Positions 1-64,000 of a stretch of DNA of 64,000 bases are shown here, piece after piece. Source of the DNA: Rhizomucor pusillus (lineage: Eukaryota > Mucoromycota > Mucoromycetes > Mucorales > Lichtheimiaceae). Position 1 is the first letter of the stretch. Each line of letters begins with the position of its first letter. A program made the position numbers and the translations under genes. Where the stretch lies: positions 1 through 64,000 of the forward strand of contig FWWN02000451.1 in NCBI GenBank assembly GCA_900175165.2. Direction: 5' to 3'. The notes beneath the pieces are model-generated. The model did no database searches. It saw nothing but the letters and a program-made list of their open reading frames with translations, and was not told where the DNA came from.

Positions 1-1039
1 CTTGTTGATCATATACATTGATAAGATATATGTGATCCAAATGAAATGTGTAACGAAACACTCGTTTCAATGGGTCTGCATCAAAAGCCAAGTAATCTAC
101 GTACAAGAAGAACATACACGCTCTGGTAACTGTGGTACGTTTTTAAATGTCAATGTTTTTACTACATAAGCGTCTACAAAAATGGATGGCTGTTGTCATC
201 CCAATTCTCTATCACGTTCTATTAAAATGCTTAGAAATTACTAATGCATTACATTATTTCGGCTAGTTTAGTACACATAGCTGAGCTGTCGTAGCCAGAG
301 AAAGAACCAAGTGTACTACAGAAGAGGAATTGCACTACAAACATCAGTTCCACCAAGTCTTATCCAAAGGACATACAGCACAATGCCCTTGCTGCCACGC
401 AGTTGAAGCTGATGTCTATTTTCAATGCATCTCAGATGGTTTAGATATTTTTTGACCTTTTTGCTTCTTTGCTATTCGCTTCTCATATAATACAATACAA
501 CTCGTCTTTTGTAATTCAACTGGCTGTCTGTACTGTATTTTTAAAAACAGTTGTCGTTTGGAGCATAAAATTGCACCACAAACAAGGCAAATTTAAACCT
601 GTGGAATAAAATTAATTTTTTGATAAGAAGATATCGTCAGGTGGCCTTGTAATGACCGGGAATCTTCATTTCATCCCAAGCAACATTACGGTAGGGGAAA
701 AAATGTCCATTCTATTTTCATGCTAGATCGGATTTTGATCGAATAGGAAGTGTTACCCATCAAATGAAGGATGTATGGCTCTGGCCTGGTATGAGGTACG
801 GGCGGCGACAATGGCAAATAGAGTCTTAGAGGACGCACATTAGGCGCTTGTGTAGCATAGGCGCCAAAAGGTCTGTTAAGTGCATCGGCGGCAATTTGGA
901 CCCTAGTGCTCGCGTCAATAACCAATACTTGCTACTACAGAACTTGTTGCGTTCTGCGTTCGTGCTCGGTTTCCGGTATTAGGTCATGTTCGAGAGTATT
1001 GATGATCATCTCGTATTCCTGCTCAGAATTATAGCAGAT
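1..1039. other. No gene recognised
   Basis: This AT-rich stretch has only short open frames that look like chance. It may be the flank or decayed end of the MULE relic that follows; nothing in it could be tied to a family. Confidence 0.4.
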
Positions 1040-2950
1040 ATGCCTTTTATAGATATCTTCGTTTGCTCTTGCTACCGAAATCATAGCATCCTTGATCGCC
1101 ATATATCGATGCTCATCACCGTAATGTTGTGCTGCGTTGACTCGCCAACCACACCATCTATCGGCCATAATTATCAAAGATTGCATGACGAGGCATTTCG
1201 GGATGCACCCGGCTGAATGTAATACAATCAATATTCGTATCCACGGTGCTGCATGATTTCTGCTTGTCTTTGCGGCATTTTGCTTTTTCGGCCATGAGTC
1301 AACTGTCTTGGTCTTTCTAGGTAACTTCTTTAATACCAGATGCAGCTAGTTTTACATTTGCAAATTCCTTGACTTCTGCGAGCTCGAAACGAGAGGGAAG
1401 GCGAGAATTCTTCGTAAATTTGGCTTCCTTTGGGTTTTAATGTGCATAGGAAGCTATAACTCTTCCAGATCTGCTTGCTTCTATGACTCGATCACGTCGC
1501 TCAGCCTAGTAATTAGATCTATTCGTTGCTGGCTATCTTTGCGGTTTGCATATAACTCTATGATTGAGTCCATGATCGGGCGAATTGATCGTCAACGAAC
1601 ACCTCGGTATTTTCTACAATCGTCAAGACATCGTGGTCACTATGCCGCACCAATACCATTGTAAATTTGTAGATTTTCCAGGAAATGCCATCTTTTGTTG
1701 ATATTCTCCAGATGCAGCTTATTTATGTGAAGATCATAATCGTACGTGTTGTTAAGCCCGCATTGTTTCTCATTTAAGACTACCCGAGTTCGTATAGGTT
1801 TGTCTTCAGTTGGCGGATAGCAATACGATAGATTGCTCCCAGTAGCGGTTTCAAAGCATCCAGGATTAATTCAACCGTGTATTCCAATTCAACTCTGGTG
1901 AGCACAGAAGTCAGCCACTCCTTTCTGTAGCCAGATCCAGCATCAAAGTCCTAGCAGATAGGACAGTAAGGAACTATAAACTATATTTCTCAGGATATTT
2001 TAGACTAAATATCTTAGCATGTTTTGTTAGAAAGCTTCAGGAGACGACGGGATGTACTTCATATTTGATTAATGCTCTAGTGTGCACCTTCCATCCTTTG
2101 TCGTTCGAAAGCCCAAATAACCATGTTCTTCAGCCCAGACACCAGCCCAGCGCTCTTTGTATTCAAGCAGCCTTAATGATTATCTTTTAAATCTACAAAA
2201 TGCAAATGGGAAGCATTTTTTAGCTTACATATCTAAAGATGCAGTCAATTCCTTTCGCTTCTTTGACGTGATGATACTCTTTAACAGCATCATTGAGATC
2301 TTCTTACCTTTTGCCCCGGTTCAATCCCTTAATAACTTTGTTGAATAACGTACGAAGCCCGTTTGTTTCCTTGTCAAAGCGTCCTGGCGCTTGGCTTCCA
2401 AAATTCTTTTCAATATGACATGCACATAGCGCGTACGGTGTGGTAGGCAAAACACGGCGAAGAGGAGCATCGAAATCCTTCTTATCATCTAGTATCACCA
2501 AATCTTGAGAAACCTTGTCTAAGAACACCGACGGTTTCAGTTGCAAAGCACCCATCATAGGAAACTTCTCGCTGATGGTAATTACGGCTGATGCCACAAA
2601 GGAGCGCGGTGTTTTGCTGGCACATGACGGAGACAAAAACTCTACGCCAACGATGTGGTTGATGCTTCTTTTGTATATAGTATCGATCGCCAAACAATTC
2701 TGGTGGTCTTTTTGTTCGTTCATGTGTGGATGGATGGGTAATGAAGAGTATCCGCTTTGAAATTATCACTGTTGATGCTGCAGCATATAACATAATCTCC
2801 AGATACAAAAAAACTTGCTGATCACCTTTTGCCTGAGATCGTAGACATCCTTTCGTATTAACACCAGTTTACCATCAGTATCCCATATCGAACGTTGTAT
2901 CTGCACTGGAGTCGTCAAAGCATTGCTCATCTCATACCTTGGTCTTTGTT
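1040..2950 (-). pseudogene. Decayed MULE-type transposase
   Basis: The best-preserved part, 2304-2723 on the minus strand, reads like the core of Mutator-like (MULE/FAR1-type) DDE transposases. It has an IDTIYK block where the family has its first catalytic Asp, then an ISEKF block, a VILDDKKDFD block, and the typical P-x-LCACHIEKN motif before the linker. Further along the element (2040-2150) another frame contains a G-F-R-TTKDG-x-C-x-L-E-H pattern resembling the 'TTS..E..H..LK' part of these proteins. Stops and frame changes interrupt every stretch, so this is a dead copy. I could not identify terminal inverted repeats or target-site duplications, so the limits are approximate. Part of 1-1040 may belong to the element, but I recognise no motif there. 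Confidence 0.6.
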
Positions 2951-3228
2951 CCAGGTATTGTTACGCTATATTTCTGTGCCTGTAGTTATTTTTATTTCCC
3001 TTTCGCTTTAATTCAGCATCTCTACAGACCAAATGGACAATAAATATATAGTACATGTGATTAAAAACAGATAAAGAGAACTGCAGGTCGGTTGTGAAAA
3101 TGAGAATCAATGAGCTCCCAGGAGCCTACGCAGGCAGCCGTGGCTTGTCCCGATTTTTCGATTTTTGCGCTTCGTCCTGTCTTACGCTCCTTCTTTTACA
3201 TTTAAAGATTTCAAAGAGCATTTGCATA

Positions 3229-4072
3229 ATGGCGAAGGATAAAAAGGAGAAGAAGACCAAAAAGTCCACGAGCATGGACATCGATGCTTCAGAGGAGCAA
3301 GAGATCAAATTCCTTTCGCCCATCGCACACCCTCTCGCCGAAAAGAAGCTAACAAAGAAAGTTTACAAAACTATAAAGAAAGGTATAACGATGTTGTTCG
3401 TTGACTCCTTACACGGATCGTGATGCTAAATGATATATATTTGTAAAACAGCGAGCAAGGTCAAGCACGTTCGACGTGGTGTCAAGGAAGTATCAAAAGC
3501 TCTCCGCAAAGGCGAGAAGGGCTTCGTTGTGATCGCTGGCGACATTTCACCCATGGACGTGATTGCACACTTGCCTGTACTATGCGAGGACTACAACATC
3601 CCATACGTTTTCGTTCCTTCTAAAGAACAACTCGGTGAAGCAAGCTCTACAAAGCGACCGACATCAGTTACCATGATTGTATTTGGTGGCAAATCAAAGG
3701 ATGAAAAGGCAGCTGCAGACTATAAGGAACTGTACGATGAATGTTTTGCTGCAGCCAAGGATTTGGTATGTTTGTTGTGTTCACATTCACCACATGGAGA
3801 AAATTATATTTACATGATTCGTTTACATAGGACGAGAAGCTCGTTTACTAATTGCATCATATTGAATTTCCCCTCTTTCTAACGTTTAGTCATTTTGTCT
3901 TCTTTTACATTCATCATTGCTCTGCGAATAAATTTGTTTTCAATCGCAAAATCAGGAAGACTATGCCTTCGAAATAAGGATGCGGAAAAGGTTCTCCAAC
4001 GTCTGCTGCGGGGTTACATATCAGAAACAATTGGATATGCAACTAGTCCTAAACAGCTTCTACAAGAGTTGA
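3229..4072 (+). CDS. NHP2: H/ACA ribonucleoprotein NHP2 (L7Ae family)
   Basis: NHP2 is the L7Ae-type protein of H/ACA snoRNPs, which guide rRNA pseudouridylation and stabilise telomerase RNA. The start chosen is the ATG opening MAKDKKEKK, a Lys-rich tail typical of the family; an upstream GTG-opened extension is not plausible. Exon 1 is 3229-3382 and exon 2 is 3452-3765; the join gives the KKASKVKHVRRGVKEV block of yeast NHP2. The L7Ae fold follows, with RKGEKGFVVIAGDISP, HLPVLCED and a TKRPTSV motif. The protein would be complete soon after KDL at the end of exon 2. The third exon (3956-4072, after an acceptor at 3954-3955) is uncertain and adds an unusual 38-residue tail not seen in human or yeast NHP2. 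The 3' end runs straight into transposon debris, so the original last exon may be lost or altered. Confidence 0.88.
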
Positions 4073-4539
4073 AAATCGTACTGTGCCAATACAGCGATGC
4101 CAACTATGTCACTACTTTTTCGGACCAATTGTATTAGATGAAGCTAAAAGCATACAAGGACTTCGTGAAAGATGCGAATAGATGGATGTAATTGGTGTTC
4201 AATGCTGGAGAATCTAACAATAAGGCCTAGTAATTGACTCCAAAGTTGCAAGTTGGCATATAAAATGGGAGAAACAGGACCGGGAGATAAAGGGACTAAC
4301 ATTTGCGGGCGCCAAGATCTCCTAAACTCTTATCTACAAAGATATCAAAACCACGACTGAGAATTTGGAGCCTTCCTTCAATCGATTCCCTGCATTCCTG
4401 GATAAGCCATCAAGAGTTTCTTATGGTAAGTAAATTAAAGCACATATCTAGCGCACGTCAACATAAGCCATTCTTATCTTGCAACCACTTCTTATTTGCT
4501 AACCGCTGACCGCCTGAGTCAAGTTACACAATCCACGCT

Positions 4540-6023
4540 TTATAAGAATACGCACATCTGCTCGGCGTACTTCCTTTTCTTTGCGCTATATGTCAAACCA
4601 CAACGATTCTTTATCAAGGAGTACGTTCGAGGTTGAATCCTTAAAGCAGGCGCTCGCATAGAGTTACATTTTTCTTTCAATAAATAGTTTATTGTCGCTG
4701 AAGAAACTCGAACAAAGCGTGTCACTGTGGACCGAGACTGCAGAGAATCAAGGGATACTGATAAGCTGGGCAATGATTCGTGAAGCTTCTCAATACCTTC
4801 GCGAGTCCTTGGTAATCCCTAACGACTTCCAAGATGTCCAATCGCTGGGTCGACCGCTTCCGACATCGTCACCTGCTGAAGCAACACAAACTACACGGTG
4901 AAAGCTCTTCAGCAGATCAAGGAGGTGCAATGTCATTCCTCCAAAAAGTCCAATCAAAATTGGAAAAATACCATCCGAAGGACATCTATAACATGGACGA
5001 CACTGCAGTGCTTACCGTGCTCCGCCTGCATCTACGGTTTCCCGAAATGCATTTGCTGGACTGAAGGTTGACAAAGCAAGAATGATAGTTGCACTCACTT
5101 GCAACGCGGATCCCCTTGATCATTGGCAAGAGCGAGAAACCTAGATGTTTCAACGGGAAAGACGGTACATATATCTCAAATTGCATTCTTGTTGCGTTGT
5201 CTGATAAAGTGAAAATGATATGCATAGCTCGGCAACATGGATTCTACATGTATTTTTACAACTCTTACCGCATGGACGACGAGGGAAATCTTTCGCAAAT
5301 ACCTCAGGAAGTTCGATTTGGATATACAGCGCGCAGACAGGAAGATGCTACTACTTTTGGATAATTTTTCCGGGCATCAAACAAATTATGAACCTACCAA
5401 TATTGAGATTTGCTATTTGCTACCTTACACTACTTCCCACATATAGCCAAGACTAACGTGGATATGAACCGACAGGCATATGCAGTATGAAAGGGCATAC
5501 CTCGAGGTCCACATGAGGCAAAGAGGCAAGATAATCTATACGAACGACCGGTTGTTTAAGGTCTCGCAACTCACTGCAATGCGTTCGATTGAGAAAGCCT
5601 GGAAGAGCAAGCAGACTATCGAGAATTGCTGGAGAGCAACCTTATCCCGACAAGAGGACGATCAAGGCAACAAGGAAATACAAGAGTTGTCTGAATACCG
5701 TGCTGCCCATAGCCAATAATACCAAGGAGATCTTTGGGTCCCATGCTATGCCAGAAGAAACCATCCAGTTCGACCCCGATGATAAACGTCCAATCGTCCA
5801 TGAAAACCTGACGCAGGAACAGATTGTGGAAGTTGTGAAGGCATCTATGTTAACAGAAGAAGAAGCCTCGATGCAAGCGGAAGAAATCTGCGTAGAACAA
5901 GAGCGCCCAAGAATTTCAATGGCCGAGAAGTTGCAAGCCATCAATACTGTCTTGGATTTCCTCTGGGAAGAAGACTGTCAAGAAACGGAAAGACATTTGC
6001 GCCGACTGCATGATTCGATCTGA
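4540..6023 (+). pseudogene. Decayed pogo/Tigger-type (DDE_1) transposase
   Basis: Fragments in three frames line up in order with CENP-B/pogo-family transposases. At 4692-4900 there is an HTH CENP-B-like part (LE-x2-V-x2-W, then I-S-x3-M-I-x3-A, then I-P-x-DF). After a frame change come RFRHRHLLKQHKL, GESSSAD and HPKDIYNMDDTA, matching the first catalytic-Asp region. A later frame has the LLLLDNFSGH block with a second Asp, followed by an I-x2-CYLLPYTTSHI stretch as in DDE_1 proteins. At 5589-5660 an S-IEKAWKSKQTIENCWRATL block matches the family's C-terminal 'AW..v...TI.NCW' signature. Several frameshifts and stops make it non-functional. Flanking inverted repeats were not found. Confidence 0.72.
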
Positions 6024-6095
6024 TAACGCATCAAACGAAGCAAACGAAGATTATAGATTTTATATCACAACCCGGTTAAGGTCTTCAAGGACCTT

Positions 6096-7757
6096 TTGAC
6101 CTTGAAAATGTATTTTAACGGGTTATACTTTACATTTATGCAGAATAAAAGACGAACCTTCCTGGAAATTGATCGAGAAAGAAATCATGAAAAAGCGCAC
6201 GGACAACGAGCAACAGAACTTGGAGCAGGAGCAAGTGGTGAAAACAATTTAATAAGGGAATCAACAATACCAACAACGTCGAGATCATCCATCTACTCAG
6301 AATCATCATCTTTGAAAACGACATTATCTGCAGACGACAAGATGGCTTTCGAAAAGATATTTGATATCTTCGATACGAGAAACTTTTAGTATTTACGATC
6401 GACCCTTGATGCAGCTGGGAAGACGGATACGACACCAGAGGCCGTGGAGGAGAAAATGAAAAAATTTGCAATGAAATGCGACTACCTCCAGTAATACTTA
6501 CCAGTTTTAATAAGTGAAATCATTTATTGTTAGTTAACGCATTTTTCTTGCTATGTAGTTCATGTCATAAACTGATCTTGGATCTCGATGACCAACATTG
6601 GCTTAGCGTCTTCAGCGATAAAGGGCTAGACGAGCTCCAACGACATGGGAAGTTATTGTTGCGACCAATTCCCAAAGAGCTTAAGCCGATATTGGAAGAA
6701 ATATCAAAACTTGTGAACTTAAATCTAGATATCGGTTTATATTGCTAAGGATACCCATTATCTTCTGTATTCCTGTCAATGTTATTCGCTTGTAAAGATC
6801 TGCTCGCGAGGCCTACGATTATGGCAGAAGTCTTGAGCACGATCCAACCAGTCAACCGCTATTTGCTTCGCTATCCATGACGCTCATGAACACATCTTAT
6901 CTTTTCCTGAAAAACGATGACTTCAATATACAAAATTACCTCGAAACAGATACGATGTACTATATGTGGGGTTTTATAAACACTATATTTCATGGTCCAA
7001 GGTCAATGCTCTGGGAGAAGTCAATTAAGTACTATGACAATCCAGTCTAATTTCTAGTTAATCGATTTTTGTGCCTCTTTCGCAGTAAAGAAAGGAACAG
7101 CAGTGCCAGTGCGCTCGGCAATAATGTAAAAACGAGATTATCGGTCGTCGATGAAATTTCCGCAAAACAAGCAGGCCAAGAAAATGGATATCATTTGTGT
7201 TACTGGCGGTTTAGAGCTTGGTTGTTTGGAGAGGCAGCTCTAATGTCACGAAAGACTGGAGAGATAGCCGTGTAAAAATGCCTATCGTCATGAAAGACGT
7301 GCTTTTAGAGTTAGTGGGTGCTACTCTCTTCATTGCCACAAGAGCTCACATCGATGTTTACAGCATCAGTCGTAGATGAAAAATGTATATCATCAAAATA
7401 TTCGAGCAAATAATACTCATTTCTTTATACCAGATGACCGAATAAGTTTCCTTGATATGGATGGCCAAGGGGGTTGGTTATGTCGCCAGGATTAGACATC
7501 TGAAGGAGATGCCCTTTTCAATAAGTCCAGAAAATTTCATGTCGCGGATGATGCCGCTACTTCAGTTAGCATGCAACGCGAAGTCAATCATGGAAGATAC
7601 ATACCAGCTCTATGAACAGACCCCTATTCCGCTGGCGATGTCCACGTTGAAGAAACCAACCACGTTACTATATTCCCGCATTTCGCTCCGTCTGATTCCT
7701 CAAGCTCGTCGAATAAACGCAAAAAGCGAAATTAAATATATGTTCAACGTACTTTGA
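6096..7757 (+). pseudogene. Broken multi-frame gene, possibly PD-(D/E)XK-like family
   Basis: A string of short frames on the plus strand reads as one decayed protein. Segments are an acidic/Ser-rich start (6180-6480), a LILDLDDQHWLSVFSD block (6560-6620), a Y-LETDTMYYMWGFINTIFHG block near 6930-6990, a KKMDIICVTGG-x-ELGCLE block near 7175-7230, and a terminal part at 7600-7757 with YQLYEQTPIP. The order of a conserved Trp, a later K-x-D-I-I and then E-L-x4-E resembles lineage-restricted Mucoromycota proteins with a restriction-endonuclease-like 'G(R/K)..D ... E.(K/R)' core. That resemblance is from memory and weak. Stops separate every block. It lies between a dead pogo element and PRP19, so it may be part of a mobile element. 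Confidence 0.35.
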
Positions 7758-7789
7758 CATTTCCTGTTTCAAGTTATAAAGTGAATTAA

Positions 7790-8320
7790 AAAGAATATTC
7801 TCTTACTTTATTGATCGCTTGGTGAACAATATGCATCTGTTTGAACGGATGTTGCTTTGTTCAAAAGAAAAGCAAATTTCGGCGGCACTGCTTTCTTGAT
7901 GAGACTGATCCAGGAAACCTTTCTTTAGTGGTAAGTCAAGAGTTCGTCGTAGTTTGTTATGTAATAGCTAAACAGGCAAAAGACAGAGAAGAGACAGAAA
8001 GAATGCTTTGAGCGTACAGAGTGAATTGATCGACGGAGTCACGGCAGACCGTACTAAATCTGCCTCAAGGTCATCCAATGGACATAGAAAGCAAAACTGA
8101 CCATACCAATTCTTTCTACTTTGATGTCTCCTACTGCGGGTTGCATTGATGTTACCAGCAATGATAGCAGTAGCGCATAATTGTACATGAACTCTAAGCA
8201 ACTCAATCAATAAAATACTGTGTGCTGGGACCAAATCAATGGCAGCTGGGAACGAATTTGCTGCCACCGTAACCAGTGATTGCAGTGACAGTCCTGTCCG
8301 CGTTTGTCTCTTCTCCAGCC
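7790..8320. other. Intergenic, PRP19 upstream region
   Basis: No gene is recognised. An imperfect hairpin lies at about 7828-7866 (GAACAA ... TTGTTC arms). The stretch should hold the PRP19 promoter, but no TATA box is obvious. Confidence 0.4.
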
Positions 8321-10181
8321 ATGTTCTGCGCGAGTAAGTACCAAGCAACAAATTCAAACGAAAAAGTAAGGACAATCAGATTGACACTTTCTCAAAAATT
8401 TGCAGTCTCTGGAGAGGCTCCTGAGCAGCCGGTGGTCTCTGTCAAGTCCGGCAACGTTTTTGAAAAGAGACTGATTGAGAAATACATTGCCGATCACGGC
8501 AAAGATCCTGTGAGTGGCGAAGAGCTGACTCTCGAAGATCTCGTGGAAATCAAAGCACGTAAGTATTTTAATACGTATTAAACATGCTCGTGCTGACAAT
8601 GTTGCGTGTAGATCCCCAGATCGTGCGACCACGACCGCCGAAACTTACATCAGTCCCATCCATCCTCTCAGCCTTGCAAAATGAGTGGGACAGCGTCATG
8701 CTCGAGTCTTTCACCTTGAAACAGCAATATCAGCAGGTTCGACAAGAGCTGTCTCATGCATTATATCAAAACGATGCTGCTACACGTGTCATTGCTCGCT
8801 TAAAGAAGGAGCGCGATGCTGCTCGAGAGTAAGTTATGAGCAAAGCGCTGTTTGTTTGATCAGTATATTGATGGGTTTGGCAGGGCGCTAGCAAACGTCC
8901 AGGCTCATCTTGGTACAGCTACTGCTGCTCCTGCACCTGTAGAAGTCGAAAAGACGGAGACTATGGAAGTTGACAATGGCGGCTTACCTGAAGATGTCGT
9001 AAACAAAATGACCGAGACCAGTGAACGGTACGTTTTAACATTCGGCGATGTGATATACATTATTATTAACTCCACTATTAGCTTGTCGCAAGGACGTCGC
9101 AAGAGAAAACCACCAGCAGAACACACACCCGTTGACGTTGTCAAGACATTCACACAAACTTCGACTATCCCATCTTTGCATACCTCGCGCTCACCTGGTA
9201 TCACTGCAGTGGATGTTGATCACAGTGGACGATACATCCTGACGGGTGGTAACGATAAGCACGTGCAGATCTATGACAAGACTGAGGAGAAAGTGTTTGC
9301 CAACCTCACTGGACACACAAAGAAGATCACTGCAGTTAAGTTCCGCGGCGAGGAAACTGAGCATGACGTTGCCATTAGCGCAAGTGCCGACAAGCACGTA
9401 CGTGTTTGGATCCCCGGTGGAAATAAGGGCTATCAAGTCGGTCACAACATCAATGCTCACAGCAGCGACGCGACCGGTATCTCGGTGCACCCAAGCAAAG
9501 AATACTTTGTCAGCTCTGGTTTGGACAGCAAATGGTCGTTCTATGATTTCGAGACTGGCAAGTCTATTGTTGATGTTGTCGACCAAGAAACAGATTCAGG
9601 TTAGCATTCTGTGTTGATTAACTGTGTTACTTTGATACTTACTTTTGAGATAGGCTACACTGCAATTGAATTCCATCCTGACGGTATGATCTTGGGTGCC
9701 GGTACTGGCGATTCAGTAGTCCGTATCTGGGATGTCAAATCCCAAAGTGTTGCTGCAAGCTTTGGGGGACACACTGGGAAGATCAGCGCACTTGCATTCT
9801 CTGAAAATGGGTAAGCTTTACTAATGATAATATGATGCATTGCGGGAAGGTTAGCTAACTATTTTGATCAGTTATATTTTGGCTACTGCATCTGAAGACA
9901 ACTTGGTCAAATTGTGGGATCTCCGCAAATTGAGCAACACTAAAACATTCATATTGGACGAAGGATACAAGGTGAACTCTCTTGCCTTTGACTTTTATGC
10001 TCAGTATTTGGCTGTCGGTGGTACCGACGCCAGAGTCTTCAAAGCCAAGGACGGTTCTGAGCTCGCTAAATTCACCGACAACACCGCCGAGATCACGGGT
10101 CTTAAATGGGCCCCTCTTGCTGAAAACCTCTTGGCTGCCGGCCTCGACCGCACCGTCCGTTATTACAGTGCTGCTCAATAA
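8321..10181 (+). CDS. PRP19: Pre-mRNA-processing factor 19 (U-box E3 ligase, WD40)
   Basis: PRP19 is the tetrameric U-box ubiquitin ligase that scaffolds the NineTeen complex, which activates the spliceosome. Seven exons join in frame to 503 residues: 8321-8333, 8406-8558, 8612-8828, 8884-9027, 9082-9599, 9654-9810 and 9872-10181. The 13-nt first exon plus exon 2 give [16 protein letters not shown], the signature start of PRP19. The U-box continues with [13 protein letters not shown] and DPVSGEELT. Residues of about 70-135 form the coiled-coil tetramerisation region (EWDSVMLE...QLKK-like, with [11 protein letters not shown]). After a GRRKRK linker, seven WD40-like blades follow (for example [15 protein letters not shown] and [12 protein letters not shown]), ending in [12 protein letters not shown]. 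Length matches fungal homologues. No anomalies were seen. Confidence 0.97.
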
Positions 10182-10506
10182 ATATTATTCACGTTTTGTT
10201 TGTTTCGCTTATACTTTGTCAAAAGAAAAAAGTAATGCAACATTCTGATTGTTGAGGTTGGGGGGAGGGGTAGATGAACGACTCTGTGGATATGATAACT
10301 ATATATCCTGATTTTCCAGAGAGATCTTTTGTCCTATTTTTTCACAGCGACGAACCCAGCGTCTTCGGCGGGTCAATCTTCCTAGTCTGTTGGTATCCTT
10401 TTGGCCTTTTCCAGACGAAATCCAATCATGATTGGAGTAAACCCATCCGCCTTCCTCAGGAACTACCATGATCTATTAATTCCAGTCAGTAATGGATCGG
10501 TTTTCC
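10182..10506. other. Convergent intergenic space
   Basis: This is the 3'-flanking space shared by PRP19 (+) and the C1/peroxin gene (-). No coding or structural signal was seen beyond a G-rich tract near 10257-10272. Confidence 0.4.
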
Positions 10507-12270
10507 CTACTGATACAGTGGTCCCACCTCTGCAGCATAATATTAGCATCAAGATCAATCATTTCCGCATATAAATAACTCACCGATATTCAATGCATCA
10601 TCAATCCACGGCCCTGTGGTGTCGAGTTTCCAATTATCCTGTACCCATTTGTAACCTTTGGGAGCAGGCATGTCTTCCTTTGGAGGTAGCTGGACAGTGC
10701 CTGATAGATCAGACCACGGTGGTCGCTCGTTTTCTAGCATCTAAGTTGGCAAAGTGTTAAATAAAGACAAACAGGTGATGGTTGATAAATGCTATGTTAC
10801 CTGGGGTGCAAAACCGCTGCCTGACCACCATCTTTGATTTTCATATAAAGATACCAGGCGCACGCGTTCCTGTTTTTCGAGTTGCTTTTCTAACTTTGAA
10901 TACCATCTTGCTGCACACTCCATCCTGGCTTCTCCAAATTTGAGCACATACGGTAGGATCTCTTTGATGCAGTACTTTGCAAATCGAGTATTCATCAAGA
11001 ATACAGAGATGCCACTGACGAGACAAATAATGTTGAATGGAATAAACCATACTAATCCCAGGAGGCCGATCATAGAAAGTAGCACGGCCTGAAGCACGCG
11101 CATGGTATCTGCCTCTGAGGACCAGTCAAAGTAATGCGCATTTGCTGCTACCAAGTCGTAAATATCACTCACTTCGCCCATCATGTTCTGAAGATTCTGC
11201 ATGTTCTTCAGATATTCGGGGGAACTTTCATCAAACGTGGGGAACAATGCTGAAGCAAGATTGAAAGTGAATGGACGGCGCGCAGAAGGATTTTGAGAAT
11301 TGTTTGGCTGGATATTTGTAGTCGAAGCAACGGTAGGTGAGGATCCAGACGTAGGTGATGATTTCGATGCTTGCTGCAAAGGCCTTCTTGTTGAATTGTC
11401 AGAGGAAGACTCTGTTGAAACATCTGACCGCCGAGCGTTTGATGAAGGATGACCGTGGCGTTTGTAGTAAGCATTGATTATAATATGCAACAACACAATT
11501 TGCGGTACAAAGAGAAGTATCTTTGGATGTAGACCTACAACAACCATATCCAATAGGGTTAAGGGCAGCAATGAGGTCTAGCTCGACAACAAAAACTCAC
11601 ATATCATGCAATACACAACCATGGCAACTAATGTATCCATTGGCTTTTCCCAACTGAGCAGCAAAATAACCGCATCTCGGAAAGCAAACATGGGTCCACA
11701 TCGGCTGGCAAAACGTGCAAAATTCTTTGCTGATATCTGTGGATTGAGCGGCGGCATATTGGCCAGATACTCGCTGGGTGGATCGTTGCTATCTTCGGCG
11801 TTGACTGCAGCCGACACTATTATATTTTGTACCTTTTCGACAGTGATCCCTTCCGTTGGATCCTCAACTGAGCTGGCTGGTACCCGCGCTGCTTCGATCT
11901 GTCTTTGCAACGAGCGAAGGGATTCTTTGGCTGGCGACGAATACTTGCTATTTGAAGAGGACTTTGTATTCTCTACTCCAATGCACACTGGAGCCGCGGA
12001 CTCGCACTGTACGTGACATACGTAGCCGCAATCTAGTACCAAAAGGAAACGTCGTCAATATCTGCTGAGGGCAAGTTGTCACGAAAGCGATCTACCTTTG
12101 CAACGCGCTCCCTGATTTCGTAAACCCCACAGCAACCCGTTGCAATGTTCGCAGTATGTCAAACGGGTGAATGTAGCCTGTTCAAAAGAATGGCGAGGCA
12201 TATGGGGATAAGGGTGAGGAAGAGAAGAAAACGGACGCACAGACAATGCACGTGAATCATAGTGAAGCAT
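10507..12270 (-). CDS. C1-domain plus Pex23/dysferlin-type (DysF) membrane protein
   Basis: Exons on the minus strand are 12270-12096, 12032-11601, 11534-10801, 10740-10584 and 10529-10507, giving about 506 residues. The N-terminus is a C1 zinc-binding domain (HSFEQATFTRLTYCEHC ... CKDCGYVCHVQCE), the diacylglycerol/phorbol-ester type. After a Ser-rich linker come hydrophobic segments (VVYCMICLHPKILLFVPQIV and later a VLLSMIGLLGLVWFIPF stretch), as in the Pex24p/Pex23 family. Then follow a YENQRWWSGSGFAPQ block and ERPPWSDLSG ... GYKWVQDNWKLD ... WIDDALNIE, a clear peroxin/ferlin DysF signature. Yeast Pex23-family proteins are ER membrane proteins that control peroxisome number and contacts. 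Here the C1 domain could add lipid-signal recruitment (inference). The start is uncertain: the ATG at 12201 opening MPRHSFEQ also works, preceded by a CT-rich tract. It is divergent from HEN1. Confidence 0.83.
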
Positions 12271-12320
12271 ATCTTTCACTCAGCTTGTCTGCTGTGTTTG
12301 ATTTTTCCCTTCTTGCGAGC

Positions 12321-13665
12321 ATGGAAGAAGATCGATACCCAGGCACAACGTTTTCCCCACCTCTCTGGCGACAACGACGGACGTTTATTCTTGAGACATT
12401 GCGAAAATACAGCATCTCCTCAGTAAGTAGCGTGGCAGCAGTGATCTTGACAATCGTACATAGCTGATCGATCGCCTTGTAGGTCCTTGATTATGGCTGC
12501 GGCGAGGCATCAGTGCTGTCGTTCCTTATTCCTCCAAGCGATGGAGCGGTCCAATTTACCAAGCTGGCAGGCATTGATATTTGCTTAGAGGTTCTTCAAG
12601 AGGCAGTTGAGAGATGCAAACCTTGGGACACGGACTACAAAAACCCACGCGAATCTCCACTGCAAATCGATATTTATCATGGCAAGTACAGACTTAGCCG
12701 GTACTGTAATATTCCTGGAACTTGACGGAATCCGCACTTGCGCTTCTTCGCCACCGCAGGCTCGGTAGGAGATCCAGATAGAAGGTTGACGGGCTACGGA
12801 GCCATCATCTGCTCAGAAGTGATAGAGCATCTATACCCGGACGTGCTTGACAAAATTCTGCCTATTACCCTTGGCATATACCAACCGCATATTTTGATTG
12901 TCACGACCCCGAATGCAGAGTACAATGTAAACTTTGGGGAGCTCAACTATGGAAAATCCAACGCAACTATGCGGCACGACGATCACAAATTCGAATGGAC
13001 ACGACAGCAATTTCAAGACTGGTATGTCCTCAGCAATATTATCTGCATGAATTTTCTGACTATATCATTTGTACAGGTGTAACGCTGGCGCAGAAAAATA
13101 CGGATACAGAACAGAATTCCACGGTATAGGGCTGTTAAATGGAAAGAGACACGATCCGTCCGTGGGACACTGTACCCAATGCTGCATATTCGCGCGCATA
13201 CATTCTTTTGAAGAAAACAGCAGCGGCTGTCATCAATTGAACACTCCGCATCGCTTGTTATGGCGCGTTGAATATCCATATCTCAAAGAAGAGAACTTGT
13301 CAAAGGAGTCAATTTTTCAAGAATTGGAATATTTCATTGAGTTGCTGTGCCAAGCTGAGAGAGAGAATAATTTAAATACACCAAACGGCCGCGACGATGC
13401 TGCTATCTGGTGTACAGACTGGCCTGCAGAGGATCAAGAGCTCGAAAAGGAACTGCCACTGTCTCAATATGTAACAAAGAATTATACCAAAGTCCCACAG
13501 CATTTTCCACTGTCTATACTCTGGGACATTCCAAGAGTAAAACAAATATGCAGATCCATTGAGCAGATGATTGAAATATTATCCGTCATGGGTGCAGCCA
13601 GTTACAAAATACAAGATAAGGAGATTACTGTGCACAAGGCGTTTGAGGTTCACTACGAAGACTGA
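12321..13665 (+). CDS. HEN1: Small-RNA 2'-O-methyltransferase HEN1
   Basis: HEN1 methylates the 3'-terminal 2'-OH of small RNAs and so protects siRNAs or piRNAs from tailing and decay. Four exons give 383 residues: 12321-12422, 12483-12681, 12760-13021 and 13077-13665. The protein opens with F-x-PPLWRQRR, then the SAM motif VLDYGCGEASVL. Intron 2 is of GC-AG type, and splicing restores YHGSVGDPDRRLTGY. The Mg-binding signature is present: SEVIEHL supplies the E-x2-E-H triad and RHDDHKFEWTRQQFQDW supplies the distal His and the FEWTR block. The C-terminal extension of about 150 residues is not conserved that I can tell. Only the catalytic module is present; plant-type dsRNA-binding domains are absent, as in animal and bacterial HEN1. 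It implies that the host has a small-RNA pathway. Confidence 0.93.
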
Positions 13666-13781
13666 CGAACGACTGCATGGATGTACAAAGTAGAAAGGAA
13701 GAAAGAAAGAAACACAAAAATGCCATGTGTTTTATATCAAGACTTGTAAGGATTGTATATATACAGATCATTCTTGTATCT

Positions 13782-15548
13782 CTATTCATCAATGAATGAT
13801 TTCCCGATTAGAACAAGGTATTGGGCATGTGTATCGCCATATTTTGATAATTCGAGTAAGAGTGACTTTGTGTTTACTCTGCACCATCGTTGCAATTGGA
13901 CAGCATCTTCCAATTCTCGAGCCGGAGTCGCATTGAAACCAGAGATGCTTGCCACAAGTGCGACACATATACGCCAAGAAGCGACCACATCTTTAGCCAT
14001 GTCGTACCGCTTGTCGACGAGAGCCATGTGATACCAGGCTAGAATGGGTATCGTGATCAGAGCGATAACGAAACCAAACAACGTAAATTCCATCATCTTC
14101 CAGAGTTGGTAAAATATCGTGCTGTAAAGTGGGATGGCTACCACGACAGACAGGACCAGCTTGTCTTGGGAAACCGATTCGGTATGCTTTTCAAATCTTT
14201 CTGCTAAGCGGCCCAAAAGATATATCGGCCAATTGATAATAATGCCCGGAAGGAACAACGGTAACTGTATAGCAAGTGCTGTCCACGTTGATGCAAGTCG
14301 AAATATAGCCCGTTTCATTGTGATTTCCCGGTTTTCATACATGCGGATATCTTTGGCCGTTAAACGCAGCATTCTTAGTGTCTTGGAAAAGGTTAAAAGT
14401 CTTGTTTTGAGATAAGCACGCTCTTCCCATTTCGGATCTGTTTTGCCTTCTATGCGCGAAGGATGCAAGATCTCTATAAGACTTAAGACAATGATTTACA
14501 TCTACGGCACGTTAAACTAGCATGAGTATTGTAGATACCTTTGCGATACATGTACGTAGTCTTCGAGGCGTAAATTTTGCTTATCTCCAAACAAGAGATA
14601 TCGTGCCTCGGCAGCTGCATGATATGTGTCCCTTATTACAACCCATATAAGCTTCCCAAGTCATTCGATATTCAAGACACAGAGTCGCTTCTTTACCAAT
14701 CTGGACTGTTTACAGTGCCTTTCTCCACTCCCTCTGCAATTCGTTCTGTCAATGACTTGACTGCAGGTTTCGGGTCGACTTGAAAATCTTTCAGGTCCTT
14801 GCTTGTCACTTTGATCGGTTCACCGTATCTTTATGACACAAGACACTGTATTAATTTCTTCCATGTAAACGATACGATGTCAAGGAATACTTGCTCAACA
14901 ACTACATCGCTTCTCCATTTGTTTTTGGTGGTATAAGTGATTCCAACAGGTATAATCGAGATGGAACTTTGTGTATTGTTATCTTTCTCAAATTGATGAG
15001 TGAGATATTCGAACGCTGCCCATGATATGCCATTCTTGAAGGGAAGGTGCTGCGGTGCGGTGTACGACGTTCCTGACATGAAACAACGGCAAAAGGAAGC
15101 CGCGTTATCATCACGCGATGTCACATTACATGGATAAAGTGCAGGAAGCTTTACCTTCTGGAAACAATGCTACGACACCTCCGTTCTCCAAACAGGCAAA
15201 CGTGTGCTCGAAGAGTTTAGCGTTGCTACGTGTCTTGGTATCCACAGGTAAGACGCCGGCAGCTCTCAGGATCTTGCCGGCCAAGGGTATCCTGAAGAAC
15301 CGTTTGAGTGCCCAAAAATGACACGGCCGATCATGAGGGAAGGTCGCAATAAGGACTGCAGGATCAAGCACCATGTTCATGTGGTTGGCGGCAACGAGCA
15401 ATGGTCCCTCTTTGCTTATCGGGGCTCGGGTGATTACTTTGACATTGCGAAAGTATCCCCACACAGCAACGCGTGCCAGAAACTGAAGAATTTGATATGT
15501 CGTTGAAACGTCGTCAGCTTTGGATCTCTTTTTTGCAGTACGCGGCAT
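13782..15548 (-). CDS. PlsC-type glycerolipid acyltransferase (GPAT/GPT2-SCT1-like)
   Basis: Five exons join to 498 residues: 15548-15155, 15072-14895, 14828-14697, 14631-14539 and 14481-13782. The acyltransferase motifs are NHMNMVLDP, with the H-x5-D spacing seen in fungal GPT2/SCT1 proteins rather than the usual H-x4-D, and FPEGTSYTAPQ, created by the exon 1-2 join. After these come LPFKNGISWAAFEY and a YGEPIKV segment, whose first residues are joined across a GC-AG intron. A TVNSPDWDTYHAAAEARYL block follows, typical of the G3P/DHAP acyltransferase group. The C-terminal third has three or four hydrophobic helices (about residues 330-430), so it is an integral ER-type membrane enzyme. It likely acylates glycerol-3-phosphate or a related lipid; the exact substrate cannot be read. 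It converges on HEN1 with 116 bp between. Confidence 0.85.
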
Positions 15549-15836
15549 GAGTACAAGGAAAGCCCAAGTGTCAATAAAAATGGAAGCGGGGAGAACAGGA
15601 GGGATAAGGTTGTCGGTCTGCCGGAACAGACGCCGTAACGCTGTCGATCAATTCACTCTGCAAATGAACTAGGACGAACTGTTGACTTATATTAATTAAT
15701 TAAAGTTTCCAGCTGATGAAGGAATCAGTGCCGCACACTGCGTTGTTTCTTTGACAAAATATATCCTTCAATTTATTATTAAATTGGTTAGCGATGTGTA
15801 GCCGTTTAAACGGATGTTGCTATCTTTTAATTCTTT

Positions 15837-18800
15837 TCAAGATGAAACGGCTGCATCAGCGTTGTTGAACAACTGGCTGCTAGGCGTTTCATTGTTGTTA
15901 TTGTTATCGTTATCATTGCTGTTATTATTGTTTTGGTTATTTGGATTATTTTGCTGGCCATTGACAACGTAGAACATGGGACAATTCTTGTTTGTTTTCA
16001 TGTGTCCAAGCTGACCGCAATTGCCGCAGCGTCTCATGGCACCTTCGCGTTTGCCACGGATAAGACCTAGCACCGGGTTTTCCGCAAGCGCAGCTTGTTT
16101 CGCTAGCTGTCGCTGTCGTCGTCGTTCTGCATTGCGCTTCAGCTTCGCCAACTGATCCTGAATACGTTTCTTCATACGAGCATTCTTTTCCTCGTCGTCG
16201 CACGGCTCCAATGCTTCCGCGCTGGAAAGCAGTTCAGATAAGTTAACCATTCAAACCGCCAAATTTGGCATCTTCCATCTTACCTAGTGGCTTCCTCTTC
16301 GATCATCTGTCGCTGTCGCAAATATGACTTGATAACAACTGGATCGTGAACCTTTTCCTCCTGCCATACTTTTTCGCCATTCTTTTGTCGGATAAGACGA
16401 CGAATAACCAAACATTTGTTTGGATTGTTAACGTGATAACTGGTGCGAGAACTCAGACTTCCAGTAACCGACACTTCATCGTCATCGACGGATGCAGCCC
16501 GATCATATCTTCTACCGTACGGTGCAGGTGATGCAGGCTGAAGTCGTAATTAGCGAAAGCAGCTAAGAGCCATATTTCGTCGCATGAACTCACCATAGGG
16601 CTGTCGACATCCCGTGAAATATCGTCTCCTTCTTGTTCTTCGTTTTCTTGATCAGTCAATTCGGGTTCCACAGTAGAGGAAAGAGCATCCCACTGTGCTT
16701 TCCAGATACGGGCAATCTAATAAAATGCAACCATCAGTATGAATATGCAATATTAGAGCGTGCATACAAATGCTTTTACCTCTTCTTTGTAAATTTGTTG
16801 CTGTTCAGCTACATTGTAACGATGTGCGCTTTTCGGTCTTGCCTCGATCTGCGCAAGTTTTTCTTCTGCAGATTCGCCAGCACGCAAGAAAATATCCTTC
16901 ATAGAGACACGGATGAAGCTGAAGCCTTCTCCACGGCCAGTGGGATCACCAGCACCATAAAGCTTTAACATAGCTTTTCCTTGAGTAGCATTGATGAAGT
17001 TGCGAGTGGCGAACCATGGCGCAAGCTGCTGTTCTACTTCAAGCTTCGAGTCTCCTTCTCCTGTTTCATCTTCGTCGTTGACATCACCGTAACCCAAGTC
17101 TTGCAAGTGCCGTTCGCCAACGAGCATACTTTCGTATAAACAAATCATTTCTGGGGTAACCATTTTACGTAGATCTTCTTCCGAGGGAGGCTCGCCATCA
17201 CCGCGAGGTTTCCAGTATCCTCCGCCGCCATCTTTGCTGCGCCTATGGAACTCGAGAAACTCTTTAAGCCTCTGGCGAATTTGGATATCAGAGTATTCTG
17301 GGAATTTCTGCGCCAGCTTGCTCATTTTCAAGCGATATAGAGGGTTCTTTTTGATAAGGCGGTACGCGGCAACTTGAAGTCGATTCTTAATGGTTGTTGT
17401 GACTTTGCGGGAATGTGGTCCAGGAACTTCTTGGACTGGATAAGTCTGGCCAACGACGAACATCGCTGGGATTTCGCGGATATAATACTTGGTATTACCC
17501 TTGTAGGTGCTCTTTACGAAGAGGAAATCGGTACACTTGACTTCATGTCTGAAGAGAGGAGCACGAATCAAGTTATTGTATAGGACTGGAATGGTCTGAC
17601 CAGGCTCCACATTTCCAAAATTCATAAAAGGCGAAGTGTCTCCAATGTCAAGCACAAATGGCTCTCCAATGTCGCTCTGATAAGATATATTAGTACCAAT
17701 GTCTATAGTCTGCAAAAAAGAAATTTATAACGTACCTGTGGGACATGCTCGTCCTTGGGTTCGGTCTTCCGGTAGTAATTGACGATAAGAGTACCCATAC
17801 CAACGTTGGAAATTATGGGTGGATTCTCTTCCTATAGCCAATAATTAGCAATAATCCTATCATTTACCAAAAAGCGATCAAAAATCATACCGAGAATTCG
17901 AGCAGGACGAACGGCGCATTATCCTTAAAAGATAAATCCTTTGTAGTACGCATAGCATCTGCATATCCCTTCTTCTTGTCTTTCTTTTTCTTTTTAGTGA
18001 CTTTAACGCGAGAGAAACGCACGTCGGTATTGATCGGAATTTGGCAGGATGGTCGGTGGAAAGAGCGCAACTCTGCCTTCGACAATTTGTTTTTATACTA
18101 ACATAGAATGTAAGAATCGGATACCATCAAAATTACACGTATGACTTACGAATGCCGGATGCAGCTTCAGCGCGGGGAGAGCATGGTGTACGACCAGTTG
18201 GCCAAATGTCTGACGAACGCGGACAAGACGACCGGTGTAGTGGGAGTCATAAAACTTATCGTTCGAGAGGTTGAATTTGTTGAGAGGAAGCTTGCTCTGT
18301 GCGTCGGAATCAGTGCTGTAGATAATGGGTATCTTCATAGCACATGTTAGTTCCAAATGCTCATTGATAGATGTCTTTAATACACCCACCTTCGGCAATG
18401 GTTTAGGAAGAGGTTTTCGGCCTTTCTTGACTTGTTTGGCCTCCACCATCTGTGCTTTAGTAGCTTCTACTTCTTCACAGTCAAATAGCATCTTTGGGTC
18501 ATTCAAATCCAGAGCAATCTTGAGATATGTCGGATTCGGTCTTTCATTGTCCCAAATGATAGCATCAAGCCAATCACCATCTTCGAGCTGTTGATTAATA
18601 TGACGCTTGACGATGGAAAACTAGAGATATGCAAATTAGTATAGAATTCGTAAAGACCGCCAATATTGAGCACTTACTTCATCTTTTGCTTCGGCAATAT
18701 CCCTTGAGAATAAAATTATTAGTGATTACTCTTCGAATTTCAAGAATGCAAACTTACTCGTCAATATGCTCTTCCTCTGTAGGCTTTTGCTCGTCATCCC

Positions 18801-19915
18801 AGATAATATCTTCCTCCCATTTATCGAGCATGACTGCATGGAATGCTCGTTCATCATCCACGCCTCTCGGAGGTGGAGTAGTTACAGATTCCTATAGAAT
18901 TATATCAGTAAGAGCACATACGACTACCACCTTCAAATACGTACAGCCTGTGCCTCGTCATCTGATAACACCGACCGATCACTTTCAAGATCGCTCAACA
19001 GCTCATCCTCTTCCTTGACCACGGTGTCGACCCTCCGACGTTTCGAGCCTAAGGCACTGACGGCCGAGCGGATACCATCGCCTTTCATGGGTCTAGAGAA
19101 CAAAGCTTGTTCATCACGTTCGACCTCATATTCGTAACCATCGCCAAAAATCACTATACATAAGTCAAGTTAGAAGTAGACCACCTAAAGCTAACTTCAA
19201 AGACGTACCTCTCTTCTTGGGTTGAAGCTTCGGTGCAAGCTTCAAGTTGGTCATGAACAGGTCGGAAAACTTCAATACTTTGCCCTTTTCAAATGCAGGG
19301 AACAGTTTCTTAATATCAACTTGCTCTCTACGTGGAGCAAATGGTTCCGGTGGAATCATTTCAATCTTGTTTAGCGGTTGCTGCAAAGGCTGCTGAATGC
19401 CAACACCAGCTTGACCCAAAGTCGGCTGTGCCACTGCGAAATCCATTTTGCCTGCAGTGACATCAGTTGCCTCCTCTTCCTCCTCATCATAGTTGTCGTT
19501 AATAGTACGAAGTCGAGATTGTTCTTTCACGGTTTTCTGCAATGCGCCAACACCGCGTTGGTAGTACTTGTCAGAAAACAACTGATCGTCCGGAACAACT
19601 TCGTTGAAGTCAGAGTAATCAATAGCGTTGGACGAATGCGCTATAGGTTGAGTCTGGCGTTGCTCAGCTTCAGCGTTTTCATCAATGAGTTCGTCATTGT
19701 CGCTCTGATCGAGCCCAAATGTCTCCGTGTTGAAGATTCTTGAAAAGATGCCAGAGTCGACATGTTGCAGAGATTCCCTCAATTCCTGCAATGATTTTGG
19801 TTAATTCTGTTCAAAGCACAATAACAAAGACGCAATATTCACATACTTCATCGAGATCGTTGTCGAGACGTCCTTGCTCGTCAACATTACCAAATAGGTA
19901 GCCGGCGAAGGACAT
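15837..19915 (-). CDS. TAF1: TFIID subunit 1 (TAF1)
   Basis: TAF1 is the largest scaffold subunit of TFIID and binds TBP and core-promoter DNA. Thirteen exons join in frame to about 1140 residues: 19915-19847, 19785-19209, 19153-18945, 18891-18758, 18702-18678, 18620-18390, 18332-18150, 18097-17891, 17831-17736, 17709-16780, 16716-16594, 16537-16284 and 16221-15837. The start MSFAGYLFGNVDEQGRL is typical. An acidic N-terminus is followed by WEEDIIWD and GDWLDAIIWD repeats and a NKFNLSNDKFYDSHY block. The central DUF3591 domain has NAPFVLLEFS, VGMGTLIVNYYRK, PQTIDIGTNI and WKPRGDGEPPSEEDLRKMV. A zinc knuckle (C-x2-C-x4-GH-x-KTNK-x-CP) lies near the end, followed by an Asn-rich tail. No bromodomain is present, as in yeast Taf1. 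Exon 5 is only 25 nt, and the 57-nt intron after 18390 keeps the frame open. Confidence 0.95.
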
Positions 19916-20170
19916 GGTTGGTTATGCAAGTAGGGAAGAGAAGGTAACCGGCGTCCCAGGGCGTCAGCGGCATGAATTAAAACTCAGGCATCGCGCTCGG
20001 CATCTACGTTTTCCTATGTATAATGATGCCAAAGTCCATGATTGAGAGAAAGTGGTCAAAAAATATATGTGTATGGACAAAAATGACTATTAGCAATAGT
20101 AGCAGAGTAACGACGAATGACAAAGCATTTTATTCAACAACATAATACAGCGATAAGGGTACGTATAGAG

Positions 20171-21458
20171 TTAATACTCATTGACATATTCGGCTTCCAA
20201 GCTTGTGAGCCATTCAAGCACTTGCTTCATGGTGGGGCGTTCTTTCGGGTCTTGATGGATACACCTGTGCAAGATTTTGCTATATTCTTCGTGCACAACA
20301 CCAGTTTCAAATCCTTCTTCGATGCCATTTTCGGGGAGTTCCTCAGCAAGGGAAATTTCATACATGAGCATACCAAACGCATAGACGTCGGGCTCCTTGG
20401 AGCTCGGTTTTCCTTGCAGTCTCTCTGGCGACCACCATCGTTTAACCATTAGATCCACATCGATCATAGAACTGTTAGTGGTAACTTCTCTGCAAAGCTC
20501 AAATCCCGTGATTTTTGGATCGAAATCGTCTGTTAGCATTATATTATGCGAACGCAAATCCTTGTGGATGACACGGGCTGTGTGGAGATAATCCAATCCT
20601 ACGGCGATGTTTCGGACAAGCTGGATCTTTATAGGTTTGGAAATTTCGAACTGTTCCTTCTTGAAAAAGTCGTTTAGACTTCCAAACGCAGTGGTTGCAG
20701 AGACAATCATCCATTTTTTGTCCTTGGAAAGTACCATGCCGTGCGTGCGAAGAATGTAGTCACAGTCTTGAAGGTTCCAGGTGATCCTTATACCTCGCTT
20801 GATGATACTCAAAGTAGTAACGTCAATGTCACGGTCGATCACACGGATCGCAACCAGGTGCTTCTTGCGCAGGAAATCTTCATGAACTGTACCGAATGGG
20901 AAAGTGCCAGTTGCAGCACCAATTTCAAGGTCGCGAGCGTCAATCATGGTCCTTTCTTGCTTATCCTCCCCGCCATCCGAATCGATAAGTGTTGAACACG
21001 TAACTTGTGTCTCTCGGCAGATTGTAGCACCTTTTCAAACTGTTGGTCATCCTGATCAACCTGCTTTTGGTCCAAAATACCGAGCTCCTTTCTCTGGCTA
21101 ATCTCGGTGCTAATATTATTCATCCATTCATCCAATCTTTCTTTTTTTTTTTAAGAAAAAAGTCCTCGTATTGTCTCGCAATATGATGCGAAGATAAATA
21201 GTAGGTTACATTGCTCTTTGATTTGACCTTGATCAGAAACTTTCTGCAATCAACCAATGTGTACAAGAGTCCGCTGGGGAATGACAGTCCATGACCTTCG
21301 AGTTCTTTTGCGTAGTGTCCAAACACTTCGCATCGTGAGGCCAGATCGTGACAACGCTCCTTGTTGAAGGCAGCTTCTTTTGCGAGTGCGCTGATCTCAC
21401 CGACGAGCTTAAGGACTGTATCGAAGATTGTGCCAGCACCTAGGGGAGCTATTTCCAT
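20171..21458 (-). CDS. MLKL-like protein: four-helix N-terminus plus GFE pseudokinase (possibly disrupted)
   Basis: Two linked parts. The N-terminus (21458 down to about 20990) reads as an amphipathic four-helix bundle with IFDTVLKLVGEISALAKEA, CHDLASRCEVFGHYAKEL and HIARQYEDFFLKKK, then after a frame change EWMNNISTEISQRKELG. Spacing and character resemble the killer/adaptor bundle of MLKL and the N-terminal domain of Rhizophagus kinase-like proteins. The C-terminus (20947-20171, 259 codons) is a kinase fold lacking catalysis. The beta-3 Lys is Arg (VAIR, residue 35), HRD is HKD (128-130) with Asn135 kept, and DFG is GFE (148-150), the same replacement as in vertebrate MLKL. SPE and DVYAFG are intact. 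The frame shifts once at an 11-A run (T run at 21142-21152), and the link to the kinase near 20960-21080 needs either an intron starting at a GTATTT donor or another shift. It is either a living gene with a sequence error or a young pseudogene. The role is unknown. Confidence 0.68.
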
Positions 21459-23891
21459 TATCTCGCGTCAACAACAGGAGAAGTCTGTATAAGTAGCCAA
21501 AACATGCTCCTGGAGCGAGAAACCTTTTAAACTTTAAAATTGAAAGATTATCTGTATAACGTTGTACACGACCAGGCTCGCACTCTGTTGTTGGCAACAA
21601 AAATGCAAGCACTGCCGAAAATCGGGATTACTACCATAAAATTCGTGTTTATTTGTTCCAAATTGACATATTATGGAGACAAAGTATCGACGGACTGTAA
21701 TCACGAACGTTACGAACTTATATGGTCGTCATACATGTAATGATGCAAAAATAGAGACAGTGATAAGAAAGTTACATTGTAATTATCCAGTCATATGGAC
21801 GTCATAGCACTGGAAGAAAGATTGGTCTACTTTCAGTGAAAATAATGAAAACGACGCATTTTCCGATTCAAACGCCAGCCGAAGTCCAAGCCCAAAGCCC
21901 GATTTGGGATATCATCCCGTTATGTCTTTGGATGTATCCCTTCATTCTACATGGCGCAGCCTGCAGCTTTAGTCTTCTTACTCAAAATCCATCCAACTGC
22001 CACAGGATTACCAGAGAAATAAGTACCATGCGAAACCAATCGTTGAGAACTGCGAAAGTTTTCAAGGCGAAATGCTGGATGATCCGTAGATCTTCGTGTA
22101 CTGCTTTGACAGTGATGTTTTCTAAGCTGAGATGCTGATCAAAACTTCGGTAAAGGTAATCATGGAAATGGTTTTTTCGCCTGTGGGCCGGCTTCCTCTT
22201 TGATGATTTCATTTTGCCTTCCCTGATTTTTGCCCACACTTGATTCTATCTGCAGTAGAAATGTACCTTCATGTCCATCACGATGTATAGCAGGCTATTA
22301 CAGTGAAGAGTGCTGTCGAATGTTTAATGTAATAATAATATTTTGAAAACAGAACAGGAAGATAAAGGAATGCAGTGCCTCAAATCGTGCATGGGGCTGT
22401 TGAGCGTGATTGTTGCCAGCTAGCCACCAAGTTCTAGTGCGTTTTAGCTTCTGTTGGGTCTGGTTATTTATGAACCCACAGACACGAACAAGCTTGTTTT
22501 GATTCTTGACGGTTGAAGATCGTCGCACCACGGCCCACCTTCTCCCGCTCACATAACAGCTCCATCAGCGTCTTCATGGTCTCCTGAACCGCTGTCTGTA
22601 ATATGTACACTTTAGATTCTAGGAGTAGTTGTTAACAGTGACCATGTCACAAAGCGTTTCTTGTCACGGGCGAGCTGCTTGCTACGCGGGAAGTCTCCTG
22701 TCTATCTTCGCTTACCATGGCAATGGATGAAATGGATTATGATTTTTTTAAGCTGTCGAAACTGACCCTTGATACTGGACAGCGAGGGTACGCAACATCG
22801 CCAATAGACCGAACGCCGTCTTAATAGTGGTCGCTAAGTGAGTGTGGTATCCAATGCCATAAAGGAGAAGAGGAGAATGAAACGGAAGTATATAAAGTCT
22901 TGGCGACCTAATAAAGAACCGTACAAGAGCTTGCACGATTGTTACACCATAATCAGCCTCGGTGCTCTCGTATTCGTTGTATGCACCTGAAGCCTCGACC
23001 AAAGCACTCGGCATCGTCCGACCTGCGGACTATTCTGTCGACATTGTTGCAACGTAGGTGTCCATTTTCTATGCTTTGGTCCTGGGGCCGCGTTGTCAAA
23101 GAGTTTAATGCTATTTCACCAGGGAGATACATAGCGTCATGGCCACATTTAAGTAGAAACATCATGCAAGCTGTGAGACAAGGATTAATTAGTAAGTTAG
23201 CTACGAAAGCAGGCTTCGCTTCTTGAGAGGATATCAGAACCATAGCCATCGTATGTATCCTTTTGGTAATTTTCAAATTGGCTTGAATAAAGTACGGCAG
23301 TTTTTGCCGATGCAATCCACAAAATTTCAAGCAAGTTGACAAAGAACTTCTCGGTTTCCAAAGCCAGTCTGTGGTCTTGTAATTGGCGACATGGGTTGGT
23401 GCTTGGCGTATTTTAGATCATGCTTTTCTCCCATAATAAATAAAGATTAATATTGAATCTACGACTCTCGCTACATCATCTTGAAGGTGTGGGCTTGGCG
23501 TTTTGAGCTGTATGCCTTGTATTTCGCTGCTATGAGTCAGCTGTAGATAAAGATTCTGTGGTAGGCAATCTCACCGACAAACGGTCTTCCGGCACCAAAT
23601 AGCGATCAACTTCTTCGCATAGTAAGCATGTTTTGTTTCGAACATTTATTTAGAAATGGAAAGGGAAAATATGAAAAACGCGATGGACTATGGGTAGATA
23701 CATCTGCATGCTATGTCATTAGGAGGACGAAGTGATAGCGGGAAGACGCTCAATGCAAACCGGATCTTAGACATATGCCATTGCAATCATCACTCTTCGT
23801 CGAAAAGTCTATTTCGTGTAAATGAAAATAGGACGATCGAAACCTATAAACAACATCAGATTGTTAATAGTCGTACTAAATACCTGTCGTC
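21459..23891. other. Gene-poor stretch with decayed coding remnants
   Basis: No intact gene. On the minus strand, 22260-21985 encodes a short basic piece (KRKPAHRRKNHFHDYLYRSF) that aligns without gaps to the start of the histone H2B fold. Overlapping minus frames at 23342-22748 encode hydrophobic stretches (for example RSPRLYILPFHSPLLLYG) that hint at a lost membrane or carrier protein, but I cannot name it. The rest is AT-rich with no signal. Confidence 0.35.
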
Positions 23892-25069
23892 CTAATATTC
23901 TATCCCTATCTTACCTTTACTCTCGCTCTCAAGCTTTTCCAGTCTTTGCACGGACTTAAACCCTACATGCTCCAAGAGGTATTTTTCATAGTCTTCAGGT
24001 TTAAAACTAAGGCTCTTGAAAACAGAATACATGTGCTACCAAAAATGTTTAGAACGCCAACCGATGTGGAAGAGCATCTTATAGGAATACTTGCTTCGTC
24101 CTCCTTGGCTCGTCGTTCGAATGTATTGAATTCTTGGGGTTCCAATATCAGTGCTCCTCCAGGTTTGATACAATTGTATGTTTTCTGGAAAAATCGTTTG
24201 AGGCCATCATCGCCGTGGTGTAGCTGAATCCATTTTGTGATGCTCATTCTAGGATAATACAGTGTCAAATATATAAATACTCTCATATTCGAGGAACCGT
24301 ACTTACGCAAGCACGGTGTGGTATTGCTCTATGTGTTCTTTTACCCCTTCTTCCATCCAATCGCCTGCTTTAAATTTGACATTGAAGGGGAACTCTGTGC
24401 TTTCAAATCCAGGCGGAGTGTGCATAGGCATATAGCCGTACAAATTGCTCATAGACCGCGGAAAGTAGTGGAATCGCATTTGGATGTCAATATTCCACTC
24501 TTTCTTCGTGGGATCACATAGAGAGTACGCCATCCTGACATTTTGTTTCGCTTTGTGCACCAAAGCTTCATCAATGTCGATTCCTAATACATATGCCGGC
24601 AGATATCGCATTGCTAAGGATGAATCGTAGGCATGTTAGGAGGACATGTGTTCATCCACCCGTGATGGCGCTTTTTACCTAGTGCTATTGTGAAATTTCC
24701 AGAATTGCATCCAATATCCAGCACCTTTTTATCTCGGAATAGCTCGGCGTCCAAAACGTCGAGACGTCTATCGGCTTTGCCTTTACCACGTCGATTTCTA
24801 CAGATTCATTAAAATCCACTGCTCCCATGCGCATCTGCGGTTTTGTAATGATAGAAAGGCAGGACTTACTCGTAATATTTGGGGTAATTGCCATAAGGAT
24901 ACATCTGCATCTCCTTTGAAGATCGGAAATCTCGAGTCTGATCGCCGTCCGAGCGACTAGACTTGTCTCCTTTCTCGTCCCGTTCGTTGATAGATTGCTC
25001 CGTTTTGACACGTTTTGGAGGCTGATCGTTGTGCTGAAGAATGCGTCGTTTTTCCGGGAGTTCGCTCAT
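23892..25069 (-). CDS. Bin3-type RNA methyltransferase (MEPCE/BCDIN3 family)
   Basis: Bin3 enzymes add a methyl group to the gamma-phosphate at the 5' end of small RNAs (7SK in animals, U6 and telomerase-associated RNA in fission yeast). Exons are 25069-24870, 24797-24679, 24613-24307, 24248-24095 and 24035-23892, giving 307 residues. After a charged, Lys-rich N-terminus comes YPYGNYPKYYENRRGKGK. The SAM motif follows as KKVLDIGCNSGNFTIALA with VLGIDID. The Bin3 signature ALA-MSITKWIQLHHGDDGLKRF is followed by PGGALILEPQEFNTF. The last intron has a GC donor; using it restores SLSFKPEDYEKYLLEHVGFKSV, the family's C-terminal block, whereas reading through gives nonsense. A further short exon after a GTAAGA near 23903 is possible. 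Nuclear RNA capping is the likely role. Confidence 0.87.
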
Positions 25070-25486
25070 GTTTTATCTAGCATGAAGAAAAATGGGGAGC
25101 GCGCGTTAGTTTTTTCCCACTCCTCATTTCCATACGAAAATTCTCGTGATCCCGTCGAAAGAAAAACTTATATAACATAACAAAGAAGAGACGAACTGCA
25201 TATTCATTTTTGTATGTACATACACATTGAAGCAAAGAAAGGGGAAGGGGGATCAGAGAAAAAAGCTTTCCATTGGAAATAGCACTTGGGTTGCAAACAG
25301 CTATATAGAAAAAGACACATGAGAGAGAGGGAGAATCCGTAATGGGGGGGGAAGAAAAATAAAGAAAGAAATAAGAAAGGAAATGTTTGGGTATGAAATC
25401 GAGAGTGAGTTTGTGAGGATGTGCTGCTGGAATCCATCGATACATTTACAAAGGCACAGAGCGAAATAAGTAAGGGGAGGAGTTCA
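25070..25486. other. Intergenic, purine-rich
   Basis: No gene. The stretch has a purine-rich region (GAAAGG, GGGGGG near 25345) and would hold the Bin3 gene's promoter and the 3' UTR of the SWIB gene. Confidence 0.4.
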
Positions 25487-27173
25487 TCACATAACAGTCG
25501 CAGACGCGGATGCAGAAAGCATATTCTCTCCCTCCTTTGGTGTTACTACATCGGGCGTCTCCGCTGTGACAGCGGGTGAGGTATCCACCTCATCAGTGGG
25601 TTCGGCTTTAATCTGCTGTTTGTCCGAGGAGCTGTCGTCCGGTGTCTTGTTGGTCAAATGTTCAGACAAGTATTTGTTCATGGTAAATCCATTCACTCGG
25701 TCCATATTGAAAATTCCTTTAAGCTTTTCGTCGCAAAGAATGAATCTGCGATCGGCAGGGTCCTGAAGATTGTTATCTTTAATGTAGGACCATACTTTTT
25801 TAACCACCTTGGGTCGTGACATCTGTTGTATTACTGGCGGTGAGTAAAGTGGTCTTTGAAAAGCTTTTTGGTTTAGTAGTACCTCGGCTTCTCCAACAAG
25901 GGCAAACAAGGCTGGACTGAGCAGCAGCGGCTTGTCCAAGCCCGTTTTGCGTTTCGGTCTGGGAGGAGCATTTGGATCGACAGGTTCTTTAGATTTAGCC
26001 TTCTTCTTTCTCGATTTCGCATTCTTTTTGGGTGCCACTAAATCGAAGCTAAATTCACCCACTTCGTTCTCCTTGCGTTGTTTGTGGTTCAAATTCAAAT
26101 GCATTTGCGGATAAGGTTGATGATGAGCCATGGTGGGTATCGGCGACTGGAAGTTGCTCTGAGGCGGGTAACGACGGTAAGGATTGGGAGTGCTGCCCGG
26201 CATTGGCATATTTCCCCGTTGATGCTGCTGCTGTTGTTGGTGATGGTGATGATGCGGTTGCTGGTGAGGAGTCATGGGACCAAGGTTCGGAACCACATTA
26301 TAGGCTTGTGAATACGCCCTAGTGGACACGGGGCCATGGTGAGTTTGATGCTGTTGCTGAAGCTGTTGCTGCTGCTGCTGGGGCGATATCATATGCATCG
26401 TTGTCTGTGAAAATACGTTCTGGTCCGGAAAGGGGGGCGCCATAGACTGCGGCGTGGAGACTTGCTGTGGTGAATACATTTGCGGCTGCGGAGGTGCCGG
26501 TCGATACGACGGATACGTCAGATACGCTTGTCGCTGGTTCTGGAGCGCTGCAGCGGCTGCGGCGGCAGCAGCAGCAGCAGCTGATGTTGCCGTTGCTGCT
26601 GAGCGTGGAGGAGGCGGGTGGGATTGCTGCTGTTGCTCTGGTAGCATCTGTATGCGTGCTGGGATCGACTGTGGTGAGGCGCTCAAGGCCGGTGTCGACA
26701 TTGACATACCATTGAATTCCGGATATGAATTGAGTTGCATTAGCGAGTTGTCAAGAAAGCCCATGGCGTCAGTTCCAGGCGTTGAAATAGCCGGTTGAGT
26801 CATGTATGGAGGTCGCTGCTGCTGCTGCTGCTGCTGCTGCCGTGCCATGTAGGTCTGTTGTTGGAGGGTCGGCTGTTGATCAACGAGCGTCAGGGCCGAC
26901 TGCATATTGCGTTGATCAGGACGATAGTAGTCCATGTTGACAATTCTGGGATTACTCTTGTCAACGGTGTTGGGGACGGATGTGATGCCGAAGGAAGCGT
27001 AAATTGTAGGGTCTGCATGAAGAAAGAAGAAAGAAACGCCATTTAATGATCCATCACGCCTCCTCCCTTAACTCCCACTCCCCGCACAGCCCCCCTCTCA
27101 GCTCCCATCCTTGGACCCTTCGCCGGACAAGGTCGATGGCCTTACCTTGAAAGATAAACTGATTCTGGTCCAT
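25487..27173 (-). CDS. Gln-rich protein with C-terminal SWIB/MDM2 domain
   Basis: Exon 1 (27173-27146) and exon 2 (27012-25487) join to 517 residues starting MDQNQFIFQDPTIYASFG. The first 300 residues are low complexity, with poly-Gln, poly-Ala, His-rich and Pro-rich tracts, as in transcription co-factors. A basic KKNAKSRKKKAKSK stretch and a P-x-RPKRKTG linker precede the SWIB domain at about residues 360-450 (LLLSPALFALVGE, RPKVVKKVWSYIKDNNLQD, RRFILCDEKLKGIF). SWIB domains occur in SWI/SNF BAF60 proteins, in Pol I factor UAF30 and in Tri1; this architecture could belong to any of these. A nuclear chromatin or transcription role is inferred. The intron is 133 bp, long for this window. Long antisense frames across the repeats are shadows of codon repetition. 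Confidence 0.82.
26816..26841. repeat. CTG/CAG trinucleotide run (poly-Gln)
   Basis: About nine uninterrupted GCT/CTG units encode the first Gln tract of the SWIB protein. A shorter related run sits near 26365-26380. Confidence 0.9.
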
Positions 27174-29882
27174 CAAGTCGATATGCGGGTGGTGCCGGTT
27201 TGGGCAAAAAATGTGGGTAACGTGAAGGGAAACAACCGGAAATTATTTCACTTGTACCGAAATAACAACGTTGCTACCTCCAATTGTGTCTAAAGTGCTG
27301 TTCTCTACTCAAAGCAAATAGAGTAAAAGTAAAAGCAATAAGGCAATGACAAAAAGAGAAGAAGTCGGATGGGAGCACGGGAAGGGGAAAAAAGGCACGC
27401 TGCACAATGAGGGCACAGTATATCTGTACTATAAAATTGACAAGGCACTCCGTGACCTTCCTTGCAGTGTCTTTTCGCTTGTGGTCCGCATTGACACACA
27501 CACTCTCACACACACACACACACACACGCTATACATACCTGGCACACAGACATGTACCCGCTTTTGTAAATAATGATTCGAGGTTTCGACGATCGTTAAA
27601 GAGCTGCGGTTGTTACTCTGCAGCTTCGTTCCTCCTCCTTTTCCGTTCCGCGTTCGATATTTCTGTTCCCGCCGTATCACCTCTACTGCTTCGGATCGTC
27701 GGGCTGTGCTTGAACAGCGGCATGTCCGTCTTGGCCCTGATGTGTGGACAGTAGGCGTTCAAACCTATTGCTCCCTCAAGTGTATTTCGATCAACCAGAG
27801 CTATGATCCTCAGGGATCGGGAGGGGGAAAGCATACCTGAATCCATTTATAGATACCATCGACGTGCACTTGGCGGTTGCACCCCGCGTTCCAGTTCTTT
27901 TCCTTTAAATGTTCCCCCTTTAAAGTGATAAGGAGATCAGTTTCGATCTCTTTTACCCGCAGTAAAACACAATCAAGTATAAGGCAATGAAAGAAATGAA
28001 GCCGCAGCATTGGATTGCACATGTGAAAAAATAGATAAATGGATAGTATTGATAATATCGATAAGAGGATAAAGAAAAGAATACCAATAAAAACTAGATG
28101 GCCCCGCTGCACGTTGGCTTGACAGGTAGGGATGATTTCATTTCGGGACCTTTATATTTGGATATTTGTTAATGAAAAGTACTCGTTTGTCATGCTTGAA
28201 CGAGGAGTCTAGTTACTGCTGTTCTGTGCTCCTCAATGCTGCGTCAGCCACAGGCATTGTGACCAGCTGTCAATACTTGTTTCCGTATCGGATGCGAATT
28301 CCCAAACCCAACGCGACCTTGTGAAAAAAGGGGGAAAGCTTAATTAAAATAATAATAAAAAATGTTAACATTCAATTCATTTTTCATTGATCTACAAGCA
28401 TACCTTTTCAAAGGTATACTATTACTAGGGCCTCATGAACCCAAACCATGCAGAAAGGGGTTTTTGATCAAATTGCTAAAGCGCAGGAGACGGACCTAGA
28501 AGAAATTCTCACAAGGCAGACACAGCAGGGACACAAATAGCATCCTGGGTAAATTTATTCTACCAGCGATCGAATAGATTATCACGAAAACTTTATCATC
28601 ACAAATTGTTATGTTTCTACCAATGGATACTATACATCCACTGAGCTTTGAATGGCTGCAAATGCTGTATCATGATAAAGCACACGTAATGGATCGTCCC
28701 TAATAGTCAATCGCCGATTAAGAGATGAGCAGCATCCAAAAGGCATGAATGGACTGTAAGTTTCACAGGGTTCAAGCGTGGTACAAGATATTTCGCAGCT
28801 GATGCAGTTTTTCGCTCTTCCTTCTGGTAATAATAATATGCACACAATAAATTTCGTTCGTAGGTTGGAGTCTATTCCAGTACAACCGCTGCCGATTAAT
28901 TCGCATCAAACGTCTGCTACCCCATTGGTAATCAAATCTGTAGTCTTCGCAGTAAATATGTATAAGCTGCATGTCGTATTTTTAGATGATGGGACTGTAA
29001 TTGATATCGGATTGAGTTGCATAAAAATTAAATGGAATAATTGTCAAAATTTCACCAATATCTAACATGTCGTTGATCGTTTGATTGATATAGATTACTT
29101 CTGGAGGGTTGTAAAGGACCTTCCTTCTTCCTCCAGCATATCTGTCAATTCCATTAAAGATATCTCATTGTACTTTACTTGATGTCATATATCGTTACAT
29201 TACTATATTATGTAGAACGGCAAAAAACGCTGCATATTTATAATCCATCGTGGCTTTGAAAGTACCAAAGGCAAGTTCTACATTTAGTAGTAGCAGTAGT
29301 AGTAGAAAACCGCCCTGACGATCTGATCGAAGAGTGAATCTGAATATGGAAAGCATGCGACTGAAATGCTTAAAGTACGCATAATGACAAGTAAATCAAG
29401 GGCCGTGCGAGGACTTTTCTGCATCAACCGCTTTTGGTACCTGCAGGCATTTCCATATTGCATGGTGGTTCGACAGATATACAGAGTGTTTGTACCTGTC
29501 TGTATGTGGAAATAGAAGGTTGACACTGTACTAGAAAGTCAAGAACAGGAAGCATTAAAGTTTCGAAACTTGCAATGTTACATAAAATCGAGCATATTTG
29601 GTCAAGCGATACATCTTCGCTGTCGATATCCGTTAGATATATAAGCTTTTGTGAGCACATACCAGAAAAAGATTGCTAGAATGGATCGAGGCCCTTTGCC
29701 CATTGAAAATCACACCATTTTCTTGATCGACTGGGTGCGGTCTGCCATGAAGTCCGAGATGTCGCACAAAGGGACGGGCCGTCCGGGGCGGAGAGCAGAG
29801 ATGCGAACTGTTGTGACCGCTGGAGATAGACCGACTTTTTAAAAGCGATACCTCTGGGACTCTTCTAACATCTGGTGGCATC
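27174..29882. other. Long intergenic region between SWIB gene and CYP51
   Basis: 2.7 kb with no supported gene. It holds a (CA)n microsatellite (27494-27528), purine-rich and pyrimidine-rich tracts, and short frames that look random. One short frame opening MQKGVFDQIAKAQETD at about 28449 and one near 28620-28710 (HPLSFEWLQMLYHD) could be decayed coding pieces, but no family is recognised. The two flanking genes diverge, so both promoters must lie here. Confidence 0.4.
27494..27528. repeat. (CA)n microsatellite
   Basis: A dinucleotide ACAC tract of about 35 bp, broken once by CTCT near 27503-27506. Confidence 0.9.
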
Positions 29883-31673
29883 ATGGCTTTGATATCCCTC
29901 GCCATCTCGTACCTCCCGGCGGTGTTGGCTTACGGTGCTCTCGTCATCGCTGTGGCCTTTGCAATTCACATTCTCTCCCAATTGGTAAGCGCAAATGCAA
30001 AGATAATGTCTTCTACGTGGAGGCTTAATGGCCGTTGTGTCTGTAGATTGTTCCCAAGGACCCTAGACAACCTCCTGTCGTCTTTTCATGGATCCCATTC
30101 CTTGGAAATGCTATCGACTTTGGAATGTAAGTATAGTAATAGCAAGTCGTTATATGCACGGTAATTTTAATACTTTTGCAAACCTAGGAACCCGATTGAA
30201 TTTTTGAAGAACTGCCAACAGAAATACGGTGATGTCTTCACTTTCCACATGGTTGGCAAGCGTGTCACCGTGTGCCTTGGTGCTGATGGCAACCAATTCG
30301 TTTTCAACAGCAAGCAAAATTTGTCTTCTGCTGCTGCTGCTTACAACCACATGACGAAATACGTCTTTGGACCTGAAGTCGTTTACGATGCTCCGCACAG
30401 TGTCTTTATGGAACAGAAGCGGTAAGTATTGAGCAAAGAAAGAAATTTTAAGAATGATCTTCGTCTTAAAGCTCTTGTTAATCCCTATTTTGCAGCTTCA
30501 TCAAGGCAGGTTTGAATTCGGAATGCTTCCGTCAGCATGTGCCTATGATTGTTGAGGAGACTACAGAATTCTTCAAGAACTTTGCCAAACCCTCCGGCAA
30601 AATGGAAGCATACTCGACTTTTGGTAAACTCATCATCAACACCGCCTCGCGTTGCCTTATGGGCAAGGAGATTCGCGCCAACTTGGACTCGAGCGTCGCA
30701 AAGCTTTACTACGATCTTGACCAGGGATTCCAGCCTATCAACTTTATGTTCCCTAACTTACCCTTGCCCTCCTACCGACGACGTGACATTGCCTGCCAGA
30801 AGATGGCTGAGCTATACACTAGCATCATCAAGAAGAGAAAGGAAACCGGTGACAACGTAAGCGCGGTGCGTTGTTATGACAACAGGATTGCATGATAACC
30901 AATTTATCTTTTCATAGAGCAACGCCGATTTGCTCCAAGCATTGATGGATGCCACCTACAAGGATGGTACTTCTATTCCTGAAAAGCACATTGCTGGTAT
31001 GATGATTGCGGTTCTTTTCGGCGGTCAGCACACCTCTGCCACTACTTCTGCCTGGACCATTCTCGAGCTGGCCGACAAACCTGAACTCGTCAAGGCTCTG
31101 CGTCAGGAACAGATCGAAAAGCTTGGATCATTGAAGGCGGAGCTTACCTTTGATAATCTCAAAGAGTTGACCTTGTTGGAAGCCTGCATCCGCGAAACTC
31201 TTCGTCTGCACCCACCGATTTTCCAGATGATGCGCAAAGTCATTGCTGACAAGGTTGTGTTTGAAAAGTACGGATATGAAATCCCCAAGGGCAACCATCT
31301 CTGTGCTGCACCTGGTGTCACCCAAGTTGATGAACAATACTTTAACGAGCCTCTTCGTTACAACCCCTACCGTTGGATTGAAAAGACTGATCCCGTCCAT
31401 AAAATGGAAGTTGGTGACGATGCTAACGAAGACTATGGTTTCGGTGCTGTCGGTATCTCTTCCAAGAGCCCCTTCCTTCCGTTTGGTGCCGGTCGTCACC
31501 GATGCATTGGCGAGCAATTTGGTTACCTTCAACTCAAGACTATCTTGGCTACCTACATCCGCATGTTTGATTTCGCGCCCGAACACGGCTCTGGCGTCCC
31601 CAAGCCTGACTACACCTCCATGGTAGTCGTGCCACAGCACCCGAGCAACGTCAGCTATACATGGAGAGAATAA
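29883..31673 (+). CDS. ERG11: Lanosterol 14-alpha-demethylase (CYP51/ERG11)
   Basis: CYP51 removes the 14-alpha-methyl group of lanosterol or eburicol in ergosterol synthesis and is the azole target. Exons are 29883-29984, 30047-30126, 30188-30421, 30496-30856 and 30918-31673, giving 510 residues, the usual length. One N-terminal ER anchor (residues about 8-32) precedes VPKDPRQPPVVFSWIPFLG. The B-C region reads VFGPEVVYDAPHSVFMEQKR. The I-helix carries FGGQHTSATTSAW, the CYP51 form of the oxygen-binding motif. The K-helix is ETLR, and the haem loop is FGAGRHRCIGE with the ligand Cys at about 455. Tyr127 corresponds to the position where one Mucorales paralogue group (F5) is reported to have Phe. 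Having Tyr suggests the F1 type. All exon joins are clean. Confidence 0.96.
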
Positions 31674-32402
31674 TATAAAGTACTTTACAATCTAATCTAG
31701 TTCGTCATTTTGCTTTGCTATTGTCCTTCTTTCTTTTTTCTTAATGATGCTTTCTTTGAAAAATGCAATACATACAGTACTATTTAAACCAATTTATTGA
31801 ATACCTCCTCTCTTTCGATTACTCAGAATGTGTAATTCGTAGCTACCGACATTTGTTGATCATATTTCTGCCTACGCAAATGCAATGTGCTGGAATTTGG
31901 AAAGAAACAAACTCGTTTGAACAGAACAGAGAATGAGCTCGTTCTGGTGTGTGTTTTTGGCCAGCATGCACAAGCATCTCAACAAACGGATTACATATCT
32001 GCTCCTACGATAAGTCTTACAAAATACAGTAAGACCATGCTTCAAGTTGCGTTCAGTAACAACTACTACAGAACAGTTTCTTCAGTCCGAAAGCGCTGAC
32101 TATATGACCCTGGTCTCCGGTCTTCAAAATTTGGGTACGCTTAATTGATATGATTTTTGATGGAATTCCCCACATTTGTAAGTAACTCGGTGTAGAATTA
32201 CAATAGGTTGCTCAGTCGCCATTGAGGATGCTTTGCTGTAATCAACATACTGAATATAATTCGTTTCTCCTTAAATTGTGCTAGCTACATATCGAAGTCC
32301 GGTAACTGCATCCTCAAGTCCTACGTGTGACGAGGTGGCAAGGGAGAATAAGGAACAGAAAGAGGAATGGTGCTACATAGTTTTTGACACGATACCGCTG
32401 CT
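31674..32402. other. Intergenic
   Basis: CYP51 3' flank and upstream region of the kinase-Sel1 relic. No gene is recognised; there is a small plus-strand frame at 31887-32099 without features. Confidence 0.4.
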
Positions 32403-34670
32403 ATGGAGACACCGCCTTCAACGCCCATTGAGCCAGAGCTTTGCATCCTAGAAGACTGCAAGCTAGGTTCAGGCGCGTCTGGACTAGTGTACCTCTGCCG
32501 GTACAATGATCGCAAGGCCGCCATCATGCTGTTTCCAAATGCCTCGGAAGTCAAAAAGTATGTGCAAAAAGCCAGAATGTTAAAGAAGTTAAGGCACAGA
32601 AATATTACCCAGTTTTATGCTATATTATATAATATCACCAGGGCAAAGTCGGAATTGTCATCGACTATGCGAAGCGGGGATCACTAAGGGATGTCCTTGA
32701 ACGAGGCAAACTCGACAATAAGCCTAGGACCATAGAAAGGATCATGAACAACATTCTCAATGGCTTGTCATGTCTTCATGGACGTAGAATACTGAATCGT
32801 GATATCAGATCCATGAATATCTTACTTACACAAAAATATCAAGCCAAGATATGCGACTTTGGACTAGCGATCAAGCTGCGAGCATATAACAAGACCACTG
32901 CAAGAATTGGCACGCTTCGGTGGATGGATCCAGAACTTTTCGATGATGGATCTTTACACACTCGTGCTTCTGCCGTTTATGCTCTGGGATGGGTTCTTCG
33001 GGAGATGCTCGCAAAGAAAGTGCCGTACCATCATATCCACGATTTGTCGCTGGTCGAAAACAAGATACGAAACGGAGAACAGGGAGAGATGCCCAAAGAT
33101 GCACCTGAAAAATACATTGATATGATACAAGCATGCTGGGCTATTGATCCCAGAGAACGCCCAAGCGTCAAAAAGCTCAAGTCAATGCTATCGTTGAATA
33201 TCGAGAAGACGACGTAGAATTCCATCAAGAATTAGCCGAGAGTGATAATGATGATCAAAGTGATAGTGAAGAAAAAGCCAATGGCAATGATGACTACAAC
33301 GATACGCCGGCGCAACTGCCTTCTAAAGACGAAGTATCGTCATGGTCCAGTGTTATGGGCACAATTATTGCCCGTCGTTGCGACAGCCTTCCGGCGCCAC
33401 CTTCAAGTGATGAAGAAAGCGAGCATAAAGGTCCCCAAGCTTTGTTTCGGCAAGGAAGCCTTGACAGTGTCGTGAGCGAGTATAAGAGGGCCTTTGAAAT
33501 ATACAAAGCAGCCGCTGCCCACGACATCCCAGAAGCGCATTACGGTCCAGGTGAACTGTATCGGCTTGGTAAAGGCGTGCTACAAGACTATGCAAGGCGG
33601 CTGAGCATTACAGCAAAGCTGCTAAACTGGGGCATGCACCTGCAAGGTGCTCCCTAGGAAACTTGCACCGTGCAGGCAATGGCATCCCCAGGGGCCATAG
33701 CAAGGGACTTGAACTCTACAAAGAAGCTGCCAAGCAAGGATATGTACGTGCAAAGCGAGATATGGGCCACATGTACGAGACAGGACGTGGCGTACAAAAG
33801 GACTATGCAAAGGCATTTGAGCTGTACAAGGAAGCGGCCGAAAGCGGAGACCCAATCGCGAAATGCATCGTGGGCTTCCTCTACCAGCAGGGATTCGGTG
33901 TTTCTCAGGACTATATAAGGGCGATCCAGCTTTACACCGAAGCGGCTTCGGAAAATCATGCACGGACAATGGCCAATTTAGACACTATGTACGAGCGAGG
34001 CTTGGGCGTTCAGGTAGACTATGAAAAAGCTGCCAATCACTATTGGCGAGCAGCCAGACGAAGACAGCGTTGGGCCCAATTTAGACTTGCTTCTATGTAT
34101 GAGGAAGGACGCGGTGTACCCCAAAACTACAAGAAAGCCATCCAGTATTACAATGCCGCTGCTGCCAGCGGATACGGCGCAGCTCAATGCAGTTTGGCCC
34201 GTTTATACAAGGAAGGTCTCGGTGTATCCCAGGACTATGAAAAGGCCCTGCAGCTTTACAACCAAGCAATTCAAAATGGGAATACAGTTGCAAAATATTT
34301 CCTCGGGGAAATGTACGAGGAAGGCTTGGGTACGATCAAGGACTTGGATAAGGCGTTGGAACTCTACCACGAAGTTGCCGAGGGTGGAGCTTTCCGTGCG
34401 ATGGAAAAGCTCGGTTGGATGTATCAGAACGGGATAGTTGTTGATCAAGACTACGAAGCGGCAGCCGAATACTATACAGCGTCAGCTGAACACGGCAATC
34501 CAGAAGGTCAATATCTCTTGGCCAGCTTATATCAAGAAGAACTGGGGGTTAAGCAGTCCCGAGATAAAGCAATTGAACTTTACATGAAAGCTGCTGAGCA
34601 AGGTCATGACAAGGCAAGATCTGCCCTGTCGATTCTCTTAGAAGATACCTGTGATGTAAACGCATCATAA
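32403..34670 (+). pseudogene. TKL-type kinase fused to Sel1 repeats, with three frame breaks
   Basis: The kinase half opens at 32403 with a G-loop (LGSGASGLVYL). The beta-3 Lys appears replaced by Met (AAIML). A frame shift near 32616-32632 links to GKVGIVIDYAKRGSLRDVL. The catalytic loop is NRDIRSMNILL (HRD to NRD), DFG is intact (CDFGLA), and GTLRWMDPEL and RPSVKKLKSM follow. A second shift near 33195 leads into an acidic linker (DDQSDSEEKANGNDD). A third near 33600 links to a run of about eleven Sel1-like repeats of 36 residues (pattern A-x-ELY-x-EAAE-x-G-x2-A-x3-LG-x-MYE-x-G-x-GV-x-DY) ending at 34670. Kinase plus Sel1 fusions are abundant in Mucoromycota such as Rhizophagus. With three shifts this copy is probably dead, though assembly indels cannot be excluded. 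The shift sites are AT-rich or repeat-like. Confidence 0.8.
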
Positions 34671-35045
34671 TTAACTTTATTTGTTGCTTCCGGCCAGAAA
34701 AATAAATTATTAATTTTAACTATTGCAAAAGTGTTGACATTGGTCCTTATAAACTATTAGAAACGGCTATCAGCTTTTGACTACGAAAACCGAAACAGTA
34801 AAATTTCCTTTTTACTTTTTTCGGTGTTCGTGTTAAGTCATTCTCTCAAACCTTATCATGTCAGCAAGTGCAGGTGTCCCACGCTCCAGTGGTTCGGAGC
34901 AGACTGCTTTGGAAATGGCTCGTCTTCGATTGGCCGAGATGACAAATGGCGGACCAACTTTGAAGAGGCGCATCTCCATATAAAGGGATCTCGCATTGCC
35001 ACCAGTTCTTCTTTTTCTCTGTCCGTCTTTCTTTCTTGAAAAGTC
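34671..35045. promoter_or_regulatory. Upstream region and CT-rich leader of the aminotransferase gene
   Basis: Intergenic. A pyrimidine-rich tract (35007-35037, CTTCTTTTTCTCTG ... TTTCTTTC) lies just before the ATG, as is common at the transcription starts of highly expressed fungal genes. The role is inferred. Confidence 0.35.
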
Positions 35046-36644
35046 ATGTCTCTCTCTTCCAAGCTCGCACAGTTCGGCAAGCAGCACATCGCTCGTGGTA
35101 TTGGCCGCAGCACCGATCTTGTTATTGAACGCGGCCAAGGCGCCTATGTATGGACCGTCGATGGCAAAAAGTACTTTGATTTGACAACTGGTAAAATACA
35201 CACTCGTATTCCGTAAATGATGTCTTACGGAAGATCACTCACGCATTTACATTCCTATAGGTATCGGTGTCACCTCTACAGGTAAGCGCGACAACGTGTA
35301 GAAACGGTTTAGTGCAAGGGCTGATGCATGAATGTTCTTTTTAGGTCACTGCCACCCTGACGTTGTCAAGGCTGTGCAAGAGCAAGCTGCCAAGCTCTCT
35401 CACGGTCAAGTCAACATTGTCTTCCACCGTCCCATGCTTGAGTTGATCGAGAAGCTCAAGCCTAGAATGCCTGATCCGAGCTTGGATACATTCTTCTTTT
35501 GGAACTCTGGGGCTGAGGCTGTCGAAGCTTCCATCAAGTTGGCACGTCAAGCTACCAAGCGTCAGAACGTCATTGTCTTCCAAGGCTCTTACCACGGTCG
35601 TACCTTCGGTACTATGGCCATGACCACCTCCAAGACCGTGTACGGCGCTGGTTTCAACCCTCTCATGCCTGGCGTCCACGTCGCCCCATTCCCTTACTAC
35701 CAACAGTGGGCTGCTCACCGCACCGACCCCGAAAAGTTCACGCCCGAGTGGTGTTCTGAGGAGTCCTTGGCTCAAGTCGAACTCTTACTCAAGCAGCGAT
35801 CAGCACCCGAGGATACCGCCGCAATGATCGTCGAAACTGTGCAGGGCGAGGGTGGTTACGTACCTCCTCCCAAGGGTAAGATCTATATCATCCAAACCTT
35901 ATCTATACGTGTCATGACGCTAACGCTCGTATCCCTCTAAATATAACAATAGGTTTCTTGAAGGGCCTTCGAGAGATCTGTGACAAGCACGGTATCTTGC
36001 TTATCTGCGATGAAGTCCAATCCGGCTTTGGCCGTACCGGCAAAATGTTTGCAGTCGAGCACTACGATGTTGTGCCCGATATAATGGTTATGGCAAAGGG
36101 TATTGCTTCTGGCTATCCCCTTTCCGGTATTGTATCACGCAAGGAATTGATGGATCGTCAACCTGCTGGTTCAATGGGCGGTACATATGCTGGCAATGCT
36201 ATCGCATGCGCGGCTGCCAAGGCAACTCTGGATGTCTTTGACAAGGAGAAGCTGCTGGATAACTGCAATGCTAGGTAAAGATGATGATGGTGAAATCCTT
36301 CTGAAAAAGGTCCAAGTATGGAAAAACCTTATGTGCGCTCGGTTGATAATAGATCGGAACAATTCTTCTCCGCCTTCCGTTCCAAGCTCCCCGCATTGCT
36401 GCCTCCTGGTGTCACCGTAGACGTACGCGGTCTTGGCTTGATGATTGGTATTGAATTCATGGGCGTACCAAAGGGTTTTGCTTCTAAGGTTGCTGCTGAA
36501 GCTTTCAAGATGGATACCCTGCTCTTGACTACTTCAATCTACGAGACTTTGCGTTTGATTCCTCCACTCAATATCACCGAGGAAGAAACCGACTTGGCCA
36601 TTCAACGCGTCCTGGCCAGCGTCGAAGCCGCATTCAAGGCCTAA
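35046..36644 (+). CDS. Class III PLP aminotransferase (4-aminobutyrate transaminase-like)
   Basis: This PLP enzyme probably moves the amino group of GABA or another omega-amine to 2-oxoglutarate. Exons are 35046-35190, 35261-35281, 35345-35875, 35953-36274 and 36353-36644, giving 436 residues, as for bacterial GabT. Exon 2 is a 21-nt microexon that supplies the residues between DLTTG and GHCHPDVV (IGVTST). Class III motifs are FWNSGAEAVEASIKLAR, the SYHGRTFG turn, ETVQGEGGY, LICDEVQSGFGRTG and the PLP-Lys in MAKGIASGYPLSG, followed by GGTYAGNAIACAAA. No mitochondrial targeting peptide is obvious, unlike animal GABA transaminase, so a cytosolic enzyme is likely. Related enzymes act on ornithine, beta-alanine or diaminobutyrate, so the substrate remains open. 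Confidence 0.88.
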
Positions 36645-36867
36645 TTTGCATATAGCTTTCGCATTTCCTTTCTTTTCCCTTTTAGACATGCTCCCTTCCA
36701 TTTTCTGTATTATATTTCATCGTTTTCGATTTGTTCCTGTTATTATTAATTAAAAGTGAAGAATGAAACAGTGAAACAAAAACCAGGGTGATGCTTTGTG
36801 GATGTGTGAATTAATGTCGTATATGTAATGCAGTGATATATATGATGGTGATGATTTGACGAGCGTA

Positions 36868-38444
36868 TTATTGATGCTGTGAGGATATCCGGTCAATGTC
36901 AGATAGTCGCCGTGTATGCCACATTTGCAGCATATCTTCTTCCCATTCCTCTTTACTGATAGAACAATCCAGATAGCTATCTGCCTTGAGGCGATCGGGC
37001 ACATCATTCCAGCCTAATGGTTTCCAGTCCTCCTGCCACGTATTTACTGGAGATCTGAAACGACTAGCATCGGTCACCTGATTCTTGCGTGTATTTCGAG
37101 TTCTACACTTACTCATTGTGTAGCCACAATCCGCTCCGTTTCTGCAGTTCCAGAGGTGGATATCGTTTCTCAAGTTGCAAGGCTGTCTGAACAACAAGAT
37201 CTACATCGATATCCTGAGGAATATGTGTAATTAGAGAGTGTAATAAATCAGCATCAGCTTGGAGGATTTCGCGTCGACGAAGCAAAGTGATCTGCATATA
37301 CGGACAATGCATGTGTTGAATAGAATATCGTACGTATGTTCCTTCTTGTTTTTACTTACTGCACTAGCAACATAGACTGGCATTAAAGGTGAACTAGCAA
37401 CAAATAAATCGAATAGCCTTGCAATCTTATCCAGACTTTCCAGATCATGGCTGAACCACGTCAAGATCCAGCTTAATGCATAGTAAGGCATGATGTTGCA
37501 CCTCGATACGTTGTTAGAAAATTTTTCCAACCAGAGTCGACCACCATGTATATACCTTTCTAAATGTGCAGTGAGCTCAATATCTTCGTATTGTATGATT
37601 GTGCTCATCAGTTGAAGTTGCTTTGATACGGGATCAAATGAATCGAGCATCGCATCCGTGTCACACGGTTAAGGATTAAATAAAGGTTTCAAGTTAGATC
37701 ATTCTCAACGGAAGAAAAAAAAAAGGATATCTCAAAAAGAACAGAGCAGCATTTTCCGCAGCTGGTATCGCATCCTTCTTTCCGAGAACCAGCAGAAAGC
37801 AGCTACAAATGTCATGGAAACCCTTTGTTTGATGATTACTCATCCTTGTTAGTTACCTTGGCCTTACTAAGAGATGCCATTAAATTACCTGGTAATACTT
37901 GAGTTTAGGATTTCTCCATAATATTTCGATAATGAGACTGTGTAATTCCTTTTGTTTGTAAACTTTATGCGTCGGCGAGATATCTAAAAGACCATTGTTA
38001 TGCACGCTGAATTTCTCTAGTCTTGCAATTGCGGACCTGGAGGGTAATAATAGAGGGAGCGTTCCACGTCTTTAGATATCTGGTTTGGATCCGCTAGATC
38101 CTTTTCTGTTTCCATGTTATCAGCTGATTGAATATCGTTAACGATAGAACGTGTCGCACGTACCACTCCCTTTCTCGTTTACGTAGCAGCCATGATGCGT
38201 GTGTAACAAAGCCGGCCTGCGAAGACAGAAGGAATAGATCAGACAATAGGGCGTAAAAGCTGTAGGGCCATGCATACCAGACTAGTTTTCGCACGCTATC
38301 TAATATAAAACCTCCTGGAGCCTGCGCTAATTCTCGCAATGCTTCCAGATCCCTCTTTGCGAATGCAGCCAATATGCGTTCCACTCGCCGTGCTCGCCGC
38401 ATAGATTTCACTGTGGGGGTGGCAACATTAGAAGTTTCCGTCAT
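36868..38444 (-). CDS. TBC-domain Rab GAP, TBC1D20/Gyp8-like, with a U12-type AT-AC intron
   Basis: TBC1D20 activates GTP hydrolysis by Rab1, and Gyp8 does so for Ypt1. Exons are 38444-38278, 38216-38164, 38123-38037, about 38036-37889, 37822-37731, 37657-37360, 37291-37113 and 37054-36868. The first join gives SVRKLVWPALLHTHHG. ISKDVERSLYYYPP carries the Arg finger (I-x2-D-x2-R) and LKYYQGFHDI the Gln finger (Y-x-Q). The rest has YYALSWILTWFSHDLE, LFDLFVASSPLMPVYVASA and YPPLELQ, all family-typical. The intron 37730-37658 starts ATATCCTTT, has TCCTTAAC 11 nt from its end and ends AC, the U12 consensus; its removal gives FLRDAMLDSFDP. A one-base frame problem sits near 38037 between YYYPP and the next block, either an indel or a splice I could not solve. 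No C-terminal membrane helix was seen, unlike human TBC1D20. Confidence 0.84.
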
Positions 38445-41400
38445 CTCAACAGCGACACTCCGTGTCTCTGTACTTGCCCATGGAAGACTTGCTGCTAACA
38501 GTATAGCCGTGATTCAGCCCATACATATGGTCTGTGGGTTTGTTGCGAAAAAGGAAACAAAGACAATCACTGGAAGAACTCGCTCGTTCAATTTGGAGGG
38601 GCAAGTGATCCCCTTCCTTGCGTTTGTGTGCTTGCTCGACGTTGCCAATCAGAAAGCAAGCATGCAACGGATGTTCCTATCTTCTTCAAATAGCTATCAA
38701 CACAGATGTTATTTCTCTAAGTATGTTCATCGTAAGGAAAGAAACAGACCTATACCATAGTAGTCATTGATAATTTTCTGAGAGATGATATCGCTGAGAA
38801 CAACCAAGCCTAATTCCAAGGTTATTGTACACGTGTCTCTCAGTGGAGAAGTAGTTTCACTTGGAGATGACTTTGGTAAATATTACCGGCTATACAACGT
38901 GAAATCATCCGGGCATATCAACAAGTCAGTTAATGTTTCGGTTTCCTGGCGAAATTACAGACCTCCAGCTTGATAGAATAGTCGATTCGGAAGAAAATGA
39001 ACATCAGCCAAGAAACTTCCAATCTGAAACATAATTGGACCCAATATTCTATCGACTTAGAAATCTGCCTTCCTATAAGCTTCGCTTCAGGTAGATCAGC
39101 TTATATTACTGATCGGTTATGTTCAATCAGGCAGACGACTCACGTTCTTAAAGCTGACATTCTGATAAGAAGCAATGATTGCTATGAGTGATCATGTCGA
39201 TAAGCTAACTTCCTTTTTGTAATGATACATACCGACCAAAACGGTAGTAAATGAAGTGAACCTTTTACAATGAGACGTTTAATGTGGACCGCATCACATC
39301 ACTTCAAATGCGGTTCAAACGGCCTTCTACTTTGATACTTTCTGTATTCCTCCCCGTACTTCTATCTTCATAAATGATTTTCGATCGAAATACACTACTT
39401 AAGCCCTAGCACGTTACGTATGGGATACTCAGAGCACGATTATAAATATTGTGCATCACTACAATTGCGCTAGAAATTCGGTTCAACGTCACGGAATATC
39501 TTTATGTCTCAACTTTCAAGTCTCGCTATTTTCAAGCAAAATCCTGTAGCCGCTCAGTATAAGAAGACCGTTTGTGTATTTGTTTTAAGCAGCAAGAAGC
39601 TTCGATTATGCGAGCGCCGGTCTGAATAAACCGGAATTCTCCAGCGGTTTTGCATCCCTGCACTAGTGCCGTCGAATTCCGATTTATGAAGGCCGAGCGA
39701 GTTTATTCTACAGCCCCAAATCAGCCATGATCTTCAGCGAACCAAACGCAGCGAACGAAGCGAAGCGTGAAGAGCTTGTAAAGAAAAAAGTCCTGGAGAA
39801 ACTAGAACTATGCATAAGTATTTAAAGACGTCGGTGGAAACATAACCTTGTGTAGCACCTCTTCGTTGTCGCTGCGGCCGATCATTCTCTGATACTGTAT
39901 TTTATTTCTGGGGAAGATAAATCCAAGAGGTGCATCTTGGCCAAGAACTAAAGCAGAGCTCTACGTCGCTGTTGAGTACGCTTAAATGCATGCTACAAGA
40001 AAGCCTGATCGTTGATAAGCACAGTGAGCCCAGATCTCCTGAAGATGCGGTATTTGATAGCTGGGAGAAGTTTATTTCAAAACTATCCGCATCTAATTCC
40101 TGTGAAGGCGTTGTGAAAGAAATGGATGAACAAGATAGTGGAGTCCCTGGTTATGCGCGCTTAACAACGCCACTGCCAATGCGGGCTCATTGACTATCTG
40201 AAAAGATATGTAGCGCCCAATCTGTTCTCAACAATCATATATAAACAAACAACTGCAAGAGATTGGCTCTCTTGCTGGGAAACTGGTCTAACAAGATTTA
40301 TCATTCCCGGTTTTACAATCGCCCATCAGTCTATCGAGAAAAAGGCGATGCTTGTTTGTTTACCGCTAATGATCGCCACCGTGCATGGAGGGGGACCGTG
40401 TTCACATTGGAGAAGGTCCCCCATACAATGTAGTATATCAAGTGCAATGCAACGCATACTTCTGCTCAAAAACAGCCATGTACGGAAACTTCTTTAGCCT
40501 TTGTTGTATTTGTTATTTGTGGGCTTAAGTAAATTGTTGATCAAAACAATACCTGTTGGGGAGATCCTTTGCGCATGTGTTCTCTTGTGTAACGAGGAAC
40601 GAGAACAAGAACGTTGACTTTGCATGGAGAAACAAGATCGGCACCAATGGCGTAATAGGAAAGTCGGCCCTTTAAGGTTGGGCGCATCTTGGCAAATTCT
40701 TCTGCCCAAAAGAGTACATTGCGACCTAGTTTCCTCTTACACTCTGCAAAACTAGTATGATGTTAGATAGTAATGACAATCTCAAATTTTTGATAGTTTA
40801 CGATAAGCCTATTGCATACTCCGGCGGATCATTTTGTAAAAATTAGGCTCATTGTGCACAAAATATAACTATTGCCGAGAGCTTGATGAATCCAACTTAT
40901 GCACGTACAGAAACATGATGCTGCTCTTGCTACTTGGGAATCGCTAAAGTAGATCGCCGGCAAGAGAATACAGATTCTTGATAAATGATATGCTGATTCC
41001 CTGGATTGTTTGTAAAGGAAATGCATACTTTATTTCAAAGAGATCCGATGGTTACCAGTCTGTGCAGACTTCCATAACGATAGAAGAGCAACTCGTATAT
41101 CGAGGAGTTGTGTTCTGCCTTATGCAACGTAAGGAAGGCTGCGTGTGTTCATGCAGATGATTGGGCAAAATTTGCGTCGCAATATAAGGGGTGGTGTGGG
41201 CAGCTACGGCGTACATCACATTTGGTAGCAGGACTAATGCTAGGAAATAATGCGAGCGCATGATCGATAATTCATATGGCCTTATCATTATACCATGTCG
41301 TTAGCACATGTAGCACATCGAGCTGCTCTTGGCTCTCGTTGCCTAATCCTCTCAATTCCGCCCGGTCTTGGTTAGCGTTACAAAGAATAATGATGACACA

Positions 41401-41717
41401 CGCTGGGCTGGACAAGCTTGGCACAAATCGTCACGTAGACAGAGTGATCGCCGATTCTACTGGCAGCTAGCAGAAAATAGGGACCGGCGTCTAGTACAAA
41501 CTATTGGTAGTTAGTAGCAGAGGAGAGAGGGTATATTTGGATTAGGCTGTGCGCGGTGTTGTTGGTTTTCGGAATCAAGCTGCACAGGGAGCAAGGAAAA
41601 CGCTTGGCAAAGTACGATCCCATTAGACCTTGCCAAGAAATCATTTAAACGCGCACGCTGATATAAAATTCTTTATGTTCTGGATGGACATGCCACCTTT
41701 CTGTTCCACGCAACAAC
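38445..41717. other. Gene-poor 3.3 kb region
   Basis: No intact gene. Small plus-strand frames (38785-38973, 39930-40193) show no family features, although 39930-40193 is Glu/Ser-rich and could be an old fragment. A TATA-like ATATAAAAT lies at 41660-41668, about 55 bp before the ankyrin gene, and probably serves it. No inverted repeats were identified. Confidence 0.4.
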
Positions 41718-42866
41718 ATGCTTCCACGACGACTTGACACATCTATCATTACCTTGCCGTCCCCACCCGTATCACCGGACGGCAGCGAAGCAGCTACAAT
41801 CACCAACAACCACAATTCACAATGTCAAAAGCGGAAACGCTCGGGTTCGACGCTGGTCAGAGACAGGAAACATGCAAGGTTTGACCACACACTTTTGGAG
41901 CAGTACTTGAAGAACGGTGGTTCTCCCAATGTTTGCGATCAGCGTAAAGGTCGCAGTTTGCTCATTTGGGCATGCACGGGACAGTCAGAAGAGGCGCTCA
42001 AAATACTGCTGAGCCGAAGTGAGGTAGATCCGAATGCTGCATACGGTCAAGAACGATCCACAGCTTTGCACGTTGCAGCGACTGTGGGTTTCAAGATTGG
42101 CCTTGAAATATTGCTGCAGCAACCAACGATCGACGTCAACGCAACCGATTTCCTGGATCAGGCACCGATACACAAAGCTGTGATTGCAAATCAGCCGGAT
42201 TGTCTGGAATCCCTCATCCTGCACAATGCACGCGTAGATATCCAAGATGAAAACCGTCGATTGCCGCTCCATCTAGCGGTCTTCCATCGTCGCTTGGAGT
42301 GCACGAAGATTTTGCTACGATACCTCAAGAGTGTAAATACCCTCTGGACGGCAAGGACCCTCGAAGACCGCTCCGTGCTCGAAGAAGCAGTCATGGGCGG
42401 ATATGCCCCTATTTTGCAACTTCTATTGGACGAGATAAAGGACACACCTATACCCGCTGATCACAAGCGCTCGCTACTAAAATTGGCAGTACAGTGGAAT
42501 CGCATCGAATGTCTACAGTTACTGATAAAGGCGGGCTTCGATGTAAATACGCCACTGTCAGACGACCATATACCAGAAACAGCCATTTCCCTCTCCGTGC
42601 AACAGCGAAAGATCGATCTTGTCCGTCTCCTGCGATCATACGGTGCGTCGCCGTGTCTATCGAATGGCAACAATCCTTCTCTGCTCTATGCAGCAAACCA
42701 TGGTTTCGTGGACATGATACCACTCCTTGTCACTTCTTCAACATCCAATGAGTGTATACGACAAACTATTAGTCTATCAGAATCCATAGGATTGCATCGC
42801 CAAGTCTGCTCGGCGATCGTAAACTCCCGTATATCGATAAAACAGAACCTTCCACCATCACCTTGA
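41718..42866 (+). CDS. Ankyrin-repeat protein, single exon
   Basis: An intronless gene of 382 residues. The N-terminal 60 residues are Ser/Pro-rich with a basic cluster (QKRKRSGSTLVRDRKHARFD) that may be a nuclear localisation signal. From residue about 70, seven or eight ankyrin units follow: GRSLLIWACTGQSEEALKIL, STALHVAATVGF, APIHKAVIANQPDCLESLI, LPLHLAVFHRRLECTKIL and further weaker units to about residue 350. The layout (short PPVSP-containing head plus ankyrins) recalls IkB-like or Bcl-3-like proteins, but that may be coincidence. The partner and function are unknown. A TATA-like box lies at 41660-41668. Confidence 0.8.
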   Translation: MLPRRLDTSIITLPSPPVSPDGSEAATITNNHNSQCQKRKRSGSTLVRDRKHARFDHTLLEQYLKNGGSPNVCDQRKGRSLLIWACTGQSEEALKILLSRSEVDPNAAYGQERSTALHVAATVGFKIGLEILLQQPTIDVNATDFLDQAPIHKAVIANQPDCLESLILHNARVDIQDENRRLPLHLAVFHRRLECTKILLRYLKSVNTLWTARTLEDRSVLEEAVMGGYAPILQLLLDEIKDTPIPADHKRSLLKLAVQWNRIECLQLLIKAGFDVNTPLSDDHIPETAISLSVQQRKIDLVRLLRSYGASPCLSNGNNPSLLYAANHGFVDMIPLLVTSSTSNECIRQTISLSESIGLHRQVCSAIVNSRISIKQNLPPSP

Positions 42867-43708
42867 ATATGTAGAGTTAAAAATAATGCTAATATAATGT
42901 CTGATCGTGAAACTTTTCTTTGAAGAATTCTGGTTTCACACGCTCCAGAAAATCAGTATCAGATGTGGCACCGAAAGCAGAAGAGCGACCTAATACATGG
43001 AATTAATTTGGCAAAATGCACGAGTTCTTTGCAAGTTTGACAGGCTAAAAGGCTCAAGATGCACAGCCCTGATGTTCAAGGAGTATGTCATAAGCTGATA
43101 CTATGTGCAGCCAATAGTTGCAAATTAATGGATGAGTCATGGGGGGATGCTGGCAATGAACTGCAGATATTTGTGGTATGTTTTCGATTCGAAACAACCT
43201 GAAAGAGGCAAGCCAGCAGCGTGAAGCACAATGGGCTGTTGTAAAACGGGACTAAACAAAAGGTTCTCTTTTTTGTTTCCTGAGGATGTGACAAAAAGAA
43301 TTTTAAAGTTTGCTGCTACTTGGCAACAAAACAAAACTCGTAAGGGCTTTTTTGTTACCATAGGAACGTTGGGGGGCAAAGAGGCAGTGCAACCTTCTTT
43401 CAATTTTCTGTGTTCCCTTGGTGTCCGAAAGAGGTAATATTGTAAAGGACTTTATGCACAGTCAAACGAGATTTTTCTTCCGCCAAATGTTCTTTAGAGA
43501 TTGGGAAAAGAGCGCTCATAAAGCGAGTACAAGGTTTCGGCAGCGAAGAGGTACACGGAACCACCAAAAGGGGTATAGTCAGTTCATCGTGAAATGCGCC
43601 ACGGTCATTGAACAATTGATGAGCCATGGCAAATCGGGTAAAACCCGAGGATGAAAACGTAAAAAAGAAAAGCATCGTGGAAAGTCGTACAAGCAAAAAG
43701 GAAAAAAG
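42867..43708. other. Intergenic between convergent genes
   Basis: Shared 3' space of the ankyrin gene (+) and the fasciclin gene (-). Open frames at 43137-43437 and 43400-43696 are unsupported and mutually antisense. Confidence 0.4.
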
Positions 43709-44248
43709 TTATTCGGGCCGCAGAACTTTGGTGACTCTGTAAGCTATACCATTGGCTGCTTGGATGGGATGGTCCGTGTCCACTGCAGCAATGCCGTCGA
43801 GTTCAGTTTTGCGCGAGAAAAAATGGTGGTGCACCTGAATGGTTTGACCTTCTAGCATGGTCTGCAGCTCCTGGTTGCGCTGTAGGTGCTCAACGTCCAG
43901 TTCTACAGAGGGCACCACGTGTTTCTTTAAAATGGCATCCAGATGTGATCGCCAATCGCCATCCAATCCGCGGAATGCCGAGTTGACTGGACAAAACAAG
44001 GTGAATGGTTGCTGAATGTCAGTGTTATTGACGAGCTGTAGTACACTGTCAACTTGCGTCAGGGCATCCATAAAAGTGCTCAATGATGCGTCGACCGCGA
44101 GTTTGTCAAACAAGGACTGAGCTTCGGAAAACCTATAATCGGGGGCGTTGGGCTCATACAGCAGCTGCGGCTTGCTCGGGTCCTCCTGCACGCCCATCGC
44201 TGGTACACAGATGAAGAATAGTAGCAGAAAGATGGGGGTTGATAGCAT
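43709..44248 (-). CDS. Secreted fasciclin (FAS1) domain protein
   Basis: A single-exon gene of 179 residues. A signal peptide (MLSTPIFLLLFFICVPAMG) precedes one FAS1 domain. The H1-like motif is PFTLFCPVNSAFRGL, and the second conserved block is LKKHVVPSVELD (the His-Val-Val element) with a C-terminal QAANGIAYRVTKVL (the family's 'NG.ih.id.vL'). FAS1 proteins mediate adhesion at the cell surface or wall. No GPI signal or membrane helix follows the domain, so it is probably secreted or ER-lumenal. Upstream lies STE12 on the other strand, so the two genes share a divergent promoter of about 490 bp. Confidence 0.86.
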   Translation of the reverse strand: MLSTPIFLLLFFICVPAMGVQEDPSKPQLLYEPNAPDYRFSEAQSLFDKLAVDASLSTFMDALTQVDSVLQLVNNTDIQQPFTLFCPVNSAFRGLDGDWRSHLDAILKKHVVPSVELDVEHLQRNQELQTMLEGQTIQVHHHFFSRKTELDGIAAVDTDHPIQAANGIAYRVTKVLRPE

Positions 44249-44737
44249 TTCTTTGTAGTTTCAGAGGAAAGCTTTTATGCTTGAAAGAAAGCAAGCTGCT
44301 GCTCACCTGAGGGCCAGCAATACCAAAAATTTCTTGACGTCAGAGCCGCCGGAAGCCCAGAAAGCTGAGACACTTCAAGGGCAAGAGAAAAATGCTGGTA
44401 GCACAAACCTACAAAGTGTTTGAGAGGGGAGAGGGGGGATAAACAAACTCGCCCGATGACTTCCACTGGAGAAAAAAAGTTTTCCTCGTGCCCCTATAAA
44501 AGGCCCCCAAGAACGCGCTCATTTTGTACTGCTTTTTCCTTTGATCCATTTACTTTTTATCGAAAAGCAGAAAAGAACGTGACAGAGCGTCAGCAACAGG
44601 CAAGTCTCTCGTACTCCTGATGAGATCCTCAATTTATTGCTTGCATGATCGCATCAGCCCTTATAAACTCGCTCGCTCATCTCGCTAACCTTATCTTCCC
44701 TACTTCTTTCCCCCAAACCCATCTCTAGCTTTTAGAC
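44249..44737. promoter_or_regulatory. Divergent promoter between FAS1 gene and STE12
   Basis: About 490 bp without genes. A TATA-like CCCCTATAAAAGG lies at 44491-44503, and CT-rich stretches (for example 44695-44730) precede the STE12 ATG. No well-matched STE12 element (TGAAACA) was seen on quick reading. Confidence 0.4.
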
Positions 44738-46735
44738 ATGGCCTCAGCTATCGCCTTACCACGGGACAGCGCAATGCCGTACCCGACAGAACAAGATGTC
44801 GACGAGCGACTGGCACTTATTGATCAATTAAAGTCCTTCTTGGCGTCAGCTCCCTCCAACTGGGATGTACCCGAGGGCGAGCCTCCCATCAAAAGACACG
44901 AACTCCCAGCCGGCGAGCATGTCTCTTGCGTCCGCTGGAACGATGCCTTCTTCATCTCCGGCACTGATATCGTCCGCTGTCTTGTCTTCCGTTTCCATGC
45001 ATTTGGCCGACCTATCCAGAATATGAAGAAGTTCGAAGAAGGTATATTCAGTGACCTTCGAAACCTCAAACCAGGATCCGATGCAGTCCTCGAGGAACCA
45101 AAGTCAAGTTTCCTGGACCTCCTGTACAAGCACAATTGTATTCGCACTCAAAAGAAACAGAAAGTGTTTCACTGGTACTCGGTGCCACACGATCGTTTGT
45201 TCCTCGATGCTCTCGAGCGCGATTTGAAACGGGAGAAGCTCGGCGTTGAACCAACTTCGCTTGCTGTAGCAAACCCTGCTATCTCCATCTCCTTGGATAC
45301 CACTCAGGCAATGTTTGACGAGTATCGCAAGACACTGTTGAGCGAACTGGAACTCGAAGTGTGCTTGAACAGTACTGCGCAGTTGTACAATATCAACAAT
45401 ATCAACAATATCAACAATATCAACAATAACAACAGCAGTAACAATAGCAGCAGCAGCAACAGCGGAGCAGGCTCCCTCTCGCCATTGTTAGAACCCTCAA
45501 CTTCCCTTAAGCTCGAACCCTCCCTCTCCCTCGGCCGCCGATCCCAGCAAGAATTATCCATCAGCAAGAATGCGACATCAATCGCTTTCAACAACTTTTC
45601 CCTCTTTGGTGGTTCTCCGAGCTACAAACAACGACGCCGACGCGCCGGCTCATCGTCAGCTGCAAATATTCCTGCCTTCCGTTCCGCTCCTACCGATTCC
45701 TCCAATTCCACACCTCTCACCCGCAACGACGAAGAAGGTCCACGTAGCTTCACCTGTCCCCTCAGCTCTTGCGGCAAATACTTTAAGCGCCTTGAACATC
45801 TCAAACGACACCTACGCACGCACACCATGGAACGCCCTTACCTCTGCAACCTCTGCGGTAAGCGCTTCTCTCGTTCCGATAACTTGGCGCAACACAAAAA
45901 GACGCACACGAAACGCCAAAAATCCCGACCTAACGCGTCGCAAAGCGACCACGGCGACAGCAGCGAAGAAGGCGAAAACATCACCACCACGGAAAACGAT
46001 GCATGCCAGTATCAACATCAGTCGCAAGACAGTCAAGACGACAAAGCGTCGCGCAATCACTTCGGCGGCAATCACCCACCATTCCAGGCCACTGCATTGG
46101 ATACCTCGGCCGCCTGGTCTCAAGACACACTCGCTATCAAGCAAGAACCTATCCAACCGCAACTATACTCTTCAGGCGATGCCTACGGTTACGCTTCATC
46201 TTCCTCATCCTGCCAATCGTCACCGTTACGCTCTGCCGCTCCCGCTCTCCCTTTCACTCTCTACAGCAATGATAACAACAGCGGCAACAACAGCAGTGGC
46301 GGCTATGATTACCGTATGTATTTCGATGCTCCCAATCCTGTAGCCTCGCTTTCATCATCGACCCAATCAGAAGATGACTTGTTCGTGGCAGCAGCAGCCA
46401 GCATGGCTTCCAATGACGGTGCAGCAGTGACCACCGCTCAACAGTGGGATAGCGCCACAGTGGTCGACTGGGAATACAACTCGCCCGTGCTTGCCTCGCA
46501 CCAAACAAGTCCGTATCAAGGCTACTACGACTACACAGCCATGACCGACGACGAAGACACTGCTGGCGGCAAGGAACCCCTCGTGACAATGGGCACGATA
46601 CATGGCAACCTTTTTGACCAAATACCCATTTCATCGCACGATCTTTACAACACGTCGTATCCTTACATGAACGGCTCCTCCATGCACTTTAACCCGACCA
46701 TGCGTCCAACCGACGCTCTGATCAACCAATACTAA
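44738..46735 (+). CDS. STE12: STE12-type transcription factor with two C2H2 zinc fingers
   Basis: STE12 proteins are MAPK-controlled regulators of mating, hyphal growth and host invasion. This intronless gene encodes 665 residues. The STE12 homeodomain-like DNA-binding region spans about residues 25-175 (LIDQLKSFLASAPSNW, FFISGTDIVRCLVFRFHAFGR, FEEGIFSDLRNLKPG, LLYKHNCIRTQKKQKVFHWYSVPHD). Low-complexity Asn/Ser tracts follow, including a 9-nt tandem repeat coding for Asn-Ile-Asn units. Two C2H2 fingers near residues 340-390 (CPLSSCGKYFKRLEHLKRHLRTH and CNLCGKRFSRSDNLAQHKKTH) are present, as in filamentous fungi but not in S. cerevisiae. A Ser/Gln-rich C-terminus is probably the activation region. 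The long antisense and +1 frames across it come from codon bias only. Confidence 0.95.
   Translation: MASAIALPRDSAMPYPTEQDVDERLALIDQLKSFLASAPSNWDVPEGEPPIKRHELPAGEHVSCVRWNDAFFISGTDIVRCLVFRFHAFGRPIQNMKKFEEGIFSDLRNLKPGSDAVLEEPKSSFLDLLYKHNCIRTQKKQKVFHWYSVPHDRLFLDALERDLKREKLGVEPTSLAVANPAISISLDTTQAMFDEYRKTLLSELELEVCLNSTAQLYNINNINNINNINNNNSSNNSSSSNSGAGSLSPLLEPSTSLKLEPSLSLGRRSQQELSISKNATSIAFNNFSLFGGSPSYKQRRRRAGSSSAANIPAFRSAPTDSSNSTPLTRNDEEGPRSFTCPLSSCGKYFKRLEHLKRHLRTHTMERPYLCNLCGKRFSRSDNLAQHKKTHTKRQKSRPNASQSDHGDSSEEGENITTTENDACQYQHQSQDSQDDKASRNHFGGNHPPFQATALDTSAAWSQDTLAIKQEPIQPQLYSSGDAYGYASSSSSCQSSPLRSAAPALPFTLYSNDNNSGNNSSGGYDYRMYFDAPNPVASLSSSTQSEDDLFVAAAASMASNDGAAVTTAQQWDSATVVDWEYNSPVLASHQTSPYQGYYDYTAMTDDEDTAGGKEPLVTMGTIHGNLFDQIPISSHDLYNTSYPYMNGSSMHFNPTMRPTDALINQY
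45391..45440. repeat. 9-bp tandem repeat inside STE12
   Basis: The unit AATATCAAC is repeated about four times, then degenerates into AAC/AGC runs. It encodes an Asn-Ile-Asn and Asn/Ser tract between the DNA-binding domain and the zinc fingers. Such repeats vary in number between strains. Confidence 0.85.
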
Positions 46736-47774
46736 AGGCATGCATGGTCAACTTGCATTCTTCCTCTGCAGCAACATTCTCACGTTTTCTCTCAATCGCA
46801 CCCATGCAACAACAGTTTCATCAAACTCCCTTTCTTCCACCCTATTGATATTTTCGCGGGAACCCACTTAAGCGTCTCATTTGCCATTCCACATAGACGT
46901 TTGTTTTTTCTAGTACCTTCTTTCCTTTTCTTTTTTCGTCATCTATATCATATGTTATATCCCCGACATGTATACCTTATCCCCATCCCCTAGCGTGCGT
47001 TTCTTTTTGTTTTCACTCACATGTGTATATTTTACTGACATGTGTACATATATTCATATTCATTGTAGTTTACTCTCGCAAGTAAAACAAAGTTCTCGAT
47101 TTTCCCGCAAAATTGATGATGATGATGCCAACGCTAGCACAGATGCATGCACATCCTTGCTCCAATGAATTCCGTCCCATGCGGCATTTTCGCCATGTGG
47201 CTGAACCCGCGCGGTCCTGAGAAATGATAATGTACTGTATACAAGCTCATATGTGCACTGATCGTCTCGATTAAAATTCTGTGCATTTTGTACGACGGAA
47301 AATGGGCTGGTGAAGACTACCACGTGCAAGAAAGGAGGAAGTGATCAGCGGACGAGTAATAGAAGCCGATCACTTGTTTCAAAAGCGCATGAGAGCAAAA
47401 TTCCGGGGATCGCTTCTCTCTCGTTCTCTCTCACGCTGAACGTTCTTGCTACCAAAAGGGGTTTTCTGAGATCAAACTAAATTCTTCCAAATGCTGAGCG
47501 CGTTTCACCTATACCCAGCGGGAAGAAAAATATGATGTCTCGTTGGTAAGCAAAAGCTATGCTTCTGGTTTTACTCCCTTTTTTGCTAGAAAGGATTTTC
47601 TAAACTGTTCAATACACAGAGCATATTTAATGCAAATCAAAGGGCAGAAGAAAAGAAAACAAGAGAGTCTATGTAGGAGGTACGATGAAAAAGGAACATG
47701 ATCTCGGAGAGGGGAGGACAAGTTTTACGGCGGTGGGAGAAGGAATTGAGCCAAATGCTGTGCTCAACATCAGC
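46736..47774. other. Intergenic between STE12 and RCF2 (convergent)
   Basis: About 1 kb. The first 350 bp are pyrimidine-rich and probably STE12 3' UTR. There is no gene; short frames around 46968-47329 lack features. Confidence 0.4.
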
Positions 47775-48505
47775 TTATCGTACAATTTTCTCTTGCTCCA
47801 CAGGCAGATTCAAGACGGCTCGGAGCTGAGCGTCTGCCTGCTCATTGTGCTTCTTGTTCTTATCGTCATCTCCCATGTAAATGGATAAACCAGCCGACGC
47901 CATCAGGACGACGATCGTGACTGCTTGAGCATACATACGAGCCTGGACCAATTTCTGTTGGGTGGAGAGGTATCGGTTCGAGAAGCTGTATCCAAGTGCA
48001 CCCGCCATGGAAGCAGCCCACGAGAGACCTGTACATACAACAAGAATAAGCGCTTCGTAGTAAAACAACACATTTCTGTGATTGTTATTTACCAATAACT
48101 GTCCATCTGTTATCGTTCAAGTAGTGGAGTGCAGAATCGACAAAGCCGTCTGCCTTGACCAAGCTGCTCTGCTGTTGTTCCAGGGAGTATTCGTCGGCAT
48201 AACCAAGCAGATTATTTTCATATGCGGTCGAAGCGCGATCCATGGAAAATAGATAGCCAGAAGTAGCACCTGTTTGCCACGTTGTTAGAAACATCTAGGG
48301 CATTAGCATTTCCTATGTTACCTGACACGATCATGACAGACTGCATGGGTTTGCTCAATGCTCGGAAGGCTGAAGAGCTTCTGTAAACAGCAACTGTTGC
48401 CAGGGCACCGAGGCCAATACCGATAGCTGCACCCTTCAGACCGGCCATAAAACCGATCTTTTCACGATATTCTTCCTGCTGAGGTGTAAGCAACTTGGCG
48501 GGCAT
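47775..48505 (-). CDS. RCF2: Respiratory supercomplex factor 2-like (HIG1 domain)
   Basis: RCF2 is an inner mitochondrial membrane protein that associates with cytochrome c oxidase and the III-IV supercomplex. Exons are 48505-48322, 48269-48093 and 48028-47775, giving 204 residues. The N-terminal half has two hydrophobic segments (GLKGAAIGIGLGALATVAVY and SKPMQSVMIVSGATSGYLF). The C-terminal half is a HIG1-type pair of helices around LSTQQKLVQARMYAQAVTIV, which carries the family's Q-x3-(Q/R)-AR-x3-Q pattern. Order and length match yeast Rcf2. The start chosen is the ATG opening MPAKLLTPQQ; a longer in-frame extension upstream has no support. It is divergent from NMT. Confidence 0.85.
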
Positions 48506-49261
48506 GGTAACGAGATACGGAATCTGGAGATTAGTGTTGAAAAAAAGGGGACTGCTGCTGCTGGATGCGTCCCTTGAATGGCCTGACTTTTGCTGTCGGG
48601 AAATCGTCACGAGAACTCCCGGTTCTGTTCCGAATGGGTTTTTGCTACACAGTTTTCCATACTCTTCATCCTGAGCCACATAGATTATGGATATAAACAA
48701 TATTAATGTAACTACTTTGGAGATATTAAGGTCAGTTTGATGGAATACGTTGTTTCCTATGTAGATGCCTAAATTTGATGTGCGATTGCTCGGTGGCAAA
48801 ACGTTAACGCGCCTGTAGTCGGCTTATAAATTTGCTGAGCCAATGGGCTCCAACGATTAGCTGTACAGGAACGCACAGCGTAAAAATAAAGAAGATTCCA
48901 AATAGAACAAAACTCTTATAGAATAAGATGGAGATATAAAGAGAAACATAAAATTGAAACATATACAAAATTAAGATTTCTCATGGAATAAGTGAAGGAG
49001 CAACTAAGAAGCTGTGGGTATCACGTATTGGAAGTTAACTAAATTGTGCTTTATGCGACTTCCGTGCTTTATTCGATTTCTGTATACTAATGTACGTATG
49101 GATAAGTTGAGCATTTCGCCACGTTCATCTGCCATAGAACTCTAACCTCGCATTCACACAACTAAGACCAATAGGGACTTTAATGTTGGTTGCGGAACAC
49201 GAAAACTGTAGGGAGTCGAGCTTCTCTTGAAGGCGCGTTTTCCATTTTAGCATTGCAAGGA
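48506..49261. promoter_or_regulatory. Divergent promoter region RCF2 / NMT1
   Basis: About 750 bp between the two starts. It is AT-rich, with a minus-strand extension of the RCF2 frame to 48799 that I regard as untranslated. No specific site was recognised. Confidence 0.35.
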
Positions 49262-51098
49262 ATGTCAAAGGACGACAAGAAAAATCAACAGGAACACCAG
49301 GATGGAGCACCATCGGAGAAGGAGCTCGACAAGCTGACAAAGAAGGTTGACAAACTTGTCACAAAAGCGCAAAAGAAACAAGTGGAGATGCTGAGTGGTT
49401 CATCCAAATCATCGAGCGATAAAGCGCCTTCCAAGAAAGAAATCGAAATGCGCGAGCAGCTTCAGAACATGCTTAAGAATCTCGCGCTTATGGAGCAGGC
49501 TGGCATGCTCAAGTCTGGAGCAGGTGGAACAAAATCTATGGCAGAGCACAAGTTCTGGAGTACGCAGCCTGTTCCTCAGCATGGTGAGTCATACACCAAT
49601 TGTTCTAAAGGAAACGGATATTAATATTGTTAAAGGCGAACATATTTCCGAGATGGGTCCAATCGAACCCTCGGTACCTGTGCATCAGGTATCAAAGACT
49701 CCTCCTCCTCTACCTAAAGAGTTCGAATGGTGCGAAATTGACATGACTAACGACGCCGAGGTAATCCCATACTTGCTATGCTGTGTATTTGTACTTACAA
49801 GTTTTAAAGGTCAAAGAACTCTATGAATTGTTGACGTACAATTACGTTGAAGATGACGATGCACAATTCCGATTCGATTACTCTGCAAAGTTCTTCAAAT
49901 GGTAATAGAAAAAGCACCAGAAACGTCACAGGAAAATTCATCGTTTTGCACAGGGCTTTGATGCCGCCAAAATGGAAAAAGTCATGGCATGTCGGTGTGC
50001 GTGTAGCTTCCAACAAGAGACTTGTCGCGTTTATTAGTGGTATTCCGGCAGATATAAGGACCTACGATGTGTAAGTGTATACATTAGAGTATTATAGATT
50101 GACCTAATTAATTGCGTTTTTTGGTTATATAGCACACAGCCCATGACTGAGATCAACTTCCTTTGCATTCACAAAAAGCTACGATCAAAACGTCTAGCAC
50201 CGGTCCTGATCAAGGAGATTACACGCCGCAGTCATTTGGAAGGCATTTTCCAGGCAGCTTACACCGGAGGCGTTGTGTTGCCCAAACCTGTTTCCACTTG
50301 CAGGTATTATCATCGTTCATTAAATCCCAAAAAACTGGTGGAGTGCAACTTCTCTCGTGTTCCTACAAAGTGGACACTTGCACGAATGATCAAGCATTAC
50401 AAAGTACCTGAACAAACGAGCACGACAGGCTTGAGAGCTATGAAGCCAGAGGATGTACCTCAAGTTCGAGAGCTTCTAAACAACTACTTGAGCCGCTTCG
50501 ACATTGCTCCTGTTTTCAAAACCGACGCGGACGTTGAGCATTGGATCTTGCCCCACGAAGAAGTTGTCTGGAGCTACGTTGTAGAGGTAAATCGCTCATG
50601 CGTGATTAATTGGATTACATAACAGTTCTTATAACTGATTATTTACCTGTATAGGACCCAGAAAGCCACAAGATTACTGACGTGTTCTCGTACTATTCGC
50701 TGCCCAGCTCTGTCATTGGAAACCCCAAGCATTCCACTCTAAATGCAGCGTACATGTTCTACTATGCCTTCACTATCCCTGAGCAAGCCAAGGGTAATAA
50801 AGCAGAAGAGAATAAATTTATCAAGAAACGATTGACGGAGCTGATTCGCGACGGCCTTACTCTTGCAAAGAAGGTTTGTCTAAAGAGATGAATTTCCAGA
50901 GTATTGTTCCAGGAGATGATGATTTAAGCCTATCCATAGGATGGTTTTGACGTTTTTAACGCGCTAGATCTGATGGACAATGCCTTGATTATGGAGGACC
51001 TAAAGTTTGGTCCAGGCGACGGACACCTCAATTACTACTTGTACAACTGGAGATGCCCTGACATTGATCGATACAAAGTTGGTTTGGTCATGTTGTAA
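49262..51098 (+). CDS. NMT1: Glycylpeptide N-tetradecanoyltransferase (N-myristoyltransferase)
   Basis: NMT transfers myristate from myristoyl-CoA to N-terminal Gly of proteins such as ARFs and G-alpha subunits. Seven exons give 495 residues: 49262-49583, 49636-49760, 49810-49901, 49954-50070, 50133-50586, 50655-50873 and 50940-51098. A Lys/Glu-rich N-terminus (ribosome-binding in other NMTs) precedes [13 protein letters not shown]. Signature parts are [42 protein letters not shown], the [20 protein letters not shown] block and the [18 protein letters not shown] segment. The C-terminus [16 protein letters not shown] ... GLVML supplies the conserved C-terminal residues, including the carboxylate used as catalytic base. 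The gene appears intact. Confidence 0.96.
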
Positions 51099-51211
51099 TT
51101 AGAAAGAAAGCAAGACACAAATAAGTGTTTGCGTAGTATACGGGTATGCTGCGATATGTATAGTAGTTAATAAAACGGCGCAACAGACTATACATGTCAC
51201 AAGTTTTTGAT

Positions 51212-51526
51212 TTAGTGCGATGGTGCTATATCTACTCTTGCATTTCTTGACATGATACGCTCTGATCGTCTTAGAGGCTGGTACGACGATGTGCTTTGCT
51301 TTGTTCTGCGACGTTGACCGTCCGAATCTTGCAGCGGAGCTTTCCTACGACGAGATCTTCCCGTCTGTTGAGTTGAACTTGTATTATTCGTACGGCTACG
51401 TGTCCGTAACGTTCTTGTTGAACGACGAATTGGTGTGGAAACACGTCGTGGCTGTCTCGTGGATGTTGCTTTTCTTCCTTCGCTGCTGTTTGTAATAGAC
51501 GCAGTAGTTGTAGTCGTATTAGTTAC

Positions 51527-51562
<36 letters not shown>

Positions 51563-52516
51563 GGTGGTGTTGGTAACGCGCTTTTTGCCCTTTCGATCGC
51601 TTGTGCCTTTGCGTTGAATTTTTGGGACCTTTGTGACAGCCATCTTTCCTTTTCTCTTATCGGACGCTGTCTTTTCCGCATCGCTTTCGCCAATAGCTTT
51701 GGACGAATCCTGTTTCCGGGCTTGTTCCGATCTCGTTGTCTGCATGATATTGCAACAGGAAACTGTGCTACTACTCAAAGATCGTCTGGCGGCGGATGAT
51801 GATGAAGGCCCCGTATCTTGTTCAATGTAAGTTCTTGACGCCGACGATGACGCTGGAGTACTTGAAAGCTGCGGTAACAGGGTTCTTCTTCCGGATTCAG
51901 AGCGATGGGAATACCGGTCGGTTGGACTTGGGGGCGGTGAATAAGGGTCGTTTTCTGATGGTTCCGGTGATAAAATCAAGGGATCAAAGTTCACAGATTC
52001 GTCAAAAAGGTCATCAATGTTAAAAGGTTGACGCGAAGGTTCGGGTGGTGAGAGAGGGAAGAAGTTCGAAGAAGAAGAGGAAGCATCTTGCAATGCTAAT
52101 CTCTAATATTCGAAGCTACTTGTGTCAATATCTGCTAATGCTCTTTATCACGCTTGCAGCAATCAGACCTCTTCAAAAGTTGGAGAAGGGCGTTGAAGAT
52201 TTAAACTGTTGAAATGGTCAGCAAACATTGTTGCAGCAGTGAATGACACGGCAAATCTAACCTCTCAACATCACTGTTTTCCGGAATTCAAGGATGCAAG
52301 ATGATAAAATGTTAGCATGGTCACGCACGGAGGAAATAGGAAAATAATTATGCAGCTTTGGGTAGCTGTCTTGGTAGCGAGCACTTACGGCCGTAGACGG
52401 ACCGGGCGGGGAGACAAAGGAGGTGGGCTGGATGGAGGCCATCCATAGAGCTCTTCGTAGTCGAGGCTTGGTGGACGATGACTCCTCTGCTCTTCAATGT
52501 CATCTGACCGCTCCAT
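51212..52516 (-). CDS. Disordered Pro/Ser/Thr-rich basic protein with a 12-nt microexon
   Basis: Not recognised. Four exons keep phase exactly: 52516-52389, 52273-52262 (12 nt), 52205-52169 and 52102-51212, giving 355 residues. The start is MERSDDIEEQRSHRPPS, then a Tyr/acid/Pro segment (LDYEELYGWPPSSPPPL). After the microexon (DVE) come SLNLQRPSPTFEERLALQDA and an acidic patch (FNIDDLFDESVNFDPLI). The C-terminal 200 residues are strongly basic and Ser/Thr-rich with a poly-Thr tract and clusters such as TRTLRTRSRT, GRSRRRKAP and LRRSERIMSR. This suggests a nucleic-acid or chromatin-binding tail and a possible phospho-regulated head. The downstream reading frame has no ATG of its own, which supports the upstream exons. 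The function is unknown. Confidence 0.7.
51518..51570. repeat. (GTA/GTG)n triplet repeat coding poly-Thr
   Basis: TAG/TGG triplets repeated about fifteen times on the plus strand encode a poly-Thr run in the minus-strand basic protein. Confidence 0.85.
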
Positions 52517-53219
52517 GGAGCAGCGTCTATATCAAATATAAGCGTTGTATCTTTTGCGGGAAAAAGAGCAAACCGTTTTCGTAAAACCCGGGTTTTTGTT
52601 CCTTTCAACTTGTGCAGAGAAATGCCGCCCGCAGGAGCATAAAATCGGCGGGCGGGACTGGATCAGATCCAGAGCGCTGTTTTTTATTCTGTTGATCTAT
52701 CAACTCAACTGATATATGAATGGGTTTACTTGACTATATCCTGTCTTAACAATGCATATAGAAGAGAATAATTCACAAAAATCAAATGTGCAGCACCGTC
52801 AATGCAATCCTGCAGCGTCAACCTGATCATAGTCGATTATGCGAAATTTAGTGGTATATTAGAAGCGCCTATACCATTACACATCGCCTATCCAAAGTCC
52901 AGGAGCCTCGGCAGCAGAGTGTATCAAGCATGCGAGCGGCTATCGATATTATCGAAGCAGTCCTTGGATAGTACGTCACCCTTGCTATGAAACGGGGAAG
53001 ATATTGATAAAATTCAAAGCTATATTCAAAGGTCCTTCAATCAAGCTTCTACGAGTACTCAGCTAAATAAAACGGCGTGACAAATATCTGCATAGATGAA
53101 AAGGAGTTATCCCTATGCTGCCATGCAGTAAACTTCGCATGACCATGGAACCAAGCGGAGATTTTGCCACGTCCACGTCGTCGCTGCTGGCGCAACTCGC
53201 ATTGTTGAACAAGCATACT
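52517..53219. other. Intergenic between divergent genes
   Basis: Upstream DNA of the disordered protein (-) and of the UBX gene (+). No further gene was seen. Confidence 0.4.
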
Positions 53220-54892
53220 ATGACGAACAGAGACGAGCTCATCCAAGAATTCAGCAGCATGACAGGTGCTTCTGCTGATAAAGCAAAGTTTTTCTTGGAA
53301 ATGTCTGGCTGGGAACTGAAGGTTTGTGTATCAATTAGGAAAAATATGCTGTTCAGCTACCAACTCGTGAAACAACTCAGGTGGCCGTCGATCAGTTTTA
53401 CGAACTTGGAGAAGGCATCGGTGCTGGATCTTCTCAGGGACCTTCTGGAGCAGAGCAGACACTTGGAGGTAGCTCGCGTCCGATGCCTGCAAATCAACCA
53501 CAAACACTGGGAGGATCGTCGGCTATGCCTGCAGGCGGGGCCAGCAGCTCGGGTAAATCTCGCTCGACGAGGCCCAGGCAAGTATTATACACGTATTTAG
53601 ACTATGATACTGGAAATGCTAACTTTATTCTCCAGTGGTGAAAACTCAAAGTTTCGTACATTGAATGATTTAAACAGAGCAGACTCTGCAGAGGATTCTG
53701 ACGACGAACACCAAAATCTGTATGCAGGAGGAGAGAAGTCGTAAGTGATATCGGTCAGGTGCTAAATTTCCAATGTTTATTAACAAATGGATATAGAGGC
53801 ATGGTTGTTCAGGGGCCTAACAAGCACAGCGATCTCATCAACCAAATCTTAAAGAAGGCTGCCGAGTAGGTCACTTCATTTGTGCATTTTCGATTAGGGT
53901 TTGCTAAGAATGTAATTCTTTATATTAGAGGAGGACCTGCACCTGAAGAAGAAGCTGGACCTTCGACGCGGAAGCCAACCTATTTCAAAGGTTCTGGATA
54001 TAAGTTGGGAAGCGAGGAAGAACCATCACAGCTTGTAACCCCTACTGTACATTCGGATTCCGAGGACGAACTTTTGGAGCCTGTAAGTATGCACTTATTT
54101 TTCACAAATATGTAGCCTAATATTAGAGAATAGGTAACACGATATTTGACGTTTTGGCGCAATGGCTTCAGTGTGGACGACGGTCCTTTATACAGATACG
54201 ATGATCCAGCTAATCAAACTATGCTGAATGCAATCAATAGCGGGTAAGCAAAGCTGGCTAAGATTTTCCTTTGAATAATACGTATTGAAGAATTTCATAT
54301 CAGTCGGGCGCCATTGTCTCTGCTTAATGTACGCCATGGACAACCTGTTGACGTGAGAGTAGCACGTAGACAAGACGAAGATTATGTTCCTCCTCCAAAG
54401 GCACCACCTAAACCGTTTGAAGGTGCCGGCCACAGATTGGGAAGCCCAGCTGCTTACTCTCCTGGACCTTCGACGCCAGGCGCGTTTCCATCCTCTTCAT
54501 CTTCCGCTTCACAAGCACCAGCATCGATACCGCAAGTTACCGTGGATGAGTCGCAGCCCACCACCTCGGTGCAAATTCGTCTTGCAGACGGCACAAAGTA
54601 AGTTCATACATACTCAGGGATGGACAGGCAAAGATGGTTAATGATACTAGACTTGTATCCAAATTCAACCACACTCACACCATCGGCGATATTCGACGAT
54701 ACATCGACGCGTAAGAAATTAAAGAGAATACAAAGATCCAGGAATAACTAAAGAATTTGTATTAGATCTCGACCGACAGGCAGGGCATATACTTTGCAGA
54801 CAACATTCCCTGTAAAGCAGCTGACAGACAATGACTGCACCCTTAAAGATGCTGGACTATTGAATTCCGTTGTTGTACAGCGTTATGAATAA
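53220..54892 (+). CDS. SHP1: p47/Shp1-type UBX-domain cofactor of Cdc48
   Basis: Shp1/p47 links the AAA ATPase Cdc48 to ubiquitinated substrates in membrane fusion, ER-associated degradation and autophagy. Nine exons give 405 residues: 53220-53321, 53381-53577, 53636-53740, 53797-53865, 53929-54082, 54134-54243, 54304-54597, 54651-54710 and 54766-54892. The UBA-like head is [34 protein letters not shown] Gly/Ser linker spans the exon 2-3 GC-AG intron. The SEP domain has [25 protein letters not shown] and LNAINSGRAPLSLL. The C-terminal UBX domain has [31 protein letters not shown], then [13 protein letters not shown]. Domain order and length match yeast Shp1. The start is the ATG opening MTNRDEL, not the in-frame upstream one. 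Confidence 0.94.
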
Positions 54893-55725
54893 AACGACAC
54901 CTACTTTGTTGTGGCGGGATAGACAACATTGCAAAATTGTTATTTTCTGGTTTCGTTTATTCTCCCACAGATGTCAAGAAAGGGGTTCATGTGAGGAACG
55001 ATGCATCTTGAGATTACTATAAATATGTGTGATTCTTCATAGAAAACTGAAACGAAGGTCATTCAGAATTTACTTGTCCTAGTTGACTGTTTAAGCAGGG
55101 CATAGAAGGCGATCAAAGGTGAGTGTTAATGAAAAAAGTTCTTTACTTAACCGCTAGCTTACTTGCAGGTCCTGGATGTATTGCATATCTTGCATTCTGC
55201 AATAATTATATCGATTGTTTGAGCTTAGAGAATGTGATGCAAGCTGTGTTCTCGTCTGAGAAATAAAGATTGAATATGCCTAATGTTAGTACGTATATTT
55301 GCCATCTGTAAGATAATACGGAGCGTTTATGCGAATATCGTATGCCTTTGTTAAAACTATATAAGATGGAAATTTCATGGTCAACGCTTTTGATATCCCG
55401 CGGAAGCAATCACGCAGGAGGTATAAATCTACGGATTATTCAACGACATCTGCAGCGTTCAAAAAAAAAGATCATATGAAGATATGTAAAATAGTATGTT
55501 ATACAATTTTCACTTGTTGGAAGAGAAGATCTAATATGCACAAACTAGAATAACAAAGGGGAACAGGAAACAACAAGTAGGAACAGAAGATGAAAGCTGG
55601 AGAGGGGCTATGTACGGGATGATGATGATAATGAGAACTGGGAACACAGAAGGGAATATCGTAGCAAGAGAAGAGGGAGGAGAAGGCTGCTGGGAACAAG
55701 GAGATCATACGTGTCAAGATAAGAA
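54893..55725. other. Intergenic between convergent genes
   Basis: 3' flanks of the UBX gene (+) and the zinc-finger gene (-). Purine-rich stretches at 55560-55710 lie on the plus strand. No gene. Confidence 0.4.
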
Positions 55726-56590
55726 TTACGCGTGGCAGATGTGACGATTCAAAGCATCCTTTCTTGTGAATGAATTTTTGCAGATTTTGCAAGTATAGGC
55801 CTTCTTTCCACTATGGACTGTGGTTTGATGTCGATCGCGATCGTGCTTTCGATCAAAAGCTCTATCGCATAAAGCACACTCATATCGTCGCTTGCGGTTT
55901 GCGTCGTGAGTGAGCATGTGTGTTTTCAAGTTATATCGACGGCTGAACTTTAGATTGCAAATTTGGCACGGGAAACGGCGTTCTTCGCGCACATGCTTTT
56001 TCATTCGATTATTCGATATCTTTGGAGTATCTTTGCCTCGAAATTTGGGCTCGCGCCGCCGTAGGTCGCATGTCCTTGGAAAAAGAAGCAGTTCAGAAGT
56101 TGCGGGCGAGGATGGGATGCTCATCATGTCCAAAGAATCGGAGTCTGTATGTTCCGTCTCGCTCAAAGCTGGTGTCATGGGGCAATCCGCAGCCGGCGGC
56201 ACAATGGCAGAGGAGGTCGAGCCACGTAATTCAGACGCATGTGCAGTGTTGATAATGAGGTTTCTTGGGTTGCCATCAAACTCATGGACAGGAATAAAAG
56301 GCTCTCCATAGTATATCTCAGGGTCGTTGCATTGTGCCAGGAAATCGTGAATTTGCTCCAGGGTTAGCTGTTGCGATGTAGATAGGGACGCAGTAGAAAA
56401 GAATGCTGCGTGAGCAAGCTTATCAAAAGATGCTTCAGGTGCTTCGTTGCAAGATGATGGTGAGGTCAAGAATGGCGTGAAGGTACCAGACTGATGCGAT
56501 GTAGCTGGAAAAAGACAGGCACGTTAAATATTTGCAGTCATTTGCTCGCAACATGTGCCCATACATACAATCAATGTAGAGCATTTCCAT
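55726..56590 (-). CDS. C2H2 zinc-finger transcription factor (three fingers)
   Basis: Exon 1 (56590-56569) encodes MEMLYID and exon 2 (56504-55726) the rest, 266 residues in total. The acceptor TTTTTCCAG at 56505 is chosen because it keeps phase; the later CAG at 56491 does not. Residues 1-140 are acidic and Ser/Thr/Pro-rich (probable regulatory region, with PMTPALSETEHTDSDSLDM). The fingers lie at the C-terminus: FPCQICNLKFSRRYNLKTHMLTH, YECALCDRAFDRKHDRDRHQTTVH and YTCKICKNSFTRKDALNRHICH, the last ending in C-H-x3-H style. The closest feel is Crz1/Msn2-like fungal regulators. No target site can be inferred. Confidence 0.83.
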
Positions 56591-57041
56591 ATTCGCTGTG
56601 TAAAGCAAGTAAAAAGAAAAGAAAGAGGAGAAAGGAAGCATGAAATCTGGGCGCTTTAAACTTTTGGCTGCCACAAAGAGCCGCCGCCTTGCCTCGGATC
56701 CCAAATGACTCAATCGGGAGCTGAGTTCCCAAGCCGACAGGAGCGTCAGGTATCTCGACGTTGTCATGGCAACGGTTTCAATCACAGACACGCAACCTCT
56801 TTTTTTTCTCCTTTCTTCCACATGCGTCGCGTAACAAACATGGATACAGACTTGCTACTTCTTTTCAATTTACGCTTCCCTGCTTCCATTCGGATGGCAA
56901 CGGCGTGTTTTCAGTCTGCACCTTTAGACCCTCAATTGTAAGTATTATTCGTTTATACGCCTCGCAGTTGCAGATTCACATCTTCACTTATATGACCAGA
57001 ATGCATAGTTGACTATTGCTGCGTACCAAACGGTCCTATTC
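56591..57041. other. Intergenic
   Basis: Upstream DNA of the zinc-finger gene. Plus-strand frames here have no features. Confidence 0.35.
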
Positions 57042-57659
57042 TCAGACTGTCTTGGATTTCGAATATCTCCAAGACTTTGTCCGCATAGAAACACGGGTTG
57101 CTCGGTTTGGAAAAGCCTGAAAGTAAAAGACGGTTCCAATTCTTAAGTATGGCAATGAACGCGTCATCTTGATCATTGAAAGTTTACAGATAATATAGAT
57201 TAAGCAAGTCTTGAAAGAAATGTAGGAATTCGGTTGATATTTTATCTTTTTCCATATTAGCCTGTGCCTCTCAAGAACGTTATTGCATTTAAAGCTGACA
57301 CGATTTCCAACACTGCAACCTTCTTTGTGCAACCATATGTCTCTGCGGCAATGTAACACTTTGCATAACAGACGAACATATGAAGACGTCACTACTACTG
57401 TAATTGGAATTTTATCCTTGTGCAGTATATAGAATTTCGCGCTACATCCAATGGATGCTCTACATCCTTTTACCTCTGCTGTGGCAGCGAAGAAAAAGCA
57501 TGCGGATGCGGCATTCACAGTAGGGTTGCTGGTGGATTTACGTACATCATATAAATGCTTCTCCAGCAAAGACTGTCCTATCCGATGTTTACCAACGATC
57601 GCCTCAATTCGTTTGACTCTGGAAGCACTCGAATATGGTACTCTATGAAGAGAGCGCAT
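57042..57659 (-). pseudogene. Possible MULE/FAR1-like DNA-binding remnant
   Basis: An unusually long open frame (205 codons) on the minus strand. Part of it (VKGCRASIGCSAKFYILHKD) resembles the 'C...GC.A.f.i' zinc-binding start of FAR1/FLYWCH-type domains that head MULE transposases. Later Cys residues (CSVGNRVSFKCNNVLERHR) do not complete a clear domain. It sits about 1 kb from a MULE core on the other strand. It may be a fragment of another copy, or chance. Confidence 0.3.
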
Positions 57660-58549
57660 GAGTCATTTGGTGCTCCGGACTCAGCTTTTTCCGACTAAAA
57701 AGGAAATTTAGTTGACCAGACCGGAACTACAGTAGCTCCGTAATATTCCATAATAGTGAGACACAACATGATAACCACGTCACGACCTGACAGCGATGGA
57801 ATAATGTTTGGAGAAGGAGCGAGGGACGAAAATAGATACTATTTGAATGCAGGAAGCTATATTCACAATAGGCAATAGCTTTACTTTTTGTATCTATCTA
57901 TTATCTATCTACTTGCGCATTCGTCTGCAATACTTATAATGTTCGCGCTGTTAACGGACATCAGACTGCACAGTAAGTGGATGTCCAGCACAAAAACTAC
58001 TGCCGCTATGTAGTTCAGATTAGCTTAGCTTTACTGTGTAAACTACACCACCATTATACTGGTTCTTGACTTCAGTTTCGCGTACAAACGTTCCTTCCCT
58101 GAGACACTCATGGACTACGCGGCTACATAGCCCCTAGATCTGACAAAAGCCGGTATGTATATGGAGACCGGTTTACAGCATTCTTTCTTAACCGAAACAG
58201 AAATAACAAAACAGTTTCACAATCTGTTACGTGAGTGTATACTATCTAGTTACAGTAATTGAACAGGAAAAACAATATGGAAATATGCTGATAGACTTGC
58301 CGTAGTAGGTGGGAAAAGTGACTTGTATATCAAGAACTGCTTGGAGGATTGTTTCGGACACTACGAAAGCGGTCCTCAAATATTGAGCAATTTTCTGTGA
58401 CACCTTTCTTTTCTTTTCTTTCTATTCATACGTTATTTGACTATTCCTCGTCATATAACTATCTTTTGATGAATATTCACCAAGTACAATGAATCGCTCA
58501 AATTGACAAGTGCTGTATCACACGTATATCAGTCTTTTCTGACCCTGTA
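57660..58549. other. No gene recognised
   Basis: AT-rich DNA between transposon pieces with no open frame of note and no repeat that I can define. Confidence 0.4.
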
Positions 58550-59145
58550 AAACGCTTGTTCAAAACCATTATCCCTCTGATAAAGCATGACGCGTCAACC
58601 GTGCAAAAGACGAACGTAAACATGCCTTGGCTTCGATCCCAATCGTGTTCCATCAGCATCGAAAGTTGGATGAAGACAAATTTACAAGTGGTAGCGAAAT
58701 GCTTAAGGCGGAAGCGAAACCAAGACTCGATTGCGAAACTATGGGCGATGACGATTCGAAAAGGATGGTGATATCAAAGGATGTCAGCAATTTTCGTACT
58801 CGTTTGTTTCCAAAGCTGACAATATCAATGGAAAGATCGCCTATTTGGCGGAATACCTCTACGAGCGTGGTATCGTTGGTTTCCAGTACAGTACCACAGA
58901 AGTCTTTTCTTCGCTCACTCTACCAGCGTCGAAAAAGCGAAACGGATCTTTGAAGTTGTCAAAATCGACACGACTTACAAAAATGGACCACATGATACCG
59001 ACAGATCCGAATGCAAGGATACCAGCACAGAAACTGTATCGACTATCAAGTCATGAGTTAGTGGAACTCAAGAAGCAGCTGAACGAATTGATCAAAAAAG
59101 GATGGATCAAGTCATCAAAATTACCTTACGGAGCATCAAAAGCAA
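58550..59145 (+). pseudogene. Ty3/gypsy-type reverse-transcriptase N-terminal fragment
   Basis: A frame ending near 59145 contains DHMIPTDPNARIPAQKLYRLSSHELVELKKQ, LNELIKKGWIKSS and PYGAS. This is the pre-RT and first RT block of Ty3/gypsy pol proteins ('H.I.T....P....YRlSp.E..el.kql..ll..G.I.pS.SPy.sp'). The catalytic part of the RT is missing and the sequence continues in another frame as MULE-like coding. It is therefore a truncated scrap. No LTR, primer-binding site or gag was recognised. Confidence 0.6.
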
Positions 59146-60250
59146 CATGCCTTATGTCAATATCGTGGGTATCGATGTCATCAGCGGAACACAGCTTAAC
59201 ACGTCCGCTGTTGCTGACGCATGCATATCTGTGATAAGAAAGCTGGATCATATCGTTGGGCAGCAGATAACTTACGAACATCGTTTGAGATGGAGGAAAA
59301 GCACCTGAGATTACCACGATAGATTTCACTGCTGCTACTCTGGACGCATTCAAGGCTGTTTTTCCTCAAGCGCAGCTACTGCCGTGCACGTTCATGCACA
59401 GAATAAGTCTAAGAAATGTCGCAGGAATTTGACAGGGAAGAGCAACATTAGGCACTAATGGACTCAGTTGATAAGATGATCCAATCCAAAACCAAGCATA
59501 ACTTGGAACAGGCACGCATCCATTCCCAAGCGCTCGCCTTAATGGTGTCTGCAAGCAACCCCCGAAAATAGGAAGTGAAACAAATAGCATTGTACCTTAT
59601 TTCCATCATGGATACTCGCTATAAAACAACTTCTTTCGAAGCTAGCTTCCCAAACAGCTATTACACTGTAGCATTAAAGCGCAATTTTGTCGCTGTTAAG
59701 GATCACTTTGTTGATTTCGACCAAAATATCTACAGTTAGTCGATGCGCAACGTCAACTTCAACGAGATCAATGGTGGCAGAATTAGGTGTCATCGCAAGT
59801 CTGCAATATTTGTATTTATTATTTGAAGGAAGATGTAAGCTTTTCAACAAGCAATGGATATCAAGATGTCGATTAGAAAGAACGATACCGAAACATCTGG
59901 AGAAGGGTTGCAGACTTTGCGATCATCAGTTGCTGCATAATAAGAGATCAAATCAGGCTACATATCAAACTTGCGATATTTTTCAACCTTAACCGATGTC
60001 ACGTACAAATCGTTTACAAACCGACATGATATATACTCTTCTATGCCGTACTCCCAGAATCCGAAAACATTCATGATTGAATTTATTGAGACATATTTCG
60101 GGCAATGGTTACTCGCCTTTTTCGCACCATACAATATCGACTTCCCTTCTAACAATAGCTTCCTCGGATGCATCACGGAAATCTGCATGGCGCAGAAGAA
60201 CGACTTCCTGGCAGACTATGGATAGTACAGGGGTAGACGAGACGACATCC
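59120..60250 (+). pseudogene. MULE-type transposase core, decayed
   Basis: The frame at 59102-59308 has SNMPYVNIVGIDVISGTQLNTSAVADACIS, and the next frame has ITTIDFTAATLDAFKAVFPQAQLLPC followed by TFMHRISLRNV. This matches the MULE sequence 'MP...ivG......t..va.a.is ... TD...al..Al..vFP.a..llC..Hi..NV'. The family's second Asp is retained (TIDF). Further broken frames to about 60240 (SIMDTRYKTTSFEASFPNSYY; LAFFAPYNIDFPSNNSFLGC) may be its C-terminal part. Stops are frequent. It lies directly against the gypsy fragment. Confidence 0.55.
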
Positions 60251-61052
60251 AATATCTAAAAGGGGTGCTATAAGCATTGGATGCAAACAGTGCAACGCAT
60301 GAGACGCAGCCAGGAGATGAATTTCTGAACCATTCGTACCACTCGGTCGAATAGGGAATTTCAGTGTGCACAGTTATGGCTTATCCCTTTGACAGGACGG
60401 TGGTTGTAATGGTGGTCGCAGCAACATTAGGCCCTAAAGACTGTACGACTGAGTTCAACGACTTGCGATATATGATGAACCCTGTGCTATTCTTAAACAG
60501 GAAAGTTTGACGGATACCTGTGTCGATTCGCTGAAGCTTTGACAAAGAAACATTATAATCGGCCACGAAACTACGCAACAATGCAGCGTAGGCAGATTTC
60601 TATGTTGCAGCACACCTTCATTCTTATTCAATGCCGACACATCTTCAGTTTATCAATTGCTGCAGATATACACGCAACCGTAAGAGACGGTAACCAATTC
60701 AAGACTGCAGCAATTCTGCAAACAACGTTGCAAAATTTCTTGCAAGTTTAGACAGCCTCAGCCGGCCCGATATAGAACTCTATATGCTACACACAAACGT
60801 GTTTCAATGTAGACTCAATTTTCCCATATGTTACATTACAGTTTGAATGACTCAAACCTATCAATGTATTCAGCATAAACAATCTCGGTTTATTTTTGAC
60901 TATTGTTGTGTAGGTCTGAGGACGGAGATCATCGTGATAATACTAATCGAGCATCAGCTGGAGAGATGGTGGGATACATATTGGGACTATTCGAGCTAGA
61001 AAGACATGGATAATTTACTATGGCCCGGAGGTACACGTTCATATTTTATATT
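60251..61052. other. No gene recognised
   Basis: Transposon flank or decayed sequence; short frames only. Confidence 0.35.
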
Positions 61053-62201
61053 TCACTGATTGGCAGGCTTTTGTCCGTAAACGCGATACATTCGCAAGGT
61101 TGTTTTGTGTTCACGGCATTCATCACCAATGTCTTTGAGGAATTTTGCAAAGTAATCATCATCTTTGAATGCAGCATTTATCTGGGACAGATATGGCTGC
61201 ATATTGTGAAATGCAGGAGACAAGCAGTCCCTACGATCGTTGTTAGAAAAATCCTAACCGGCAACTATTGTTATCTGTAAAGTACCACAGCGTTATTTGA
61301 CCGTCAGCATCGTCTTGCATAGGTATATCGACACATATTTCGGTCACATCTTGCAGTTGCAAGTTTTTAAGACGTTCTTTGAGCTCACGAGCCACTAGAG
61401 GTATCAAATTCTTGGACAGCGTCATTTCCAAGTCTGATGGGAAGCGACGTTAGTGAATATTGATCTAGCTCAGGGGCACATAGTAGTCATATTGTATCGC
61501 TTTCTTACAGGCATGAATTAACGTGTGTGTTTTTGGGCCCATGTTACGCATCTCGAGATCACCCTAAAAATCCACATCAACGCTTAGCATAAAATAATCT
61601 GGATGGCGTAATATAGTCGCTCTGGCGCTCACCTCATTCAGTTCCAACCAGCCGCCAGGCTGCAAAATTCTGATATGCTCTTTTAATGCCTAAAAAAGGT
61701 AAATTAGCTATTTACCGATAGGCAGAGCTATAATTTCAAACCTTGTCCCATTCTTCGGCTTTTAGACCGATTGCAACAAGTCGTTGATGAATAAATTGGA
61801 ATGTATTATCAGGAAAAGGCAGTGGTTCACCGAGTTTAGCCACGTCAAATTTGATGTTTGCTGGTACGTTGGTCTGTAGAAACACGGGATTGAGATCAAT
61901 TCCGTGGAACATAGAAGTTGAATAAATCTCGGCCATTTCATACGTCCATATACCGGGTCCTATAGTTATTGTATTTTATTAGTGACGGAAGATAAAGGGT
62001 TGCTAATTTTTCTGCAAGTGCGGAAGACTCACCGCATGCTGCATCGAGTACTTTGGCTCCCTTTTGCAATTCTGCATGAACAGGTGCAGAAAAGTTTCCT
62101 TGCATTTGTTTCTTAAGAAATTGGTGCTGTAGTTTCAGACGTTCGCATTCTGGACATTCATCTCCGTTATACTCAATCGAAATCTCTCTACCGCACTTCA
62201 T
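61053..62201 (-). CDS. SAM-dependent methyltransferase (class I, UMTA/LaeA-like)
   Basis: Six exons give 274 residues: 62201-62033, 61959-61742, 61689-61633, 61563-61509, 61433-61286 and 61230-61053. The SAM-binding motif is formed by the exon 1-2 join (GAKVLDAACGPGIWTYEMAE). It is followed by FHGIDLNPVF, the FDVAKLGEPLPFPDNTFQFIHQR region and ILQPGGWLELNEGDLEM (post-I motif). A C-terminal KPANQ ends YRVYGQKPANQ, as in many Mucoromycota paralogues of this kind. The final exon, found by its frame (FHNMQPYLSQINAAFKDDD), is needed; the previous exon read alone ends prematurely. Family members act on unknown small molecules or proteins, so the target cannot be told. Confidence 0.82.
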
Positions 62202-63737
62202 TGTCGCAGTATACCGGATTCGTGATATGAAAGCACGTATTCCTTAGACTTTTCGAGCAAAACTCCTTGCCTCGAGTTGACATCTTGATTTTCGGTCTCG
62301 AATGAAGCTGCTGCCATTGCGTGAAGTTCACCGTCCAGCCGCCGAGGCTACGGACAAAGCATGCTTTTGGTTACACCATGTCGGAGGGTGCTATCACACT
62401 AAATCTAAGAAGTTCAAATCTGGCTCCTGGCCCAGGTAACCATTCCTGCGTTATCCCACAGGCGCCACCTTTCGCAAGCAGTTGAATCTGCCCCAAAGGT
62501 CTCAAATACTGGGTCAAATGTATCCTGCCCGTGTGCCTAAACGGGCCCCAGCATATTTAAAATTTAGCTAAAGGAGAGAGGGGAGAGAGGCGGAGGTTTT
62601 CGTCTGAATCGACTCTGTCGAGCGTCAATTCCATTGTTATCTTTGCATGCCAAACAACCTGCAGAATTTCGGTTATTCTATTGATAAGGTTGTTTGGCGA
62701 TGATGAGTATCTGGCTCAGTCAGTGGTCTCTTAGTCGCTCGGCAGACCTGGCCCGCTGGTTGTCCATAATGATCAACTTCAGCTTGAGACCTACAAGTTG
62801 AACGGACCCGATTAGACTACTCCGGAAGAATAAGATTTAGAAAGTTAACCGCTCAAAATGAACCCAACGGTCCTTAAACCGTGAGTCTTGGTCGGCGTAC
62901 TGTTCGATAAACGCTGAGCATGTTTGCAGTTTTTCAACCGCGTTTCTGCTACACGGCTAGCTTCCAGCGCGCCCAGCTTCTAATCACTGCCTTCAAAGAG
63001 TATGTCAACGTTGGCTCCCAGGCGCTGTTTTACTATTTTTTCCACTACTGCTATGGATCGGTTTCCATTTACTCTTGCAGAGCTGGCTTTTGATATCCTC
63101 TCTCGGCTAAATAATTTCGTTAGTTAAACCCATATTTCACCATATTATATTACAACAGCCAATGCAATAACGCACGTACTGACATTGATTTTTGAAATGC
63201 CAAAGCAGCGATCGATCTCGATCCATGCCCGCTTTAGAAGCTCGGATACTGACCATTCCCTCTCCAGATGCTTATGCCGAAAAAGCTGGATTGCATTTCA
63301 CACGGCTTCATCAACCCAGAAGAGTCCCTGTTACTTGATGGAATGGAAGCAATGGCGACCTTTATTCAGACGTATATCATCCAAGCTCTTCTGTATGAGA
63401 AAGTACGGTCAGAGCACTTGTCCAGATCATGTTAGTATCTTTAAAACCTACAAATTCTTTAAAGCCCTTGAGATATTCTAGAACTTCGTTGCGGAGCTGG
63501 TTCCTATGTTATTCTGCAACCTCATGATTTGGCTTCCTCCAAGCAAAAGCAGAGAATGCGATGGGCTGGGGGAATTCAGGTCGATATAGATCCTGTATTA
63601 AAGTGCCTACAAATAGGTGGATAATCAAATAGATAAATAGAAAGGTCTCGCCTATTTATTATATGTGCTTTAACAAAGAAAGGATGGGGTACTAGGAAGC
63701 TGTCTTGCTTTTACCATTGTCGTATGGCATGAATGAA
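62202..63737. other. Mostly non-coding; decayed fragments
   Basis: No intact gene. A plus-strand frame at 63260-63410 (KLDCISHGFINPEESLLLDGMEAM in two pieces) reads like coding but I do not recognise it. A CCAAACAACCT / AGGTTGTTTGG inverted pair lies at 62648-62698; it may be a short hairpin or element end. Confidence 0.35.
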
Positions 63738-63989
63738 TTATTTTAAATGCTGTTTTCGATAGCATGCATTTGTGCTGTAAACCATATTCTCGGTCTCCTC
63801 TACATAAACCAGAGACACAGTTATTACCTGTCCGAGAGAATATTCCTTACAGATGTGATCAAGAAATCTCGAGAAGTTATTTAATGGTTCTCCAATGTGC
63901 TTGTAGTGCTCAGATCCTGTAGCATTCACACATAACGAAGAGCAGGCATTTGCGCTATTGCAAAGCACTACCGATAATGGGCTTTCCAT
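63738..63989 (-). pseudogene. Possible cyclin-like fragment at window edge
   Basis: 83 codons from an ATG at 63989. The stretch NNFSRFLDHICKEYSLGQVITVSLVYVEET resembles the start of a PHO80/PCL-type cyclin box ('F...i..ic..y......v..aLvYveR'). The usual Arg is absent and the frame stops soon after. It may continue by splicing into DNA I could not resolve, or be a relic. Confidence 0.3.
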
Positions 63990-64000
63990 GTTTCTGTTTT

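Follow-up and report, generated by a model that had tools for sequence, protein, structure and literature searches.

The stretch of Rhizomucor pusillus DNA analysed here (64,000 nucleotides, contig FWWN02000451.1, hereafter the window) contains an MLKL-like locus on the minus strand, which begins with an ATG at 21458 and ends with a stop at 20171. Its coding region is split over three reading frames that carry, in order, an N-terminal domain, the rest of helix 4 with a helical brace, and a kinase. The first of these (frame a, 21123..21458) comprises 112 codons from the ATG, is closed by a stop at 21120-21122, and encodes the first three helices of a predicted MLKL_N-type bundle together with the beginning of helix 4. 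The change to the second frame is located at a run of 11 adenines (21142..21152; T11 on the plus strand), which is the sole A or T run of at least 11 in the window. Frame b starts inside this run and supplies the remainder of helix 4 and the brace (20986..21150), and a second change at 20986..20989, where the window has one base less than its relative P0001, leads into open frame c (20171..21034, 287 codons), which contains the pseudokinase domain. The kinase piece in frame c matched PF07714 (3.3e-35; 20213..20908), and within it VAIR replaces VAIK (20843..20854), HKD replaces HRD (20558..20566), and GFE replaces DFG (20498..20506). A Ser/Thr-rich stretch of the activation loop (TTNSS, 20468..20482) lies 6 to 10 residues past the Glu of GFE. 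All of these features are on the minus strand, and those named in the original prediction (N-terminal helices followed by a kinase with VAIR, HKD, and GFE) are present as described. The prediction had, however, overlooked two frame breaks, and 20171..21458 is not one open frame. No Rfam matches were found in 18000-36000.

Relatives align to the locus in three frames, and the coding sequence as read in R. pusillus is therefore not intact, a statement that concerns this copy and not the family. Among the GT-AG introns listed for the change from frame a to frame b (21240-21085), none mends the break without losing a shared stretch spanning helices 3 and 4. Frame-correct donors are available (GT at 21240, 21227, and 21209; GC at 21214, 21189, and 21179), and donors that reach frame b beyond its stop remove the helix 3/4 stretch. 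GT-AG pairs also exist for the change from frame b to frame c, yet P0001 reads through this position, with 100% identity to frame b (20986-21123 against residues 1-46) and 97% identity to frame c from 20989 onward (residues 46-317). Because P0001 reads straight across, a one-base difference is likelier here than an intron. The N-terminus of P0001 falls just past the A11 run, and there is a hint in the sequences that its frame may change at this run too.

Some frames elsewhere in the same genome are whole, including one HSP70 (634 aa) and a paralogue of a nearby kinase-Sel1 gene (715 aa), indicating that the assembly is not broken everywhere, although stops that may reflect introns or breaks lie within several further HSP70 matches. 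Taken with this partly whole assembly, the two frame breaks suggest that the window copy is probably decaying or misread. We lean slightly toward a reading in which this copy of a genuine family is a pseudogene in decay, or an assembly error, and as read would yield no full-length protein. The absence of a fitting intron among those listed and the base missing relative to P0001 are consistent with this, as is the kinase-Sel1 gene itself (32403-34670), which has three frame changes relative to its paralogue on contig C345. Against it, every piece of the MLKL-like gene is still open and 97%-100% identical to P0001, stops also occur within the other HSP70 matches, and read errors are possible. 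This reading of the copy is compatible with the explanation of the family that we prefer below.

Relatives were collected in two protein searches. The kinase piece retrieved 13 proteins at E ≤1e-5 among 532 candidates (10 close relatives, P0001-P0010, and three general kinases), and a profile built from seven relatives retrieved 26 proteins at ≤1e-8 among 7,999 candidates scored (16 in the family and 10 other kinases; P0009, which was part of the query, was absent). Pooling both searches gave 17 relatives, six of which have a named organism: five are from Mortierella (four of these from M. alpina) and one is from Entomortierella chlamydospora. An N-terminal helical domain is carried by 15 of the 17, while P0001 and P0020 start downstream of it. 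A one-off chance fusion beside a kinase was ruled out, because the same N-terminal domain occurs in these 15 relatives. The M. alpina proteins P0005-P0008, which appear to be uninterrupted members, differ from one another by 7%-12% in the N-terminal domain, 11%-16% in the kinase, and 20%-34% in the linker and brace. This divergence is large for one named species and could reflect fast evolution or cryptic species.

Conservation was counted in an alignment of the 17 relatives and the window kinase (18 rows). The GFE motif, on whose conservation among relatives the original prediction had hinged, is kept in all 18 rows. The position of the VAIK Lys is occupied by Arg in 11 rows, Lys in 6, and His in 1; that of the HRD Asp by Asp in 16, Asn in 1, and Gly in 1; and that of the catalytic-loop Asn by Asn in 16, Thr in 1, and His in 1. 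The aligned sequences thus indicate that the family retains the GFE signature, whereas the catalytic Lys, Asp, and Asn positions vary. A Ser/Thr is found 9 residues past the Glu of GFE in 17/18 rows and at 8 residues in P0009 (placement in P0004 and P0014 was by eye, as a script had picked up an earlier GFE in both). In P0001, which is 97% identical to the window, HKG stands in place of HKD and His in place of the loop Asn (both kept in 16/18 rows), with GFE intact. The possibility that GFE is the kinase norm of this genome was also considered and rejected: 14 other kinases with a pattern-readable motif comprised 13 with DFG and one with DFN.

The N-terminal piece of the window (112 aa) had no Pfam match at E 1, is 17%-38% identical to the N-terminal region of eight relatives, and, when searched singly, yielded 138 candidate proteins, none at E 0.1, and just two PDB matches (E 0.41 and 1.8). 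For a profile combining this piece with the eight relatives, the top 7 of 10 PDB matches were MLKL (E 0.00039-0.12; next match 0.45). The piece was also modeled, with low confidence, as four helices, and this low-confidence model placed the MLKL executioner domain at ranks 1-4 of 53 in Foldseek, with MLKL accounting for seven of the first eight VIA rows of the fold comparison. The four-helix bundle proposed originally for this region is thereby borne out at the level of a low-confidence model, with the MLKL executioner domain as its best fold and profile match. PF22215 (MLKL_N) was matched in eight of the nine full-length relatives scanned, with every score under the cut-off. No HeLo-type Pfam domain was among the matches listed for the window pieces (E 1) or P0001-P0010 (E 0.5), a result still compatible with kinship because the superfamily is divergent.

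The AlphaFold model of P0003 (pLDDT 79.4, pTM 0.84) has helices at residues 3-20, 25-44, 54-72, and 74-103, followed by a long helix at 118-147 that forms a brace between the bundle and the kinase fold. In the window copy, the brace sits in a different frame from the N-terminal domain (the 118-147 helix is that of the P0003 model). Collectively, the profile matches and predicted structures point to an MLKL-type four-helix bundle with a helical brace in this family. A sequence search of the R. pusillus assembly (24.45 Mb) at E 1 recovered no further copies of the N-terminal domain. A PF22215 search of the genome likewise found none, and says little because the same profile misses the MLKL-like gene itself.

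Vertebrate MLKL is the executioner of necroptosis and bursts animal cells. The fungal proteins and vertebrate MLKL (PDB 4BTF and 6LK5) share their domain order, four-helix bundle, helical brace, GFE pseudokinase, and a Ser/Thr beside GFE. They differ in that the motif corresponding to HRD is HRN in mouse and HGK in human MLKL but HKD in most fungal members, and in the Arg that replaces the VAIK Lys in 11/18 fungal rows. Searching PDB with a full-length family profile ranked mouse MLKL second of 2,485 matches (E 1.9e-33), in a single collinear stretch across both domains with GFE aligned to GFE; the top match carries two EGFR kinase domains in one chain, each of which was scored. Fold lists for the full-length model contained only kinases among the best 50 rows, with no MLKL row.

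Results were different for the kinase domain by itself. MLKL was absent from the best 60 PDB matches of the window kinase sequence, as it was from the best 60 of an ordinary R. pusillus kinase used as a control, and a kinase-only profile gave SYK, MAP3K9, CTR1, and IRAK4 scores equal to or better than that of MLKL, which first appeared at row 51 of 1,164. On sequence grounds, the kinase domain alone has no special closeness to MLKL and shows a broad TK/TKL similarity. The MLKL-like architecture that had been predicted thus stands with regard to the bundle and the invariant GFE; for the kinase taken alone, other kinases score as well as MLKL or better. For phylogenetic analysis, the window kinase was combined with 15 of the 17 relatives, four MLKL sequences, and 16 further kinases, giving 36 in total and including no RIPK sequences. 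With all columns, fungal GFE rows and MLKL fell on one side of the tree (support 88/86, not starred). When the VAIK, HRD, and DFG columns were removed, this side was found in 0/200 bootstrap trees, although forcing the two together was not rejected (p-AU 0.367).

As the fungal GFE kinases join MLKL only when the motif columns are kept, convergence of GFE is a live rival. Under convergence, the fusion of an MLKL_N-type bundle with a TKL kinase would have arisen independently in fungi, and the change from DFG to GFE would be independent of that in animal MLKL. We give this slightly less than an even chance. It accords with the bootstrap result, with the broad TK/TKL likeness of the kinase, and with the available text of PMC11476962, in which no MLKL was found in Radiata or Ecdysozoa; the grouping obtained with all columns, the unrejected joint placement, and the collinear whole-protein alignment speak against it. 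By its predicted helical bundle and its dead-kinase signature, we regard the fungal gene as a relative of MLKL.

MLKL homologues in early-diverging fungi have been reported earlier, for Glomeromycotina and for Basidiobolus (ORX91397.1), according to the available text of PMC8778642 and PMC11476962, respectively. The former describes the MLKL-family homologues as exclusive to Glomeromycotina and as carrying Sel1 repeats, whereas no member of the GFE family shows Sel1 in Pfam; the latter, as far as its available text goes, calls it unclear how fungal and animal MLKL are related. Fungal MLKL homologues are therefore already in print, and the GFE family adds members with an invariant GFE, for which no report was present among the matches listed in our literature search (most subscription papers and bioRxiv preprints lay outside its scope). 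The kinship of fungal HeLo domains to the MLKL bundle is established (PMC9815663, PMC10197012, and PMC12881547, in their accessible parts), and some HELL domains occur in kinase or pseudokinase proteins (accessible part of PMC12881547). The HeLo/HELL and MLKL_NTD-like domains of fungal NLRs are similarly fungal and of the same four-helix-bundle superfamily (PMC9815663 and PMC12881547, same parts), but the well-described ones are NLR-fused or switched by amyloid motifs, whereas the partner in the GFE family is a GFE pseudokinase. Plant Pm13 differs in that its kinase is predicted to be active (PMC10951266, in the text available). With respect to RPW8/CC-R helper NLRs, the window bundle ranked MLKL above CC-R, with a small Z margin and on a low-confidence model.

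The explanation that we prefer, with a little more than even confidence, is that the locus is the sole detected R. pusillus copy of an MLKL-like family with a bundle, a brace, and a TKL-like GFE pseudokinase, acting as a phosphorylation-switched membrane executioner. GFE is the motif of MLKL orthologues, and together with neighboring phosphosites it forms part of the pseudokinase switch (PMC6013482, in its available text), from which we infer, by analogy, such a switch in the fungal family. At rest, the brace and pseudokinase would restrain the four-helix bundle. A signal, plausibly another kinase phosphorylating the Ser/Thr-bearing activation loop beside GFE, would then switch the pseudokinase, and the freed bundle may oligomerize, permeabilize the plasma membrane, and kill the hyphal compartment. 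These membrane and death roles, which the original prediction had put forward as a cell-death or self-recognition switch, are likewise modeled on MLKL. With its two frame breaks, the window copy may no longer work. The bundle could instead be an adaptor or oligomerization module in ordinary signaling, with no killing involved. Helical bundles are common and a killing role for the family rests on analogy; nonetheless, the nearest matches of the N-terminus, in sequence and in fold, are to the MLKL executioner domain, and we consider this alternative unlikely. Residual nucleotide binding or weak catalysis is very improbable: HKD and the loop Asn are kept in most members (HRD Asp in 16/18 rows, loop Asn in 16/18, VAIK Lys in 6/18), but none of the 18 rows keeps the Mg-binding Asp of DFG, and the window has Arg for the VAIK Lys.

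For the MLKL-like executioner that we favor, the shared domain order and invariant GFE make it testable whether GFE is an essential switch of MLKL-type pseudokinases, and the family likewise makes it testable whether MLKL-type execution is older than animals. In a bolder version, which we hold to be improbable, an MLKL with all three parts (bundle, brace, and GFE pseudokinase) would predate the animal-fungus split and, as a necroptosis-like executioner, persist in early-diverging fungi. GFE rather than catalysis would be the conserved ancestral switch, and the slippage-prone A11 run could act as an on/off device between the killer part and the kinase in the lineage of the window.

Other loci were also noted. 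The kinase-Sel1 gene (plus strand) lies 11 kb from the MLKL-like gene and encodes a kinase and, downstream of it, nine stretches of Sel1 repeats; by eye, VAIK is replaced by AAIM and HRD by NRD, and DFG is retained. It was considered as an activating partner of the MLKL-like protein and set aside, proximity (11 kb) being the sole argument. Another Sel1-kind kinase (locus L007, G000:C333, about 26.8-30.1 kb) is found as pieces in several frames with internal stops and is perhaps a further decayed kinase copy. A 187-codon open frame on the minus strand (31128-31691), antisense to a cytochrome P450 exon, is probably a by-product of coding bias.
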